Of a stretch of 64,000 nt of DNA, positions 1 through 64,000 are shown piece by piece. The stretch is taken from assembly GCA_016795155.1 (NCBI GenBank), contig JAEUIE010000025.1:1-64000 (forward strand), in the 5' to 3' direction. Position 1 is the stretch's first letter; each line of letters starts with the position of its first letter. The notes beneath the pieces are model-generated. The model was not told the DNA's origin. It saw nothing but the letters and a program-made list of their open reading frames with translations, and made no database searches. This DNA is from Planctomycetia bacterium (GTDB lineage Bacteria; Planctomycetota; Planctomycetia; Gemmatales; HRBIN36). Made by a program: the position numbers and the translations under genes.

Positions 1-157
1 CCGTTTTCCCATGGGCTTCCCGGCTCGATAAACAGCGTCTTTACACCCACTTCGTTCAGCCAGTGCCGTACTCGCTTGCCTGTGAACTCCGGGCCATTGT
101 CACTGCGGAGATGTTCCGGCACGCCTCGCGTTACAAATAGCGATGCTAAACGCTCTA
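1..157 (-). pseudogene. IS3-family transposase remnant (integrase core fragment)
   Basis: Read on the minus strand, this stretch encodes an uninterrupted piece of an IS3-type OrfB transposase. It contains the conserved stretch RSDNGPEFTGKRVRHWL followed by FIEPGSPWEN, which are the second catalytic Asp region and the typical PGSPWENG block of the rve/DDE integrase core. The downstream (C-terminal) part runs off the left edge. The upstream part stops at about base 157, exactly where the terminal repeat of the neighbouring IS5-type element begins. No continuation of the IS3 frame is recognisable on the far side of that element, so the N-terminal half is lost and the fragment cannot be active. 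Confidence 0.75.
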
Positions 158-1016
158 GGCAGTGTTGATTCATGCTGTTGAATCCGGGCAACTTGGGGAA
201 TCATTTGAGCCAGATGGTGATGGCAGCGAAGAGAATCATGCCGAGAAAGTTTCGAGCCGTCTTTTCGTATCGGGTCGCCACTCGTCGGCATTGTTTCAGT
301 TGACTGACACAGCGTTCCACCAAGTTTCTTTCCCGATAAGTATGTCGATCATAGTCCCGTGGCGTCTTGCGGTTGGATCGTGGTGGGATGATCGCGTGTG
401 CTCCACCAGATTCGATCTTCTCCACCAGCGCGTTGCTGTCGTACCCTTTGTCAGCGATGACTTCTTCCACCGGATGGTCGCTCAACAGTTGTTCGGCATG
501 GCTGATATCCGCATCCTGCCCCGGACTGAGACAGATCGTCATGGGTTGGCCCAACCCCTCTACCGACAAGTGGATTTTCGTGCCAAATCCGCCGCGAGAT
601 CGTCCCAACGCCTGGTCGTCCTCACCACCATTCATGCCGGCTGCATGCTGGTGAGCCCGAATGATCGTGCTGTCGAGCATCAAGCGTTCCAAGTCGGGAT
701 CCTGAACCACTTCCAGGATACGCTGCCAGACCTTCTTCTTGCACCACTCGTTGTAACGGTGGTAGGTCGTGTCCCATTTACCAAATCGCTCCGGAAGATC
801 ACGCCAGGGAATACCGGTCTTGGCTACATACCACACCGCGTTCATAAAGAGGCGGTTGTCGCGAGCCACCCCGCCATGTCCACCACGACGACCGGGAAGC
901 AAACCTTCCAAACGGGCCCACTGCTCATCTGTCAACTCATGACGATGCATCGGCTTACTCCTTGCCTAATCTCGCACCATCATTTACCATCTTGGCTAGA
1001 TTCAATCAACACGGCC
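158..1016 (-). mobile_element. IS5-type insertion sequence, apparently complete
   Basis: A single transposase gene is bracketed by imperfect inverted ends. The left end reads TAGGCAGTGTTGATT (156-170) and the right end, read inward, is TAGGCCGTGTTGATT (1018 back to 1004). A TA dinucleotide lies at both junctions and may be the target duplication, which fits IS5 subgroups that target TA-type sites. The size (about 0.86 kb) is normal for the family. The element abuts the IS3 remnant, suggesting insertion into an older element followed by loss of the other half. Confidence 0.7.
201..950 (-). CDS. IS5-family transposase
   Basis: The 249-residue product is a DDE transposase that catalyses cut-and-paste movement of the surrounding element. 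The N-terminal part has the helix-turn-helix-like DUF4096 signature (LTDEQWARLEGLLPG, WRDLPERFGKW). The catalytic residues are visible in order: Asp in MLDSTIIRAHQHAAG (about residue 93), Asp in ADKGYD (about 166) and Glu in RERNLVERCVSQLK (about 212), with the Y(2)R(3)E(6)K-type spacing of the IS4/IS5 superfamily. Length is typical and no frameshift is needed, so the gene may still be functional. A long open frame on the opposite strand is a coding shadow. Confidence 0.9.
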   Translation of the reverse strand: MHRHELTDEQWARLEGLLPGRRGGHGGVARDNRLFMNAVWYVAKTGIPWRDLPERFGKWDTTYHRYNEWCKKKVWQRILEVVQDPDLERLMLDSTIIRAHQHAAGMNGGEDDQALGRSRGGFGTKIHLSVEGLGQPMTICLSPGQDADISHAEQLLSDHPVEEVIADKGYDSNALVEKIESGGAHAIIPPRSNRKTPRDYDRHTYRERNLVERCVSQLKQCRRVATRYEKTARNFLGMILFAAITIWLK

Positions 1017-1274
1017 TAATGATTTTGTGGAGAAAAATAGGTTTTTGTTCAATGGGATTTCGAATTCCGATGCTTGGAATGCCTCACAAGAGTTGCTTGA
1101 CCGCATTTCAGAATAGTTTGTTACCTGCAATTACTGCTTGAAATTGTTGCCATTTTAGTGCTGTTCCGAATTCGGGAACAAATTTCTCACTCAAGGAAGT
1201 GATACGCGCCAGACTCCCATGCCAAGGTATGGAGTACCCCTTTCTTGGGTTTGGATTGCCGATAGATTAGCAGC

Positions 1275-1955
1275 ATGAGGATAGCCGAGATCTTTTATTC
1301 GGTGCAGGGAGAAGGCATGCTGACGGGCATGCCTTCCGTTTTCGTACGCACCAGCGGCTGCAATCTGCGCTGCAGCTTCTGCGATACGCCTTACACCTCT
1401 TGGAAGCCTGAAGGCGATACGCTTTCTCTGGAACAGGTGGTGGAGAAGGTACTGAGTTACACGTGTCGGCACGTCGTAATCACCGGTGGCGAACCATTTA
1501 TTGCGCCCGATCTGGAATCGCTTTGTCTAGCTGTGAGCCAGGCTGGCAAACACATCACGCTGGAAACTGCAGCCACGGTTTACAAACCTGTCAAAGCAGA
1601 TTTGCTCAGCCTCAGTCCCAAGCTGAGCAATTCAAGTCCTGAAGCAGAAACAGGATGGGCAGAGCGCCATGAACGAGACCGAATGAACCTTCCCGTCATA
1701 AGGCAGTTTGTGGAAGAGTACCCCGTCCAGTTCAAGTGGGTGATTGATCAGCCGACGGATATTGATGAAGTTCGATCTATCATGGCTCAATTGCCTGCGG
1801 TTGATTCCGACAGGGTATTTCTGATGCCTCAGGCGATCACGCAGGAAGACTTTGTAGAAAAAGGCCGGTGGATTGCTGAACTGTGCAAACAGTATGGCTA
1901 CCGTTTCGGTTCACGGCTGCATATCGAATTGTGGGGACATACGCGAGGGACGTAG
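1275..1955 (+). CDS. queE: 7-carboxy-7-deazaguanine synthase (QueE), radical SAM
   Basis: QueE converts 6-carboxytetrahydropterin to 7-carboxy-7-deazaguanine in the cytoplasm, the third step of the preQ0/queuosine pathway. The 226-residue protein starts RIAEIFYSVQGEGML, the family's characteristic N-terminus that positions the substrate. It carries the radical SAM cluster motif in SGCNLRCSFCDTPY (C-x3-C-x2-C, about residues 29-36) and the ITGGEP SAM-binding motif (about 69-74). The C-terminal SRLHIELWG block is also typical. No other queuosine gene lies nearby. It is flanked on both sides by insertion sequences of different families, so the locus is in a rearranged patch, but the gene itself is full length. 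Confidence 0.92.
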   Translation: MRIAEIFYSVQGEGMLTGMPSVFVRTSGCNLRCSFCDTPYTSWKPEGDTLSLEQVVEKVLSYTCRHVVITGGEPFIAPDLESLCLAVSQAGKHITLETAATVYKPVKADLLSLSPKLSNSSPEAETGWAERHERDRMNLPVIRQFVEEYPVQFKWVIDQPTDIDEVRSIMAQLPAVDSDRVFLMPQAITQEDFVEKGRWIAELCKQYGYRFGSRLHIELWGHTRGT

Positions 1956-1963
1956 AGGGACAC

Positions 1964-1983
1964 GGTTAGCGTGCGTACACGCA
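1964..1983 (+). repeat. 20-bp direct repeat, left copy
   Basis: The sequence GGTTAGCGTGCGTACACGCA lies just after the queE stop codon. An identical copy lies at 3215-3234, beyond the right end of the insertion sequence. The last two bases overlap the left inverted end of the element. Confidence 0.8.
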
Positions 1984-2014
1984 GAGGCCATCCGGTAATT
2001 AAGTTGATCTAAAC

Positions 2015-2080
2015 AGCCTGATCTCAAGAGGTTACGTTGTAGTTTGCGAACAGCAACACAACACATCAGGAGATCAGGCT
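2015..2080 (+). promoter_or_regulatory. Hairpin masking the transposase ribosome binding site
   Basis: AGCCTGATCTC (2015-2025) and GAGATCAGGCT (2070-2080) are perfect 11-bp inverted repeats separated by 44 bases. The 3' arm covers part of the only good Shine-Dalgarno sequence, AGGAG at 2068-2072, and ends immediately before the TTG start at 2081. In RNA read from outside the element the stem would form and hide the ribosome binding site. This resembles the known protection of IS10 and IS50 against impinging transcription; the function here is inferred. Confidence 0.55.
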
Positions 2081-3142
2081 TTGCGTGGTGCCAAGGAAGG
2101 CACGTCATTAGCCACGTTAATAGCGGAAGCGATCCCCGTATGCCAGGAAGCTGAACGACGTTGTCCGCGTCGAGGTGCAGGACGTAAGCCGGTCAGTCCC
2201 GATTGGGTCGTTGCCTTGCTGATTATGGTAGCGGTTCTGAAGCGAAAGAAGTCAAAATCAGCTCAATATCGGTTCATTCACCATCATCGTGCTGCTTTGT
2301 CGAAGGCTTTGGGAGGAGCACCCTTGCCCAGGCGAAGCACCTATTTTGAGCGGTATCGCCGAGCAGCGGGTTTGATGGAGATGGCCATCCGCATTCAAGG
2401 GGAATGGGCCGTGCGTGACGGGCTCGCTCAGCCTCAACGAGTGGCCATCGACAAGAGTGTGATTGCCGCGCGTGGACGTCGCTGGCATCACCAGTATCTG
2501 GCCGAGCGAGGCGGCTATCCACGCGGGGCTGATCGGGAGAGCACTTGGACACGCACTCCGCACGACGGTTGGATTCAGGGATATGCCTTCGAAGTGGTGG
2601 TAACTGCCCAGCCTAACGGTGTTGTTTGGCCGCTGCTGGCGTCTGCCCATCGAGCGTGCGACCGGGAAGCTCGTACATCCCTGGCTAAACTCCGGGCACT
2701 GCCGTCTGCCACACAGCATGTGATGGCGGACAGTGCCTACGACACCAACGATTGCACCGATGCGGTCGAGGGATCGCCTCGTCGACCGGGTCGTCGATTC
2801 GTGTGCCCTATTTACCACCGTGGCTGCCGCTCGAAGAAAGCTGTGCCGACGCCTCGCCGAGGCAAACGGCTTCGCTGGGTCAAGCGACGGCAGGAACGGG
2901 ATAGCTATGTGAAGAGCCTTCAGGGTAAGCGACTGTTAACGCTTCGGAGCATCAGTGTCGAGCCTTTCAATGCACGTCTGAAAGCGCTCTTCGAACTCGA
3001 AGACACCGTCTGGCATCGTGGACTGGGCAACAACCAAACACAACTACTCGCTGCCATCGCCAACTATCAACTTCTGCTGCGACATAACCACCGCTGCGGA
3101 AACAACAACGGGCAAATACAATGGATCCTCGATGCACTCTGA
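2081..3142 (+). CDS. DDE transposase (IS4/IS5-like)
   Basis: The 353-residue product is a basic DDE transposase. The catalytic acidic residues are seen in VAIDKSVIAARGRRWH (about residue 124), MADSAYDTND (about 215) and SVEPFNARLKALFEL (Glu about 291), an arrangement shared with IS4/IS5-like enzymes. The start is TTG, chosen because AGGAG lies 8 bases upstream and no ATG is available. The N-terminal region (about 20-60) is a helical DNA-binding candidate. The frame is intact. The exact IS family is uncertain. Confidence 0.85.
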   Translation: MRGAKEGTSLATLIAEAIPVCQEAERRCPRRGAGRKPVSPDWVVALLIMVAVLKRKKSKSAQYRFIHHHRAALSKALGGAPLPRRSTYFERYRRAAGLMEMAIRIQGEWAVRDGLAQPQRVAIDKSVIAARGRRWHHQYLAERGGYPRGADRESTWTRTPHDGWIQGYAFEVVVTAQPNGVVWPLLASAHRACDREARTSLAKLRALPSATQHVMADSAYDTNDCTDAVEGSPRRPGRRFVCPIYHRGCRSKKAVPTPRRGKRLRWVKRRQERDSYVKSLQGKRLLTLRSISVEPFNARLKALFELEDTVWHRGLGNNQTQLLAAIANYQLLLRHNHRCGNNNGQIQWILDAL

Positions 3143-3214
3143 ATTACCGGACGGCCTCTGGCCGTACTCGGCCTAACCATGTTTGTGTGGTATGATGTAG
3201 TCGCTAGACTGCAT

Positions 3215-3234
3215 GGTTAGCGTGCGTACACGCA
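3215..3234 (+). repeat. 20-bp direct repeat, right copy
   Basis: This is identical to 1964-1983. It is preceded by a loose inverted repeat, TAACCATG (about 3173-3180) facing CATGGTTA (3212-3219), which would make a hairpin with a loop of about 30 bases. It may be part of a dispersed repeat that the insertion sequence entered or was carried with. Confidence 0.75.
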
Positions 3235-3250
3235 AACGATGGCACCCAAG

Positions 3251-3466
3251 CTAACGGTTCTTATTATCTACTGTACCCCATACAAGATTAACGAATACAA
3301 AGCCAAAAAATGGCATCGCAGCTGACATCAATAAAATCATCAACCATGACATTTCGTTTGCTTTGAAATATACTTTTATAAAGCTTAATCCCGCGACCTG
3401 AATGAGAAAAAGAGCCAAGAAGAATTTCGCATACCCATTAATGATTTGAGTACCAATTTTATTCAT
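3251..3466 (-). CDS. Small hypothetical membrane protein
   Basis: The 71-residue product has two likely membrane-spanning helices, around FFLALFLIQVAGLSFI and LMILLMSAAMPFFGFVFV, separated by a short charged loop. The start at 3466 (protein beginning MNKIGTQ) is preferred over a longer open frame because AAGGAG lies about 7 bases upstream. I do not recognise a family. It is isolated between the insertion sequence and the convergent side of the DUF1552 gene. Confidence 0.55.
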   Translation of the reverse strand: MNKIGTQIINGYAKFFLALFLIQVAGLSFIKVYFKANEMSWLMILLMSAAMPFFGFVFVNLVWGTVDNKNR

Positions 3467-3568
3467 CAACACTCCTTCTCGGTACCAGACAAGCCTGTCA
3501 TGGGAACATTCAACTATGAAAACCACTGATTGATGAGGGGAAGAACGCTCCGGTGTGCAACTGGATAC

Positions 3569-4879
3569 TTACAACTCCCCCAGTACCCCATTACTATCCC
3601 CAAACCGTTTCTGCTGAATCCCCAGCCTTTGCAGCATGGCGACGTAGAGATTAGTGATCGGCGTATTGAAGGCGTACTTCACATGTCGGCCCGGGTTCAG
3701 GCTGCCGCCAGCTTTACCGAAGAGGAGAATGGGAAGCTGGTCGTGGTTATGGCGGTTGCCATCGCCGATGCCTGAGCCGTAAAGGAGCATCATGTTATCG
3801 AGCAGGGTGCCGTTGCCTTCCTTGACCGACTTCAGCTTGCCGATGAGGTAGGCCAGATGTTCCAGATGGAACTGGTTGATCTTGGCGATCTTCTCGTGCT
3901 TGGCCTTGTCGCCGCCGTGATGCGACAGGTCGTGGTGCCCTTCGGGCACGCCAATGAACTTGTAGCTGCGGTTGCTGCCTTCGTTGGCAAAAACAAAAGT
4001 GCTGAAGCGGGTGATGTCAGCCTGGAAGGCGAGAACCTGCAGATCAGCCAGGGCCTTCATGTGGTCGCTGTATTCCTTGGGAATGCCGGTAGGCTTTTCC
4101 GTGGGCACTTTGATCTTGGCGTTTTCCTGCTTGTTGCGGTTGAGTCGGCTTTCCATCTCGCGGATGGAAGTGAGGTACTCATCGAGCTTGCGTTTATCAG
4201 AGCCGCCCAGTTGTTTTTCCAGCGAATGTGCGTCGTGGAGAACGGCGTCGAGCACGCTGCGGCGTTCATCGTGATTCTTGGGTGTACCGTACAGTCTTTC
4301 GAAAAGCTGCTTGGGGTCAACTTCCTTGGGCATCGGCGTTTGTTCAGAACGCCAGGAAAGGTTGTTGGAGTAGGCACAGGAGTAACCTGAATCACAGTTG
4401 CCAGCGTTCATGCCCTTGTCGCAGCCAATTTCCAGCGAAGGCAGCTTGGTGTGATGGCCGAGTTGGGAAGCAGCTACCTGATCTACCGACATGCCGATGC
4501 GGATATCAGCGCCAGCGGTTTTCTTGGGTTGGCTGCCTGTAAGAAATGCCGACATGGCACGGGCATGGTCGCCGGGGCCATCGCCGTTGGCACGGGCCTT
4601 GTCGCAAGTCAGGCCGCTGAGCACGCTGAAGTCATTCTTGAATTCAGCGAGCTTGGCGAGCGAGGGAGTGAGTTCATAATTGGCACCTTCACTATGTGGT
4701 GTCCAATCTTCCATATGGATGCCATTGGGTACATAGACGAATGCCATCCGCAGCGGAGCCTTGACGGTTTCAGCGGCAGAAGCCATCACCCCGCCGGGCA
4801 ACATGCCTTCCAGGAAAGGCAGGGCAATAGACGCGGTTACACCCTTGAGCATCGTTCGGCGGGAAATCGGCTCTCTCAT
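3569..4879 (-). CDS. DUF1552 family secreted protein
   Basis: The 436-residue protein belongs to the DUF1552 family, which is abundant in planctomycetes and related to sulfatase/DUF1501-like folds; its reaction is unknown. It begins SRRTMLKG followed by a hydrophobic stretch, a twin-arginine export signal, so it is probably folded before export to the periplasm. The body shows family blocks such as FVYVPNGIHMEDW, SVDQVAASQLG, LLDNMMLLYGSGIGDGN and NRHNHDQLPILLFGKAGG. Its ATG overlaps the stop codon of the DUF1592-type gene upstream by 4 bases, so the two are translationally coupled. In planctomycetes these two families are regularly paired and probably form one secreted or surface system. Confidence 0.9.
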   Translation of the reverse strand: MREPISRRTMLKGVTASIALPFLEGMLPGGVMASAAETVKAPLRMAFVYVPNGIHMEDWTPHSEGANYELTPSLAKLAEFKNDFSVLSGLTCDKARANGDGPGDHARAMSAFLTGSQPKKTAGADIRIGMSVDQVAASQLGHHTKLPSLEIGCDKGMNAGNCDSGYSCAYSNNLSWRSEQTPMPKEVDPKQLFERLYGTPKNHDERRSVLDAVLHDAHSLEKQLGGSDKRKLDEYLTSIREMESRLNRNKQENAKIKVPTEKPTGIPKEYSDHMKALADLQVLAFQADITRFSTFVFANEGSNRSYKFIGVPEGHHDLSHHGGDKAKHEKIAKINQFHLEHLAYLIGKLKSVKEGNGTLLDNMMLLYGSGIGDGNRHNHDQLPILLFGKAGGSLNPGRHVKYAFNTPITNLYVAMLQRLGIQQKRFGDSNGVLGEL

Positions 4880-7215
4880 ATTCCACTCCGGATGTTACGG
4901 CGTTTCTGGAACGGTTCACTCTTGACGATCTCTTGAATCAGGGCACTGAGCGTATCGCCCCGCTTTTGGGCCGCTTGTGCTATCTCGGCAAGATGCGGTC
5001 GATCACTCGACACGATTCCACGCCCTATAGCAAAGGTTACCATCTTTTCAGTCAGACAACGACGAAAATCTTCATCACGCTGCTTCAAAAGGACCACCAA
5101 TTCCTGGGGCGACTTGAACGATTGCCCGCTCGGCAAGGTGCCAGCCGGGTCTACCGGATCGCTGCCATCCTTGGTGCGCCAGGTGCCGACGGCATCGAAA
5201 TTCTCGAAGCCAAAGCCAATAGGATCCATGCGTTGATGGCAGGTAGCACAGTTGGGGTTCACCCTATGCTGTTCCATGCGCTGACGCAGAGTGCCTTTGA
5301 GTTCCTCTGTTTCTTTTAGTTCAGGAACATCAGGCGGTGGCGGCGGAGGTGGGGTGCCGAGGATCGTTTCCAGTACCCACTTCCCTCGCTTCACCGGCGA
5401 CGTACGTGTCGGGTTCGAGGTCATAGTCAGGATGCTGGCATGCGTCAAGATGCCTCGACGGGGAGTCTCCTTCAAACTGACTTTTCGGAAATCGAGACCT
5501 TTGACCTCTTTCAGACCGTAATGCTTCGCCAGCCGTTCGTTCACGAACGTGAAGTCTGCATCAAGGAAGGTGGTGATGGGTAAATCCCTTACCAGCAGTT
5601 CCTGGAAGAAGAGTTCGGTTTCCTTCTGCATGGCCTGGCGGAGCGGTTCATCGAACGTGGGGAATCGCTTGGGATCGGGTGTGGCCTGCTGCAGGTTGCG
5701 CAGTTGCAGCCATTGCCCGGCAAAGTTCTCAACCAGAGCAAGGGCTTTGGGGTCGCGGAGCATCCGGCGGGCCTGAAGCTGAAGAACTTCAGGGTCTTTG
5801 AGCTTGCCTTGTTTGGCCAGGTTGAAGAGCGTTTCATCAGGCATACTGCTCCAGATGAAATACGACAACCTGCTGGCCAATTCGTAATCGTTCAGGCTCC
5901 GTACAGATGCGGTGCTGTCGTCCTTCTCGACACGGAAGAGGAAGTGAGGCGAGATCAGGATGGCCTGCAACGGAAGTTTGTGTGCTTCTTCAAAATTAGC
6001 GCCGCGCTGGCTGGCTTGGTCAAACAGTTTCATCAATCGATCAGTTTCGCTAGTGGATACAGGCCGCCTGAAGGCACGTTCAGCGAGTTGATGTAGATTG
6101 CGGCGGGCTGCTTCACGTGCAGACACTTTTTCGGCTGGAATGGTTCTCAATACAGGATGCAGCACCGCCACCGGCGTTGCATCCGTCGGCCCTTCTATCA
6201 TCATGCCGACAATGATGAGGTTGCGATCACGCTGCTTTTCATCCTTGAGCGTGGGATCATAGAAATCATTGGTGAATGCAAGTGAAACCTTGTGCTGGCC
6301 TTCTTTTACCTGCACTTCAACTTCATAAGTCTTGCGGGGATCTTTGTCGGCTTCCACCGCTGAAATGTTAAATGTTTTGACGACTTTGTTATCGAGTTTC
6401 AGATCGAGTTTAGGCGGTTCGTTGCCCGCCTGTTGTCCGAAGGCACGCACACGTAGAGTATACTTGCCCGTCTTGGGAAATGGAAACTCGACATGCACTT
6501 CGGCATTGGTGTTCAATGCACGAAACTGATTGTTCTTGCTGAATGCTGAACCCACATTGCGAGGCTGCAACTCGCGGCCTTGAAAGCGTCGCTGCGTGCC
6601 AGACACCGGCTTGGCCACAGGTTTCATCGCCTGATCGGCAACCCGTTCTGCCGCGTTCAAATACTTTTCCAGCAATAGTGGCGGCAATGTCAGCACATCG
6701 CCAATGTTGTCGAACCCGTAGCCGACATCATCAGCAGGGAAATCATCAGCAGGTTTGAAATCGACTCCGAGCAAATCACGAATCGTGTTGTTGTACTCGT
6801 TGCGATTGAGCCGCCGCATGGTCACGCGGCCAGGGTCGCGTTTGCCTTGCAATTCTGAGCGTACCAGGGCAGCTTCCAGCCAGGCTGTCAGTTTGTCCCG
6901 CTCAGGCATGGAGGGCTGGGGCTTGTTCGCCGGGGGCATATCGCCATGCTTGACATTCTGAACCAGGGCGTGAAGCAACTCCGTCTTGGTGTTGAATGCT
7001 TCGGCATTTGGAAACGCTTCAAGATTGAGATCGCCCTTGGGCTTCTTTCCACCATGACAACTGATGCAATACTGCTTGAAGAGTGGAACAATCTGCGCTT
7101 GGTACTCATCAGCTTGCCCGGAAAACGGTTCGAGGGCAGAACCTGTCTGCAGGCATACAGCCATGCAAATACAGGCAACAAAACAAGCTATGGTGATGAT
7201 CACCACACAACGCAT
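4876..7215 (-). CDS. PSCyt-type protein, DUF1587/1595/1592/1588/1585
   Basis: The 779-residue exported protein has an N-terminal hydrophobic signal (about 1-28) and then a cytochrome-like domain with CISCH (residues 50-54). The blocks RRLNRNEYNNTIRDLLGVD (DUF1587), RAFRRPVSTSETDRL (DUF1595), LASRLSYFIWSSMPDE (DUF1592), GILTHASILTMTSNPTRTSPVKRG (given here as a longer block at about 590-613, DUF1588) and CATCH at about 656-660 with RMDPIGFGFENFDAVG (DUF1588/1585) follow in the usual order. Two CXXCH sites suggest covalent heme. The enzymatic role of these planctomycete proteins is not established; biopolymer breakdown or redox function has been suggested. It forms a two-gene operon with the DUF1552 gene, overlapping by 4 bases. 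Confidence 0.9.
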   Translation of the reverse strand: MRCVVIITIACFVACICMAVCLQTGSALEPFSGQADEYQAQIVPLFKQYCISCHGGKKPKGDLNLEAFPNAEAFNTKTELLHALVQNVKHGDMPPANKPQPSMPERDKLTAWLEAALVRSELQGKRDPGRVTMRRLNRNEYNNTIRDLLGVDFKPADDFPADDVGYGFDNIGDVLTLPPLLLEKYLNAAERVADQAMKPVAKPVSGTQRRFQGRELQPRNVGSAFSKNNQFRALNTNAEVHVEFPFPKTGKYTLRVRAFGQQAGNEPPKLDLKLDNKVVKTFNISAVEADKDPRKTYEVEVQVKEGQHKVSLAFTNDFYDPTLKDEKQRDRNLIIVGMMIEGPTDATPVAVLHPVLRTIPAEKVSAREAARRNLHQLAERAFRRPVSTSETDRLMKLFDQASQRGANFEEAHKLPLQAILISPHFLFRVEKDDSTASVRSLNDYELASRLSYFIWSSMPDETLFNLAKQGKLKDPEVLQLQARRMLRDPKALALVENFAGQWLQLRNLQQATPDPKRFPTFDEPLRQAMQKETELFFQELLVRDLPITTFLDADFTFVNERLAKHYGLKEVKGLDFRKVSLKETPRRGILTHASILTMTSNPTRTSPVKRGKWVLETILGTPPPPPPPDVPELKETEELKGTLRQRMEQHRVNPNCATCHQRMDPIGFGFENFDAVGTWRTKDGSDPVDPAGTLPSGQSFKSPQELVVLLKQRDEDFRRCLTEKMVTFAIGRGIVSSDRPHLAEIAQAAQKRGDTLSALIQEIVKSEPFQKRRNIRSGI

Positions 7216-7340
7216 GTATACCTCATGGAATGCTAAATGAACGGCGGGAAACAGGCAGATAATTTATCTTACCCCGTTAAAGCTGCGGAGTCGAGACGAA
7301 GGTGGATAGCAATTGATGAAAAGCTGTTAATCCAATCGCA

Positions 7341-8273
7341 TTAACTTGAAATAGCAACATGCTTATCTGTCTGTTTGCCCGTCGCAATAGGAGCTGGTTT
7401 AGCTGGGACGGAGATTGGATCAGCTAAAGGAATAAACTGGAATATATGATGTTGACCGAGTTTGACTATGACGTTTGCTGGTATCAATGTATCCTTCGCG
7501 GTTTGTAGCCAGACTGTCAGATTCTTCAATTTGTTGTCGAGCAATTTCTGGTAGAACTCTTTGGAAGTCAGCCCGTGAGGCAGCGTGACATCCTGATTGA
7601 GAATCTGCGATGGTGGATCAGCCAGCAGCTTGGTGATAACCATTTGCTGCAGTTTGCTGGCAGGGTGGCCCAGCAGCTTTTCACCTGCCGGGTTCACATA
7701 GTGTATTTTCAGTTCCAGATCGGTGGCTATCAGGGCAATAGGCATATCTTTCAGCAATGCACCCATCGCCAGGTCGCGCGTTCGCAATCCCTGGAAATTC
7801 TTGAGGTGTATGTGATAGGTGGAAGAAAGCATCCGGCCTTCATCCTGATCAGGGCAGGGAGGCGGGCTTAGGTTCGCAGGAGGATTGAGTGGATGCGATA
7901 AAGAGGCCAAGGCTGTCGTGACATCATGCATAGTCTGCTTCAACTGGCTGCGTCTCTCAGCTAATCGTCTGCACAGTTCAATTACGAGGGCAGTCATCGA
8001 CCACGGAGGTGGCTTGGCGCCTCGCCAGGGTTGAACCAGGGCTTCTTCGGTTTCGATGTTTTCTTCGAGAGATTCATTAATCTGATCAATGGCTTCCTGA
8101 TGCCGACGTGGGCCAATGGTGGCAACATACGTTACTATGAGTGATATCAACGCAGCACTGAGGGCTGCAAAGACCAACCCCCACGACATGCCTACCAGCC
8201 AGGTGGCAAGCAAAACCATGAACGTAGGCAGCAGGGCGGCTACCATTAATAATGTGCGTTTCGCTTGGCTCAT
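7341..8273 (-). CDS. Membrane-anchored PAS-domain protein
   Basis: The 310-residue protein has two N-terminal membrane helices (about 8-27 and 29-52), a helical linker of about 100 residues, a proline-rich stretch (about 128-142) and a PAS-like domain (about 165-285) containing LLKDMPIALIATDLELKIHYVNPAG and LLGHPASKLQ. PAS domains sense small ligands, redox state or protein partners. No kinase, GGDEF or methyl-accepting region follows, so this is a sensor-like module without an obvious output domain; it may act through a partner. The gene stands alone, with its own promoter presumably in the 8274-8483 gap shared with the divergent hydrolase gene. Confidence 0.6.
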   Translation of the reverse strand: MSQAKRTLLMVAALLPTFMVLLATWLVGMSWGLVFAALSAALISLIVTYVATIGPRRHQEAIDQINESLEENIETEEALVQPWRGAKPPPWSMTALVIELCRRLAERRSQLKQTMHDVTTALASLSHPLNPPANLSPPPCPDQDEGRMLSSTYHIHLKNFQGLRTRDLAMGALLKDMPIALIATDLELKIHYVNPAGEKLLGHPASKLQQMVITKLLADPPSQILNQDVTLPHGLTSKEFYQKLLDNKLKNLTVWLQTAKDTLIPANVIVKLGQHHIFQFIPLADPISVPAKPAPIATGKQTDKHVAISS

Positions 8274-8483
8274 AACTCTAGCAAAATGTGGTTGCGTTTT
8301 TCACGCAGGGTCTATCTATTAAGGCGATGCAGAAACCTAGCTTACGAAAGAGTTCTCGTCCAATACAGGAAAATATTCTCATGATTCTCCAAAATGTTGT
8401 GGGGCGAGTTCATTGAAAATGCTTCTTGACAGTTTTGTAATGTGATATTCTCGTTCTGCTTCACCATTTGAAAGTTGATAACC

Positions 8484-10520
8484 ATGCGACACATTCTTCT
8501 GCTTTTCATTCTGCCTTTAGTAACCATAACCAGTTACGGCAGTCTGCAGGACAAGCAAGCGGACAATTTTCGCCGCCTACCTCCAGCTGGCATCAAGATC
8601 AGCGATGCTGATCGAGCGGAGCTCACCAAGGATGTTGCTGCATTGGAGCAGGAGATCAAGGATGCACGTAAGGAACTGCAGGGCCAGCCTCGCCTGCTTG
8701 ATCTCTTTCCCGATGTGATGATCTTCCACAAAGCGGTTGACTGGGCACTCAAGTACGATGAGTTCTACGAAGCCCGCGAAGTGAATGCTGCTCGTGAACT
8801 TTTGAAGGCTGGCCGTGAGCGGCTGGCCCAGATCAAGTCAAGAAAGCCTGAGTATATCAGTGAATGCGGCCTGGTGGTACGAGGCTACCTCTCCAAGATC
8901 GATAGCTCCGTACAACCCTATGGTCTGGCGATACCTGAATCGTACACACCCAAGACCTTGAGCAAGTATCGCCTCGATGTCTGGCTGCATGGCAGAGGTG
9001 AAAAGCTCACCGAGTTGGCGTTTATCGATCAGCGTTCCAGGCAACCTGGCGAGTTCACTCCACAAGATGCCTTCGTGCTGCATCCCTATGGCCGATATTG
9101 CAACGCGTTCAAGTTTGCCGGCGAAGTGGATGTGTTCGAAGCACTTGAACACTGCAAGAAACATTATCGCATCGATGAGAAGCGGCTGGTGGTGCGTGGC
9201 TTCAGCATGGGTGGAGCGGGCTGCTGGCATCTGGCAGTGCATCATCCCGATAAGTGGTGTACAGCTGCCCCGGGAGCAGGTTTTGCAGAGACAGCAGAGT
9301 TTGCAAACATCGCCAACGATCCTGTACCGCCAACCTGGTGGGAAAAGAAACTCTGGAACTGGTACGATGCGACGAGCTATGCGGAGAACCTGAAGAACCT
9401 GCCCACGGTGGCGTACAGTGGCGAGATCGACAAGCAGAAGCAGGCCGCCGACGTGATGGCCCGCGAGATGAAGAAGTTTGGTATGACGTTACGGCACATC
9501 ATCGGCCCCAAGACGGGACATAGTTATCATCCCGAGGCGAAGCGGGAGGTGAATCGAAGTATTGCAAGAGCGATTGAATTTGAACGGCTCAAAGGTCTCG
9601 ATGATGGTATCGAGTCGATTTTCACAACATGGACTTTACGATATGCATCATGTGGAGCATTAATGATCGATCAATTAGATGAGCACTGGAAACGAGCACG
9701 TATTGAATTTGAGAGACGAGGTGGTGTTGGCGGCCAAGGACTGAATGCGTCAACAGGCTTTAAGACCACGAATGTATCGGCGTTCAGCATTAAAACTCAG
9801 TTTGGGGGGATGTTCTCCGATGAACTGGGGATTGATGAAGACACAGTTGTTTTGCCAAAAACACAATCAGATGGCGCACTAATCGCCCACTTCCGCAAGG
9901 ACAACGGCAAATGGAAACTTGTCGATACCCTCGATGACGGCAAACTCCGCAAGAAACCCGGCCTCCAAGGTCCCATTGATGATGCCTTCATGGACAGCTT
10001 CCTCATCGTGAAACCCAGCGATAAGTCGCCCTATGCCAAAGTGAACGAGTGGGTCGATGCAGAGATGAACCGGGCGATTGATCAATGGCGAAAACATTTC
10101 CGCGGCATTCCTCGCGTAAAGATGGACAAGGAAGTAACCGAAGCGGACATCAATAATCACAACCTCATTCTTTGGGGCCTGCCTGACAGCAATAGTGTGC
10201 TGAAGAAGATCGTAGGTAAACTGCCCATCCGCTGGGTTGATGGTAAACTGCATGCGGATGATAATTCTTACGATGCCGACACACATGCACCGATCCTGAT
10301 CTACCCCAATCCACTCAACCCATCGAAGTACATTGTCCTCAACAGTGGCCACACTTTCCGCGAGGAAAGCAACCGCAGCAATGCAAGACAAACACCCAAA
10401 CTCCCCGACTGGGCCATCGTTGATATCACCACGCCGCCAAACAGTTACCATCCAGGTAAGGTTGTGGATGCAGGATTCTTCGGCGAACAATGGGAATGGA
10501 AGAAACAAGAATCTCGCTAA
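8484..10520 (+). CDS. Secreted alpha/beta-hydrolase (prolyl-oligopeptidase/esterase-like)
   Basis: The 678-residue protein has a signal peptide (RHILLLFILPLVTITSYG), a helical region (about 35-115) and an alpha/beta-hydrolase domain. The nucleophile elbow GFSMGGAG places the catalytic Ser at residue 241. SGEIDKQ (about 312) and TGHSYHP (about 343) are good candidates for the acid and base. The C-terminal 300 residues form a separate region with VKPSDKSPYAKVNEWV and ILIYPNPLNPSKYIVLNSGHTFRE, a pattern seen in large planctomycete esterase/peptidase-like proteins. An ATG at 8484 was chosen over an upstream TTG because it begins directly with the signal peptide. The substrate is not evident. Confidence 0.75.
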   Translation: MRHILLLFILPLVTITSYGSLQDKQADNFRRLPPAGIKISDADRAELTKDVAALEQEIKDARKELQGQPRLLDLFPDVMIFHKAVDWALKYDEFYEAREVNAARELLKAGRERLAQIKSRKPEYISECGLVVRGYLSKIDSSVQPYGLAIPESYTPKTLSKYRLDVWLHGRGEKLTELAFIDQRSRQPGEFTPQDAFVLHPYGRYCNAFKFAGEVDVFEALEHCKKHYRIDEKRLVVRGFSMGGAGCWHLAVHHPDKWCTAAPGAGFAETAEFANIANDPVPPTWWEKKLWNWYDATSYAENLKNLPTVAYSGEIDKQKQAADVMAREMKKFGMTLRHIIGPKTGHSYHPEAKREVNRSIARAIEFERLKGLDDGIESIFTTWTLRYASCGALMIDQLDEHWKRARIEFERRGGVGGQGLNASTGFKTTNVSAFSIKTQFGGMFSDELGIDEDTVVLPKTQSDGALIAHFRKDNGKWKLVDTLDDGKLRKKPGLQGPIDDAFMDSFLIVKPSDKSPYAKVNEWVDAEMNRAIDQWRKHFRGIPRVKMDKEVTEADINNHNLILWGLPDSNSVLKKIVGKLPIRWVDGKLHADDNSYDADTHAPILIYPNPLNPSKYIVLNSGHTFREESNRSNARQTPKLPDWAIVDITTPPNSYHPGKVVDAGFFGEQWEWKKQESR

Positions 10521-10829
10521 TCATGCTGGCAGTTCAGGCTGTTCCATGCGTACGATTTTGTACTGCTGTCCCTGTCGGATAATGGTGTCGCACCAGTTCT
10601 TTTCTTCAAAACGGTAATGAATCTGAATGGCTCGTGAAACTCCCTGTCGAAATCGTTCGATAGCCTGGGTGCTATCCACAGGTTCCTCATTGATGTGCTC
10701 ATTCGGAGCGTGTTTTTCCTGCACACCCAATATGACACCGTGTTGTCGTAAATTGCGTATCAGTTCATCAAGGGTTTCCTGATCGACGAGTGCATTCCAG
10801 AGATCAGGCAAGGGAGCATCCTGGTTCAT
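10521..10829 (-). CDS. Unknown 102-residue protein coupled to napB-like gene
   Basis: The product is a soluble, acidic protein (MNQDAPLPDLWNAL...) with no signal peptide, no membrane helix and no heme motif. The start at 10829 overlaps the stop of the napB-like gene by 4 bases (ATGA), which implies coupled translation and a role connected with nitrate reduction, perhaps in maturation or regulation. I do not recognise the family. It ends one base from the stop codon of the convergent hydrolase gene, so there is no room for a conventional terminator between them. Confidence 0.7.
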   Translation of the reverse strand: MNQDAPLPDLWNALVDQETLDELIRNLRQHGVILGVQEKHAPNEHINEEPVDSTQAIERFRQGVSRAIQIHYRFEEKNWCDTIIRQGQQYKIVRMEQPELPA

Positions 10830-11638
10830 GGCCGCTCCTTCAGGAACTCCACCTGGTCGAGTTGTGCAGACGGGGCATGACACTGGGTACAGTTAGTCAG
10901 CCAGGGATGGGTGGTTCTGATGCCAGGCCGGGCAATCAGTCCATGACAGCTGGTGCAATCCTGCCTCATCCAGGTAGTGTGCGGAATGGTAGGTGGCGCT
11001 CCAGGCCAAGCTCGCGTTCCTGGTCCTGCTCGATCAGTGCCATGAAAATTATTCTCGGCCAAAATGGTCGTTGCCCAAGGAGTTTGCGTGCGATCACCTT
11101 CCACATGACATTGCGTGCAATTGGTGTAATGAGGATGGCTGACCTTGGTGGCAATACGATCACCCACCACAATTCCCTGTACATGGCAAGCCAGGCAACT
11201 GACGGCACTGCTCTGCGTGATGCCATGCGGAATGACAGGGGGTGCAGAATCATATGCACGTACACGTGCACGATCAGCTAACGCAGCAAGTTTCATTTCA
11301 TCCGTACGAACGACAGGATCGAAAGGCCCTGGTTTGGGAAACTTGAAATCACTTAAGTGTGATGTCATGCCTGCATTGGCCTGTTGTCGTGCAACCGGCA
11401 TTTCGCTGTAGCGAACAGCCTGTGGTACATCGGGCCTGGTAGTTCGTTCACTATTCCGCACCGGTGATGTCAGCGGGGCAGGTTCTGTGATCCCTCGAAT
11501 ATAACCGACCAGCGTGATACCGAGCACTATGACCACAATCAGGGAGAGAAATCGACGGACGAACAACGGCGTACGCAGTCTGCTGTCCACTGGAGTGGTT
11601 GTAGGCTCGTGGGATGGATGGGGTTGCGCGGAATTCAT
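10826..11638 (-). CDS. napB: NapB-like tetraheme cytochrome c subunit of periplasmic nitrate reductase
   Basis: NapB passes electrons to the catalytic subunit NapA in the periplasm. This 270-residue protein has an N-terminal membrane anchor (about 27-48) and four CXXCH heme sites (first Cys at 148, 174, 228, 250) instead of the two normal in NapB. The sequence looks internally duplicated: RAYDSAPPVIPH (127-138) precedes the first heme pair and RAWPGAPPTIPH (209-220) precedes the second, and both pairs end with NCTQCH. The first half also has the NapB-like NNFHG tail (196-200). The ATG at 11638 was chosen because GGAG lies about 8 bases upstream; it overlaps neither the napA stop nor a longer in-frame start. 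It lies directly downstream of napA. Confidence 0.8.
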   Translation of the reverse strand: MNSAQPHPSHEPTTTPVDSRLRTPLFVRRFLSLIVVIVLGITLVGYIRGITEPAPLTSPVRNSERTTRPDVPQAVRYSEMPVARQQANAGMTSHLSDFKFPKPGPFDPVVRTDEMKLAALADRARVRAYDSAPPVIPHGITQSSAVSCLACHVQGIVVGDRIATKVSHPHYTNCTQCHVEGDRTQTPWATTILAENNFHGTDRAGPGTRAWPGAPPTIPHTTWMRQDCTSCHGLIARPGIRTTHPWLTNCTQCHAPSAQLDQVEFLKERP

Positions 11639-11657
11639 GACATCAACTCCCTGGCAT

Positions 11658-14114
11658 CTAAACCTTAACCACTCTTGCTGCACATTTCTTATAGTCAGGT
11701 TGTTTGCTGTACGGACAATGTTCTTCGAGAGTCAGCAGATTGCACAGGAGCTTTTCATCGAAGAAGGGAATGAATAGGTGTCCCGGCGGACATTGCCCTC
11801 GGCCATCAACCCAGGCAGGCAGGGTCAATTTTCCACGTCGCGTTTCCAGTCTGATGGAATCTCCAGTCTTGACACCCAAGGCTGAAGCATCCTGCCTGCT
11901 GATTTCCACATAAGCCCCCGGCATGGCACGGCGAAGTTGGGGCACTCTCATCGTCATGGTGCCAGTATGCCAGTGTTCCAGAACTCTGCCGGTATCGAGC
12001 CAGAATGGATAGTCGCCATCAGGCACTTCAGGCGGTGGAACATAGGGCCTGAACCAGATCAGTGCTTTATCATCTTTGGTGACTGAGTGATAGAACTGCA
12101 ATCCCTTTCCATGTTTCACGTAACTATCCTGACCCTCGATGAACCGGTATCGTGTCTCCTTCCAGCTGCCGTCTGATTGCTGTACCACCGGCCAGCGCAG
12201 GCCACGTGCTTTCGTCAGTTCAACGTAGGGTGCAACATCCTTGTGTTTTATTTTGGTGAATTGCCGATACTCTTCATAGAGTTTTTCATCGACGTTGATT
12301 TTGCCGTAGTAGTTTTCCCACTTCCAGCATTCGACTTCTTTGCCGTCTTTGTCTGTCATGCGGAAAAGGAATTTTCCATCGGCATCTTTCATACCGGTGT
12401 GGCCCAGTTCAAATAGCTTGTGAGCGACAGCAATGGTTTGCCAGCAGTCATCACGTGCCTGTCCTGGAGGTGGTACCATCTTGAACCATTGGTGTGTTCG
12501 CCTTTCTGAGTTGCCATACACACCGTTCTTTTCGACCCACAATGCAGAGGGCAGAATGAGATCAGCCAGTTCAGTCGTAGCAGTTGGGTAAACATCGGAG
12601 ACAATGAGAAACTTGTTTTCCAGTCCCTGTTTTCCACGGAACAGCTTATTCAAATTAGGTAGCGATTGCCCCGGATTAGTGACTTGAACCCAGAGGGTGT
12701 CAATATCGCCCCCTTTCTCCGAAGGAGTGCAGAATTTCTCCCACATCTGGACCGTGTGGTAACCGGGCTTGGGGTTAATACGGCCATCAGGCAGATGCCA
12801 GAGCTTTTCAGCCTTTGCTTTCTGTTCAGGGATATCAACCCGTAAATCGCCCGGCAGTGCATGGCACAGCGTGCCAACCTCGCGGACTGTGCCGCACGCT
12901 GAAGGTTGGCCTGTCAGACTCTGTGGACCATCTCCTGGTTTGCCAAAGTGACCACTCAGTAAGTGAATACCGTGTACCAGATTATTGATGGCTGTGCCCA
13001 TCGTGTGCTGGTTCATGCCCATGCACCACAGGCTGAGAATTTTCAGCTTGGGATTGCTGAAGAGGTCGCCCAGCAGCTTGAGTTGGTCAACGCTCAGTCC
13101 GCTGATTTCACTGACTTTTTCAGGGGTGTAGGGTGCCAGCATCTTCTGGTAATCTTCAAATGTGATGGGTTTTCCCATCAGAGTGCCAAAGGTTTTGTAA
13201 TCTGCCCAGTCCTTAAGCTGCTCGTAACGTTCGGGTGGAGCATCAGCACGAAAGTTGCAGTATTTCGACACAAAATCCTGGCTGTAGGTTTTGCGGGCGA
13301 TCAATTGTTGAGCAATGCAGTTAGCTACTGCGAGGTCGCTATGAGGTTTCACCAGTAGAAAATGATCAGCCTGCTCGGTAGTGCGGGTACGACGATAACC
13401 CATGTCGATGAGCATCACCTTCTCGCCACGCAGTCTGCGGTCAATGATCCTGCTGAATAACACAGGGTGCATCTCGGCAGGATTGTTCCCCCACAGGATT
13501 ACGACATCGGCGTGATCGAGATCGTCGTAACAGTTGTAAGGTTCATCCACACCAAAGGTGCTGATGTAACCAGTGACTGCGGATGCCATGCACAATCGGG
13601 CATTAGGTTCGATGTGATTGTTGCTCAGACCAGCCTTCATGAACTTGTTGGCGGCATATCCTTCAGGCACGGTCCATTGCCCGGAGCCATAAAGAGCAAA
13701 CTTCTCCGGAGCTTGATGAATACGCTGGGCAATGGTGTTGATTGCTTCTTCCCAACTGATGGGTTCGAGCTTGCCATTCCTTCGCAGCATTGGTGTCGTC
13801 AATCGATCTTTGCCATAAAGGATAGACCCGACATGGTAGCCTTTGACGCACAGCAGTCCTTTATTCACTTCTGCCTGGCGATCACCTGCGATGGCAACGA
13901 CGCGATTATCCTTGACTGCAACCTGCACGTGACAGCCTGTACCGCAGAATCGGCAAGGCGCCTTGTTCCAGGTGACATCAGGTATCACCGGCAGTTCCTG
14001 TCGTGGGGGCTGTTTGGCAGTAGCAGTAGTGGTTGCGCGTTCTGCGGCCAGTGCGGTGGCAGCAGCCAGGGCCGAAGACTTCAGGAAATGTCGACGATGC
14101 AATTCAAGCGACAT
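11658..14114 (-). CDS. napA: Periplasmic nitrate reductase catalytic subunit
   Basis: NapA reduces nitrate to nitrite at a Mo-bis-MGD centre in the periplasm. The 818-residue protein begins with a twin-arginine signal (HRRHFLKSS). The [4Fe-4S] ligands are C54, C57, C61 and C89 (CRFCGTGCHVQV ... GLLCVKG). The molybdenum-ligating cysteine is C175 in NARLCMASAV, followed by TFGVDEPYNCYDD as in proteobacterial NapA. Later molybdopterin-binding blocks include LWGNNPAEMHPVLF, WCMGMNQHTMG and the C-terminal HWHTGTMTMRVPQL. Length is as expected. It follows napD (11-base overlap) and precedes the napB-like gene, in one minus-strand operon. Confidence 0.96.
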   Translation of the reverse strand: MSLELHRRHFLKSSALAAATALAAERATTTATAKQPPRQELPVIPDVTWNKAPCRFCGTGCHVQVAVKDNRVVAIAGDRQAEVNKGLLCVKGYHVGSILYGKDRLTTPMLRRNGKLEPISWEEAINTIAQRIHQAPEKFALYGSGQWTVPEGYAANKFMKAGLSNNHIEPNARLCMASAVTGYISTFGVDEPYNCYDDLDHADVVILWGNNPAEMHPVLFSRIIDRRLRGEKVMLIDMGYRRTRTTEQADHFLLVKPHSDLAVANCIAQQLIARKTYSQDFVSKYCNFRADAPPERYEQLKDWADYKTFGTLMGKPITFEDYQKMLAPYTPEKVSEISGLSVDQLKLLGDLFSNPKLKILSLWCMGMNQHTMGTAINNLVHGIHLLSGHFGKPGDGPQSLTGQPSACGTVREVGTLCHALPGDLRVDIPEQKAKAEKLWHLPDGRINPKPGYHTVQMWEKFCTPSEKGGDIDTLWVQVTNPGQSLPNLNKLFRGKQGLENKFLIVSDVYPTATTELADLILPSALWVEKNGVYGNSERRTHQWFKMVPPPGQARDDCWQTIAVAHKLFELGHTGMKDADGKFLFRMTDKDGKEVECWKWENYYGKINVDEKLYEEYRQFTKIKHKDVAPYVELTKARGLRWPVVQQSDGSWKETRYRFIEGQDSYVKHGKGLQFYHSVTKDDKALIWFRPYVPPPEVPDGDYPFWLDTGRVLEHWHTGTMTMRVPQLRRAMPGAYVEISRQDASALGVKTGDSIRLETRRGKLTLPAWVDGRGQCPPGHLFIPFFDEKLLCNLLTLEEHCPYSKQPDYKKCAARVVKV

Positions 14115-14373
14115 GATGTGCCTCCTGTTCTACGGTGCAATCATCCTCGAACGCAACATAAGCAACATGCACTTGTTGAACCCCTTCGAGGCAGGCGAGT
14201 TCATCATGCCAGCGCTGTGCGTCTTCTGCGGTATCTGTTTCCAATACTAAAGGCAGGCGATTTTCAATGACTTGACCGAGTGTGCATTGTACCATGTTGT
14301 TCAAATGACAAAGCACAGCATCGGATATCTGACGTTGTGGATCAAATTCGAGTACCAGGCCACAGAGTTGCAT
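14104..14373 (-). CDS. napD: NapD, chaperone for NapA export
   Basis: NapD is a small cytoplasmic protein that binds the twin-arginine signal peptide of NapA and holds it until the cofactor is inserted. The 89-residue product has the ferredoxin-like NapD pattern: an N-terminal strand MQLCGLVLEFDP, a conserved central VLETDTAEDAQ block and a C-terminal LEGVQQVHVAYVAFED strand. It overlaps the start of napA by 11 bases and is the first gene of the nap operon, reading away from the divergent promoter region. Assignment rests on size, pattern and position. Confidence 0.85.
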   Translation of the reverse strand: MQLCGLVLEFDPQRQISDAVLCHLNNMVQCTLGQVIENRLPLVLETDTAEDAQRWHDELACLEGVQQVHVAYVAFEDDCTVEQEAHHVA

Positions 14374-14429
14374 AATGGTAACCCCACTCGAATGCTAACA
14401 CAGATACTGTAGCCGGTATATCGTCGATA

Positions 14430-14457
14430 TCAAGAATAAAAGAATAATTATTCTTGA
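14430..14457. promoter_or_regulatory. Candidate operator of triple AAGAATAA half-sites
   Basis: The only promoter region between the nap and nrf operons holds TCAAGAATAA (14430-14439), then AAGAATAA (14440-14447), then TTATTCTTGA (14448-14457). The outer arms are a perfect 10-bp inverted repeat; the middle unit plus the right arm form a perfect 16-bp palindrome AAGAATAATTATTCTT (14440-14455). It lies 48 bases before the start of the tetraheme cytochrome gene and about 57 bases before napD. Rrf2-family regulators such as NsrR bind AT-rich dyads of similar type, and an Rrf2 gene is in the adjacent operon, so it is the likely binder; this is inferred. Confidence 0.6.
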
Positions 14458-14505
14458 TTTATCCAGCCGATGGTGTATTGTGACTGTGCAGTGAGGAGGT
14501 GCATC

Positions 14506-15156
14506 ATGTTATCTCCGTGGTTTTCGCTATTCCGGAAAGTCCTCAAAATACTTTTCGCTGTAATAGCTGCTGTCTGCTCGTCTTGTTCCAGGACCGACAA
14601 TGCAGAGAAGACTAATACAGCTGCGGTGGAAGCAGCCATAGTTGAAGCGCAGTACAGCACCTTCATTCGTAAGCCTGCCGGTCCGCCTACTGTCAAAACG
14701 GATATGCTGGATCATCACGGCTCCCCCATTTCCGTAGCCTGTAATACCTGCCATACGACAAGGCCTGCCAACCACGAAGCCAAGATCGGTACCGTACTAC
14801 TGCAGTTTCATCAGGGCATCAAAGGGGCGCATGGCAACTTGAACTGCGTGGCGTGCCACCATCCTGATGAAGGCTATCAGTCGCTCCGTCTCGCCAATGG
14901 AAAATCGCTTCCTTATACGGAAGTCATGCAGCTTTGTGCCCAATGTCATGGCCCGCAGTATCGTGATTACCAGCATGGTGCACATGGTGGGATGAATGGC
15001 TACTGGGATCTGTCACGTGGCAACCGTTACCGTAACAATTGCATTGATTGCCACAATGCACATGCTCCCAAATTCCCGACGCTGCAACCTGCACCCGGCC
15101 CCATCAATCCCCATGCTTCTCAAACCAGCGGAATGCAAGGAGCAGGCCATGAGTAA
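14506..15156 (+). CDS. Periplasmic tetraheme cytochrome c (NrfB-like role)
   Basis: The 216-residue protein has an N-terminal hydrophobic export segment (about 12-24) and four CXXCH heme sites (first Cys at 79, 114, 144, 179). Its position before a four-cluster ferredoxin and an NrfD-like protein matches the NrfB-NrfC-NrfD arrangement, although NrfB of enterobacteria has five hemes and is not clearly related in sequence. It probably receives electrons from the membrane complex and delivers them to NrfA or the Nap enzyme. Cysteines at 24 and 27 might mark a lipoprotein, but the lipobox is poor. The ATG at 14506 has GAGGAGG just upstream, which decides against an earlier in-frame ATG at 14470. 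It overlaps the next gene by 8 bases. Confidence 0.85.
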   Translation: MLSPWFSLFRKVLKILFAVIAAVCSSCSRTDNAEKTNTAAVEAAIVEAQYSTFIRKPAGPPTVKTDMLDHHGSPISVACNTCHTTRPANHEAKIGTVLLQFHQGIKGAHGNLNCVACHHPDEGYQSLRLANGKSLPYTEVMQLCAQCHGPQYRDYQHGAHGGMNGYWDLSRGNRYRNNCIDCHNAHAPKFPTLQPAPGPINPHASQTSGMQGAGHE

Positions 15157-16078
15157 AAAAGTGAACCTGCCTGTTCTGGGTGAAGTCAATCGCCGCACTC
15201 TGGTGAAAGCAGGTGCTGCGACATTGGGTGTAGGGCTCCTGGCGAAGGCACTCCAACCAATGATGGAGTGGACCGCTAACATGAGCACGGATGAGTTCCT
15301 GCAAAAACACTACAAGGAACTTGATGCTGCAGAAAAGCAGCGTGTGCTTCGCCGCCTTTCAGAAGAGGCTCAAAAGGAATACGGCGTCAATGTTAAGATC
15401 AAGGATCCACAGCCTCAACGTGGTGTTAAATATGCTTATGCCCTGAACCTGAGTGTTTGCACCGGTTGCCGCAAATGTGCTGAAGCCTGCACCATCGAAA
15501 ACAACCACGATAGGGCGAGTAATAACAGCTACATTCGCGTCTACGAAATGCAGAAGGGTGGCATTGATTTCTCCAAAGGCAATTGCAATTACGATCACCC
15601 AGTACCCGCACCTGACAAATTCTACATGCCGGTGCAGTGTCAGCAGTGTAATAATCCGCCTTGCGTTTCGGTTTGCCCGGTAGAAGCCACGTGGAAGGAG
15701 CCCGATGGTCTGGTAGTGGTTGATTACAACTGGTGCATTGGCTGTCGGTATTGTGAAGCAGCCTGTCCTTACCATGCCCGTCGCTTCAATTGGACTAAGC
15801 CCGAAGTACCAGCGAAAGAGATGAATCCCAACCAGGGATATCTCTCTAACCGGGTACGTCCCCAGGGGGTAATGGAAAAGTGTACCTATTGTCTGCATCG
15901 TGTTCGCGAAGGCAGGCTGCCTGCCTGTCTGGAAGCCTGCCCGACAGGAGCTCGTGTCTTTGGCAATATTCTCGATCCAAAATCCGAGATTCGATGGATC
16001 ATTGATAACAAGCGTGTGTTCGTTCTCAAGGAAGAACTCGGCACTCAACCGAGTTTCTTCTATTTCTTTGATAAATAA
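15149..16078 (+). CDS. Four-cluster [4Fe-4S] ferredoxin subunit (NrfC/PsrB-type)
   Basis: The 309-residue protein belongs to the DmsB/NrfC/PsrB family of electron-transfer subunits. It begins with a twin-arginine-like segment (NRRTLVKAG, then a hydrophobic stretch), suggesting that it faces the periplasm. Four cysteine groups are seen: CTGCRKCAEAC, CQQCNNPPCVSVCP, CIGCRYCEAACPYHAR and CTYCLHRV...CLEACPTGA, enough for four [4Fe-4S] clusters. A helical insert (about 45-90) precedes the first cluster. It should pass electrons between the NrfD-like quinol-oxidising protein encoded next and the tetraheme cytochrome encoded before it. Confidence 0.9.
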   Translation: MSKKVNLPVLGEVNRRTLVKAGAATLGVGLLAKALQPMMEWTANMSTDEFLQKHYKELDAAEKQRVLRRLSEEAQKEYGVNVKIKDPQPQRGVKYAYALNLSVCTGCRKCAEACTIENNHDRASNNSYIRVYEMQKGGIDFSKGNCNYDHPVPAPDKFYMPVQCQQCNNPPCVSVCPVEATWKEPDGLVVVDYNWCIGCRYCEAACPYHARRFNWTKPEVPAKEMNPNQGYLSNRVRPQGVMEKCTYCLHRVREGRLPACLEACPTGARVFGNILDPKSEIRWIIDNKRVFVLKEELGTQPSFFYFFDK

Positions 16079-16091
16079 TCGGAGGTGCACG

Positions 16092-17381
16092 ATGAGTTCT
16101 CTTGCTGCCTCCCCTCAGAATCAGCCTTCAGCTATTCTCAGTTATCCCCGTTTTCTGAGGCTGGCATTACATGTCGCGACAGAAGGCAAATGGCTGTTTT
16201 ACCTCTGGATGACCATTCTGACCGGTGTCGCTCTGGTCGGCGCCAATGCCTGGGCGGTGCAGGTGCGTGATGGTATGGCCCGTACCGGCATGAGCGATCA
16301 TGTCAGTTGGGGGCTTTACATCGCCAACTTCACCTTCTTTGTCGGATTGGCAGCAGGTGGGGTCATGATGGTGATTCCAGCCTACCTGTATCACGATCAT
16401 GAGATGCACGATGTGGTGATCGTTGGGGAAATTCTTGCCATTGCAGCCATCATTATGAGTACGCTTTCTGTCGTGGTGGATCTCGGAAGACCGGATCGCT
16501 TCTGGCATCTCATTCCTGGCATAGGCAGATTCAACTGGCCCATTTCCATGCTCACTTGGGATGTCATCGTCCTCAATGGATATCTCCTCATCAATCTCCA
16601 TATTGTTGGTTATCTGCTCTACATGCGATTTCTGGGCCGACAGCCGAACCCAAAGTGGTACATTCCGTTCGTGTTTCTTTCCATCATCTGGGCAATCAGC
16701 ATTCATACCGTGACGGCGTTCCTGTACTGTGGATTGGGTGGCAGACCGTTCTGGAACACCGCCCTCCTGGCTCCGCGTTTTCTGGCATCTGCTTTTGTTT
16801 CCGGTCCGTCATTCATCATTCTTCTGCTGATGGTTATTCGTTATTCCAGCCGCTTTGCAGTGCCTGATAAAGCAGTCAACACGCTGGTACAGATCATCCG
16901 TATTTCCATGTGCATCAACCTGCTCATGCTGGTTTCAGAATTGTTCACCATCTTCTATACCGGAGGTGGGCACCTGGCTTCTGCCAAATATCTGTTCTTT
17001 GGTGATCATGGTCACTACGGTCTAGTACCCTGGATCTGGACGTCGATTGCCTGCAGTGTATTAGGCTGCATTCTGTTTCTCAGCCCGTGGGTCTTTAGCA
17101 AGACATGGGTTCTATTAGGCGCCTGTGTGCTTTGCATCGTCGGAATATGGATCGAGAAAGGAATGGGTTTGATCATTCCAGGTTTTGTGCCATCGACTCT
17201 GCATGAAATGGTGGAATATACTCCCAGCTTGACGGAATGGAAAATCACTGCTGGCATCTGGGCGTTCGGTCTGATGATACTGACGGTTATTCTGAAGATT
17301 GCCATCGCTGTGTTTGGTGGTGAAATGAAACTGGAGGAAACGAAGAGTCAGTCTTCACAGCCCGATCTTCAAACTCCATGA
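16092..17381 (+). CDS. nrfD: NrfD/PsrC-family membrane quinol dehydrogenase subunit
   Basis: The 429-residue integral membrane protein oxidises membrane quinol and passes electrons to its ferredoxin partner. About nine or ten hydrophobic helices are visible across the chain, and the early block WGLYIANFTFFVGLAAGG resembles the conserved helix of NrfD/PsrC/DmsC-like proteins. The start at 16092 is preceded at good spacing by GGAGGTG. It follows the ferredoxin gene after 13 bases. Similar modules are used by polysulfide reductase, NrfABCD and alternative complex III; the gene order with nrfHA makes nitrite or nitrate respiration the likeliest role here. Confidence 0.88.
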   Translation: MSSLAASPQNQPSAILSYPRFLRLALHVATEGKWLFYLWMTILTGVALVGANAWAVQVRDGMARTGMSDHVSWGLYIANFTFFVGLAAGGVMMVIPAYLYHDHEMHDVVIVGEILAIAAIIMSTLSVVVDLGRPDRFWHLIPGIGRFNWPISMLTWDVIVLNGYLLINLHIVGYLLYMRFLGRQPNPKWYIPFVFLSIIWAISIHTVTAFLYCGLGGRPFWNTALLAPRFLASAFVSGPSFIILLLMVIRYSSRFAVPDKAVNTLVQIIRISMCINLLMLVSELFTIFYTGGGHLASAKYLFFGDHGHYGLVPWIWTSIACSVLGCILFLSPWVFSKTWVLLGACVLCIVGIWIEKGMGLIIPGFVPSTLHEMVEYTPSLTEWKITAGIWAFGLMILTVILKIAIAVFGGEMKLEETKSQSSQPDLQTP

Positions 17382-17425
17382 TCGAATGTGATTTTGCACC
17401 GCTTGAGGTTAACCAGGATTCAGCC

Positions 17426-17884
17426 ATGTTCTCGTACAGCAAAACAACACAATATGCGATTGCTGCAGCGAGCAGGCTGGCAGAAGTGTACGATGACAAA
17501 ATCAAGTTGAGTTCCATGGATATTGCCCATGATCGCGGATTGCCCAAGCCAGTGGTTGCTAAGGTATTAACTGTGTTGTCACAAGCAGGAATTGTTACCG
17601 GCTCACCAGGCCCCGGAGGTGGTTATACACTTGCTGAATCGCCTGAGAAAATCACTCTGCACCGCGTCGCAGAGTGCTTTGATCGATTGGAACAACCATT
17701 GACCTGTCCGTTTGGTCCGGGATACTGTGGTACGGGTAATCCCTGTCCGTTGCATCATCAACTGGTCAATTTGCAGGAGCAGTTCTCTCGCTTTCTGAAG
17801 AATAACTCACTGGCATCTTTCAGAAAAAAAGGACAGGGTGCTAAACTCCTGGAGTTGATTCCTCCCCGGAGGAAATCGTCATGA
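17426..17884 (+). CDS. Rrf2-family iron-sulfur transcription regulator (NsrR-like)
   Basis: The 152-residue protein has the Rrf2 winged-helix DNA-binding domain ([17 protein letters not shown]; recognition region [17 protein letters not shown]; wing [11 protein letters not shown]). Three cysteines in the C-terminal part (C94, C101, C107, in [19 protein letters not shown]) match the cluster-ligating triad of NsrR, IscR and RsrR. NsrR loses repression when nitric oxide attacks its cluster, which would suit a gene buried in a nitrite reductase operon. It overlaps nrfH by 4 bases. The ATG at 17426 begins the conserved domain, so the longer open frame upstream was not used. Whether it senses NO, oxygen or iron is not settled by sequence. 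Confidence 0.85.
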
Positions 17885-18363
17885 AAGGACTGATCCTCTG
17901 GTTGGCTGGGGGCAGCATTATTTCAATGATCTTGTGGTGCCTGCTGGGAATACTGCTCGGTGCCGGTGCGTACACGGTTTATTATGGGGAAGGGCTATCG
18001 TATCTCAGCAGCGACCCAAAAGCCTGTGTGAACTGTCACATCATGCGGGAACAGTACGATGAATGGCAGAAAGCCAGTCATCATGCCGCTGCCAGTTGTG
18101 TCGATTGTCATCTACCGCATGATCCATTAGGCAAGTGGATCGCCAAAGCCGAGAATGGATTCTGGCATTCCAAGGGATTTACTCTTCAGGATTTTCATGA
18201 GCCTATTCGCATACACAATAAAAATGCAACTATTCTGCAGGCGAATTGTGTGAGATGTCATCAGGATTTTGTTCATCAGATAACCACTATCAAGCCATCA
18301 GAATCAAACACTGTTCATTGCGTCCACTGTCATAACCATGTAGGACACGGGCCTTCACGCTGA
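17881..18363 (+). CDS. nrfH: NrfH, membrane-anchored tetraheme quinol dehydrogenase
   Basis: NrfH takes electrons from menaquinol in the membrane and hands them to the nitrite reductase NrfA. The 160-residue protein has one N-terminal membrane helix (about 7-32) and four CXXCH motifs (first Cys at 49, 73, 123, 147). The first is followed by a Met two residues on (CVNCHIM), the hallmark Met ligand of heme 1 in NrfH. Length matches the NapC/NirT-NrfH family. It overlaps the Rrf2 gene by 4 bases and lies 20 bases before nrfA. Confidence 0.93.
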
Positions 18364-18383
18364 AGTAATGCAAAGGAGCCACT

Positions 18384-19838
18384 GTGACAAACTCAACTGC
18401 CTCTACAACCTCATCCTGGTCACGTTCTTCCTGGTCGGGGAAGCTGTTGCTATGTCTGCTGGTGGCAGCGGCTACCATCGGTGTCATGCTGCTTTGGCAG
18501 AACATTGCTGAGCGCAAGCAGGAAGCGTTGCAGAATGTTTTCAAAGTGGTGGAAGTCACAGAGGATACGATAGATCCAGCCATCTGGGGGAAGAACTATC
18601 CCCGACAATATGACAGCTACAGTAGAACGGTTGATGTTGAACGAACCCGACATGGAGGTTCGGAAGCATTTCAGAAACTGGATGATGACCCCCGCTGGCG
18701 AATACTGTTCAAAGGATATGCCTTCGGAGTTGATTATCGCGAGGAACGTGGGCATGCCTACATGCTCAAGGATCAGGAAGAAACCGAACGCGTCAAGAAC
18801 TTCAAGCAACCCGGCGCCTGTCTGCACTGCCATGCTTCCGTTCTGACTGCCTATCAGCAGACAGGAGTGAAGGCTGGCATTCCTAACGATGCAGCACATC
18901 GGCAACAGGCCATCATGAAAGGATTTGAAGAAGTCTGCGCCATGCCCTATGCCGAGGCAAACAAACTGGTTTCTCATCCTGTCAGTTGCGTTGATTGTCA
19001 TGATCCTGCCACGATGGCACTGCGTGTCACCCGTCCTGGTTTCATCAATGGTATGCAGGTGCTGGCACAGTCGAGCGATCCGTTGCCCCATCTCCCAAGC
19101 GTGGAACGCTGGCGCAAAGGATCACGGAAAACGCCCTACGATCCGAATCTCGAAGCCAGCAGGCAGGAAATGCGTTCCATGGCTTGTGCTCAGTGCCATG
19201 TGGAGTATTACTTCAAAGGCGAAAAGAAATTGCTGACATACCCCTGGCACAAAGGATTGAAGGCTGACCAGATTGAAGAATACTACGATGAAGTGGGCTG
19301 GAAAGACTGGGTGCATGCTGATTCCGGTGCTCCGGTTCTCAAAGCTCAACATCCCGAATTTGAACTCTGGTCGCAAGGCATCCATGCTCGTTCCGGCGTT
19401 TCCTGTGCCGATTGTCACATGCCTTATAAACGTGAAGGTGCTATCAAGGTTAGTGACCATCACATCCGGAGCCCGATGCTCAACATCTCGCGTGCTTGTC
19501 AGACCTGCCATCATTACCCTGAGCAGGAAATTCTGAGCCGGGTGAATGCCATTCAAGACCGCACGAAGAACCTGATGCTGCGGGCAGAGAATGCCACGGT
19601 CGATCTGATCAAGGCATTGAATGAGGCAGGCAAGCAGGGCAAAAACGATGAACAACTGAAAGCGGTTCGTGCACTTCATCGCAAAGCGCAGTGGCGTCTA
19701 GATTTCATCGCTGCAGAAAACTCAACGGGTTTCCATGCCCCACAGGAATCAGCCAGGCTGCTGGGTGAAGCCATCGATTTCGCCCGCCAGGGGCAGATCA
19801 AACTGCTTGAAGTAAATAAGCCGACTGGAAAACCTTAA
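18384..19838 (+). CDS. nrfA: Ammonia-forming cytochrome c nitrite reductase
   Basis: NrfA reduces nitrite to ammonium with six electrons in the periplasm. The 484-residue protein has an N-terminal hydrophobic anchor or signal (about 20-38) and five heme sites (first Cys at 146, 202, 268, 341, 372). The active-site residues are seen: Arg122 in ERGHAYM, Tyr275/276 in CHVEYYF after heme 3, and His334 in GIHARSGVSCADCH. The catalytic heme site is CLHCH, not the CXXCK of Escherichia coli, so this belongs with the CXXCH variants. The start is GTG at 18384, with AAGGAG 7 bases upstream. Confidence 0.95.
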   Translation: MTNSTASTTSSWSRSSWSGKLLLCLLVAAATIGVMLLWQNIAERKQEALQNVFKVVEVTEDTIDPAIWGKNYPRQYDSYSRTVDVERTRHGGSEAFQKLDDDPRWRILFKGYAFGVDYREERGHAYMLKDQEETERVKNFKQPGACLHCHASVLTAYQQTGVKAGIPNDAAHRQQAIMKGFEEVCAMPYAEANKLVSHPVSCVDCHDPATMALRVTRPGFINGMQVLAQSSDPLPHLPSVERWRKGSRKTPYDPNLEASRQEMRSMACAQCHVEYYFKGEKKLLTYPWHKGLKADQIEEYYDEVGWKDWVHADSGAPVLKAQHPEFELWSQGIHARSGVSCADCHMPYKREGAIKVSDHHIRSPMLNISRACQTCHHYPEQEILSRVNAIQDRTKNLMLRAENATVDLIKALNEAGKQGKNDEQLKAVRALHRKAQWRLDFIAAENSTGFHAPQESARLLGEAIDFARQGQIKLLEVNKPTGKP

Positions 19839-19876
19839 AGTGATTTCGCTAATCCAAGCGAAAGTCGAGGTGTTCG

Positions 19877-21169
19877 ATGTTATTCAGATTCTCCCTCTCC
19901 ATCGTGCTGTTGCTGCTTGTTGCATTGACACTTTTTGCAAGCGATATCGAACGTGAACCCATTAATTATTCCAAGGCAACTCCTGACAACTTGATCAGCA
20001 GGCTGCAGGAGAAACTGGAAGCAGGCAAAGCAAGACTGAAGTACGATCCGGAACATGGCTACCTCAAAGAACTGTTACGTGAGTTCAGTATCCCACTTTC
20101 ATCTCAGGTATTGGTGTTTTCCAAAACCAGTCTGCAACGCAGCCATATCAGTCCCAAAACGCCTCGGGCCATCTATTTCAATGATGACATCTATCTTGGA
20201 TACTGCATGAATGGCAGTGTCATGGAAATTTCCGTGGCCGATTCAAAACTGGGAACGGTCTTCTACACGATCGATCAGGAACAACAATCCAAGCCTGTCA
20301 TCAAACGACAGACAGACAGTTGTCTGGTTTGCCATGCATCATCCTACAATCACGGCTTGCCCGGACATCTCGTCCGTTCGGTTTATCCTGACAGTACCGG
20401 CGAGCCACTGCTCGCATCCGGGTCGTATCGTACGGATCATACCAGTGCATTCGCTGAACGCTGGGGCGGCTGGTATGTGTCTGGTACTCATGGCAAGCAG
20501 GAACACATGGGAAATCAAATATTCAGTAAACGAAAGAATGAATCGTCAGGTAATCAACCTGCCAGCCAGAATCTGAATGATCTTTCCAGGTTCTTTACAG
20601 CTTCCATGTACCCATCGCCACACAGCGATATCGTAGCACTCATGGTCCTGGAGCACCAGACTATGGTTCATAATCGAATAACTCGTGCGTTGCTCGAAAC
20701 CCGGATGGCTCAGCACTATCAGGATGATTTGAATAAAGCACTTCAGGAAAAGCCGGGGACGGTCTTTGATTCCACAAAAAGGCGCATCGAGAATCTGGCA
20801 GATGAACTGCTGAAATGCATGCTGTTGAGCGATGAAACAAAATTGACCAATCCGATAACTGGCACCACTTCATTTGCAAAAGAATTCACGGAGAATGGTC
20901 CACGGGACAGCAAAGGTCGTTCACTCCGAGATCTCGATTTGCAAACGAGGTTGTTTAAGTATCCATGCAGTTACCTGATCTATTCCAAATCTTTCGATGC
21001 ATTACCACCGGCAGTACTAGACGTCTTCTACCAGAAACTGTTCAAAGTCTTGACTGGGAAAGATCAATCGCCTCATTTTTCACAACTCAGCGCGAGGGAT
21101 AGACAAGCAATTCTTGAGATCCTGATTCAGACTAAATCTTCTTTACCCGGTTACTGGAATAAACGATAA
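19877..21169 (+). CDS. Unknown secreted monoheme cytochrome-like protein
   Basis: The 430-residue protein has a signal peptide (about 1-21) and a single CXXCH (C149-H153, DSCLVCHASS). The region after it (HLVRSVYPD, LASGSYRTDHTSAFAERWGGWYVSG) looks like a conserved globular domain. I do not know the family. It begins 38 bases after nrfA on the same strand, so it is probably part of the nrf transcript and may be an extra electron-transfer or sensing partner of the nitrite reductase system. Confidence 0.7.
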   Translation: MLFRFSLSIVLLLLVALTLFASDIEREPINYSKATPDNLISRLQEKLEAGKARLKYDPEHGYLKELLREFSIPLSSQVLVFSKTSLQRSHISPKTPRAIYFNDDIYLGYCMNGSVMEISVADSKLGTVFYTIDQEQQSKPVIKRQTDSCLVCHASSYNHGLPGHLVRSVYPDSTGEPLLASGSYRTDHTSAFAERWGGWYVSGTHGKQEHMGNQIFSKRKNESSGNQPASQNLNDLSRFFTASMYPSPHSDIVALMVLEHQTMVHNRITRALLETRMAQHYQDDLNKALQEKPGTVFDSTKRRIENLADELLKCMLLSDETKLTNPITGTTSFAKEFTENGPRDSKGRSLRDLDLQTRLFKYPCSYLIYSKSFDALPPAVLDVFYQKLFKVLTGKDQSPHFSQLSARDRQAILEILIQTKSSLPGYWNKR

Positions 21170-21363
21170 AAAGCGCCTGGTTCCCTATATTCACATGGTC
21201 CATTCGTAGCGGATTTGCTGTCCGGAATGGATAATTCCATCAAATGCAGATTTCTTCATTCATGTAAATTGACGGGTTTCTTCACTTATGTCGATTAAAT
21301 GAGATACCGATGTCATGAATGCGGCAGGATGCTACATTCATTCTGCTCAAGGAGTGAGCGATA

Positions 21364-23007
21364 ATGTCTGTTTCGGCTTCCCGTATTGTTTGTTATCTTT
21401 CTGGCTTATTACTTGGATTTGCTGGATTTGTCTCTGTTCTAGCTGAAGATGGAACGAAGCCAGTAACACCGTCGAAACCCGAAACATCTCCTGCTATTTC
21501 GTTCGATTGCCAGTCCGATGGTTGTAGGAATTGCTGCGCGTTCGATTTTTCAAAAACACCACCCATTTGGCCAGCTCCACGAACTGGTAACTTTCCGAAT
21601 CCACCCAAAGGGCCTGGCTATTATTCGCTGTTAGACCAGATCCGAGGTGAGTACAGGGAAAATCCACCTAAGTATGGTTACCCTCCTTTTGCTTTGATGC
21701 AGTACAGTTTTTTCAACGCTGATTTTCGATATCTTGATGATCCGAAGAACACTTCGTTTGATTATTGCGATCCCATCAAGCGAATGCATCTGGGTAACAA
21801 CTGGCTCTTCTCAACAGGCGGACAGGTCTGGAACCGGTACATGAATGAAGACAACAGCCGACTGACTCATACTGACAATAACTACGATCTGTTCCGCGTT
21901 CGAGCTTATGGTGATCTCTGGTATCAGGATAAATTCCGGTTGTATGCCGAATTCATCAGCGCTCACATATTCGATCCTGATTTGCCTCAACTGCCTATTG
22001 ATGCGAATGGTGCTGATTTTCAGAACCTGTTTATTGATCTGAAAATTGCTGAACTCGATGGTAATTCAGTATATCTTCGTGTTGGTCGTCAGGAATTGCT
22101 GTATGGTTCTCAGCGACTCATCTCGACACTCGACTGGGCAAATACTCGCCGCACCTTTCAAGGTGTATCAGCACTGTATCAAAGTGAAAAGTGGGATCTG
22201 TCCGCTTTCTGGGTTCAGCCTGTATTGCCAGACAAAGAAAAGTTCGATTCTGTGGATAACAATCAGAACTTTGCAGGCTTGTGGGCAACACATCGGCCTG
22301 AAAAAGGACAGTCCATCGATCTGTACTATCTGTTCCTTGACAATACCAATGAAGTGACTCAACTCAATATGACGCGTGCTCCATACAACGTGCACACAAT
22401 GGGAAGTCGTTACTTTGGCGACAAGGATAATGTGCTTTGGGATGTGGAAGCTGCGTTGCAGTTAGGTAAACGTGGTGAAGGTCAGATTGTCGCAGGCATG
22501 GCAACAGCAGGTGCCGGGTATCATTTCTCCAATCTGCTCTTCAACCCTACCTTCTGGGTTTATTACGATTATGCAACAGGAGACAGCAATCCTAACGAGG
22601 GTAGCTACACCACATTCAACCAGCTGTTTCCATTCGGGCATTATTATCTGGGATGGGCTGACCTGGTTGGCAGGCAGAATATCCAGGATCTTAATGCCCA
22701 TCTGTATCTCTATCCAACGAATTGGATAACACTTTGGCTGCAGTACCATCACTTCCGTTTGGCAGCAAGTCAGGATGCACTCTACAACGCTGCTGGACTG
22801 GCAATCCGTCGCGATCCATCGGGTAACGCCGGCTCAGAGGTAGGAAATGAGTTTGATCTTGTCCTCAACTTTCACTTAACCAAACACTCAGATCTGATGT
22901 TTGGCTATAGCAAGCTGTATGGAGGCTCTTTTCTCGAAGAGACATCTTCAGCGGAAAAAGCTGTCAATTCAGACATGCTCTTTCTGCTCTACAGTTACCG
23001 CTGGTAG
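21364..23007 (+). CDS. Alginate-export-type outer membrane beta-barrel porin
   Basis: The 547-residue protein has an N-terminal signal (about 1-27) and the look of an outer membrane barrel: alternating polar and aromatic residues, many short strands and a C-terminal aromatic end (LYSYRW). The block RVGRQELLYGSQRLISTLDWANTRRTFQG is typical of the alginate-export (AlgE-like) porin family; it spans about residues 239-267. A cysteine-containing N-terminal segment (CQSDGCRNCCAF) is unusual. It sits 194 bases after the monoheme gene and could serve as an outer membrane channel for nitrate or nitrite, though this is inference from position. It may have its own promoter in the gap. Confidence 0.8.
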   Translation: MSVSASRIVCYLSGLLLGFAGFVSVLAEDGTKPVTPSKPETSPAISFDCQSDGCRNCCAFDFSKTPPIWPAPRTGNFPNPPKGPGYYSLLDQIRGEYRENPPKYGYPPFALMQYSFFNADFRYLDDPKNTSFDYCDPIKRMHLGNNWLFSTGGQVWNRYMNEDNSRLTHTDNNYDLFRVRAYGDLWYQDKFRLYAEFISAHIFDPDLPQLPIDANGADFQNLFIDLKIAELDGNSVYLRVGRQELLYGSQRLISTLDWANTRRTFQGVSALYQSEKWDLSAFWVQPVLPDKEKFDSVDNNQNFAGLWATHRPEKGQSIDLYYLFLDNTNEVTQLNMTRAPYNVHTMGSRYFGDKDNVLWDVEAALQLGKRGEGQIVAGMATAGAGYHFSNLLFNPTFWVYYDYATGDSNPNEGSYTTFNQLFPFGHYYLGWADLVGRQNIQDLNAHLYLYPTNWITLWLQYHHFRLAASQDALYNAAGLAIRRDPSGNAGSEVGNEFDLVLNFHLTKHSDLMFGYSKLYGGSFLEETSSAEKAVNSDMLFLLYSYRW

Positions 23008-23315
23008 CAAACCAACCTGTTAAAATTGACAGCTTCGTGTGGTGTAATGCTTTGGAAGATGACTGATGATCAGAAGATAAGACTGATTCGCAGGTTGGTA
23101 AACTTGCGTAATCAGGCATAGTTGCGATGTCTCTGTCGAGCAGGACAGGATAATTCATCGAAAAATGGCATTTATTGCCTGTTTTCTCTTGCAACCTGTT
23201 GTCAGAATGTAGAGAAATACAGTAGGATGTTTCGCATTCAGTAACATAGTCTACGATGCAAGTTACAGCTTGTAATAACGCTGTACTCATATACCGATAC
23301 CACACCGAGGGTGCT
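23008..23315. other. Intergenic region without a gene
   Basis: This gap of 308 bases between the porin gene and the next secreted protein holds no convincing coding frame, RNA gene or strong hairpin terminator. It presumably contains the promoter for the downstream gene. Confidence 0.5.
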
Positions 23316-24791
23316 ATGAAACGCTTGATGGTTGCATGTATGGTCATGTCCTTGATGGCTAAGCCCATTTCCGCCCAGGACATCAACAAGTTGCTGCAAC
23401 GTGTGCCTGCGACGGCTAATCTGTTAACAGTAATTGATTCTTCTGCACTGATGAAAACTGCCAAGGCACAGGCTGAAGGCTGGTCGCAAAAGAGAAATCT
23501 GGACTATCTCAGTGGCAAGATTCCTTTTCCTCCAGCCATCACGTTTGCCGTGATCGCTGCAGAAGTAGATACTGCTGAACGTCGCAATAACTGGCAGATC
23601 AGCCTCTTGCAATTTCCAGACAAGGTTTACGAAGACAAACTCGCTCAGCGTGAAGGTTCCGATGTCGAACTGATTGAAAACCTGTATGTAATTCCTTCCC
23701 GCCGCAACATGTACTTTGTCCAGTTCGACAGAGAAAGTTATGGCATCTATTCGCCAGCTAATCGTCAAAAGATGATCAACTGGGTCAAGTTTGCCAAGAA
23801 CAACAGTGATGCTAAATTCAATCCCTATCTGATTGATGCTGTTTCACGTGGCGGCGCGAATGGCCAACTCAATATTGCCATGGACCTGTCACACAGTCTG
23901 GATCGTGTCGAAATCATCAACAGGTTGCAATCATCCAAGTTGATTATGGATTCCGGAATTGATCGCAAGCAATTGACCGATTTGATCGCTGGAATCAAAG
24001 GCTTGCGTTTCAGCTTGAACGTCACCAATAATTACATGGGCGAGCTAAGCATTGACTTTAACGACAATGTTCAGCCTTTCGAAAAGGTGCTGCCTGGGTT
24101 CCTGGTAGAAACGCTGGAACGCGCCGGATTCAACATGGGTGATTTGACACAATGGCAGAGCACCATGCGTGGAAAAACGCTTACTCTTAAAGGGGCGATC
24201 GATAATGACGATGTGACACGAATTCTGCACATGGTGATGCCACCAACAGTAGACACCTCGACGAATAATAATCTCAGCGGCGAAGCATTGATGGCAGCTA
24301 CTTCACAATCCTATTTCAAAGCAGTGGATTCGCTTCTCAAAGACCTGCGTGCTCGAAGTGATCGTTTCGATCGCAACAAGGATTGGAATACCAATGCACA
24401 GTGGTATGAATACACGGTAAACAAGATCAATTCACTTCCAGTGGTGAATACGGATGAAGCTCTGCTGGCCTATGCAGCACAGGTAACGGATCAATTGTCT
24501 ATCTGTTCTGAAAACCTCCGGGGTGTCAGCATTGAGGGCAAGGTTATTGATAGTTATCGTCGCGGCGGACGTGTTGCTGGTTGGGGTGGCTATTATGGTG
24601 GCGGTGGTTACAATGGTCTGGCTGGTGGTGGATTCGTGGGCAACACTTCAAATCGCCTCGAAGTGGAATCAGCGAAATTGGAAAATGCAGCCAAGGGAAC
24701 CAAGGACCGCAATGCCATCTGGACTAAGATCAGTGAACAAACCACAACTATTCGCGATCAGATGGCTAAGAAGTACCGACTGGAATTCTAA
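23316..24791 (+). CDS. Hypothetical secreted protein with glycine-rich segment
   Basis: The 491-residue protein starts with a signal peptide (MKRLMVACMVMSLMAKPISA) and continues DINKLLQRVPATANLLTVID, a pattern seen in secreted planctomycete proteins of unknown function. A central domain (about 60-390) shows no catalytic motif I recognise. Near the C-terminus lies a low-complexity run rich in Gly and Tyr (about 425-450) followed by a helical tail. The start at 23316 opens directly on the signal peptide. A strong hairpin terminator follows the gene. Confidence 0.6.
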   Translation: MKRLMVACMVMSLMAKPISAQDINKLLQRVPATANLLTVIDSSALMKTAKAQAEGWSQKRNLDYLSGKIPFPPAITFAVIAAEVDTAERRNNWQISLLQFPDKVYEDKLAQREGSDVELIENLYVIPSRRNMYFVQFDRESYGIYSPANRQKMINWVKFAKNNSDAKFNPYLIDAVSRGGANGQLNIAMDLSHSLDRVEIINRLQSSKLIMDSGIDRKQLTDLIAGIKGLRFSLNVTNNYMGELSIDFNDNVQPFEKVLPGFLVETLERAGFNMGDLTQWQSTMRGKTLTLKGAIDNDDVTRILHMVMPPTVDTSTNNNLSGEALMAATSQSYFKAVDSLLKDLRARSDRFDRNKDWNTNAQWYEYTVNKINSLPVVNTDEALLAYAAQVTDQLSICSENLRGVSIEGKVIDSYRRGGRVAGWGGYYGGGGYNGLAGGGFVGNTSNRLEVESAKLENAAKGTKDRNAIWTKISEQTTTIRDQMAKKYRLEF

Positions 24792-24816
24792 TATCTCAGA
24801 ATCTGAATACATCTAA

Positions 24817-24844
24817 CCGACCTGTCCGCAGGTCGGTTTTTTTT
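24817..24844 (+). terminator. Rho-independent terminator
   Basis: CCGACCTG (24817-24824) and CAGGTCGG (24829-24836) form an 8-bp stem with loop TCCG, followed by eight T residues. It ends transcription of the secreted-protein gene 26 bases upstream. Confidence 0.92.
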
Positions 24845-24929
24845 ACGCCTGTTAGCTTGCTGGATAAAGCCTTCGTTTCTCTTAAGATGATAGTGCCTGC
24901 CTATACTCTCGCTGTCAGGAGAGCCTGCC

Positions 24930-26504
24930 ATTCGATTTTGTCTGGTTGTTTTAATCTCGATAATTTCTGGCACTGCTGCACAGGCTGGCCCGCCAGCATT
25001 CACTGGGCTATACCCGGCCGGTACACAGCGCGGTACCACCACCGAAATTACTGCTTTAGGTACTTTTGATACATGGCCTGTACAGATCTGGGTCAGCGAC
25101 AGTAAAGTCAGTATCAAGCCAGGCAAAGATAAAGGTAAGCTGGCAGTTTCCGTTGCTGCAGATGCGGTACCCGGCATTTACTGGATTCGATTAATCTCCA
25201 GCGATGGCTCGAGTTCTCAACGCCCTCTACTCGTCAGTACGACACAGGAAGCCTTGGAAAGAGAGCCGAACGATAAGGCCGATCAGGCAGCCATCATAAC
25301 TTTGCCTCACATCATTAATGGTAAGTTGAATCGCAACGGCGACGTCGATCACTTTGCCGTTTCACTCAAAAAGGGCGAGACATTGACGGCTGCAGTCGAA
25401 GCACATCAGGCTTTTCGATCAGCTGCAGATACAGTCCTGCAATTGGTCACACCAACAGGTACGGTACTGGCCCAGAATCATGATTATCGTGGCCTGGATC
25501 CACAACTGGTTTACGAGGCAGGCAGCGATCAGAAAGTGATCATCCGTGTTTTCGGGTTTCCAGCTAATCCGGATCAATCCATTCGTTTATCCGGCGGCGA
25601 TCTTTTTGTGTATCGTCTTTTGCTCACCACTCAGGGAATTGCTGAATATGCATTGCCCTTGGCAGTGAATCGTGACAAACCAGACCCCATTAAATTGTTC
25701 GGTCAACGATCCGTTGAAAAGCAACCACTGGTGAATTGGAATGGAGTTGCGGGTGTAGTGTATCATCCACATTTCTTGGGTTATGCTGCAATTCGAAAAG
25801 AAACCATACCGTTGAAAGACGCCAGCGATACCAGCGTCACGGAAATGGTGAATGCTCCAGTTGGCATCACCGGCCGATTATCTAAATCCAATCCTGAGTT
25901 TCAGTTGAAATGGCAGGGTGAAAAAGGCAGGAAAGTTATCATTCAGGTACTGAGTCACAGCTATGGACTGGAAGTCGATCCAGTTGTCGTCATTCAGGAT
26001 TCAGGTGGCAAGCAGGTTCATCAGGCACAACTTAATACTTTGATTAACGATTTGTCTACTCCATTTGTACCTGCCGATAGTGGAGTATTTACAGTCAAAG
26101 TTAGAGATCTTCATGGCAGACATGGATTTCGGCAGGTGTTCATGCTGCGTATTACGTATGAGGTGCCCGACTTCAGTGTTCAACTGGATAAGGACAGCTT
26201 CATCCTCTCTGCCTCTAAACCGCTTGAGATTCCTCTGAAGTTGACTTCAGTGTCAGGCTTTTCTGAAGATGTCGACTATCAGGTACAGGGGCTGCCAGCA
26301 GGTGTACAGAACAATGTCATCACAACAGGTTCGGGAGACAAGAAAACTATCGCAATTCAATTGCAGACAACCCAGGTGGGGATACAGACTCCATTCCAGA
26401 TACGTGCTGTCTGCAGGAAAAGTAACCTTCAACGTGCTGTACTGGCTTCACTACCCGATTACGGCGAAACAACTTCGAATTTCTGGCTAACGACCATCAA
26501 GTAG
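24930..26504 (+). CDS. Secreted PPC-domain protein with apparent ATT start
   Basis: The 524-residue protein has a classic signal peptide (RFCLVVLISIISGTAAQA) and one or more beta-sandwich domains, including a pre-peptidase C-terminal (PPC) type domain (about 109-225; EREPNDKADQA, then DVDHFAVSLKKGETL). PPC domains act in secretion or substrate binding of exported proteins. The frame is open only from 24894 and has no ATG, GTG or TTG before the signal peptide. The ATT at 24930 stands 8 bases after AGGAG (24917-24921), ideal spacing; CTG codons at 24897 and 24912 are alternatives with no ribosome binding site. The next usual start, TTG at 25254, would remove the signal peptide. Confidence 0.7.
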   Translation: MRFCLVVLISIISGTAAQAGPPAFTGLYPAGTQRGTTTEITALGTFDTWPVQIWVSDSKVSIKPGKDKGKLAVSVAADAVPGIYWIRLISSDGSSSQRPLLVSTTQEALEREPNDKADQAAIITLPHIINGKLNRNGDVDHFAVSLKKGETLTAAVEAHQAFRSAADTVLQLVTPTGTVLAQNHDYRGLDPQLVYEAGSDQKVIIRVFGFPANPDQSIRLSGGDLFVYRLLLTTQGIAEYALPLAVNRDKPDPIKLFGQRSVEKQPLVNWNGVAGVVYHPHFLGYAAIRKETIPLKDASDTSVTEMVNAPVGITGRLSKSNPEFQLKWQGEKGRKVIIQVLSHSYGLEVDPVVVIQDSGGKQVHQAQLNTLINDLSTPFVPADSGVFTVKVRDLHGRHGFRQVFMLRITYEVPDFSVQLDKDSFILSASKPLEIPLKLTSVSGFSEDVDYQVQGLPAGVQNNVITTGSGDKKTIAIQLQTTQVGIQTPFQIRAVCRKSNLQRAVLASLPDYGETTSNFWLTTIK

Positions 26505-26518
26505 ATTGAACAGGGTAA

Positions 26519-28159
26519 TTAGTTGATATTACTGAATAGTTCCTCCGCCTTCTCCAGCAGTCTGGCTCCCATCTCGCGTAAATGAAATTTCTGAACTTTG
26601 CCGGTTACCGTCATGGGAAAACTGTCGGTAAATTGCCAGTATTTGGGTATTTTGAATGCACTGAGACGAGGCTGACAATAGTTGATGAGGTCGGTTCTGG
26701 TCAGCGATGCATCAGGCCGTAATCGAATCCATGCCATCACCTCTTCACCATATTTTGTGCTGGGAACACCGACGATGTGCGCTTCACTCACATCAGGATG
26801 TGTATGCAATACAGCTTCAATTTCTGCAGGATAAATATTCTCGCCGCCACGAATGATCATGTCTTTGATTCTTCCGACAATTTTCAGATATCCATCTTCA
26901 TCCATGACAGCAAGATCGCCGGTACGCATCCAGCCTGCCGAATCAATGCTGGCTGTGGTTGCTTCGAGATTATCCCAGTAGCCTGACATGACACTGTAGC
27001 CTCGGGTGCAGAGTTCGCCAGGCGTATTGCGCGGTAGAACCTGGGCTGTACATGCATCACGGATGCAGATTTCCACATGTGGATGTACTTTACCTACTGT
27101 GCTGACACGACGTTCAACTGGATCATCTCTTAGCGACATGGTTGAGATGGGAGAAGTTTCCGTCATGCCATATCCAATAGCAACCTCAGGCATGTGCAGC
27201 TTGGAAATAACATCGCACATCAATTCAATCGGGCAGGGTGCTCCTGCCATCACACCGGTTCGTAACGAAGAAACATCGTAGGATTCAAACCCTGGCTCCT
27301 CCAGCAGGCAGCGGAACATGGTCGGTACTCCATAGAGTGAAGTACATCGCTCCTGCTGTACTGCCTGCAAGGTGGGTTTGGCTGCAAATGCTTCAGCAGG
27401 CACGACCACACAGGCTCCACGAGCCAGACACGCGAGATTTCCCAGTACCATTCCGAAACAATGATAAAAAGGTACCGGTACGCAGACACGGTCCCGTTCC
27501 GAATAGGCAAGGGATTCTCCTACAAACCAGGCATTGTTGAGAATGTTATGATGTGTAAGCGTTGCCCCCTTGGGATGCCCGGTGGTTCCTGAAGTGTATT
27601 GGATGTTGATGGGGTCATCAAACTGGAGCATGCTCGCTCGCATTTCCAGATCTTTTTCCGGAACTGTTTTGCCTGTTGCCAATAGTGTTTCCCAATCTTG
27701 ATTTAGAAACAGAATATGTTGCAACGCATCACAACGTGGCCGAACGGTTTCAATGATGCTCAAGTAATTGCTGTGCTTGAAGCCAGCAGCATGAATGAGG
27801 ACGGATATACCAGCCTGCTGGAGGACAAATTCCAATTCCGGAGCCTGGTATGCCGGGTTGACATTAACCAGAATGGCACCAACACGTGCTGTGGCATACT
27901 GAACCGCAACCCATTCATAACAATTGGGTGACCAGATGCCTACACGGTCTCCTGGCCTTACACCCATCGCCAAGAGTCCCCTGGCACAATCATTGATCAG
28001 TTCCCAAAGCTTTGCATATGTCGCCCGAAAGTTTTGGGAGCAAACAACAAGTGCGTCTCTGTCTGGAAACTGCTGTACAACACTTTCTAACTGTTCGCCA
28101 ATAGTCATACCCAACAATGGCGATGAGTAGGCACCGTGCGTATAGGATGGATTGATCAT
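26519..28159 (-). CDS. AMP-forming fatty acyl-CoA synthetase
   Basis: This enzyme activates a carboxylic acid, probably a medium- or long-chain fatty acid, to its CoA thioester via an acyl-adenylate. The 546-residue product carries the ANL superfamily motifs in order: YTSGTTGHPKGATLTHHN (P-loop, about 181-198), YGMTETSP, the hinge region GWMRTGDLAVMDEDGYLKIVGRIKD, and the catalytic lysine in PMTVTGKVQKFHLRE near the end. The N-terminus INPSYTHGA is typical of this acyl-CoA synthetase group, so the start at 28159 was chosen; an upstream in-frame ATG could add a hydrophobic leader. It is transcribed alone. Confidence 0.88.
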   Translation of the reverse strand: MINPSYTHGAYSSPLLGMTIGEQLESVVQQFPDRDALVVCSQNFRATYAKLWELINDCARGLLAMGVRPGDRVGIWSPNCYEWVAVQYATARVGAILVNVNPAYQAPELEFVLQQAGISVLIHAAGFKHSNYLSIIETVRPRCDALQHILFLNQDWETLLATGKTVPEKDLEMRASMLQFDDPINIQYTSGTTGHPKGATLTHHNILNNAWFVGESLAYSERDRVCVPVPFYHCFGMVLGNLACLARGACVVVPAEAFAAKPTLQAVQQERCTSLYGVPTMFRCLLEEPGFESYDVSSLRTGVMAGAPCPIELMCDVISKLHMPEVAIGYGMTETSPISTMSLRDDPVERRVSTVGKVHPHVEICIRDACTAQVLPRNTPGELCTRGYSVMSGYWDNLEATTASIDSAGWMRTGDLAVMDEDGYLKIVGRIKDMIIRGGENIYPAEIEAVLHTHPDVSEAHIVGVPSTKYGEEVMAWIRLRPDASLTRTDLINYCQPRLSAFKIPKYWQFTDSFPMTVTGKVQKFHLREMGARLLEKAEELFSNIN

Positions 28160-28323
28160 GCAGAGCATGGTAGCGAAAAAACTGCACGAGAGTGAAAGGA
28201 ATTCCCACATTCTTATTCCACATGACAATAAGAATACTTTACATTATTGGTGAATACTCCTGTATTAACTTGGTCATGGCTGATCGCTCATCAGGCAATC
28301 ACGTGGGATTTGAGGAACGTAAC

Positions 28324-28869
28324 ATGAGCAGTAAGTTTTTCGCCTGGAGTATGTTGCTCATCGTCCTTCTGGCGCCTGCAGGTTGTGCTAAACCAAAACC
28401 ACCTGCAACGCTGGCCGCCAATGCTCCACTTTATTTCCATCCCGAGTTGAAACTCAGCTGGCCTGTTACACCACGGGAAAGTTGTGAGGAGAAAGACCTG
28501 CCTGGCGGCATTCATCGGATGTATCATGCAGTCAGTCAAACAAGTTCGCGTTCCGGTGATGTATCATTAATGGCGAGTGTCGTCGAATACCCCGCTGGGA
28601 AAGTGAAAGATGCACCAACTATGATCAATGAGTACTTATTCGCAACCAATGGTGATGAAACCAGTCGAAAAACAATCAGTCATGGTCCGGACCAATTACC
28701 TGGCGTTGAAGTTACCACACGCATTCTCAGTAAATATGGGCGAAAACTGGTCGTAGTTGCCGGGAATCGAATCTATGAACTCGTAGCGACATGTCCTCGC
28801 GAAAAGCCACTCAATCAGCCTGAGATCAATGCATTTTTTGATTCACTGCATATCAAAAAAACTCCCTGA
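28324..28869 (+). CDS. Hypothetical lipoprotein
   Basis: The 181-residue product begins with a lipoprotein signal peptide whose lipobox is LAPAGC (Cys21), so it should be acylated and held in a membrane. The remainder is a small globular domain (about 40-175) with no recognised motif. The start at 28324 follows AGGAACGTAAC and begins the signal peptide directly; a longer open frame upstream is not used. It lies between two minus-strand genes and is probably monocistronic. Confidence 0.65.
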   Translation: MSSKFFAWSMLLIVLLAPAGCAKPKPPATLAANAPLYFHPELKLSWPVTPRESCEEKDLPGGIHRMYHAVSQTSSRSGDVSLMASVVEYPAGKVKDAPTMINEYLFATNGDETSRKTISHGPDQLPGVEVTTRILSKYGRKLVVVAGNRIYELVATCPREKPLNQPEINAFFDSLHIKKTP

Positions 28870-28882
28870 ACTCCTGGTACGA

Positions 28883-29662
28883 TCAATATTCAACTTTGAC
28901 GTTCAACCTAGTGAGGTAATCACCCATCCAGGTAGGCATCAGTCGACTCATCACCAGTAGTGCATAGTTGCCGAATGGAAACGCGAAGTAAGGCTTCTTC
29001 TTTTCAATTGCAGGCATCATTCGATTGACTGCGTCTTCCGGAGAAAGAATGCCAGGCGTTGGCACACCCAGCATGGCATTCATTTGCGATCGGATATAAC
29101 TCGGGCAGATGGTGGTACAGTGAATGCCGTAAGGCTTCAACTCAACACGCAGACTGTCAAGAAACGCACTGACACCAGCCTTGCTGGCACAATACCCTGC
29201 CATGTGAGGCAAACCCCGATAACTGGCCAGACTGGAGAGGGCAACAATGTGTCCCTGTTTTCTTTCAATCAGCCCAGGCAGAATAGGTTCCAGTGTATTG
29301 GCCATACCGATGAGATTCACTGCTATCTGCTTCTCAAATATGTCAGCACTGAAATTCTTGATGGGATTGTTCAGTGCAACTCCTGCATTGGCAATAATAA
29401 CGTTCGTTGGCCCTAGTTCGGTTTCAAGCTGCTTGATAGCTGCATGCATGGTCTGTCTTGAAGTGATATCACACGCAAACAGGCTTACTTTGACTTGTTG
29501 ATATTGTTGAACAAGTTTATCGCGGATTTGCTGTAAAGGCTCAATTGCGAGGTCCATCAACCCTAAAGATGCTCCGCGCTTGGCAAACTGTTCTGCCAGT
29601 TGACTGCCAATGGCACCAGCAGCGCCCGTGATTAACACCACTTGCCCAGCATAGTTGTGCAT
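28883..29662 (-). CDS. Short-chain dehydrogenase/reductase
   Basis: The 259-residue enzyme is a classical SDR that transfers hydride between NAD(P)H and an alcohol or ketone. The cofactor-binding glycine motif is TGAAGAIG (about 12-19), NAG appears in IIANAGVAL, and the catalytic Ser and Tyr-x3-Lys are in ALSSLASYRGLPHMAGYCASKAG. The C-terminal part has a hydrophobic stretch (NYALLVMSRLMPTWMG), seen in membrane-associated SDRs acting on lipids. The neighbouring acyl-CoA synthetase is on the same strand but 0.7 kb away. The substrate is not evident. Confidence 0.88.
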   Translation of the reverse strand: MHNYAGQVVLITGAAGAIGSQLAEQFAKRGASLGLMDLAIEPLQQIRDKLVQQYQQVKVSLFACDITSRQTMHAAIKQLETELGPTNVIIANAGVALNNPIKNFSADIFEKQIAVNLIGMANTLEPILPGLIERKQGHIVALSSLASYRGLPHMAGYCASKAGVSAFLDSLRVELKPYGIHCTTICPSYIRSQMNAMLGVPTPGILSPEDAVNRMMPAIEKKKPYFAFPFGNYALLVMSRLMPTWMGDYLTRLNVKVEY

Positions 29663-29773
29663 GGTTGTACCTGATTCCATTGATCGATCACCATGGACAT
29701 GGTGTTTATATTTAATGTTTGATCTGTAAGAGTGGTGATATCACAATAGCTGTTGAGTTACCTGGAGAACAGC

Positions 29774-30436
29774 ATGGACGAGTTGTTGTTCGAAGATAGC
29801 AGATTGTCAGAGGAACTGGATTCGCGGGTACGATCCGACTTGCGGCAAGGTGAAAAGTTGCTTTGGGTCGGGCAGCCCCGTCCGGGCCGGCTGTCTCGGC
29901 AGGCCTGGCCGATTGTGCTGTTTGGAATTCCATGGACTGCTTTCGCGCTTTTCTGGATGGCCATGGCTTCCGGATTTATCTTCCTTGGTAATCAGAACCC
30001 TCAACCTGCTGGTCAAGGCTTCGATATATTTCGCTGGTTCTTCCCTTTGTTTGGTTTACCTTTTGTACTTGTCGGCTTGGGAATGCTGAGTTCACCGTAT
30101 TGGTTCACCAGACGCGCCAGAAAAACCTGTTATGCCGTCACAACGCAGCGAGCCATCATCTGGCAGGCAGGCTGGTTTGGAAGCATGGAAATACGTTCGT
30201 TTGCACCTGCTGAACTCAACAGAATTCGACGAGTGGAATACGCTAACGGTGAAGGCGATTTAATATTCGAAGACTTGTTGACTATGGCACATTTCGAACG
30301 ATCCAGACATCAGACCAGTATGCGGGCGGGTTTTATGGGCATCAGTAATGTTAAGAAAATTGAAGAGTTAATTACCAAGGCTCTATTGCATCCATCCAAC
30401 GAGACACCTCAATCAGAAAACACTTCTCAGCAGTAA
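29774..30436 (+). CDS. Membrane protein with bacterial PH-like domain
   Basis: The 220-residue product has a soluble N-terminus (about 1-35, with ELDSRVRSDLRQGEKLLWVGQP), two membrane helices (about 43-65 and 84-108) and a C-terminal domain containing CYAVTTQRAIIWQ and FAPAELNRIRRVEY. The LxxGE-hlWxGqP and Y-hT-pR patterns resemble bacterial PH-domain membrane proteins whose function is unknown. The start at 29774 begins the acidic N-terminus; an ATG 21 bases upstream is possible. Confidence 0.65.
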   Translation: MDELLFEDSRLSEELDSRVRSDLRQGEKLLWVGQPRPGRLSRQAWPIVLFGIPWTAFALFWMAMASGFIFLGNQNPQPAGQGFDIFRWFFPLFGLPFVLVGLGMLSSPYWFTRRARKTCYAVTTQRAIIWQAGWFGSMEIRSFAPAELNRIRRVEYANGEGDLIFEDLLTMAHFERSRHQTSMRAGFMGISNVKKIEELITKALLHPSNETPQSENTSQQ

Positions 30437-30528
30437 CTTCATGCAACTGCAATTGCATGCATGTTATCGCTTGCGTACCTTTTGCCCGCGCGTTAGTGTC
30501 AAAATGTTACTGTTTACCGGTTGAGAAG

Positions 30529-32871
30529 ATGATTCGCAACATTACCAGCATTTTATCTTTTCTGACCTTCATCTCACTTGCTTGGGGTGATGAACCACCG
30601 GTTGATTTCTTGCGGCAAATCAAACCGATTCTCTCGGACAAGTGTTTCCAGTGCCACGGCCCGGATGACCAACATCGTAAAGCTGGCTTAAGGCTTGATG
30701 TCGAAAGCCAGGCTAAAGGTAAACGCAAAAACCGAATAGCCATTGTTCCTCACGATCTGAAGCGAAGCACACTGCTCCAGAGAATTGAATCGGAAGACCG
30801 TGAAGATCGCATGCCACCACCAGATTCAGGCAAGCAACTGACCGAGGCTGAAATTCAATTACTGAAACGCTGGATCAGCCAGGGTGCTCACTGGGGGGAT
30901 CATTGGGCCTATGTGCCACCCAAAAAGGCAGACAAACTGGTAACCATTGATGGCTACCTTATAGCCAGGCTTCAACGGGAAAAGTTGACCCAGTCGCAAC
31001 CAGCCGACACGGTAACACTGATGCGACGGCTCCATTTCGACCTGATTGGTCTGCCACCAACTCCTTATGAAGTCAACCGTTATCGACCAGCAATGTATGA
31101 ACAGATGGTTGATCGTTTGCTGGAACGTCCGGAATATGGTGAACGCCTCGCCAGCTACTGGCTTGATCTGGTCCGCTATGCAGACACCGTAGGTTACCAT
31201 GGCGACCAGGATCATCATGCAACTCCCTATCGCGATTACGTTATTGACAGCTTCAACCGCAACGTACCGTTTGATCGTTTCACTCAAGAGCAGCTTGCTG
31301 GCGATTTGCTGCCCAATAGTGGCATGGATGAGAAAATTGCCACTTGTTACAACCGGTTGCTGCAGACTTCCCACGAAGGTGGCGTGCAGCCTAAGGAATA
31401 CCTGGCAATCTACGCTGCTGCCCGTGTCCGCAATGTTTCCACAGTCTGGATGGGTGCTACGCTAGGCTGCGCTCAATGTCATAATCACAAGTTTGATCCC
31501 TACACCATCAAAGACTTCTACTCGTTTGCAGCATTCTTTGCCGATGTGGATGAAGAAAAGCACTTGCGAGGGGGAGGCAGTGACACAGTACCGACAAAAC
31601 GCCCTCCTGAAATCATTGTTCATACCCGGTTACAACGAGAACGTCTTGCAGCATTGGAAGAAGTCATCCGCACCAATGAGAGAGAATTCAAGAATGCTAC
31701 ACCAGAAGCCAGAACCCAACTGGAGAGACAAATACGCCAGGCACGTTCCGATAAACTGCAACTGGAGAAAAACAGTCGAAAAGTCATGGTGACTCAAGCG
31801 GTTACTCCGCGCATCACCCGCATCCTCCCGCGTGGTAACTGGCTCGATGACAGCGGTCCAGTAGTGGAACCTGCTGTGCCTGAGTTTCTAGGTAAACTTT
31901 CCGTCACGGCTCGTCGTGCCAATCGGCTGGATTTAGCCCGCTGGCTAACCGATGAAAAGCAGGGTATCGGTGGGCTGACTGCACGTGTCTTTGTCAATCG
32001 TCTTTGGGCGCTTTTTTTCGGTCAGGGACTTTGCAGAAGTCTGGAAGATTTTGGCAATCAAGGTTATGCACCAGATCATCCTGAACTCCTCGATCACCTG
32101 GCAAACGATTTCATCGAGAGCGGTTGGAATGTCAAAAAGTTGATCAAACAGATTGTTATGAGCAAAACCTATCAGCAATCTTCTAACTACCGGCTTGAAC
32201 TCAAGGATCGCGATCCAGAGAACAGGTTACTGGCCAGGCAAAGCAAGTTCCGCCTGCCCGGTGAAATGGTACGAGACAATGCTCTCTTAGTCAGTGGCTT
32301 GCTGGTTCTCGAACGGGAAGGAAAAAGTATCAAGCCCTATCAGCCGGCTGGTTACTATCGTCATCTGAATTTTCCCAAGCGAGAGTATCATCCCGATCTG
32401 AATCAACAACAATTTCGCCGAGGTGTCTATGTTCATTGGCAAAGGCAATTTCTCCACCCGATGATGAAAGCCTTTGATGCACCGAGCAGGGAAGAGTGTA
32501 CGGTGCAACGGCAACGGTCGAACACCCCACAAGCAGCACTCGTTCTTCTGAACGACCCCACATTCCTCGAAGCAGCACGCCATTTTGCTCAGAAGATAAT
32601 GTCTCACGAGCAACCCGATAACAAGTCGCGTATTCAACATGCTTTCAACAAGGCACTTAACCGGCAGCCAGACGATGCAGAGCAGGCCATTTTGCTGGAC
32701 ATGCTGACACACAGCAGAAACGCATACAGAACAAACCCTGAAGCAGCTCGAAAACTCATCACAGTGGGACTCACTAAGCCTGATGCAACGTTCGATCCAG
32801 TCGAACTGGCATCCTGGATGATGGTCAGTCGAGCCATTTTCAATCTCAGCGAAATGGTGACACGGAATTGA
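30529..32871 (+). CDS. PSCyt1/DUF1549/DUF1553 cytochrome-like protein
   Basis: The 780-residue exported protein has a signal peptide (about 1-20), then a planctomycete cytochrome domain with CFQCHGPDDQHRKAGLRLD (C39-H43). Next comes DUF1549 (TLMRRLHFDLIGLPPTP, about 160 onward, with CAQCHNHKFDP at about 314), a variable helical section, and DUF1553 (VFVNRLWALFFGQGL, LLDHLANDFIESGWNVK, QRSNTPQAALVLLNDP). The two CXXCH sites suggest heme. Its partner DUF1501 gene follows after 16 bases, the arrangement repeated many times in planctomycete genomes. The reaction remains unknown. Confidence 0.9.
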   Translation: MIRNITSILSFLTFISLAWGDEPPVDFLRQIKPILSDKCFQCHGPDDQHRKAGLRLDVESQAKGKRKNRIAIVPHDLKRSTLLQRIESEDREDRMPPPDSGKQLTEAEIQLLKRWISQGAHWGDHWAYVPPKKADKLVTIDGYLIARLQREKLTQSQPADTVTLMRRLHFDLIGLPPTPYEVNRYRPAMYEQMVDRLLERPEYGERLASYWLDLVRYADTVGYHGDQDHHATPYRDYVIDSFNRNVPFDRFTQEQLAGDLLPNSGMDEKIATCYNRLLQTSHEGGVQPKEYLAIYAAARVRNVSTVWMGATLGCAQCHNHKFDPYTIKDFYSFAAFFADVDEEKHLRGGGSDTVPTKRPPEIIVHTRLQRERLAALEEVIRTNEREFKNATPEARTQLERQIRQARSDKLQLEKNSRKVMVTQAVTPRITRILPRGNWLDDSGPVVEPAVPEFLGKLSVTARRANRLDLARWLTDEKQGIGGLTARVFVNRLWALFFGQGLCRSLEDFGNQGYAPDHPELLDHLANDFIESGWNVKKLIKQIVMSKTYQQSSNYRLELKDRDPENRLLARQSKFRLPGEMVRDNALLVSGLLVLEREGKSIKPYQPAGYYRHLNFPKREYHPDLNQQQFRRGVYVHWQRQFLHPMMKAFDAPSREECTVQRQRSNTPQAALVLLNDPTFLEAARHFAQKIMSHEQPDNKSRIQHAFNKALNRQPDDAEQAILLDMLTHSRNAYRTNPEAARKLITVGLTKPDATFDPVELASWMMVSRAIFNLSEMVTRN

Positions 32872-32887
32872 AAGGCAAACGAACCGA

Positions 32888-34297
32888 ATGAACCCCTTTT
32901 CTTCCATCACACGCCGCTCATTTCTGGCCCGCAGTGGCATCAGCGTCGGCGCTCTTGCGCTGGGTGATTTGCTACACCGAGATTTGTTCGCCAGTGAACG
33001 TGGCTTGCCTGGGTTGCCTCATCATAAACCCAAAGCAAAGCGGGTGATTTTCCTCTACATGTCTGGCGGGCCAAGCCATCTGGAAACTTTTGACTACAAA
33101 CCAGAGCTGGCCAAACACGATGGCAAACCGATGCCCGCTTCATTCACCAAAGGCCAGCCTATTGCCCAATTACAGGGTGCAGAACTCAGGGCTCAGGGGC
33201 CACTCACTCGTTTCGCTAAGTATGGCAAGAACGGCCAGTGGATCAGTTCCTTTCTACCCTGGCATGCCACCATGGCTGATGACATTACGATCATCCGCTC
33301 GATGGTCACCGATCAGATCAATCACGACCCGGCCCACACCATGATGAACACCGGCACCGCCATCAGTGGCAGGCCTTCGATGGGTTCGTGGATCACCTAT
33401 GGCTTGGGCAGCGAATGCGACAACCTGCCCGGGTTCATCGTCATGACGAGTTTTGCAGGCCGGAATCCACAGCCTATCTCGCAGCGCATGTGGGGGCCTG
33501 GATTTTTGCCAAGCCGATATCAGGGTGTCGAATTCAATTCTGTAGGAGAGCCGGTTTCCTACCTCAAACCACCGGTAGGAATTACTTCCACTCAACAGAA
33601 GAGATTGGTGGATTCCATTATTTCACTCGACCAGCATCGCAATAAGCAGGCATTCGACCCTGAAGTGGAGACACGTATCAAAGCATACGAGATGGCGTTT
33701 AAAATGCAGACCGCGGTTCCCGAACTCATGGACATCTCCAAAGAACCAGCCAGTGTTCTGGAAAAGTACGGAGCCACACCGGGTGACGGGTCATTTGCTT
33801 CCAACTGTCTGCTGGCACGTCGGCTCGCTGAACGAGGTGTGCGTTTTATTCAACTGTATCATCGCGACTGGGATCACCACGGCGACCTGGTGCGCTACAT
33901 GAACATCTGCTGTAATGCGACAGACAAGCCCACGTATGCGTTGCTCCAGGATTTGAAACAGCGAGGCATGTTGGACGATACCTTGATCATCTGGGGCGGT
34001 GAGTTTGGCCGTACGCCGATGTACCAGGGTAAAGGCGGTGTAGGACGTGATCACCACATCAAAGGATTTTCCATGTGGCTGGCAGGCGGAGGCATCAAGC
34101 CCGGCATCAGTTATGGCAACACTGATGAACTCGGATATCACGCTGTCGAGAATCCAGTCCATGTCCGCGATCTGCACGCTACTGTGCTGCATCAACTAGG
34201 AATCGACCATAATCGGCTTTCAGTGAAATATCAGGGGCTGGACATGAAGTTGACGGGAGTGGAACCGGCACGGGTGGTGAAAGAGATTCTGCTGTGA
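32888..34297 (+). CDS. DUF1501 secreted protein (partner of the preceding gene)
   Basis: The 469-residue protein begins with a twin-arginine signal (TRRSFLARSGISVGALALG) and is therefore probably exported folded. DUF1501 proteins share the alkaline phosphatase/sulfatase-like fold; metal-type residues are suggested by LYMSGGPSHLETFDYKPEL, DWDHHGDL, WGGEFGRTPM and GRDHHIKGFSMWLAGGG. The activity has not been established. It is co-transcribed with the DUF1549/1553 gene just upstream. Confidence 0.92.
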   Translation: MNPFSSITRRSFLARSGISVGALALGDLLHRDLFASERGLPGLPHHKPKAKRVIFLYMSGGPSHLETFDYKPELAKHDGKPMPASFTKGQPIAQLQGAELRAQGPLTRFAKYGKNGQWISSFLPWHATMADDITIIRSMVTDQINHDPAHTMMNTGTAISGRPSMGSWITYGLGSECDNLPGFIVMTSFAGRNPQPISQRMWGPGFLPSRYQGVEFNSVGEPVSYLKPPVGITSTQQKRLVDSIISLDQHRNKQAFDPEVETRIKAYEMAFKMQTAVPELMDISKEPASVLEKYGATPGDGSFASNCLLARRLAERGVRFIQLYHRDWDHHGDLVRYMNICCNATDKPTYALLQDLKQRGMLDDTLIIWGGEFGRTPMYQGKGGVGRDHHIKGFSMWLAGGGIKPGISYGNTDELGYHAVENPVHVRDLHATVLHQLGIDHNRLSVKYQGLDMKLTGVEPARVVKEILL

Positions 34298-34425
34298 AAG
34301 TGAATAACAATTTGGACCCAATGTTGTCTTCGCAATACCAACTATCGCACAATGAACTTTTTCATTCCATTTCGCAGACTGGCTGAGTACTATTTACTCT
34401 TCCCACGTACTCTCCATGGAATGTC

Positions 34426-35454
34426 ATGCTGCGCACTTCCTTACTTTTGTCATTGGCACTTGTTGCCTTGGGTTGTTCATCGAAATCTTCTACTTCCATA
34501 GTAACCAAGTACCGTATTGGTGTAGTGCCCAAGGGAACCACCCACGATCACTGGAAAGCAGTTCGTGCCGGGGCATTGCAGGCGGCACAGGAACTGGGCA
34601 ACATCGAAATCCTCTGGGATGGCCCTTCGCGTGAAGATGAACGAGGCAGACAGCAGGAAATCGTCGAACGGTTCACCAGCACCAATTCAGTCAACGGCAT
34701 CGTCTTGGCTCCGTGTGACAAAACTACATTGGTCGAACCCGTAAAAGCCGCCTTGGCGCAGAACAAATACATCGTCCTGATCGATTCTGACTTGGAAAAC
34801 AAACCCGAAATACAAAACAATCCCTATTACCTCGGGTATGTTGCCACCAATAACAAACAGGGTGGCGTGGAAGCAGGCAAACGGGTGCTGGAATTGATCA
34901 AAGGAAAACCATCCGCACGCGTCATGATGATCCGCTACCAGCGAGGTTCAGAAAGCACCGAACAGCGTGAAGCTGGCTTTCGCGAAACCATTCAGGCCGC
35001 CCAGGCTGCTGGTCAGAAGATTGAACTGATCGAGCCACAAGATGAAGCAGGCGCTACTGTCAGTTCCGCTCAGCCGGTCGCTGAAAGATTGTTGCAGAAG
35101 GAACAGAACCTGGATGTGCTCTTCATGCCCAATGAATCATCCACTGCCGGGGCCTTGGCAGCCATGGAGGCGCTAAACCTTACGGATAAGATCAAACTCG
35201 TTGGTTTCGACATGAGCCAGACGTTAATTTCTGGAATGCAGACGGGCAAGATTCAAGGCCTGGTGTTACAGGATCCCTTTGAAATGGGCTATCAGTCTGT
35301 GAAACGCATTCATGATAAGCTTACGGGCAAACCCCGCACCGGAGACGTGGTCTTTTACACGGGCCTGGCCATGCTGACTAAGCAGAACATGGAAGAACCC
35401 CGCCTGAAAAACCTGTACGCCCGTCAGGAACAAGTCGTCAGTGGAAAGAAATAG
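34426..35454 (+). CDS. Sugar ABC transporter substrate-binding lipoprotein (RbsB-like)
   Basis: The 342-residue protein captures a sugar or sugar-like ligand outside the membrane. It has a lipoprotein signal (lipobox ALGC, Cys17) and the two-lobed type I periplasmic binding protein sequence: YRIGVVPKGTTHDHWKAV, NGIVLAPCDKTTLVEP, IVLIDSDLE and VGFDMSQTLISGMQTGKIQGLVLQDP (the last across about 268-293). These match the ribose/galactose-binding group. The ATP-binding and permease genes follow at 2-base spacing and with overlap, so the three form one operon. The ligand cannot be named from sequence. Confidence 0.88.
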   Translation: MLRTSLLLSLALVALGCSSKSSTSIVTKYRIGVVPKGTTHDHWKAVRAGALQAAQELGNIEILWDGPSREDERGRQQEIVERFTSTNSVNGIVLAPCDKTTLVEPVKAALAQNKYIVLIDSDLENKPEIQNNPYYLGYVATNNKQGGVEAGKRVLELIKGKPSARVMMIRYQRGSESTEQREAGFRETIQAAQAAGQKIELIEPQDEAGATVSSAQPVAERLLQKEQNLDVLFMPNESSTAGALAAMEALNLTDKIKLVGFDMSQTLISGMQTGKIQGLVLQDPFEMGYQSVKRIHDKLTGKPRTGDVVFYTGLAMLTKQNMEEPRLKNLYARQEQVVSGKK

Positions 35455-35456
35455 GT

Positions 35457-36941
35457 ATGTCACGATTGGAACTGCAACAACTTTCCAAGCGGTTCGGCAG
35501 CCAGTTAGCGCTGCGAAATGTTTCGCTGACTGTTGAGCTTGGAGAAGTGCATGCCCTGGTGGGTGAAAACGGTGCCGGAAAATCTACCCTGGTGAAAATT
35601 CTGTCCGGCGCGATCAGGCGTGATTCAGGCGACATCCTACTCGATGGAAAGGTGTTCAATCCACAGAACCCCCTGCAAGCCCGTCGAGCCGGCGTGGCTA
35701 TGGTATACCAGGAATTAGCCCTGGCACCACATCTATCAATAGAAGACAACCTCATGCTCGGCATGGAACAGCACAGCCTGGGCTGGCTCATGCTGGGAGA
35801 GCAGAGAGAAAAGGTCCAACGAGCATTAAGCATACTTGATCATGCAGAACTTGATCCATCCATGAAGACAGGTAGTCTTTCGCCTGGCTTAAAGCAAGTA
35901 GTTGAAATCGCCCGGGCCATTGCCAACGATGCCAGGCTTATTATTTTCGATGAACCCACCAGCTCACTCACTCAAAACGATACTCAGAAACTTTTTGCAC
36001 TCATCGACAAATTGAAGAAGCAGGGTACCAGCATTATCTACATCAGCCATTTTCTGGAAGAGGTACAGCGCGTGGCTGATCGTTACACGGTGCTCAGAAA
36101 TGGCGAAAGTGTTACCAGTGGTGAGGTCAGTTCTACTCCCTCACGCGTCATGATTGAACAGATGATAGGAAGGCCTGCAGGGGAACTTTATCCACGTGTG
36201 CCTCATCAACTGGGAAAAACTTTGCTCGAAGTTGATGAATTGCAGGGGCAAAACCTGCCTCTGCAGATCAGCTTCCATTTACAGCAGGGCGAAATCATGG
36301 GGATTTTCGGCCTGGTGGGTGCAGGTCGTACCGAGACATTGCGTGCTCTTGCCGGGCTGGATCGGTCAACAGCCCGTACATTGTTTTGGAAGAACGAATC
36401 GCTGCTGAACCGAAATGCTTCATCCCGACTGCAGAAAGGCGTTGGTCTGTTGAGTGAAGACCGCAAAACCGAAGGACTCTCTACGACTCAAAGCCTCGAA
36501 GAAAACCTGACTCTGAGCCGACTGGAACCCTATCTCACAGCTGGCTGGCTCAATTGGCAAGAGCGAACCGAAGCAACAGAACACTGGCTGACACAGTTCA
36601 ACGTTCGACATCGTCAAACCACCCAGTCTGCAGCAGAACTCAGTGGTGGCAACCAGCAGAAACTGGCACTGGCTCGCCTTTTTCACCAGGGAGCAGAGCT
36701 GATTCTGCTCGATGAACCTACCAAAGGTGTGGATATCGGCAGCAAGCAGGAAATCTATCGCCTCATTGGTGAGCAGGCTGCGCTGGGCAAATCTTTTATT
36801 GTGGTCAGCAGTTATCTGCCTGAACTTTTGGGAATCTGCGATACATTGGCAGTCATGGTGCGTGGCAAACTATGCAATAAAAAGCCCATACAGGATTGGA
36901 CAGCACAGGAAATGATGGCCATGGCCACCGCAACTACCTGA
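35457..36941 (+). CDS. Sugar ABC transporter ATP-binding protein (RbsA/MglA-like)
   Basis: The 494-residue protein has two fused nucleotide-binding domains, as in RbsA and MglA. Domain 1 has Walker A GENGAGKST (37-45), a degenerate signature LSPGLKQ and Walker B RLIIFDEPTS. Domain 2 has the usual degenerate Walker A (GLVGAGRTE), an intact signature SGGNQQK and Walker B LILLDEPTKGVDIG. It drives uptake at the cytoplasmic side. Its stop codon overlaps the start of the permease gene by one base. Confidence 0.92.
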   Translation: MSRLELQQLSKRFGSQLALRNVSLTVELGEVHALVGENGAGKSTLVKILSGAIRRDSGDILLDGKVFNPQNPLQARRAGVAMVYQELALAPHLSIEDNLMLGMEQHSLGWLMLGEQREKVQRALSILDHAELDPSMKTGSLSPGLKQVVEIARAIANDARLIIFDEPTSSLTQNDTQKLFALIDKLKKQGTSIIYISHFLEEVQRVADRYTVLRNGESVTSGEVSSTPSRVMIEQMIGRPAGELYPRVPHQLGKTLLEVDELQGQNLPLQISFHLQQGEIMGIFGLVGAGRTETLRALAGLDRSTARTLFWKNESLLNRNASSRLQKGVGLLSEDRKTEGLSTTQSLEENLTLSRLEPYLTAGWLNWQERTEATEHWLTQFNVRHRQTTQSAAELSGGNQQKLALARLFHQGAELILLDEPTKGVDIGSKQEIYRLIGEQAALGKSFIVVSSYLPELLGICDTLAVMVRGKLCNKKPIQDWTAQEMMAMATATT

Positions 36942-37957
36942 TGAAACCTATGCAACGAACCGGAACACTCCTGCGCTACCTGGGCCCTTTTGTGGGGCTC
37001 GCACTCGTCATTGCAGTCTTTGGTATTCTCAACTACCTCCACGGAACCGCTGACGATTTCCTCAACTGGAGCAACTTCCAGCTGCTGATTACCCATGCCA
37101 GCATCGTCGCAGCGGCAGGCTTGGGCATGACCATTATCATGATAGCCGGCGGTATCGATCTCTCCGTGGGTTACGTTATCTCTCTGGTCACCGTCATCAT
37201 GATGATGACCTTCCGTTGGGTTATCAATGACCTCGCTGGCAGCGAAACAATGGCTGGTCTGGCTGCACTGGCAGCAGGACTGCTGACTGGTGTGGTATGC
37301 GGAACATTTAACGGCGTGGTGATTACGCAATGGAAAATCGTCCCGTTTGTTGCCACCCTCGCCATGCTGGGCATTGCACGAGGTGTTGGCATTTATTTTA
37401 CCGAAGGCAGCAGACTCAGTTTTCCAACAGGCACTGGTCCATTACCGTGGATGACAGCCCTTCGCTCCATTGATCCAATGGCTGATTGGACCTTCTTTTC
37501 TCCTTCAGTCTGGAGCGTTTTCATACTCGGATGCATCGTGGCTGCGGTGCTGCGTTACACCGTATTGGGCAGGCACTGCTTTGCCATCGGTTCGAGCGAA
37601 CCAACTGCACGGCTATGCGGCGTACGGGTGGAACGTACGAAAATCATGATCTACGCCCTGGCAGGATTACTAACTGGCTGGGCAGGGGTGCTGCAGTTCT
37701 GCCGATCAGGCGCCGGCTCACATGATGTGGGAGCAGGCATGGAATTGAGCGTGATTGCCGCCGTAGTCATTGGCGGAGGCAGCCTGAACGGCGGCGAGGG
37801 TACTATCCTGGGAACGATTCTTGGCGCTATCATCATCAGTGTGCTCGATAACGGTTGCAGCCGACTGAATCTCCAGCCGGATGTACGTTATGTGATTATT
37901 GCTGCTATCATCCTGGGAGTGGCTGCCCTCAACAGTTGGCGGAGCACCAAACGCTAA
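36941..37957 (+). CDS. Sugar ABC transporter permease (RbsC-like)
   Basis: The 338-residue integral membrane protein has about eight to ten hydrophobic helices. Family blocks are IVAAAGLGMTIIMIAGGIDLSVG, NGVVITQWKIVPFVATLAMLG and AIGSSEPTARLCGVRVERTK (conserved cytoplasmic loop); the first of these lies at about 50-72. It forms the membrane channel of the three-gene transporter. The start at 36941 is part of a TGATG overlap with the ATP-binding gene, implying coupled translation. Confidence 0.9.
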   Translation: MKPMQRTGTLLRYLGPFVGLALVIAVFGILNYLHGTADDFLNWSNFQLLITHASIVAAAGLGMTIIMIAGGIDLSVGYVISLVTVIMMMTFRWVINDLAGSETMAGLAALAAGLLTGVVCGTFNGVVITQWKIVPFVATLAMLGIARGVGIYFTEGSRLSFPTGTGPLPWMTALRSIDPMADWTFFSPSVWSVFILGCIVAAVLRYTVLGRHCFAIGSSEPTARLCGVRVERTKIMIYALAGLLTGWAGVLQFCRSGAGSHDVGAGMELSVIAAVVIGGGSLNGGEGTILGTILGAIIISVLDNGCSRLNLQPDVRYVIIAAIILGVAALNSWRSTKR

Positions 37958-37980
37958 TCCGTACTTGCTTGGCGGATCAT

Positions 37981-38790
37981 ATGATTCATCTCGCTTTACT
38001 ACTACTCTTACTTCAACCTCCAGAAAAAGATGATCTCAGCAAGTACATCATCATTAGCGAGGGAACCATGCCGGTCATACTCTCCGCGCCGCATGGTGGC
38101 ACGGTTGACATCCCTGGAGTGGAGGAAAGATCAGGTGGTGATACAGTAGCCCAGTTCACCACCGTGCGTGACATCAATACCGACCTGTTAGCTTTGGAAC
38201 TTGCCGATGCACTCAAGAAAAAACTGAATGGCACACCTTATGTGGTGGTTGCCCGGTTCAGCCGAAAGTACATTGATGCCAATCGACCGGCCCAGGGAGC
38301 CTATGAATCTGAGAAAGCCAGGCCAATATACGATGCCTATCATCAAGCACTTGAAACAGCATGTAAAAAGGTCAAAAGCAAGTGGGGATCAGGCTTGCTG
38401 CTTGATATTCACGGCCAGGCAGTGCAGGCAGATGCCATCTTTCGAGGAACACTGAATGGCAAATCATTATCCCTGTTGAATCAACGATTTGGTTCTGCTG
38501 CACTTACAGGAAAACACAGTTTCCAGAAACGACTCGAAGAGAAGGGGTACCTGTTCAAGCCAGATTCCGAATCCAATGAAAAGGAAACACGTTTCACAGG
38601 TGGGTACATCACCCAGCACTATGGCAGCCACACTGGCTATGGAATCGATGCCATTCAACTCGAAATGGGTGGGAAATACACCGGCAAAGCCAACCGGGCA
38701 AAAACCGCCAGCGACCTGGCTGATGCCATCGACCATCATTTCAAGCATTTTGTTCTGCAAGATGATGCGGGTAACAACGAAAAGAAATAG
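37981..38790 (+). CDS. N-formylglutamate amidohydrolase-like protein
   Basis: The 269-residue protein resembles N-formylglutamate amidohydrolases, metal-dependent enzymes that cleave N-formylglutamate to formate and glutamate. Conserved blocks are seen: SAPHGG (about 34-39), RDIN, RKYIDANR (about 95-102), LLDIHGQ (about 136-142) and IQLEMGG (about 222-228), which supply the His, Asp and Glu expected at the metal site. A hydrophobic N-terminus (IHLALLLLLLQP) suggests export, unusual for the classical enzyme. It starts 24 bases after the permease gene and may be co-transcribed with the transporter. The true substrate may be another N-acylated compound. Confidence 0.75.
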   Translation: MIHLALLLLLLQPPEKDDLSKYIIISEGTMPVILSAPHGGTVDIPGVEERSGGDTVAQFTTVRDINTDLLALELADALKKKLNGTPYVVVARFSRKYIDANRPAQGAYESEKARPIYDAYHQALETACKKVKSKWGSGLLLDIHGQAVQADAIFRGTLNGKSLSLLNQRFGSAALTGKHSFQKRLEEKGYLFKPDSESNEKETRFTGGYITQHYGSHTGYGIDAIQLEMGGKYTGKANRAKTASDLADAIDHHFKHFVLQDDAGNNEKK

Positions 38791-38825
38791 TTATACTGGA
38801 ATGTCAATCATGCTGGAAATAGACA

Positions 38826-39353
38826 ATGCCTTTTGACTTACAGCCGACGCTGAAAGGTAACCTGATTACACTTCGTCCGTTGCGTGAAGACGACTTTCCC
38901 AGTTTGTTTGAAGTCGCCAGCGATCCGCTGATCTGGGAACAGCATCCGCAGCACGATCGGTACAAGGAAGAAGTATTCCGTGGCTTCTTCAAGGATGCGA
39001 TGGCATCGGGCGGGGCGTTATTGGTGACTGATAACCGCGATAACAAGGTCATTGGCTCTTCCCGATTCAATGATTACGATGAAGCGCTGAAACAGATCGA
39101 GATAGGCTGGTCGTTCCTGGCCCGGTCGCATTGGGGTAGCACCTATAATCATGAAATGAAAGACCTCATGCTTCGCCATGCGTTTCAGTTTGTCGAAAGT
39201 GTCGTATTCCTGATTGGACCCTATAACCTGCGATCTCAATGTGCCATCGAACGAATTGGCGCCAAACGTATTGGCTATTCGAAAGATTCCAAGGGAGCCA
39301 CCTGTGTGGTCTATCGCATCAATGCTTCAGAGTACAAGACGCGTACATGCTAA
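38826..39353 (+). CDS. GNAT-family N-acetyltransferase (RimJ/RimL type)
   Basis: The 175-residue protein is a GNAT acetyltransferase, transferring an acetyl group from acetyl-CoA to an amine. It shows the RimJ/RimL-like start LITLRPLREDDF, the strand-turn GSSRFNDYDEALKQIEIGWSFLARSHWG and the acyl-CoA-binding region around EMKDLMLRHAFQFVESV, ending with NLRSQCAIERIGAKRIG. Length is typical. The target may be a ribosomal protein, a small molecule or an antibiotic; sequence alone does not say. Confidence 0.85.
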   Translation: MPFDLQPTLKGNLITLRPLREDDFPSLFEVASDPLIWEQHPQHDRYKEEVFRGFFKDAMASGGALLVTDNRDNKVIGSSRFNDYDEALKQIEIGWSFLARSHWGSTYNHEMKDLMLRHAFQFVESVVFLIGPYNLRSQCAIERIGAKRIGYSKDSKGATCVVYRINASEYKTRTC

Positions 39354-39376
39354 ATGCGATCAGATTAGGAAATAGC

Positions 39377-39598
39377 ATGCAGGATAGATCATTCCCCAAA
39401 AAACTGGACGTCATGGACGATGCAACAGCAGATATGCCGCGCAAGAAAACTCCGGCAGAGCGGCTGGCGATGGTCAGCGATGCCAACGATAACTTGCGTA
39501 TCCTGGTGGCTGCAGGAGTCCGCTGGCAACATCCCGATTGGGACGAAGCTCAAGTTCAGAAAGAAATGGTAAGGAGAATGACGCGTGAAGCAGATTAG
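39377..39598 (+). CDS. Small hypothetical protein
   Basis: The 73-residue product is charged and soluble, with a Lys/Arg-rich middle (PRKKTPAERLAMV) and a C-terminal segment (RWQHPDWDEAQVQKEMVRR) that looks like a helix common in small planctomycete proteins. AGGA about 10 bases before the ATG at 39377 supports this start. It follows the acetyltransferase gene after 23 bases and may share its transcript. No family was recognised. Confidence 0.5.
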   Translation: MQDRSFPKKLDVMDDATADMPRKKTPAERLAMVSDANDNLRILVAAGVRWQHPDWDEAQVQKEMVRRMTREAD

Positions 39599-39613
39599 AA
39601 TTTAACGATAATC

Positions 39614-41026
39614 TCACTCCGCCAAGATCTCATGAATCACCTCACCATGCACATCGGTGAGTCGCCTATCAATCCCATTATGTCTGACGGTCAGCCGTTC
39701 GTGATCGATGCCCATCAGATGTAGTAATGTGGCATGAAGATCGTAACACGTTGTTTTGTCTCGACCTGCCTGGTATCCGAACTCGTCGCTTTCGCCATGT
39801 GAGACACCAGGCTTCAAACCTGCGCCAGCCATCCAGGTAACTAATGTGCCGCCATTATGATCGCGGCCTGTGCTGCTCTGGGTAAAAGGCATTCTGCCAA
39901 ACTCCGTGGTCCAGATGAGCAGCGTATCGTCGAACATTCCACGAGCCTTCAAATCCTGCACCAGAGCAGCAGTGGGCTGGTCAACCTGTCTGGCTGCTGG
40001 TGGCAACTCCTTTGCAATGTTGCCATGATTATCCCAGTTGAAAGTTGGTCCGCCTGCGCCGCTCCAGACCTGAACAAACCGCACACCCCGTTCCAGCAAC
40101 CTACGGGCCAACAGGCAGTTTCTGCTGAAGCTGCCTTCATGTGCAGGGCGAGCTGTACCATAAAGATCATGCATCTTCTGAGGTTCACGTGAAAGATCAA
40201 ACGCTTCTGGCGCGGCCAACTGCATTTTGGCAGCCAACTCGTACGACTGTACTCGTGCCTTGAGACGGCTATCTCCCGGATGTCCCTCGGCATAGCGTTC
40301 ATTAAGTTGCTTGAGCAATGACAATCCTTCCTGGCTGGCTGCAGGTGTCACAAATTTGGCTGAAGCAGCAGCATGCAGATCAGGAATGGGACTTGTTCCA
40401 GAGGGATTGATCAGCGTGCCCTGATTACTGGCAGGGAGGAACCCCGCACCGAAGTTTCCCATGCCGTTGTAAGGCAAACCGCGTGAATCAGGCAACACGA
40501 TGAACGCAGGCAGGTTTTCCGTCAGGCGCCCCAGAGCATAACTCACCCAGGCTCCTGCACAGGGAAAACCAGGCAACAGAAAACCGGTGTTCTGCAGGTA
40601 ACTGGCCGGGCCATGTACATTCGTCTTGGAGGTCTGGGCCATCAGAAACGTCAGGTCATCGACACAGCGGGCGATGTGAGGAAACACATCGGTAACCCAT
40701 CTGCCACACTGGCCATGCTGCTTCCAGGTGAAAGGCGATTTCATCAAGGGGCCGGGCACGCCGGTAGCAGAAGCCTTGATGCCAAAATCTACCTGTTGAC
40801 CATGTCGCTTTTCGAGTTCAGGCTTGTAGTCAAATGTGTCCATCTGGCTCACGCCGCCGTTCATGAAAAGCTGAACGACACGTTTGATCTTGGCAGGGTG
40901 ATGCAGTCCACCGTTGAATTCAGGGCGTGGCTTGTTGTCGTCAGCAAAACTGTCGCTGGCCAGCAGATGGGCCAGAGCCAGGCTGCCGAATCCATGTGTC
41001 AACAATTCACGACGGCTGAACGCCAT
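39614..41026 (-). CDS. DUF1501 secreted protein (partner of DUF1549/1553 gene)
   Basis: The 470-residue protein begins SRRELLTHGFGSLALAHLL, a twin-arginine-like signal. The DUF1501 pattern matches the copy at 32888: LFMNGGVSQMDTFDYKPEL, WSGAGGPTFNWDNHGN, IWTTEFGRMPF and GRDHNGGTLVTWMAGAGL. It lies 6 bases after the DUF1549/1553 gene on the minus strand, forming the second such pair in this window. Confidence 0.92.
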   Translation of the reverse strand: MAFSRRELLTHGFGSLALAHLLASDSFADDNKPRPEFNGGLHHPAKIKRVVQLFMNGGVSQMDTFDYKPELEKRHGQQVDFGIKASATGVPGPLMKSPFTWKQHGQCGRWVTDVFPHIARCVDDLTFLMAQTSKTNVHGPASYLQNTGFLLPGFPCAGAWVSYALGRLTENLPAFIVLPDSRGLPYNGMGNFGAGFLPASNQGTLINPSGTSPIPDLHAAASAKFVTPAASQEGLSLLKQLNERYAEGHPGDSRLKARVQSYELAAKMQLAAPEAFDLSREPQKMHDLYGTARPAHEGSFSRNCLLARRLLERGVRFVQVWSGAGGPTFNWDNHGNIAKELPPAARQVDQPTAALVQDLKARGMFDDTLLIWTTEFGRMPFTQSSTGRDHNGGTLVTWMAGAGLKPGVSHGESDEFGYQAGRDKTTCYDLHATLLHLMGIDHERLTVRHNGIDRRLTDVHGEVIHEILAE

Positions 41027-41032
41027 GTTCTA

Positions 41033-43717
41033 TTACTCGATGAAGAGAAATTCGCTGCTGTTGAAAAATACTCTGCATAAATTCGCCAAGCCATGTTTCT
41101 GAGCATAGACCGACCAGTTTTGCAGTTCTTCCACAGTTGCAGATCGACCGAATACCAGCTTAGACGCTGATTGCACCTGATCATGAACAGTGGAAGATGT
41201 TTGGCTGCACCGCTGAGCCAGGTGTTCCGCATAACGGAGCATGAACTGGTTGTTCCAGAGCGCCAATGCCTGCAGCGCTCCAACGGAAGCGCCTCGCACC
41301 GGGGCCGACTGCGATGCATCAGGGCAATCGAGCGCCTCCAGAAGTGGATCAGGCCGTGTGCGGAAAATATAGCGGTAAATGCTGCGCCGTCGAGAAGCCG
41401 GGCTGTCGACATCAAACTTGTCATAGTCAGCCAGTGGCGTTACATGGATGCCGGGCTTCATCTCGAAATGTTTCACCGGTGGGCCATACATGGTGGTATC
41501 GAGTTTGCCGGTGATCAACAGAATCGTATCTCGAACCGATTCAGCATCAAGCCTTTGACGGTTCATTCGCCAGAGCAGTCGGTTATCGGCATCGATGAGG
41601 GCAGCCTGGGCGTCGTGACGAGTGCTTTGCCGATAGGCACTACTGGTGACTATGAGCCGATGTAGTTTCTTAAGCGAGCCGCCGTTGTCACGGAAATCTA
41701 TTGCCAGCCAATCGAGCAGTTCCGGGTGCGATGGAGTGCCGCCCATTTTGCCCAGGTCATTGGGTGTATCTACGATGCCTTTGCCGAAGTGATAATGCCA
41801 GACACGGTTGACGATGGTTCGCCAGGTGAGGGGGTTGTCATGATCACTAAGCCAACGGGCCAAGGCTGCCCGACGTGCTCCTTCGTGACTGGCATCTTTA
41901 AGCGTAAACTTGACAGGCACCACAGCGACGCTTGCTGGATCAGCTACTTTGCCCGGTTTGCGAATGTCGCCTCTTCGGAGAACGTGTACTTGACGTGGGA
42001 CGGGTGAAGGTTTGAAACTGCCATCAGCGCTAAACTGATTAGTGCCACAATAGACCTTGTGAGGTGCAGGCAGCCTGGCGATTTGTTGTTTCAACTCTTC
42101 TTCCCAAATCAGCCTGGCCAATTCGCCCTGTTGCTCAGTTGTCCGGCCTGAAGTTTCCAACAAGGTCAGAATGGCAGAGGAGGGGAGAGGTTTGACTAAA
42201 GGAACAGGTTCAGCGGTCAACGCAAGACGAAACCTCCCTAACAGATGACTGCCTCCATGAAGTTGATCCAGTTCAACAGTGATGAATGTCCCATCCGCAT
42301 AGCCAACAGGCTTTTCGAGAGTAAAGTATGCCTGGTGAGCCTGTCCTTCTGCAGGATGAATGCCCCACGCTGTGCTTGCAACACCGTCGAGAGCATGACT
42401 GATGTTCCAGCCTTCCTGGTTAAAGTCAGCGCTGGACTGTATGATCTTGATCGGAACTGCTGGTTGTGAGCTGTTTCTGGGTCGAATGGTCATTCGCACC
42501 TCGCTCAGGTGCAAGTTGCCATTGTCACACCGGCCAGGCCCTTGCTTGGGCAGTGTTTCATCGCACAACACTTCGAGTCTCAGTCCGGTGATGTTTTGCA
42601 GCGAGGTATGGAAGCTGATCTGGTAGCAATCCTTGTCCGGTCGATTGCCCACTGCGAGGATGGATTTGTCTAACAGAGGTTTCAGAATGGAACCTTCTTT
42701 CGATTTACATTGAACAGGCGTCTGTATCATCCAGGGTTGCTGTTGTTGGCGCCAGTCTTTTTCGAAGGATGCAACTTGATGTTGTCTTACCTGCGTGTGC
42801 AGCAATGGGTTATTATGGTTTTTCAGTGCTTGTAGCTTGTTCAGCATTCCTTCCAGTGCCTGCCGCTGTTGATGTGTTGCCGGGTCAATGTCGTAGGTGC
42901 GTTCAGCCTTATCAATACCTGCAAACACTGCCTGCAGCGAATAATAATCGTTCAGAGTAATGGGATCGAATTTATGATCATGACAACGGGCACAATGCAC
43001 TGTCAGCCCGGCAAAGGTGGACATGGTGGTGGTTACCATATCATCACGATCGAGGTAATGAGCTATCTGTCTATCGAGGGAGTCTTCACGAATGCCCATC
43101 AGGCCACTCTCGTCCCAAGGCCCGGCTGCAAGGAATCCAGTTGCAGCTACCAGCGATGGCTTGTCAGGAAAGAGCACATCGCCTGCAATCTGTTCTTCGA
43201 TCATGCGGGCATATGGAGTATCTTCGTTGAAGGCGCGGATGAGATAATCGCGGTAGGGCCAGGCGTTGGGCCGTGGGCGGTCCTGATCCTGCCCATGCGA
43301 ATCAGCATAGTGTGCCACATCGAGCCAGTGCCGTGCCCAGCGTTCGCCATACCGAGGACTGGCCAGCAGCCGGGCAACCACTTTTTTATAAGCATCGGGC
43401 GAATTATCCTGCTCGAAAGCTGTCCACTCCTGTGAAGTGGGAGGCAAGCCAGTCAGGTCGTAGGTTACCCGGCGAAGCAGTGTTCGTTTGTCTGCTTCTG
43501 GCGAAGGGTGAAGCCCTTTTTCCTCAAGCTTCTGTAGCACAAAAGCATCAATCGGTGTTCTTACCCATGCATGTTTTAATGAAGGTGGGATTGGAAGTGT
43601 AAGCGGTTTGAACGACCACCAGATCGGTTCTGATTTGACAGGTTCGTCACCCGCTGCACTGAATAACAGCAGGCAGGCAATCATCAGCGAAATACATTTC
43701 GTCCATCGGGAGAACAT
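41033..43717 (-). CDS. DUF1549/DUF1553 cytochrome-like protein without N-terminal PSCyt1 domain
   Basis: The 894-residue exported protein has a signal peptide (about 1-22) and enters DUF1549 at once (WWSFKPLTLPIPP, RTPIDAFVLQKLEEKGLHPSPEADKRTLLRR near 55-85), lacking the N-terminal CXXCH domain of its relative at 30529. It keeps the CARCHDHKFDP heme-type motif at about residue 242. The middle section (about 340-520) may be a carbohydrate-binding-like beta domain. DUF1553 follows (NRVWHYHFGKGIVDTPNDLG, LLDWLAIDFRDNGGSLKKLH). It is co-transcribed with the DUF1501 gene. The function is unknown. Confidence 0.9.
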   Translation of the reverse strand: MFSRWTKCISLMIACLLLFSAAGDEPVKSEPIWWSFKPLTLPIPPSLKHAWVRTPIDAFVLQKLEEKGLHPSPEADKRTLLRRVTYDLTGLPPTSQEWTAFEQDNSPDAYKKVVARLLASPRYGERWARHWLDVAHYADSHGQDQDRPRPNAWPYRDYLIRAFNEDTPYARMIEEQIAGDVLFPDKPSLVAATGFLAAGPWDESGLMGIREDSLDRQIAHYLDRDDMVTTTMSTFAGLTVHCARCHDHKFDPITLNDYYSLQAVFAGIDKAERTYDIDPATHQQRQALEGMLNKLQALKNHNNPLLHTQVRQHQVASFEKDWRQQQQPWMIQTPVQCKSKEGSILKPLLDKSILAVGNRPDKDCYQISFHTSLQNITGLRLEVLCDETLPKQGPGRCDNGNLHLSEVRMTIRPRNSSQPAVPIKIIQSSADFNQEGWNISHALDGVASTAWGIHPAEGQAHQAYFTLEKPVGYADGTFITVELDQLHGGSHLLGRFRLALTAEPVPLVKPLPSSAILTLLETSGRTTEQQGELARLIWEEELKQQIARLPAPHKVYCGTNQFSADGSFKPSPVPRQVHVLRRGDIRKPGKVADPASVAVVPVKFTLKDASHEGARRAALARWLSDHDNPLTWRTIVNRVWHYHFGKGIVDTPNDLGKMGGTPSHPELLDWLAIDFRDNGGSLKKLHRLIVTSSAYRQSTRHDAQAALIDADNRLLWRMNRQRLDAESVRDTILLITGKLDTTMYGPPVKHFEMKPGIHVTPLADYDKFDVDSPASRRRSIYRYIFRTRPDPLLEALDCPDASQSAPVRGASVGALQALALWNNQFMLRYAEHLAQRCSQTSSTVHDQVQSASKLVFGRSATVEELQNWSVYAQKHGLANLCRVFFNSSEFLFIE

Positions 43718-43816
43718 GTTACCAACTCAACGGGCGGGTACAACAGGCAGTCTTAACAGCATAGCCTATCGTACAGGCGTGTCACAATAGAAAACGCTGT
43801 TAAAACTCTGCCTCTT

Positions 43817-45601
43817 TTATGGACCTAACGGACCATCATCAGGCAGCTTCCGTAATGATGTTACTTCTCGCTTGGCTCCTACCAGTTCATCACGCATGCG
43901 TTCGATCTCACGATCAATCTGTTCCGGCGTTGCTCCCAGTTCGCGTAATACGAATTCAGTCAGTGACAAGGCAACTTCACCTTCGCCTGCAAAGACCTCA
44001 TTCGCACCCGCCTGCAGAAGCGCATCGACTTCACGCAGATAGGTGGTACGGGCAATCACTCGAATTTTGGGGTTTATCTCCCGAGCAATACGAATAACCT
44101 CTGGGGCAGTTTGAATACCTGAGGAGGTAATCAACAAGGCAATGGCATCCGCAATACCCGCTGCCTGCAGTATTTCACGGTGGGAAGCATCTCCATAAAC
44201 TGCTTTTCTTCCTTCGCCTCGCAAACGTTGCACGGTATCACGATTCATTTCAATAATCGTTGGCTCAATCTCGCTTTCTAAAAGCAGTCTGGATACGGTT
44301 TGTCCAATGGGTCCGTAGCCAATTACCACCGCTCGATAGACTTCCGAGGGCGCCTCGGAGGCATGCAGCAAATCTGGTTCAAGACGTGATCGCCTGGTCA
44401 GCTTTTCCCAGAGTTTCGGATGCGACTTCAGCATCTTCTCAATCGAATCCACGGCTCGATACAAGAGTGGATTGACGCTGATGGAAACGATGGCGACGAA
44501 CACGAGTGCATCGCTGGAGCCCGGTGGCAGAATATGCAATTCTCGACCCACCGCTGCAAGGATAAATGAAAACTCACCGATTTGAGCCAACACTACCGCT
44601 ACGGATATGCCTACCTTCACCGGATAGCCTAACCAAAGCACAATGAAAAGTGCAGCCAGGGGTTTGCCGACGAGCACAATTACCAGCGTGCTGAAAACTA
44701 CCCAGGGGCTTTGCACAATGAAGCCGGGATTGAACAGCATGCCTACAGAAACAAAAAAGAGAACAGCAAAAGCATCACGCATTGGCAACGCTTCCGAGGC
44801 AGCACGCAAGCTGAACTCTGAGCGGCCCACCACCATACCAGCCAGGAAAGCTCCCAGGGCCATGGAGACATCAAAGACCTTGGCTGAACCAACGGCAATT
44901 CCCAGTGCGACCACAAGCACTGTCAATGTGAATAATTCCCTCGAACGTGTCTCAGCTACCTTGCCGAGAATCCAGGGAATTAACTTCTGCCCAACATAAA
45001 ACGTGAATACGATCATCATGCCGAGTTTGGCCAGAGACCACAGGAGCGACTGTATCGTTTCCCACACCCCACCCCGGTTCTCGCCAAAAATGGCTGGGAG
45101 CAGCACCAGCACGAGTACAGTGAATATATCCTCCACCACCAGCCAGCCGACAGCAATGTGACCAGATGGAGTGTGCAGATCATTATTATCCGATAGTACG
45201 CGAACCAGCACCACCGTACTGGCAACTGATATAGCGAGGCCAAAAACCAACCCTGCAGACCAGCCCCAGCCAAATCCGATCGCCATGATTATACCCAGAA
45301 TCGTTGCTACCAGGCTTTGGCCTACTGCTCCAGGAATGGCAACACGCCGAACCTGAAACAATTCTTCCAGGTGGAAATGTAAGCCGACTCCGAACATGAG
45401 CAGTATCACGCCGATTTCAGCCATCTGCTCTGCCAGTTCTCGATTGGCAACAAAGCCAGGCGTATGCGGCCCGACAGCAATCCCAGCCAGCAGGTAGCCG
45501 ACAATGGGGGACAAGCCCAGCCGGTGCGTAATGTATCCCAGCACCAGGGCAGCGGTCAGACCCAGGGTCAGTGTCAGAATCAAATCAAGGTGTTGATGCA
45601 T
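43817..45601 (-). CDS. CPA2-family cation:proton antiporter with RCK domain (KefB/YbaL-like)
   Basis: The 594-residue membrane protein exchanges K+ or Na+ for protons. About twelve hydrophobic helices (residues 5-385) carry the CPA2 pattern, including GYLLAGIAVGPHTPGF and FGLAISVASTVVLVRVL. A cytoplasmic TrkA-N/RCK domain follows (about 416-535): AVVIGYGPIGQTVSRLLLE, EMNRDTVQRLRGEGRKAVYGDASH. It can bind NAD(H) or a nucleotide and gate transport. The C-terminal tail is charged. The gene is monocistronic and divergent from the ECF sigma gene. Confidence 0.88.
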   Translation of the reverse strand: MHQHLDLILTLTLGLTAALVLGYITHRLGLSPIVGYLLAGIAVGPHTPGFVANRELAEQMAEIGVILLMFGVGLHFHLEELFQVRRVAIPGAVGQSLVATILGIIMAIGFGWGWSAGLVFGLAISVASTVVLVRVLSDNNDLHTPSGHIAVGWLVVEDIFTVLVLVLLPAIFGENRGGVWETIQSLLWSLAKLGMMIVFTFYVGQKLIPWILGKVAETRSRELFTLTVLVVALGIAVGSAKVFDVSMALGAFLAGMVVGRSEFSLRAASEALPMRDAFAVLFFVSVGMLFNPGFIVQSPWVVFSTLVIVLVGKPLAALFIVLWLGYPVKVGISVAVVLAQIGEFSFILAAVGRELHILPPGSSDALVFVAIVSISVNPLLYRAVDSIEKMLKSHPKLWEKLTRRSRLEPDLLHASEAPSEVYRAVVIGYGPIGQTVSRLLLESEIEPTIIEMNRDTVQRLRGEGRKAVYGDASHREILQAAGIADAIALLITSSGIQTAPEVIRIAREINPKIRVIARTTYLREVDALLQAGANEVFAGEGEVALSLTEFVLRELGATPEQIDREIERMRDELVGAKREVTSLRKLPDDGPLGP

Positions 45602-45821
45602 GCAATCTCCTACTGCTCAGGTTATCAGTGAGATTGCGAGTGGAAACCCATATTCAGAAGACAGAAATGAGGTAAGGAGGGACAGGGGTAAAGAGAGAAA
45701 TTTGATAGAGGTGAGATGCATTTAACTTTTCTTCAAAATAATTGAAAGGAAAAATGCCTGGCCAGACAGTATTCTTGAGTAAGCGGATTGAGGACTTGTA
45801 CGCTTGGTAAAACGCCTGGCC

Positions 45822-47309
45822 ATGCCACTGACAGACTGGGTGAATGTACATGCGATGGCTAACGCCAGCGATGGACAGTTGCTCTATCGTTTTGCACGGC
45901 TGGGCGAACAACAGGCATTCAGCGTGCTGATGAAACGGCACGGTTCCTTAGTATGGGGAGTCTGTCGGCGATTGCTGATTCGACATCACGATGCAGAAGA
46001 TGCCTTCCAGGCTACCTTCATTGTTCTGGCTCGCAAAGCTGCAACTTTGCGACAACCCGAACAACTGGCAGCCTGGCTGCATGGCGTTGCACAGCGTACA
46101 GCCTGGCAGATAAGTCGCCAGCAGAAACTCAGTCACGCGATGGAACCCTTACTGGATATTCCAGTAGCTGACGCACAACTGGCAACCTGGAAGGAATGCC
46201 GACAGATCATTGATCAGGCAGTGTCAAAGTTGCCTGCATCATTGCGGATTGTGTTCCTGCTTTCGCAGTATGAGGAACAAACGACGCTCGCGATTGCCAG
46301 GAAACTGGGTGTGCCTGAAGGCACCGTGGTTTCAAGGCTGCATCGGGCACGGAAACTGTTGCAAGGCTGTTTGAATCGGCACGGCATTACTTCAGCGGCT
46401 GGCGCTGTCACAATCTGCTGGGGCTTATCCTTGCCGGAATCCCTCGCTGCTGCTTCCTTGAAAACCATGTTCACTGCTGTCCCTTCACTGCTGGTGGTGG
46501 GGCTTGCTCAAGGAGTTCTTTCGACCATGTTCTGGACAAAATTTGCTGCAGTTTCTGCCATAGCATTGTCACTGGGTGTAGCAGGTACTGGCACAGTTAC
46601 TTTGCTGGCACAGGGTAGCTCAGGGAAGAAGTCCGCTACTTCATCAATTCAAGATGCTCAGTCTGGACGACAGGATCGCATCAAGCAACTGGAAAGTCAG
46701 TTACTTGAGGCACGTGATCGTGAATTAACGCTTCGTGCAGAACTTGATTCCATGAAGAAGCGTGTCGAAGATGTACAAATGCGTTTGGAATCGGAAGTGC
46801 AGAAAGAGCGAAAACTGCAGGCCTTCCTGAGCGATAAGATGGTGGCACAGGAAAAGGAGCAACTGGCTGATCGCGAGAAGATGATCCTGCGTGACAAGAT
46901 GGAACTGGAAAAGCGTAGAGCCATGAGGCTGAAAGATTACACGGAAGCGAGAGAACTGCTTGCAAGTGAAATCAGCGAGTTGCGTAAAAGAATGATGGAA
47001 CATGAACGAGTAATGGACGAAATGATGAACCGTCAGGCTGCTATCGACATAGCGAGGGAGAAAACTGATGTTTTGAAACTCTCAATCGAGAAGGTTCGTG
47101 CACAACTGGGTGACAAGCATGAAAAAGTACAGCAACTGACTTCAGAGTATGAAAAGAATCGTGCTGAGATGCAGGAGTTGTTAAAGCAGAAGATACGGAT
47201 GCCTGCCAACGATGATCGCGAGCTGTTGCAATCGCAACTGAAACTGCGAGAAAAGCTTCTGCTCGAAGTCGATGAAAAGCTGCTGCGGAGCAAGCTCAAA
47301 CTTGATTAA
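45822..47309 (+). CDS. ECF sigma factor with membrane segment and long coiled-coil tail
   Basis: The first 180 or so residues are an ECF sigma factor: region 2 (HGSLVWGVCRRLLIRHHDAEDAFQATFIVLARKAA, about 42-76) and region 4 (LPASLRIVFLLSQYEEQTTLAIARKLGVPEGTVVSRLHRARKLL, about 140-183). A hydrophobic segment follows (about 225-270), then about 220 residues of charged heptad-like sequence that should form a coiled coil. Planctomycete ECF factors with fused C-terminal domains are known; the membrane segment suggests the sigma region is tethered and released on a signal. The ATG at 45822 was chosen; TTG at 45804 and ATG at 45855 are alternatives. Confidence 0.82.
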   Translation: MPLTDWVNVHAMANASDGQLLYRFARLGEQQAFSVLMKRHGSLVWGVCRRLLIRHHDAEDAFQATFIVLARKAATLRQPEQLAAWLHGVAQRTAWQISRQQKLSHAMEPLLDIPVADAQLATWKECRQIIDQAVSKLPASLRIVFLLSQYEEQTTLAIARKLGVPEGTVVSRLHRARKLLQGCLNRHGITSAAGAVTICWGLSLPESLAAASLKTMFTAVPSLLVVGLAQGVLSTMFWTKFAAVSAIALSLGVAGTGTVTLLAQGSSGKKSATSSIQDAQSGRQDRIKQLESQLLEARDRELTLRAELDSMKKRVEDVQMRLESEVQKERKLQAFLSDKMVAQEKEQLADREKMILRDKMELEKRRAMRLKDYTEARELLASEISELRKRMMEHERVMDEMMNRQAAIDIAREKTDVLKLSIEKVRAQLGDKHEKVQQLTSEYEKNRAEMQELLKQKIRMPANDDRELLQSQLKLREKLLLEVDEKLLRSKLKLD

Positions 47310-50080
47310 TCACCATTGATGATTTTCAAACCCAGCGGCAGATCGTCTCCGAACATCTGCTGCTGTTCTTCTTTCTCCAGCGAGCGTTGATGCTCCACCA
47401 GATCAAGGTAGCGATGAGGCGCCTTAAACTCTTCCAGCGTCTTTAATACCCGGCTGCGCAGCACTTCATCGATATCGAGGCCACGCAGTCCAATGCGGCG
47501 GGAGATGTTCGTCAAAGTCCACAACCAGAGCTGGCGGTCTGAATCATGCCGTGGTTGATAAGGCAACAACTGTTCAATCCAGCGACTGACAACCTCGGCG
47601 GTGACAATATTATTAATGGGTGCATACAGCATCGAGCGGGAACCCAGCCTGGCCAGCGCCCATGGGGTTGCAAGCTGCACAGGAGGTCGGCGGTACTGCT
47701 TGAGCAGTGGTTCTGCCAGCAGTCCTTTGACTTTGGGTTCGAGCCGTTCCAGGCTGGCGACTGCTCGCCACATTTCAGCCAGCTCATTGGGATTGGGCCT
47801 GATAACGGGCGATTTACCTGCCAGCAATACCGGCCTGAGGCGATCAAGTAACGTGATCTGCAGGTTGGGAGCAAGTCCACCACTGACACGCCGCCAGAGT
47901 ATCCAGAAATCGGCGCCGCCTTCGTTACCGGATCGACCCGGCCCGCATAGCATTTTCCAAAGCTGATCGATACGAAAGCGATCACGGCTGTCGCCATAAC
48001 CAGGCCGCAGGCAGTAGCCTGTCAGATGATACCAGCGCGAGAGATGTGAAGGAGAACGCCTTCGCTGTTCAGCTACCTCAAGCAGACTATCAGCCAAACG
48101 TCTGCACAACGACGATGGCCAGCTGCGCCTGGATGCATCCAGCAGTCTTTCCCACGTTTTCGTTAATTGTTTTGCGGGTTGTTCATCCTGATGGGAGAAA
48201 ACCGTCCGAAGTTCTGCCAGCGCCGCTTCGATTCGATCTTCGGGAAACGCATGCTCAGGCGATTGTTCGACGACAGATGGTGCAGGTTCGGTTGATTCTT
48301 CTGAAGCGGGATCGACTGAAACAGCATCGCGCGTATTGAATTCAAGTCTCCATCGATGCGGACTGTTTTGCGCTACCAGGGAAAGTTCCAGCGTGCCAAT
48401 GGGTGTCAACGTGCTGGTGAGTGTGACGGGTACACCTTTGGTGCCTGATCGCTTTCCTCCACGCAGAAGCGTTTGTAGTGGCGCCAGTTTTTGCAGTTGG
48501 CTTGGAGGAATCTTGAGCGTTGCCCCAGCCTGATCCTCATCTCTTACGGTGGAAGTGTAGAGTGGAAACTGAACAGGCTGGCCTAGTGACAGTTCCAGCA
48601 CCGGTTCATTCAATTCAATCGTCTGTCCTTCTTCCATGTGTTGTGGAACGACACAGAGCATTTGCGTAGCATCATCACGTGAGCCGATGGCCATGTAGTA
48701 GGAACGGGCTAATCCGCCTGCGATAGCTCTACCGCCATACTCGCGTTGCCTGCCAAAATATGCTGCACCCAAAGCCACAGACAAATCAAGCGATGGAGTC
48801 GTAAGAATAATCGGCTGCCAGTCTGCACCAAACCAGTTCCGCATCACTTGTAACATGCGCTCACGCAAAACCGGTGGGGTAAAAACCCCGCCATTAAACA
48901 GAATAGCAGCAGGTGGTTCTGCAAGTGTTTGATGATGCTGACGCAGAAAATTTGCCAGGTGTCGGGTGATGGCTGCATCGCTGACGAAAGGCAGCCCCAT
49001 TTCATGGATGCCAGTTGTTTTGGATCGAGCCGGTTCACTTTCCCACGATACTTCTGGGAAGAAGCCTTCCATCAGTTGCTCTTCCAACTCAGCAAGCGTC
49101 AGGCTGGTAGATAACGATGATGCAACAACCGATTTGCCTCGACCCATGATGGCGACAGGATATTCGTTCGGGCCATTCATTGTCAGAATGGCTTCCTTGG
49201 CAGTTCGAGCAGCTTGCGTCAACTGTCCGAATCGTCCTGCATCCAGCTTGCCTGCCTTCAATTTGTCTTCGAGCAAATGGGCAAGTGCCAGATCCATATT
49301 ATCGCCGCCCAGCAGCAGGTGATCGCCAACAGCTTTGCGGACAAACCCCAGCGTGCCTTCCTCAGCAACGCATTCGATGAGAGAAAAATCGGTGGTGCCT
49401 CCACCCACATCCAGCACCAGGCAAGTCATCCCTTCTTTTAATGGCTGCTTGCGCCTGCGATCCCGATCAGCCTGCGCAATCCACGCATAAAACGCAGCTT
49501 GTGGCTCTTCCAGCAAAGTGACATTCAAAAATCCTGCACGCCTTGCTGCTTCAGCAGTGAGTTGCCGGGCTACATCATCAAACGATGAAGGTACGGTAAG
49601 TGTGATACGTTGCTCTTCAAACCGTGCTGGGCTTTTCTCTGCCTGCTGTTGATGATTCCACGATTGTGCCAGGTGCTGCAGATATCGTGTGGAAGCATCC
49701 ACCGCAGAGACTTTGGGAACATCGCTGGAAGCACCCCAGGGCAGAATAGCTGCCTGGCGATCTACCCCATCGTGACACAGCCAACTTTTGGCCGATGAGA
49801 CGAGTCTGCCTGCGACTTTCGCTCCCCAGGTACGTGCCGCTTCGCCAACCATGTATTTTCGTTCGGCATCCCAGGGCAGGGCAGCAGCACCAGCAGGCAA
49901 CTCATGCTCGCTGGGCAAATACAGAAACGAAGGCAACAGCGGCTTGGCGTCAACATCACCCGGTGCAACCAGTTGAACTACAGGAATGGGCAGCAAATCG
50001 TTCTTACGTTTGACCATCTCCACTGCCGCCAGCGCGCAGTTCGTCGTGCCCAGATCGATGCCAATGGAGTATCGTGCCAT
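47306..50080 (-). CDS. Long Hsp70-like (DnaK-related) protein
   Basis: The 924-residue protein has the Hsp70/actin-fold ATPase. IGIDLGTTNCALAAVE (about 5-20) is the phosphate 1 motif, LVLDVGGGTTDFSLIE (about 244-259) is phosphate 2, and AAILFNGGVFTPPVLRERM is the adenosine motif. The substrate-binding region that follows is longer and more diverged than in DnaK, and a C-terminal alpha-helical section of about 300 residues has no DnaK equivalent. The usual EEVD-type end is absent. The start at 50080 opens directly on the ATPase domain. Its stop overlaps the convergent ECF gene's stop by 4 bases. Confidence 0.85.
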   Translation of the reverse strand: MARYSIGIDLGTTNCALAAVEMVKRKNDLLPIPVVQLVAPGDVDAKPLLPSFLYLPSEHELPAGAAALPWDAERKYMVGEAARTWGAKVAGRLVSSAKSWLCHDGVDRQAAILPWGASSDVPKVSAVDASTRYLQHLAQSWNHQQQAEKSPARFEEQRITLTVPSSFDDVARQLTAEAARRAGFLNVTLLEEPQAAFYAWIAQADRDRRRKQPLKEGMTCLVLDVGGGTTDFSLIECVAEEGTLGFVRKAVGDHLLLGGDNMDLALAHLLEDKLKAGKLDAGRFGQLTQAARTAKEAILTMNGPNEYPVAIMGRGKSVVASSLSTSLTLAELEEQLMEGFFPEVSWESEPARSKTTGIHEMGLPFVSDAAITRHLANFLRQHHQTLAEPPAAILFNGGVFTPPVLRERMLQVMRNWFGADWQPIILTTPSLDLSVALGAAYFGRQREYGGRAIAGGLARSYYMAIGSRDDATQMLCVVPQHMEEGQTIELNEPVLELSLGQPVQFPLYTSTVRDEDQAGATLKIPPSQLQKLAPLQTLLRGGKRSGTKGVPVTLTSTLTPIGTLELSLVAQNSPHRWRLEFNTRDAVSVDPASEESTEPAPSVVEQSPEHAFPEDRIEAALAELRTVFSHQDEQPAKQLTKTWERLLDASRRSWPSSLCRRLADSLLEVAEQRRRSPSHLSRWYHLTGYCLRPGYGDSRDRFRIDQLWKMLCGPGRSGNEGGADFWILWRRVSGGLAPNLQITLLDRLRPVLLAGKSPVIRPNPNELAEMWRAVASLERLEPKVKGLLAEPLLKQYRRPPVQLATPWALARLGSRSMLYAPINNIVTAEVVSRWIEQLLPYQPRHDSDRQLWLWTLTNISRRIGLRGLDIDEVLRSRVLKTLEEFKAPHRYLDLVEHQRSLEKEEQQQMFGDDLPLGLKIINGD

Positions 50081-50137
50081 ACCCCGTAGGATATGAGGAG
50101 CCTGTTGCCAGAAAAGAAGTGTCGCGAGCAATCCTCC

Positions 50138-50902
50138 ATGACCCTGAATGACCTCATCCTGACAGTATTGCTGGGCTTGATGGCCTTGCTCTACGCCTCC
50201 ATTGGTCATGCTGGTTCATCAGGCTACCAGGCTTCCATGGCAATCATGGGTGTGTCTGCAGAACTCATGAAGCCAACTGCATTGTGTCTGAATGTCATCG
50301 TGGCATTGATAGGAACGATTCAGTTTGCCAGCCGGGGTTATGTTCAGTGGCACAGGCTGTTCTGGTTGATTGTGGCATCGGTACCTGCTGCCTACCTGGG
50401 TGGTTTCTTCACACTGCCTGCTGGGTGGTACTTCATCGCTGTGGCTGTTGTCCTATGGTTTGCTGCAGTCAAGTTGTGGCTGACACCCAGACAGGCAAGC
50501 CAGAATACTGAGGAAATCTCCAGACCCTTAAACCCATTTTTGTTACTTGTTGCAGGAGGTGGGTTGGGGTTTCTTTCAGGATTGACCGGTACAGGTGGTG
50601 GCATCTTTTTGACCCCGTTGCTGATACTCTGTGGCTGGGCCACCCCTCGCCAGGCAGCTGGGTTGTCAGTGGCTTTCATTCTCGCCAACTCGCCCGCAGC
50701 CTTGATTGGCTGGTGGAATAAGCAGACGGGTCCGGTCGAAGTGCCTGCCTTGTTACCATTGTGGATGATTCTGGTTGCAGTATGCGGCTGGCTCGGCTCC
50801 TGGTTTGGCAGCAAGTATGGCAGCCCGATCATCCTCCGACGCTTGTTATCGCTGGTACTCATCATTGCCGGTTCTAAACTACTTTTGCAGGGGTTAAAAT
50901 AA
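50138..50902 (+). CDS. TauE/SafE-family membrane exporter
   Basis: The 254-residue protein has about eight membrane helices and the two-fold TauE/SafE pattern: GHAGSSGYQASMAIMGV in the first half and LSGLTGTGGGIFLTPLLILCGWATPRQAAG in the second. Members move sulfite, sulfoacetate or other small organic anions. The start at 50138 opens directly on the first helix. It is divergent from the Hsp70-like gene with only 57 bases between. No sulfur gene lies nearby to narrow the substrate. Confidence 0.85.
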   Translation: MTLNDLILTVLLGLMALLYASIGHAGSSGYQASMAIMGVSAELMKPTALCLNVIVALIGTIQFASRGYVQWHRLFWLIVASVPAAYLGGFFTLPAGWYFIAVAVVLWFAAVKLWLTPRQASQNTEEISRPLNPFLLLVAGGGLGFLSGLTGTGGGIFLTPLLILCGWATPRQAAGLSVAFILANSPAALIGWWNKQTGPVEVPALLPLWMILVAVCGWLGSWFGSKYGSPIILRRLLSLVLIIAGSKLLLQGLK

Positions 50903-50904
50903 GA

Positions 50905-51026
50905 GTGCTCGGTGCTCAGTACTTAGTCCTGAGTGCTCAGTACTTGGCTCCAAAGGAGCCTCCGATTTTAGCCAGGCCCGGCAGGGCCTGGTAAGATGCA
51001 AAGCGAAACCAAGCTCCGAAGGAGCG
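50905..51026. repeat. Cluster of short direct repeats and hairpins
   Basis: The direct repeat GTGCTCAGTACTT occurs at 50912-50924 and 50933-50945. Then come three hairpins: GGCTCC/GGAGCC (50946-50960), CCAGGCCC/GGGCCTGG (50972-50991, loop GGCA) and GCTCC/GGAGC (51013-51025). None is followed by a T-run, so they do not look like ordinary terminators. They resemble the extragenic palindromic repeats common in planctomycete genomes. Confidence 0.6.
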
Positions 51027-51051
51027 CTCGACAATCACTCGGAGATATGAC

Positions 51052-51555
51052 ATGTCGGTTCTGCTCATCACCTGCTGCTTGCTGCTTCAATCACCTGGCA
51101 AAACCGATACTGCGAAAACAGAACAACCAAAACCCAAGCCAACCCTCAACCAACTCCTGGCCAAACTGAGGGACTTGAGCAGTGAGCAACAGGCGGAACT
51201 CAAGAAACTGAACACCGAATATGCAGCCTTGATTGCAGAGCTCGAAGCTGAACGGGACAGTAAACTGGCTGCGGTCTTAAACAAAAATCAGAAGGAACAA
51301 ATCGCCAGGCTACTGGCAGAAGAACTGGATCAATACAGGGTGGTCTTAACCGCCAAGTTCAATCGCCCCGGTCAGTTGTTCAAGCCCATGAAAGATATTC
51401 TGGGACTTGATCAGTTGATGGCTCGTCAACGACTGGATGTAGCGCTAGGCAAACCGGTTGCTGAGAACTTGCCTAAGGCAAAAGCAGAAGCTCTGGTCAA
51501 AGCGTTCACTGCAGCCGGCGCGAAGGTGATCATGGAGAAGCAGGAAGGGCGATAA
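51052..51555 (+). CDS. Secreted protein with L7/L12 C-terminal-like domain
   Basis: The 167-residue protein has a short hydrophobic N-terminus ending in cysteines (MSVLLITCCLLLQSPG), then a Lys/Pro-rich linker and a charged coiled-coil (about 30-85). The last 50 residues (about 113-163) read GLDQLMARQRLDVALGKPVAENLPKAKAEAL (by parts) and AFTAAGAKVIMEK. These track the ribosomal protein L7/L12 C-terminal domain, where G-L-KEAK-LV----PKPV-E---K-EAE----L--AGA-V-- is conserved. A ribosomal role is unlikely given the leader and coiled coil, and the family is not known to me. Confidence 0.6.
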   Translation: MSVLLITCCLLLQSPGKTDTAKTEQPKPKPTLNQLLAKLRDLSSEQQAELKKLNTEYAALIAELEAERDSKLAAVLNKNQKEQIARLLAEELDQYRVVLTAKFNRPGQLFKPMKDILGLDQLMARQRLDVALGKPVAENLPKAKAEALVKAFTAAGAKVIMEKQEGR

Positions 51556-51561
51556 GGAAAA

Positions 51562-52200
51562 CTAAAATGCAAAACGTTTTCTTGCGATAAACCCCTTATG
51601 TATCGGCGGCAAGTCCCAATCGGGTTCTGCTTCATCCAGTTCCATCTTTATCAGGTCTGATTCCTCAACTAATCTCAGTAAATACTCTTTATACTTTTGG
51701 ACTAATTGCTGCTCCAACTCAGCAATAGTTGTTGCCTTGCAGCGGATGTTCGGCATGGAACGGACAAAGGCAACATAATAGGGACGTTCTGTCGAGGGAT
51801 TCTTGATAATCTCGTAGTAAAGGAATTTGCCTATGCAAGATTCGAATAAAGTAAAAACACGCTGATATGCCAATTGCCAGGGGCGATGCTCCTTATCTAA
51901 GCAATCAACTATCAATTTCATCGAATTCCGTGCTCTAATGTAGTTGTCTGGTTTCTCAACGGGTGTAAGTTCCAGGTGATGACTGACCTGTTCACGTTTG
52001 TGCCAGTTTTCAAAGTTTGTGGATTCACCAACCAGGAACTCCTTTTTCGCAAGCGTCGTTACTTGCCATTCTGGTGTAAAAGTAAAGGGTAATTCGATTA
52101 TTTTTATTCCTGCAGTGAATCGATGATTGGTCGGCACAGGTGGCAGCTTGCAGACAGGTTCAAAGGAAACCAGCATCCAACTTATCAAGATCGTTAGCAT
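51562..52200 (-). CDS. Hypothetical secreted protein, paralogue of the neighbouring gene
   Basis: The 212-residue product begins with a hydrophobic leader (MLTILISWMLVSFEPVCK). GAGGAGG lies just upstream of the ATG at 52200, which decides against an earlier in-frame ATG. The C-terminal part (YYVAFVRSMPNIRCKATTIAELEQQLVQKYKEYLL, about 140-174) is clearly related to the next gene (YYAARVCSMPNIQCKATSMGELEQKLLADYKQYLL by position). The middle carries no known motif. The -xSMPNI-CKA-----ELEQ- block resembles the small HicB-like strand pattern seen in many bacterial proteins but is not diagnostic. Confidence 0.6.
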   Translation of the reverse strand: MLTILISWMLVSFEPVCKLPPVPTNHRFTAGIKIIELPFTFTPEWQVTTLAKKEFLVGESTNFENWHKREQVSHHLELTPVEKPDNYIRARNSMKLIVDCLDKEHRPWQLAYQRVFTLFESCIGKFLYYEIIKNPSTERPYYVAFVRSMPNIRCKATTIAELEQQLVQKYKEYLLRLVEESDLIKMELDEAEPDWDLPPIHKGFIARKRFAF

Positions 52201-52286
52201 GGCAACCTCCTCATGGTTCATGCTTTTGCTGTGCTATACCAAGGTGCCAAAATGCTGCAAGTCAGCAATTCTCTTCGGCACGCAGT

Positions 52287-52926
52287 CTAAAACGTAAACT
52301 GTAAACCCAGGAGATAGCCGTTATCGAACCAAAGAGGTGGTTGAGCCAGAAGCGGGCCATACAGGGGCACGCCATAACTGGGAGTTTCATTTCTCTCCAC
52401 TTCGATGAAGTCTTTATCCTGCAGCATCTTCAATAAATACTGTTTGTAGTCCGCAAGCAATTTCTGCTCCAATTCTCCCATGCTCGTTGCCTTGCATTGA
52501 ATATTTGGCATCGAACAAACTCTGGCGGCGTAATACGGTGATTTGATAGTAGGAGTATGCAGTAACTCATACATCAATACTTTCTTGATGTACGGGAAGT
52601 CGGACCAGCTTAGTTGAATGTCCAAGTGCCAGGGGCAATGATGTGCTTGCTTTTCTTCATAGCCGATTAGGCCGTAAAGTCGTGTACAGAATCTCTGTGC
52701 TTTGACTGGCACTATCACAGAGTAATCTGTTCTCTTTACAAAGACTGATTTCCAAGTTTCCCTGTTTGATTTTGAAGGGATACTTTCTACCTTGCTGTCA
52801 CGTTCAGCAAGTTCAACGACTTTCCATTGCTGAATACGAGAGTGATTGTCACACGTTGCAATAAGCTTGAGCATTCTCGGCGTTTTTACTGACTGCCAGG
52901 AACAGCAAGAAGAATGATGTCAGCAT
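52287..52926 (-). pseudogene. Frameshifted paralogue of the preceding hypothetical gene
   Basis: The ATG at 52926 is preceded by AAGGAGG and encodes a leader MLTSFFLLFLAVSKN, matching the leader of the paralogue at 52200. This frame stops soon after (at AYCNV). The rest of the protein (195 residues, from a weak internal ATG at 52874 with no ribosome binding site) continues in the next frame and aligns with the paralogue (QWKVVELAERD with EWQVTTLAKKE; SMPNIQCKATS with SMPNIRCKATT). A single small indel between about 52875 and 52905 would restore the reading frame. Either it is a recent pseudogene or a sequencing error. Confidence 0.6.
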
Positions 52927-53150
52927 GGTAACCTCCTTTTGGTTCATGCTTTCTCTGTGCTATAGCAAGTGGTCACAAATGCTGCAATATGGCTTTGTTC
53001 CACTGCAAAACACACAAAATAACATATCAAACAGGCCGTTATTCCCCAATTTCCCTTTGCACTCACGGAACTTTGTAGAGTAGATTAGGGTTAGCTCATA
53101 AAGCCGTTTGTTTCATCCAGAACGCTATTCGCCTATCAAGGAATTTCGCT

Positions 53151-54497
53151 ATGTGGGGCATGTCTACCGGTGGCATTGGTCGACGTCATTTTCTGAAACA
53201 TATGGCTGGCTTCTCCCTGATGGCTGCTCCCAGCATCAGCTTTGTGCAGGGCCTGCATGCTATGCAGAGCAAGCTCAAAAAGGAGAACAAGAGCATCATC
53301 ATCCTTTGGATGGATGGCGGCCCCAGTCATATGGATACCTGGGATATGAAGCCGGGTGAATCGACAGGCGGACAGTTCAAGCCGATCAAGACCAGTGCCA
53401 ATGGAGTCATGATCAGCGAGCATCTGCCCCTGGTTGCGAAGCAGATGAAACATTTGAGCCTGGTCCGTTCGCTGGTAACGAATGAAGGTTCGCATGAGCG
53501 TGGCAGAACACTGATGCATACTGCCTACGCTGCCAACCCTGCCATCACATTCCCCAGCCTGGGAGCGGTTGCTTCGCAGCAGATTGCACCTAAGGAACTT
53601 GCTATACCCTCGTTTGTAAGCGTGAGTCGTCCCTCTGAAGGCCCCGGCTTTCTGGGCATGACTTATGCACCGTTCAATGTACAAAACCCAGGCAGCATGC
53701 CTGATAATGTTGATCTGCCTCGCGACCTCGGTGATGAACGCAGCAAAATTGTGCGGGGTGATTTCCGTAAACAGTTCCTCGCCAAGGTAGAGAATCAGTT
53801 TGCTGCCCAGAATCGTGGCGTTGCAGCCAGTGCCCATACCGATGTATACAAGAAGGCATACGATCTCACTTACTCACAACTCAAGAACGTCTTCGATCTG
53901 AAGATCGATGGCAACAAAGCGATGGACAAGAAGTACGAAGAGATGTATGGCACCGATACCTTCGGTCGCGGTTGCCTGCTGGCCCGCAAACTGGTTGAAG
54001 CGGGTGTTACCTGTGTGGAAGTCACACTCGGTGGTTGGGATAATCACAACAACATATTCCAAGCATTACACAACAGCAGTACACCAAGTGGCACAGGCAT
54101 GAACAACCGTACCGGACTCCTGGATCGATTGGATAAAGGCATGGCTGCCCTGGTTCAGGATCTCGTAGATCGAGGTATGTGGAAAAACACTGTTGTAGTC
54201 TGGATGGGTGAATTCGGGCGTACGCCGAAAATTAATCAGAACGGCGGACGTGACCACTGGGCCCGCTGCTGGTCAGTGGCACTCGGTGGTGGTGGCATCA
54301 AAGGCGGCATCGTTCACGGCTCCACCGACAAAGACGGTACCAGTGTTAAAGACGACCCATGCACAGTGGGTGATCTCTTCGCAACTCTCTACACAGCTAT
54401 GGGAATCAATCCCGAAACGGAAATTCGCGATCCATTGGGACGACCTCGAAAAATTTCAGGTGAAAAAGCAGGAAAACCGATCAGCACCCTCATTTAA
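53151..54497 (+). CDS. DUF1501 secreted protein, unpaired
   Basis: The 448-residue protein begins with a twin-arginine signal (GRRHFLKHMAGFSLM). DUF1501 blocks are present: LWMDGGPSHMDTWDMKPGE, LGGWDNHNNIFQ, WMGEFGRTPKIN and GGRDHWARCWSVALGGGGI. AAGGAATTTCGCT lies before the ATG at 53151. Unlike the two copies at 32888 and 39614 it has no DUF1549/1553 or DUF1592-type partner next to it, so it may act with a partner encoded elsewhere or belong to the stand-alone subgroup. Confidence 0.9.
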   Translation: MWGMSTGGIGRRHFLKHMAGFSLMAAPSISFVQGLHAMQSKLKKENKSIIILWMDGGPSHMDTWDMKPGESTGGQFKPIKTSANGVMISEHLPLVAKQMKHLSLVRSLVTNEGSHERGRTLMHTAYAANPAITFPSLGAVASQQIAPKELAIPSFVSVSRPSEGPGFLGMTYAPFNVQNPGSMPDNVDLPRDLGDERSKIVRGDFRKQFLAKVENQFAAQNRGVAASAHTDVYKKAYDLTYSQLKNVFDLKIDGNKAMDKKYEEMYGTDTFGRGCLLARKLVEAGVTCVEVTLGGWDNHNNIFQALHNSSTPSGTGMNNRTGLLDRLDKGMAALVQDLVDRGMWKNTVVVWMGEFGRTPKINQNGGRDHWARCWSVALGGGGIKGGIVHGSTDKDGTSVKDDPCTVGDLFATLYTAMGINPETEIRDPLGRPRKISGEKAGKPISTLI

Positions 54498-54963
54498 CCG
54501 GCTTGTTGCCCCTGATACTGCTGACAGGCAATTTCCGGGAGTTACTCAGGATCAGCAAGTTTTTCATCTTCTCTGCAGGTGTTAGTTTACGCTTCCTGTG
54601 GCTCTTCCGCAGTCATGAATTTCATGGCTCATCTGACCCTTACTATTTACCATTCTTTGCAAGTATGCCCTTGCATAAGTACCTTTCACTGCTTAGAATC
54701 CATTGTCCATACGACGACGAAATGACTTTGATAGTGCTGAACACAGTTGATCATTACAGGATGTAATGCTCGTGTTGATAAGGCTGTTAGAGCAGTGGAA
54801 TGCTTGACATTCCGTTTATGACTCGCAACGAAAAACTGGCGCATGCCCCTTTGGTTGGTCTTCCAGGGATGTTTGGACCGACGAGTGCTTCGTTGACCAG
54901 ATTGTCCCTTGACCTCTCCGCCTTCCGATGAAGCGCGAACTCAAGGCCACCAGAGGAAACGTG
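54498..54963. other. Intergenic region without a gene
   Basis: This 466-base gap before the sigma-70 gene has no convincing coding frame. It contains TTGACA at 54804-54809, but no good -10 box at the right distance was found. It presumably holds the sigma gene's promoter and leader. Confidence 0.5.
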
Positions 54964-56070
54964 ATGAAAACGGCAAAGCCCATTAAGAAGAAGAAAACCA
55001 AAAGCAAACCCGCTATGGTCTCCGTCAAGAAAAGTGCAGCTGCTGTCAAAACCAAAGCCAAAACCAAGTTGACCACCATCAAGGTGCATACACAGCCGGA
55101 GATGCCTGAGTTTTATCTTCCCACCATCTACTCCTCTGATCTGCTCACTCCTGAAGAAGAACGACAGCTCCTAACCAACTTCTGGGAAAACAAGAAAGAA
55201 CTGGTTCGCCAGCTTCTCAAACATTACGCCAAGCAACTCAAGCAGCATCGTCCGCCGATGGAACCCTGGCCCATGGCCCAGTTCATCCGCGAACATACCA
55301 CTTACGAAGTGCGCAAGCATACCAGTATCAAGCCAGTCTTTGAACGCTATGTGACGTTCAAGCATCGACTGGCTTCTGCCAACATCCGCCTGGCTGCTCA
55401 CGTCGCCAAGCGTTTCCGCCATCATGCCCTGGCTTATACCGATCTCCTGCAGGAAGCAGTGTGTGGTCTGATGCAGGCGATTGATCGCTTCGATGTCAGC
55501 CACGGTACACGATTGGCAACCTATGCAACCTGGTGGATTCGTCAGACTCTGCAGATAGCAGTAGCTCGTCAAAGCCACCTGGTGAGCCTGTCGCCTCACC
55601 ATCTGCAGGAACTTGGCCTCTTGCAGCAGGAATCAGAAGCACTGGCTCATGGCGGCAAGCACCTGCCTAGTTCACAAGAACTGGCCAAGCGTACTGGCAG
55701 CAGTCTCGAACACCTGACTCACTTGCAGACTGCTACACGAACTCCTGTAAGTTTGAATGCTGTTCTCGATGATGACAGCGATTTCAAGCTCACCGAAGCG
55801 ATGCCTGACAACAATACAAACATTCTTCGCGATAACAACGAACGCCAGGAAGCACTCAACTACCTGATGGATAACCTTCGTCCTCGTGAACGGAAAGTGC
55901 TCGACCTACGTTTTGGCCTGACCGGCGCCGGCGCTCACAGCCTGCGACAGATCGGCCACTTGCTTCGCATCAGCAAGGAACGCGTGCGTCAGATTCAGAA
56001 CCGTGCTTTAGAGAAGCTTCGAGGTTCTGCTGAACGAGTTGGATGGGAGCCAAATCTACTGCTCGACTGA
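54964..56070 (+). CDS. Sigma-70 family RNA polymerase sigma factor (group 2-like)
   Basis: The 368-residue protein directs RNA polymerase to a set of promoters. After a Lys-rich N-terminus (about 1-40) come region 1.2-like sequence, region 2 (SANIRLAAHVAKRFR, AYTDLLQEAVCGLMQAIDRFDVSHG, ATYATWWIRQTLQIAVARQS), region 3 (SQELAKRTGSSLEHL) and region 4 (LRPRERKVLDLRFGLTG, LRQIGHLLRISKERVRQIQNRALEKLR). It is shorter than a housekeeping RpoD and lacks the large region 1.1, so it is more likely an alternative (RpoS-like) factor. The ATG at 54964 was chosen because GAGGAAA precedes it closely. Confidence 0.88.
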   Translation: MKTAKPIKKKKTKSKPAMVSVKKSAAAVKTKAKTKLTTIKVHTQPEMPEFYLPTIYSSDLLTPEEERQLLTNFWENKKELVRQLLKHYAKQLKQHRPPMEPWPMAQFIREHTTYEVRKHTSIKPVFERYVTFKHRLASANIRLAAHVAKRFRHHALAYTDLLQEAVCGLMQAIDRFDVSHGTRLATYATWWIRQTLQIAVARQSHLVSLSPHHLQELGLLQQESEALAHGGKHLPSSQELAKRTGSSLEHLTHLQTATRTPVSLNAVLDDDSDFKLTEAMPDNNTNILRDNNERQEALNYLMDNLRPRERKVLDLRFGLTGAGAHSLRQIGHLLRISKERVRQIQNRALEKLRGSAERVGWEPNLLLD

Positions 56071-56091
56071 TGCTTTGGTACTGATTGATAA

Positions 56092-56117
56092 GAAAACCAG
56101 GCATTCGCCTGGTTTTC
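56092..56117 (+). terminator. Rho-independent terminator after the sigma-70 gene
   Basis: GAAAACCAGGC (56092-56102) and GCCTGGTTTTC (56107-56117) form a perfect 11-bp stem with loop ATTC. The T-rich right arm provides the uridine tract. It separates the sigma gene from typA. Confidence 0.85.
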
Positions 56118-56260
56118 TTCGTTTCAGGCTTCTCACAATCTTCAACCGGTCGCGTCGCTACTTAATTTGACCGGTTTCCTATACTAAACAGTTGCCATGT
56201 ACTTCCGGAGGATTCTCCCTCAGTCCGGAGTTTGCAGCCAGACTTGGGGACAGGAACTTT

Positions 56261-58102
56261 ATGAAACGTAATGATATTCGCAATGTTGCCATTATTGCTC
56301 ACGTCGATCATGGCAAAACAACCTTAGTGGATGAAATGCTGCGTCAGTCGGGTCTCTTCCGTGCCGGGGAACTCGAAAAGCTCGAAGGCGGCCAGCATGG
56401 CCTGATCATGGATTCCAACCCGCTGGAACGTGAACGAGGCATCACGATTCTTGCCAAGAACTGTGCCATCAAGTGGGGCGATACCAAGATCAACATCATT
56501 GATACGCCGGGCCACGCTGACTTTGGTGGCGAAGTGGAACGTGTGCTCCGCATGGCAGATGGTGCTGCACTACTGGTGGATGCTGCAGAAGGCCCCTTGC
56601 CTCAGACGAGGTTCGTGCTTCGCAAGGCATTTGAATGTGGACTGAAACCTATTGTGGTCATCAACAAGATTGATCGGCCCGATGCGCGTGTTCAGGAAGT
56701 GCTCAACGGCATCTTCGATCTCTTTGTCGATCTCGATGCCGATGATGCTACCTGTGATTTCCCGGTAGTATATGCATCAGGCCGCAATGGCTGGGCCAAG
56801 CTGAGCATGGATGATGAAAGCAAGGACTTGCGCCCACTCGTTGAAACCATCATGAAACATGTCCCTCCACCTGATGTGAACATGGAAGCTCCTGTACAGT
56901 TCCAGGTGAATAATCTTGATCACAGTGAATTTGTAGGCCGCATCGCAGTTGGCAAAGTCTACGCAGGCAAACTCAGGAAGAATCAGCGGGTTGCAGTGCT
57001 CAGCCGCGATAACAAACGGACTGATTACAACATCAAACAACTGCTCACCTTCGACCGATTGGGTCGAAACGAAGTGGAAGAAGTCACCGCGGGAGATATC
57101 TGTGCTATCGTCGGCCTGACTGATGTGGAGATTGGTGATACGGTAGCAGATATCGATCATCCCAATCCACTTCCGGCTTTGAAAGTGGATGAGCCTACGC
57201 TTACCATGCTCTTCCGCATCAACGATTCGCCCTTTTCAGGCCGCGATGGTGAATATGTCACCAGCAGGCAGTTGCGGGATCGACTGTTCAAGGAACTTGA
57301 ACGGAATGTAGCTCTGCGCGTGGTGCCTGTCGAAGGCAAATCAGATGAGTTCATGGTATCAGGCCGCGGTTTACTCCACCTCGGCATTCTGCTGGAGACC
57401 ATGCGCCGCGAAGGTTACGAACTCTCTGTCGGCAAGCCTCGAGTCATCATGAAAGAAGAAGGGGGCATGAAGCTGGAACCGGTGGAATATCTCGTTATCG
57501 AGTGCCCGCAGGGTTCTGTCGGTGCTGTCATGGAACTGGTGGGTAATCGCCGGGCTGAGTGCCTCAAGATGGATGCTCGCGGAGAATTGACTCACTTGGA
57601 GTTTACCATCCCGGCACGCGGCCTGATCGGTTTAAAAACCCGATTGTTGACTGCCACCAGCGGGCAGGCGATCATGCATCATACCTTTTATGACTATCAA
57701 CCGAGCCGGGGCACCATTCCATCACGTGTGAACGGAGTGATGATCGCTACGGAAACCGGGCCAGCTACTTTTTATGCCATCGAAGGACTGCAGGATCGAG
57801 GCGTCATGTTTGTTTCGCCTCAAGATCAGTGTTACGAGGGCCAAATTGTAGCAGAGCACTGCAGGGATAATGATCTCCCCGTAAATATTGCCCGTGAAAA
57901 GAAACTGACCAATATGCGTAATGCCAATGCCGAAAAAACCGTGGTGCTCAAAGCTCCTCGTCAAATGACTCTGGAAATGGCATTGGAATACATCGAAGAC
58001 GATGAACTGGTGGAGATTACCCCCAACTCCATCAGGCTGCGCAAGATGCTGCTGAAAGAAGCTGATCGCAAGCGCTTCGATCGCTCAAACCGGGAAGGAT
58101 AA
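56261..58102 (+). CDS. typA: GTP-binding protein TypA/BipA
   Basis: TypA/BipA is a ribosome-associated GTPase related to EF-G, important for growth under stress and for ribosome assembly. The 613-residue protein opens with [21 protein letters not shown], containing G1 AHVDHGKT; G3 is [16 protein letters not shown] and G4 is NKID (in [12 protein letters not shown]). The EF-G-like domains III and V and the TypA-specific C-terminal region (ERDLRLRK-like [14 protein letters not shown]) are present. The ATG at 56261 follows GGGGACAGGAACTTT; a longer open frame upstream is not needed. Confidence 0.96.
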
Positions 58103-58143
58103 ACAACCTTCCACTTACATTGCAAGACACACTCATCCAACAA

Positions 58144-58174
58144 AACAACCCCCAAGTATGACTTGGGGGTTGTT
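58144..58174. terminator. Bidirectional hairpin terminator
   Basis: AACAACCCCCAAGT and ACTTGGGGGTTGTT pair perfectly over 14 bases around a short ATG loop. The hairpin sits between the convergent typA gene and the HEAT-repeat gene and could serve both. Confidence 0.8.
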
Positions 58175-58196
58175 GCATTGTTTCAACCTCTTCGCA

Positions 58197-60086
58197 TTAG
58201 CGGCTATATCCAGCCTGCTGAATACCTGCCTGCTTCATCATGGAATTGATGGCTTCGCCGGCAGCTTCGCGAATGCGTGGGTCTTCATGCATGCAGGCCT
58301 GACTCATGAGTGCCACCACCTGAGGCCGGGTTGATTTCAGGGAAGTCAATGTCCGGATAGCAGCGATTTTGACAGCTGGAGAGCGATCCATTTGTACTGC
58401 CGTCATCAGCGCGTCTTCTACATAGGGTCGAACGGTAGGAAGAGTTGCCTGTTCCAGACGCTGAGCTGCCCACTGGCGGTTTTCCACTTCCCTGGATTGA
58501 GCCAGTACATTGATCAGGTGTAGAGTGTTGGCTACGGCATCGCCCTGGCCGTTATTCATCTGGTACATACCCATCGAAATTTGAGCATTCATGCAATCGC
58601 CAAAAGGCTGATTCAAGCAGGCGAATGGCACCACTTGCGGAGCACTGTAATAGGCACGCATGGAGCAGGAATTCATGGTGCAGAAGGCAGGGACTTCAGG
58701 TTGTGGTGGTGGTCCGCCGGGAGTTCCATTGCTGGCACTCAGACGCACACCAGGAACTGGTACATTGATGTCGCAGGTGCGGGCACGATGACCTTTGATA
58801 CGACGGCCATGGCCTGCATCACAGTTGCCATCGCCACACTTGCCTCGGCAAGCATCGCAACTGCCTTCCGCACCACCGCATTTGGAGCAAGTACCAGCTT
58901 TGTTGTCAGCACAAGGGTCGCAGGCTTTGGTTGCAACTGGTGCACACACTTTAACAGGTTCGCAGGCAACCTTAGCAGGTTCGCAAGCAACCTTAGCTGG
59001 CTCGCAAAGTACTTGTGCTGGTGCACAAGCCACTTTGGCTGGCTCACATGCTTTGACTTCCACTTTGCACGGTGCAGGTGGGCAGGCAGTCTTCACCGGT
59101 TCGCACTTGGCAACAGGTGCTGCACATTCCACCTTAGATTGAGCACAGGGAGTGCATTGATCGCAATGCAGGGTGACCACTTCGTTGTTATCCAGTGCCT
59201 GGCAACGGTGAGTCATTACGCCGTGCTTATCGCGAGCGGTACCAAGCACTTTGTATTTGCGAGCAACGCCATTTTCGGTCACAGTAATCACTTCACAGCC
59301 ACCTACCAGTTCACGGCCTAATGGTGCAGTGCTTGCAACAGGAGCAGCGGTAGTTGCCTGAACAGGAACAACCGGTGCAGGGGTTTTGATGACTGCTGGA
59401 GGAGCAGATTTAGCTACATTAAGCGTGGGTGCTGTTTGAACAGCTACTGGCGAGGTGGTAACAGGAGTTATAACAGGTGTCGTAGTAACCACAGTAGTTT
59501 GCTTAGCGGCAGGTGTCGTTACCACTTTGGCAACTTGAGTTGTTACAGGCTTGGTAGCTACTGCAGGTGAGGTAGCAGCAACTGTGGAAATGGATTTTAC
59601 TTCTTCCTTCTTAGTCATCACTGGAACCAGGCCGCCATCCATCGCAGCTACTTTGCTGGAGGCAGCAGTCGTTGTCGCTGAAGTGACAGGCTGAACAGCC
59701 TTCGTGGTTTTGACCATTTCAACCGGTTTGGTTGCTTTAGGCATTTCCATGACTACTGGTTTGGCAGGAGGAACTGGGCAGCCAGTGGGGCACGTACTAT
59801 TGGTCCAGCGATAAATCTTGATGCGATCCACCGCTGACTTGGCCTGGAGGTTTTCAACGAGTGTCAGCTGAGCGTTGGAGCCAGTAACCTGAGCCTGCAT
59901 GCAGGGTGAACCATCATCGAGTCGCCAGACCTGAGTAATCACGGCTTTTTCCGTGGGATAGTTCTTTTCCACCACGGTAATGGTTTTGCCCAGACGCTGG
60001 TCGAGGGCGGGGAAGGCATCGTCAGCAAATGCATGGCAGCTAGTGGCCAGCAGGCAGACGAGCAAAGCAGGTGCGATACGGGACAT
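58197..60086 (-). CDS. Secreted Cys- and Pro/Thr-rich protein with HEAT repeats
   Basis: The 629-residue protein has a signal peptide (SRIAPALLVCLLATSCHAFA), a short folded domain (about 25-100), a long low-complexity section rich in Pro, Thr and Val (about 105-270), a second small domain (about 272-320) and a cysteine-rich section in which a unit CEPAKVA or close variants recurs several times (about 340-405), then CXXC-type clusters (about 405-455). The last 110 residues are helical repeats (about 520-629), HEAT-like. AAGGAG lies 10 bases before the ATG at 60086. The Cys-rich repeats suggest disulfide cross-linking at the cell surface. Confidence 0.65.
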   Translation of the reverse strand: MSRIAPALLVCLLATSCHAFADDAFPALDQRLGKTITVVEKNYPTEKAVITQVWRLDDGSPCMQAQVTGSNAQLTLVENLQAKSAVDRIKIYRWTNSTCPTGCPVPPAKPVVMEMPKATKPVEMVKTTKAVQPVTSATTTAASSKVAAMDGGLVPVMTKKEEVKSISTVAATSPAVATKPVTTQVAKVVTTPAAKQTTVVTTTPVITPVTTSPVAVQTAPTLNVAKSAPPAVIKTPAPVVPVQATTAAPVASTAPLGRELVGGCEVITVTENGVARKYKVLGTARDKHGVMTHRCQALDNNEVVTLHCDQCTPCAQSKVECAAPVAKCEPVKTACPPAPCKVEVKACEPAKVACAPAQVLCEPAKVACEPAKVACEPVKVCAPVATKACDPCADNKAGTCSKCGGAEGSCDACRGKCGDGNCDAGHGRRIKGHRARTCDINVPVPGVRLSASNGTPGGPPPQPEVPAFCTMNSCSMRAYYSAPQVVPFACLNQPFGDCMNAQISMGMYQMNNGQGDAVANTLHLINVLAQSREVENRQWAAQRLEQATLPTVRPYVEDALMTAVQMDRSPAVKIAAIRTLTSLKSTRPQVVALMSQACMHEDPRIREAAGEAINSMMKQAGIQQAGYSR

Positions 60087-60290
60087 TGCCTGGCTCTCCT
60101 TGTTATGCCCCAACGCGCTGCCTGTCGAAAGGCCCTCCGTGAACCTGTGCGGGTTTGTCCACGGAGTCGGTGCGTGCCGGGCGCGCGGCTTCTTTCTGTA
60201 ATGCCTTCACTATCGGCTGGGGTACTTGACAGGCATGAGACGAACGAACCGAAGATGCAGAAGATGCACAACACAGGGGATTGAGGATGT

Positions 60291-60308
60291 TCAACTTAAT
60301 TAAGTTGA
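60291..60308. promoter_or_regulatory. 18-bp perfect palindrome, candidate operator
   Basis: TCAACTTAATTAAGTTGA is perfectly self-complementary and AT-rich. It lies about 205 bases before the start of the HEAT-repeat gene and just beyond the terminator of the next gene, so it may be a protein binding site for the HEAT gene promoter. No regulator is evident nearby. Confidence 0.4.
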
Positions 60309-60353
60309 CGATTAGGTAATTTGGGTAACATGAAACTTTCTTATTCCAGCACA

Positions 60354-60387
60354 TAAAAAAATCGAGGCATGAATCTACATGCCTCGA
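60354..60387 (-). terminator. Rho-independent terminator
   Basis: TCGAGGCATG (60362-60371) and CATGCCTCGA (60378-60387) form a perfect 10-bp stem with a six-base loop. Read on the minus strand it is followed by a run of seven T residues. It ends the gene at 60408-62021. Confidence 0.92.
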
Positions 60388-60407
60388 CTTTCGATGATTC
60401 TGATTAT

Positions 60408-62021
60408 TTACTGCTTCTTTGGCAATGCCAAGCCGTTGATCTTCACTTCTGGCATCTGCAGATCAACCAGTACGGGTTCACGAGTGATAAACTGACCCGT
60501 GTTTCCAGCCACATCGGTTACTTCCAGCTTGAGATAGACCTGGTAAGGAGTGTTGGCTGGAACTCGCCAACGGAAAACACCATTATTAGGCTGCTTGTCA
60601 ACCACCAGCTTCCACGGGCCAGTTGGATTCTCAGCCCACTCAATCTTGACTGGCCCACTAGCCAGATTGGCATCGATAGCATTCCATTTGATGTTTACCA
60701 GGTCTTTGCTCCCGGGAACCGTATCAAGCGGCGTGATGAGTTCGCAGACTGGTGCTGTGATATCAACACCGACACGAACCGCAGGCAACTCTCCAGAACT
60801 TGGAGCAGACTTTCCTAAGCCAGCACGATTCTTGACAACCATGGTAAAGCCGTAGATGCCTTCACCAGGAACATCAACACTGAACGGCCGGTTGGCATCT
60901 TCACGTTTATCAAGCAGTTGCCAGGTTTTTCCTGCATCCAGCGTGTAATAGAGTTCCAGGATGCCAACACCTGACGGGCCTGCTTTAACTTCAAAATCAA
61001 GATCAAGATGGAGTGAGTTGCTCCACAGCACTGGTCCAGCGTTTCCCCGTTGAAATCCGGAATAACCACCGGTTGGATTATTACCTGCAGTTACATTGGT
61101 TGCTGCCTGAGGAATCGTGGAGGCAGGCTTAAAACCTGTTGGTGCATTGTTGTTCGCTGCGTTGCTTGCAGGTGCAGGCAAATTGCCAAGTGCAGGTGCG
61201 CTGCCCAGTGCTGGTATGGGATTATTGGTGGAAACCGGTGGTGGTAAAGTACCATCCACTTTGGGTGCTGCTTGATTCTGAGTGGTATTGCTGGTGGTCA
61301 ATCCCAATGGTGGAACCATAGGTGCGGGTGGCAGCATGGGACTCGTATTTCCACTGCTTGCGTTTGCCTGACCGGATCCAACCTGGTTAGAGGTAACCAT
61401 GGTGGTTGCCTGGATTTCTGTCTGATCTTCACCCAGGTTTCCAGCTTTATCCTTGGATGTCACTCGAACCGACACTGTGCCCATGGCACCGGTATTGAAT
61501 TGCTTTTTGCCATTGGCAACGGGTGTCAATGCAACGGCTTTCCAGGCATTGTCACCTTGAGCCCGGTATTGCAGGGTCAGGGTGTTCAGGTCGAGGTGTT
61601 CGTCCTGAACATCCCACGAAACAGTGATCTGATCGTTCATGCGTTCCTGTGCCTGGACTTTGACAACAGGTCGCTTGGTATCAACGATAATCTTCAATTG
61701 AGGTTGAAGATCAGTCTCTTTGGCTGGCACAGTCTGCCCGGTACGGTTTACATAGCTGACGCTAAACCAGTATGTGCCATCCTGTGGCGCCAGGTATTTG
61801 AAGAATTCATCGGAGGGTTTTGCCGTGGCTTCTTTCTTCCACGTTTTACCCTGGTCTTGCGATACAAACAGTGTCAGCGACTGAGCTTCCTTGCGGATAG
61901 GCTCCGTTAGCGTGATGGGAATCTGCCAGTCGCGTTCAGAAAGATGTTCGATATCGTCCTGCGCGAACACATTCGACGTGACGAAAAGACCAGCGAATAG
62001 GATGCATACCAGACGTTGCAT
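60408..62021 (-). CDS. Hypothetical secreted protein with Ig/FN3-like repeats
   Basis: The 537-residue protein has a signal peptide (QRLVCILFAGLFVTSNVFA) and several beta-sandwich-like modules (about 25-205 and 315-530), each containing WxxxxD-type turns such as SQDQGKTWKKEA, YYTLDAGKTWQLLDKRED and WAENPTGPWKLVVDKQ. The middle (about 215-315) is a Pro/Asn/Ala-rich linker. The pattern DVxxLxVxYSxDxGxxW is like FN3 or Ig folds that bind surface polymers. GGGGGAGG lies just before the ATG at 62021. Function unknown; likely periplasmic or cell surface. Confidence 0.65.
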   Translation of the reverse strand: MQRLVCILFAGLFVTSNVFAQDDIEHLSERDWQIPITLTEPIRKEAQSLTLFVSQDQGKTWKKEATAKPSDEFFKYLAPQDGTYWFSVSYVNRTGQTVPAKETDLQPQLKIIVDTKRPVVKVQAQERMNDQITVSWDVQDEHLDLNTLTLQYRAQGDNAWKAVALTPVANGKKQFNTGAMGTVSVRVTSKDKAGNLGEDQTEIQATTMVTSNQVGSGQANASSGNTSPMLPPAPMVPPLGLTTSNTTQNQAAPKVDGTLPPPVSTNNPIPALGSAPALGNLPAPASNAANNNAPTGFKPASTIPQAATNVTAGNNPTGGYSGFQRGNAGPVLWSNSLHLDLDFEVKAGPSGVGILELYYTLDAGKTWQLLDKREDANRPFSVDVPGEGIYGFTMVVKNRAGLGKSAPSSGELPAVRVGVDITAPVCELITPLDTVPGSKDLVNIKWNAIDANLASGPVKIEWAENPTGPWKLVVDKQPNNGVFRWRVPANTPYQVYLKLEVTDVAGNTGQFITREPVLVDLQMPEVKINGLALPKKQ

Positions 62022-62117
62022 CGCAACACCTCCCCCGTTGGACAGCCTGAATTGTCCGACATGGTTTCAGGCTGATGACGATCAACCGTTCAGGTCCCCA
62101 CCTGCATTGATCGCACC

Positions 62118-62133
62118 CCTGCGCATGCGCAGG
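62118..62133. promoter_or_regulatory. 16-bp perfect palindrome, candidate operator
   Basis: CCTGCGCATGCGCAGG is fully self-complementary. It is GC-rich, lies 97 bases before the gene at 60408-62021 and has no T-run, so a binding site is more likely than a terminator. Confidence 0.4.
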
Positions 62134-62275
62134 AGTCTGTTATGGTCGTATCGGTCTTGAGTGCATGAGACTTGATGGAATTAATTCTTTTAATAATTCA
62201 TGCTCAAGAAAAAGAAGATCAACGTAGATTCGTTTCAACAATATAGGGTAGATAGGTAAAATCAACTCTTCACAA

Positions 62276-63166
62276 TCAAACTGGTCGGCCCACAAAAAAT
62301 CCACGAATTACTGCGATCAATACCAACAACAGTGTAGTGCCCACAAGACAGATGAAGATGATCCACTGTGCCAGAAACTTGTCTTCATGCAGGGTATCTT
62401 CCAGTTTCTGATATCCAAGGTTCAATAAGGTTTCCTGTACCTCAGGTGCAAGGGATACTTTGAGTGTACCACCGTAAAGCGTATCTTTCACGTTCGAACT
62501 GGAACGAGGCACCAGTTCTTCCTGGTACTCTATCGCATCTTGAAAGACACCATGGTTTTTCAGCCAATCCAAATTCACCGTCGGGTAGTGCATCATCCAA
62601 TTGACAGGCATACGTTCATTAATCCAGCGATGAACGCTTTCAACTGCTTTCATATACAGTTGGCGATCAACATCTTTCTGACTCTGGCTACGTTCGCGAT
62701 CCTTGACTTCCACAATCCAGGAAGTGGGGATACGAGGGGCATTGATGGTTGTCTTGACTACCCTGGTTGTGGATTTAGTGTTCTTAGACTTGGCTGTTAT
62801 ATTTGCCGAAGTAATGGCTTTGCGAGCTTCTTCCATACCGTCTTGAGCCGTTTGCAAGCTGTCTCGTATAGATTCACGAGCTTGATCAAGCCCGGAACGC
62901 AGTTCATCACGGAACTCATCAACAGCATCGCTGAAAGCATTTTTCGGACTATGCCGCTCTTCCTTCACGGAACCCATCCGCATTTTGGTAAAGCCCAGAA
63001 ATACACTGACGACTACCAGCAGAACGCCCAGTCCAACCCACCAACTGGTTCCAGTGCGATGTGAGTTCTTGGATCGACGACCCATGACCATAGCAAGAAC
63101 GATCAACCCACCCATTACGATGAAGATGAAATTGAAGTTCAGGTTAAAGGTGCCGTTAGAACTCAT
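62276..63166 (-). CDS. Hypothetical membrane protein
   Basis: The 296-residue product has two N-terminal membrane helices (about 11-29 and 43-60), a charged helical middle (about 75-125, EFRDELRSGLDQARESIRD) likely to form a coiled coil, a soluble domain (about 140-255) with DRQLYMKAVESVHRWINERMP, and a C-terminal membrane helix (about 267-290). The two ends being embedded with a soluble domain between suggests a periplasmic or cytoplasmic loop structure. No known family was recognised. It shares a strand with the gene at the right edge, 67 bases away, and may be its operon partner. Confidence 0.6.
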   Translation of the reverse strand: MSSNGTFNLNFNFIFIVMGGLIVLAMVMGRRSKNSHRTGTSWWVGLGVLLVVVSVFLGFTKMRMGSVKEERHSPKNAFSDAVDEFRDELRSGLDQARESIRDSLQTAQDGMEEARKAITSANITAKSKNTKSTTRVVKTTINAPRIPTSWIVEVKDRERSQSQKDVDRQLYMKAVESVHRWINERMPVNWMMHYPTVNLDWLKNHGVFQDAIEYQEELVPRSSSNVKDTLYGGTLKVSLAPEVQETLLNLGYQKLEDTLHEDKFLAQWIIFICLVGTTLLLVLIAVIRGFFVGRPV

Positions 63167-63233
63167 GATTTTTATCTGGGTTGAATGTCAGTATAGATCA
63201 TTCGTTTAAAGTAGTTGTCGATTTATGTGAATA

Positions 63234-64000
63234 TCAGGCGGTTCGCCACCGTAGTTTGCGGGAGGCTCTGGGCAGTGGCGCCGACCAGGGACTTGCTAAT
63301 TGTATCACGATATTGGCTATGGTGAGAATAATCACTACAGCAGGAATTTCTCTACTGGCATTCAGATTTTCCGTGACTGCCTTTTCATTGCCCAGCATCA
63401 TGATTCCAACGATGAGATAGCCCACAATTCCAGTGATCACGGTGGACCAGAAGTTGAAACGACTGGTGCGATAGCGCGGCGTTAATTCCCACCATCGTAG
63501 TGCAAACAGACCAACTCCGAAAAAGAATGCATGGTAGACCATGATCCAGAGCGTCTGCTGCCCAATCTGGTTACTGGTAATCGTGCGGGCATCGAAATTC
63601 AGTGGGCTCATGAAGCCTGACATGGCTCCGATGCCCAGGCCGCATGCCAACAGGATGGATCGCCGTGGCCAGGGGTCCCCTGGTCTTCCATCCCAGATTT
63701 TGCCGGTGATAAGAACTGTCCATGTCGTCAGGATCAGAGCGTTGAGCATCCCAAGATACTCACGAACGTGAAAATCACCTTTCACCGGGCCAACAATAGC
63801 TGCCCAGATCATAACACCGAGAACCGAAAACAGAGTGGCTTGAACCATAGACCAGAGCAATTCTGAGATCTTGTCTCGCCCCCAGCTGCCGGAGGAACTT
63901 AGTGGTACCGTGGCAGGCTTGCTTGGAGTAGCAGGGTAAGGAGTTGTCAACTGGGATGGGCTACCAGCCAGGGCAGCCACTGGTACAGGCATAGGTTTGG
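63234..64000 (-). CDS. Multi-pass membrane protein, N-terminus beyond the window
   Basis: The frame is open to the right edge of the window, and the first visible residues (PVPVAALAGSPSQLTTPYPATP) are a Pro-rich linker, so the true N-terminus probably lies outside; an ATG at 63992 is nonetheless possible. About 250 residues with roughly six or seven hydrophobic helices follow (LWSMVQATLFSVLGVMIWAA, LILTTWTVLITGKIW, LWIMVYHAFFFGVGLFALRWWE, VVIILTIANIVIQLA). The C-terminus is short and basic. Family not recognised. Confidence 0.6.
   Translation of the reverse strand, partial: KPMPVPVAALAGSPSQLTTPYPATPSKPATVPLSSSGSWGRDKISELLWSMVQATLFSVLGVMIWAAIVGPVKGDFHVREYLGMLNALILTTWTVLITGKIWDGRPGDPWPRRSILLACGLGIGAMSGFMSPLNFDARTITSNQIGQQTLWIMVYHAFFFGVGLFALRWWELTPRYRTSRFNFWSTVITGIVGYLIVGIMMLGNEKAVTENLNASREIPAVVIILTIANIVIQLASPWSAPLPRASRKLRWRTA

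Follow-up and report, generated by a model that had tools for sequence, protein, structure and literature searches.

A probably NapC-independent periplasmic nitrate reductase locus with a proposed Rrf2-dyad switch in a planctomycete

Introduction

At the quinol step, periplasmic nitrate reduction by NapC-dependent Nap is commonly held to contribute nothing to the proton gradient. A planctomycete locus in which nap genes and genes for ammonia-forming nitrite reduction (nrfHA) diverge from one control region raises the question of how NapA obtains its electrons there, and of whether the nitrate and nitrite halves form one unit. The locus occupies positions 10521-23007 of the window, by which we mean the whole stretch of 64,000 nucleotides that was analysed (contig JAEUIE010000025.1, positions 1 to 64,000). 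From comparison with related loci, we consider it probable that the locus encodes a NapC-independent periplasmic nitrate respiration, with an Rrf2-dyad switch acting on both operons and with nrfHA added under the same switch.

In the proposed scheme, a DsrP/NrfD-type membrane protein would oxidise a quinol, presumably menaquinol, and electrons would pass through a 4Fe-4S protein and a tetraheme cytochrome to a double NapB anchored in the membrane and finally to NapA, the putative producer of nitrite. A presumably Fe-S-type Rrf2 regulator bound to a 28-bp dyad would cover both -35 boxes and control the two operons jointly; it would most likely be a repressor, released by a nitrogen-oxide or redox signal. 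With nrfHA lying behind rrf2 in the same operon, reduction of nitrite to ammonium would come under the same switch.

The locus and the conserved unit

Every gene named in a preliminary description of this DNA is intact and lies approximately where it had been placed, and several neighbouring genes overlap or almost touch. The genes are as follows.

10521-10829, minus strand: hyp120, small conserved protein of 102 amino acids, downstream of napB
10826-11638, minus strand: napB4, membrane-anchored tandem NapB, tetraheme (Pfam NapB, 1.7e-10)
11658-14114, minus strand: napA, periplasmic nitrate reductase catalytic subunit (NCBIfam NapA, 2e-265)
14104-14373, minus strand: napD chaperone (Pfam NapD, E=1.1e-4, full length, under the gathering score; position before napA)
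14506-15156, plus strand: tetH, tetraheme c-type cytochrome (4 CXXCH)
15149-16078, plus strand: DsrO/NrfC-like periplasmic 4Fe-4S protein with RR signal (DsrO 3.6e-54, NrfC 1.4e-33)
16092-17381, plus strand: NrfD-superfamily (DsrP-like) membrane quinol dehydrogenase subunit (DsrP 2.8e-127, Pfam NrfD 2.9e-40)
17426-17884, plus strand: Rrf2-family regulator, CX6CX5C, proposed operator-binding switch (Pfam Rrf2)
17881-18363, plus strand: nrfH, quinol dehydrogenase of NrfA (TIGR03153, 9.8e-50, above cut-off)
18384-19838, plus strand: nrfA, ammonia-forming nitrite reductase (Pfam Cytochrom_C552, 3.9e-132)
19877-21169, plus strand: monoheme protein of 430 amino acids
21364-23007, plus strand: outer-membrane porin (Alginate_exp, Pfam PF13372, 3.3e-94)

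The comparison set held about 110 other loci, made up of the loci of relatives and 80 loci from named genomes; the latter were found by NapB alignment, which gave 248 matches, 80 of them kept. Among these 80 named loci, napA stands beside the double NapB in 79, and the tetraheme, FeS and NrfD genes lie near nap in 68, 65 and 63, respectively, while an Rrf2 gene is present in 25. About 15% of loci have no tetH nearby, partly owing to contig ends. The block napD-napA-napB-small gene adjoins tetraheme-FeS-NrfD in Planctomycetota, Verrucomicrobiota and Myxococcota; cultured carriers of the nap module include Archangium violaceum (L122) and Haloferula rosea (L153). Judged by gene order, the conserved unit is a Nap system and not nap plus nrf. 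Recurrence of the same order in relatives was borne out for nap with tetraheme-FeS-NrfD, whereas nrfHA lies elsewhere in nearly all of them, and the claim of a fixed nitrate-to-ammonium unit is not supported.

NapA is most similar in the PDB to NapA 3ml1_A (3e-216) and scores slightly under the NCBIfam cut-off (883 versus 904). It is a MopB subunit closest to NapA, with a Tat signal, an N-terminal 4Fe-4S site and a conserved Mo-binding Cys; the motifs NARLCMASAV and CX2CX3C are visible in its sequence, and its gene is the only NapA-like one found in the genome. NapA and NrfHA, the two enzymes to which nitrate and nitrite reduction had been assigned, are indeed the only dissimilatory reductases for nitrate and nitrite that could be recognised in the genome within the families searched; a genome search found neither NirK nor any NarG above cut-off, and its cytochrome-d1 matches were weak and scattered. 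A second, more divergent Nap (NapA about 50% identical) occurs in five planctomycete loci (L038, L039, L040, L041 and L072 of genomes G106, G043, G001, G005 and G095), mostly with a shorter double NapB and with no tetH-FeS-NrfD nearby.

The gene called "unknown" in the preliminary description is present, yet it encodes a conserved small protein that recurs in 44 of the 80 homologous loci, across three phyla. Residues K39, Q69, Y72, W79, D81, T82 and R94 of this protein (hyp120) are invariant, and its AF2 model has a pLDDT of 90. No known family was found for it, and a fold search of the model against the PDB gave no significant match; a PsbP/Mog1-like resemblance was weak and was not relied on. 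It is a probable cytoplasmic Nap accessory factor. In one Myxococcales locus (L111, 3953-4702), a NapF-like polyferredoxin gene lies between napB and the small unknown gene.

The double NapB

The product described earlier as NapB-like does belong with NapB, yet it is doubled, two NapB units standing in tandem with four CXXCH motifs in all. Its profile matches the NapB structures 3ml1_B, 1ogy_B and 1jni, and the Pfam NapB match covers the first half of the protein. In each half, APPxIPH is accompanied by two CxxCH motifs, and the repeat-to-repeat alignment scores 108 against a shuffle maximum of 44. The diheme NapB pattern (PPxIPH...CxxCH...CTQCH) thus occurs twice in tandem, making this a variant and not a standard diheme NapB. 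All 80 homologues have four CXXCH motifs, and 75 of the 80 have a hydrophobic N-terminal segment ahead of the heme motifs. An alternative GTG start lies at 11683. The structure model is poor and unusable except for a confident N-terminal helix at 40-62. On these sequence features, the protein is a tandem four-heme NapB, mostly membrane-anchored among its homologues.

The control region

Between the start of napD (14373) and that of tetH (14506) there are exactly 132 bases, as first described, and within them the following elements are recognised.

14374-14505: divergent control region, the 132-base gap between napD and tetH
14406-14433, minus strand: predicted nap promoter (-35 TTGATA at 14433-14428, 16 bp, -10 TACAGT at 14411-14406)
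14430-14457: 28-bp operator dyad TCAAGAA-N14-TTCTTGA, proposed Rrf2 site, conserved in related loci
14454-14481, plus strand: predicted promoter of the tetH operon (-35 TTGATT, 16 bp, -10 TATTGT)

The proposal that the divergent operons share one control element holds up well, as the dyad spans both -35 boxes and tracks the presence of rrf2. Since the -35 box of each divergent promoter lies in one arm of the dyad, one bound Rrf2 could block both promoters. The promoter layout is kept on the tetH side in 18 of 20 loci and on the nap side in 19 of 20, against a shuffle mean of about 1 and a maximum of 5. The dyad recurs in the nap gaps of relatives. This genome and five relatives each have a single exact copy, which in every case lies in the nap gap; 67 places in this genome come within two mismatches of the dyad versus 25 for a reversed control. 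Among named loci, the dyad scores high in 14 of the 17 with rrf2 behind NrfD versus 0 of 31 others (Fisher p 1.4e-9, treating loci as independent, with relatedness uncorrected); although a few of these 17 duplicate training genomes under a different name, most do not. The three exceptions are L088, L153 and L154, and in L112 the Rrf2 is without the cysteines of the motif, yet its site scores.

The closest solved relative of the regulator is NsrR (5n07), and the cysteine motif is kept in nearly all orthologues. The Rrf2 family and the three-cysteine motif are shared with NsrR and IscR, and here the regulator is local to nap. To our knowledge, the operator TCAAGAA-N14-TTCTTGA is unlike NsrR or IscR sites.

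The link between Rrf2 and the dyad is correlative, and conservation of the dyad is partly explained by two back-to-back -35 boxes. It is conceivable, if unlikely, that the dyad is nothing but two overlapping sigma70 -35 elements, with another regulator controlling the operons and Rrf2 acting elsewhere. Such a reading would fit the occurrence of TTGA[AT]T in both arms with TAnnnT -10 boxes 16-17 bp away on each side, but conservation extends to the full TCAAGAA/TTCTTGA arms and to the constant 14-bp spacing between them, and loci without the rrf2 orthologue have no dyad, even when they come from the same order as this genome (L032, L034 and L035). A switch by Rrf2 on the dyad remains our preferred reading, and the common dyad makes the regulator directly testable and can serve as a sequence marker in searches for the system.

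The three loci without rrf2 and dyad have another common motif (ACGCAGCCCGYGTGCC) upstream of tetH, which suggests a replaced regulator. Four Planctomyces-like loci (L119, L134, L144 and L151) have no dyad; between their tetH and napA stands another Rrf2-like gene, which is more distantly related.

Electron supply to NapA

The tetH product has four CXXCH motifs, as do all 10 homologues checked; it is weakly NrfB-like and does not match the DsrJ model. The FeS protein comes close to the DsrO cut-off (183.7 versus 200 bits). The gene labelled nrfD is present, yet its product scores above the curated DsrP cut-off (424.9 versus 350 bits). With NrfD above the DsrP cut-off and FeS near DsrO, the module may work like NrfBCD or DsrJOP while belonging to neither operon type.

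The preliminary description had counted ferredoxin and nrfD as parts of nrf, which the distribution of the module does not support. The three genes stay with napA-napB4 across three phyla, and they keep to napA where nrfHA is absent or distant, including the nrfA-free genomes G013, G035 and G051. The module is tied to napA, not to NrfA as in NrfABCD. Five of 11 nap-bearing relatives (G013, G035, G051, G061 and G097) encode no PF03264 protein at all; one of them, G013, is a single contig and 97% complete. All five retain tetraheme-FeS-NrfD beside nap where contigs reach. In the remaining nap-bearing relatives, the strong PF03264 matches are NrfH wherever their place was checked, and in this genome NrfH is the only NapC/NirT-family protein. 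Because the module stays with napA without nrfHA, and because five nap genomes lack NapC and NrfH altogether, tetH-FeS-NrfD is the likely menaquinol dehydrogenase for NapA. We therefore caution that these nrfD and ferredoxin genes should not be annotated as nitrite-reductase parts.

In genomes that possess it, NrfH might conceivably pass electrons to NapB as well. That NrfH is the quinol dehydrogenase common to NapB/NapA and NrfA, with tetH-FeS-NrfD doing something else, such as passing electrons from a periplasmic donor to quinone, is quite unlikely: promiscuity within the NapC/CymA family is known in Shewanella (PMC12285233) and NrfH has no NapC-family companion in this genome, but the five relatives without NapC or NrfH keep nap all the same, with the module beside it as far as their contigs reach.

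Comparison with known systems

Canonical Nap (NapDABC of E. coli, Rhodobacter and Cupriavidus) has NapA, NapD and NapB-type heme units in common with the present system. Here, however, the cluster has no NapC and no NapGH, NapB is tandem, anchored and tetraheme, and quinol would be oxidised by an FeS-NrfD-type module. NapC is also absent from the Nap of Wolinella, which uses NapGH (Simon et al. 2003 as cited in PMC12285233), and from napMADGH of Thermosulfurimonas, which uses NapGH and in which NapM replaces NapB (PMC5276818); the present locus has no NapGH but a tetraheme cytochrome together with a module of DsrOP/NrfCD type. NrfABCD of E. coli likewise combines a multiheme cytochrome, FeS and NrfD as quinol dehydrogenase module, but in the present case the module sits with NapA and NrfA has its own NrfH. 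With the DsrJOP part of DsrMKJOP, our locus shares the DsrP-type membrane subunit and an FeS protein close to DsrO, whereas the gene cluster has no DsrMK or triheme DsrJ, the cytochrome is tetraheme and the partner is Nap.

A cluster of the same kind, MHC-4Fe4S-NrfD beside nap, was reported in 2023 in the MAGs OFTM8 and OFTM33; a figure legend there names an iron-dependent regulator, and the authors proposed a nitrite reductase or general respiratory role (PMC10732223). The available parts of that paper do not describe the double NapB, the dyad, the absence of NapC or the conservation in three phyla. Our search of the open-access literature turned up neither a tetraheme tandem NapB nor the 28-bp operator.

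It has been proposed in the literature that NrfD-like subunits translocate ions (PMC8076601). It is possible, at somewhat less than even chances, that these loci represent a distinct and widespread class of nitrate respiration in three phyla, in which NapA is served through an anchored double NapB by a possibly ion-translocating NrfD/DsrP-type dehydrogenase, more energy-conserving than NapC, with an Fe-S Rrf2 switch in part of the class and repeated recruitment of nrfHA. With an NrfD-type donor, nitrate respiration and DNRA could yield a different amount of energy in these three phyla, which are abundant and poorly cultured.

Recruitment of nrfHA

The locus encodes NrfH together with a pentaheme NrfA, in which heme 1 is bound by CXXCH (CLHCH) and not by the usual but not universal CXXCK. 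NrfAs with CXXCH that perform DNRA are known (PMC12285233). In most relatives, nrfHA is a separate two-gene cassette, 4.7 Mb from nap in the complete genome G108, and only 5 of the 80 named loci have it within reach of nap. Where the genes are linked, arrangements differ: L116 and L161 have tetH-FeS-NrfD-nrfH-nrfA with no rrf2, and in L135 and L143 nrfHA lies behind napB. On the NrfA tree, four transitions between the linked and the unlinked state are needed, one linked case (L107) being about 6 kb away, and on this evidence nap-nrf linkage is a trait that arose several times independently. The window's NrfA falls together with the unlinked NrfA of its own family; the gene thus appears to be native and relocated, not imported. 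Since the start of nrfH lies inside the stop of rrf2, in a four-base ATGA overlap, nrfHA probably joined the nap operon in this genome. Such repeated capture makes it possible to study when users of nitrate turn into producers of ammonium.

The monoheme gene and the porin

The monoheme protein had been taken for a part of the island. It has no Pfam or NCBIfam match, and its family occurs in 34 of 61 relatives irrespective of nap and near nap in 3 of 80 loci. Its gene was rejected as a nap or nrf component, being mostly without nap nearby and having no porin beside it in 24 relatives. The protein belongs to a general planctomycete family and is probably a neighbour rather than a part.

That the whole island is integrated, with ferredoxin-NrfD-tetraheme as an NrfBCD-like module feeding NrfA and with the monoheme protein and porin dedicated to it, is very unlikely: gene order in the window, the weak NrfB likeness of tetH and the placing of nrfHA beside the module in L116 and L161 fit it, but the module stays with napA in the nrfA-free genomes, nap-bearing relatives possessing nrfHA have it elsewhere, NrfH already serves NrfA, and the monoheme family is general. 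Of the preliminary interpretation as a whole, the shared control element has survived, while the fixed unit, ferredoxin-nrfD as part of nrf and the monoheme cytochrome have not.

The porin lies near nap in 11 of 80 loci, in varying positions, which is only suggestive of a dedicated outer-membrane channel for nitrate or nitrite (anion). Beside the island, positions 3569-7215 of the window hold planctomycete PSD/PSCyt (DUF1592 etc.) and DUF1552 genes.
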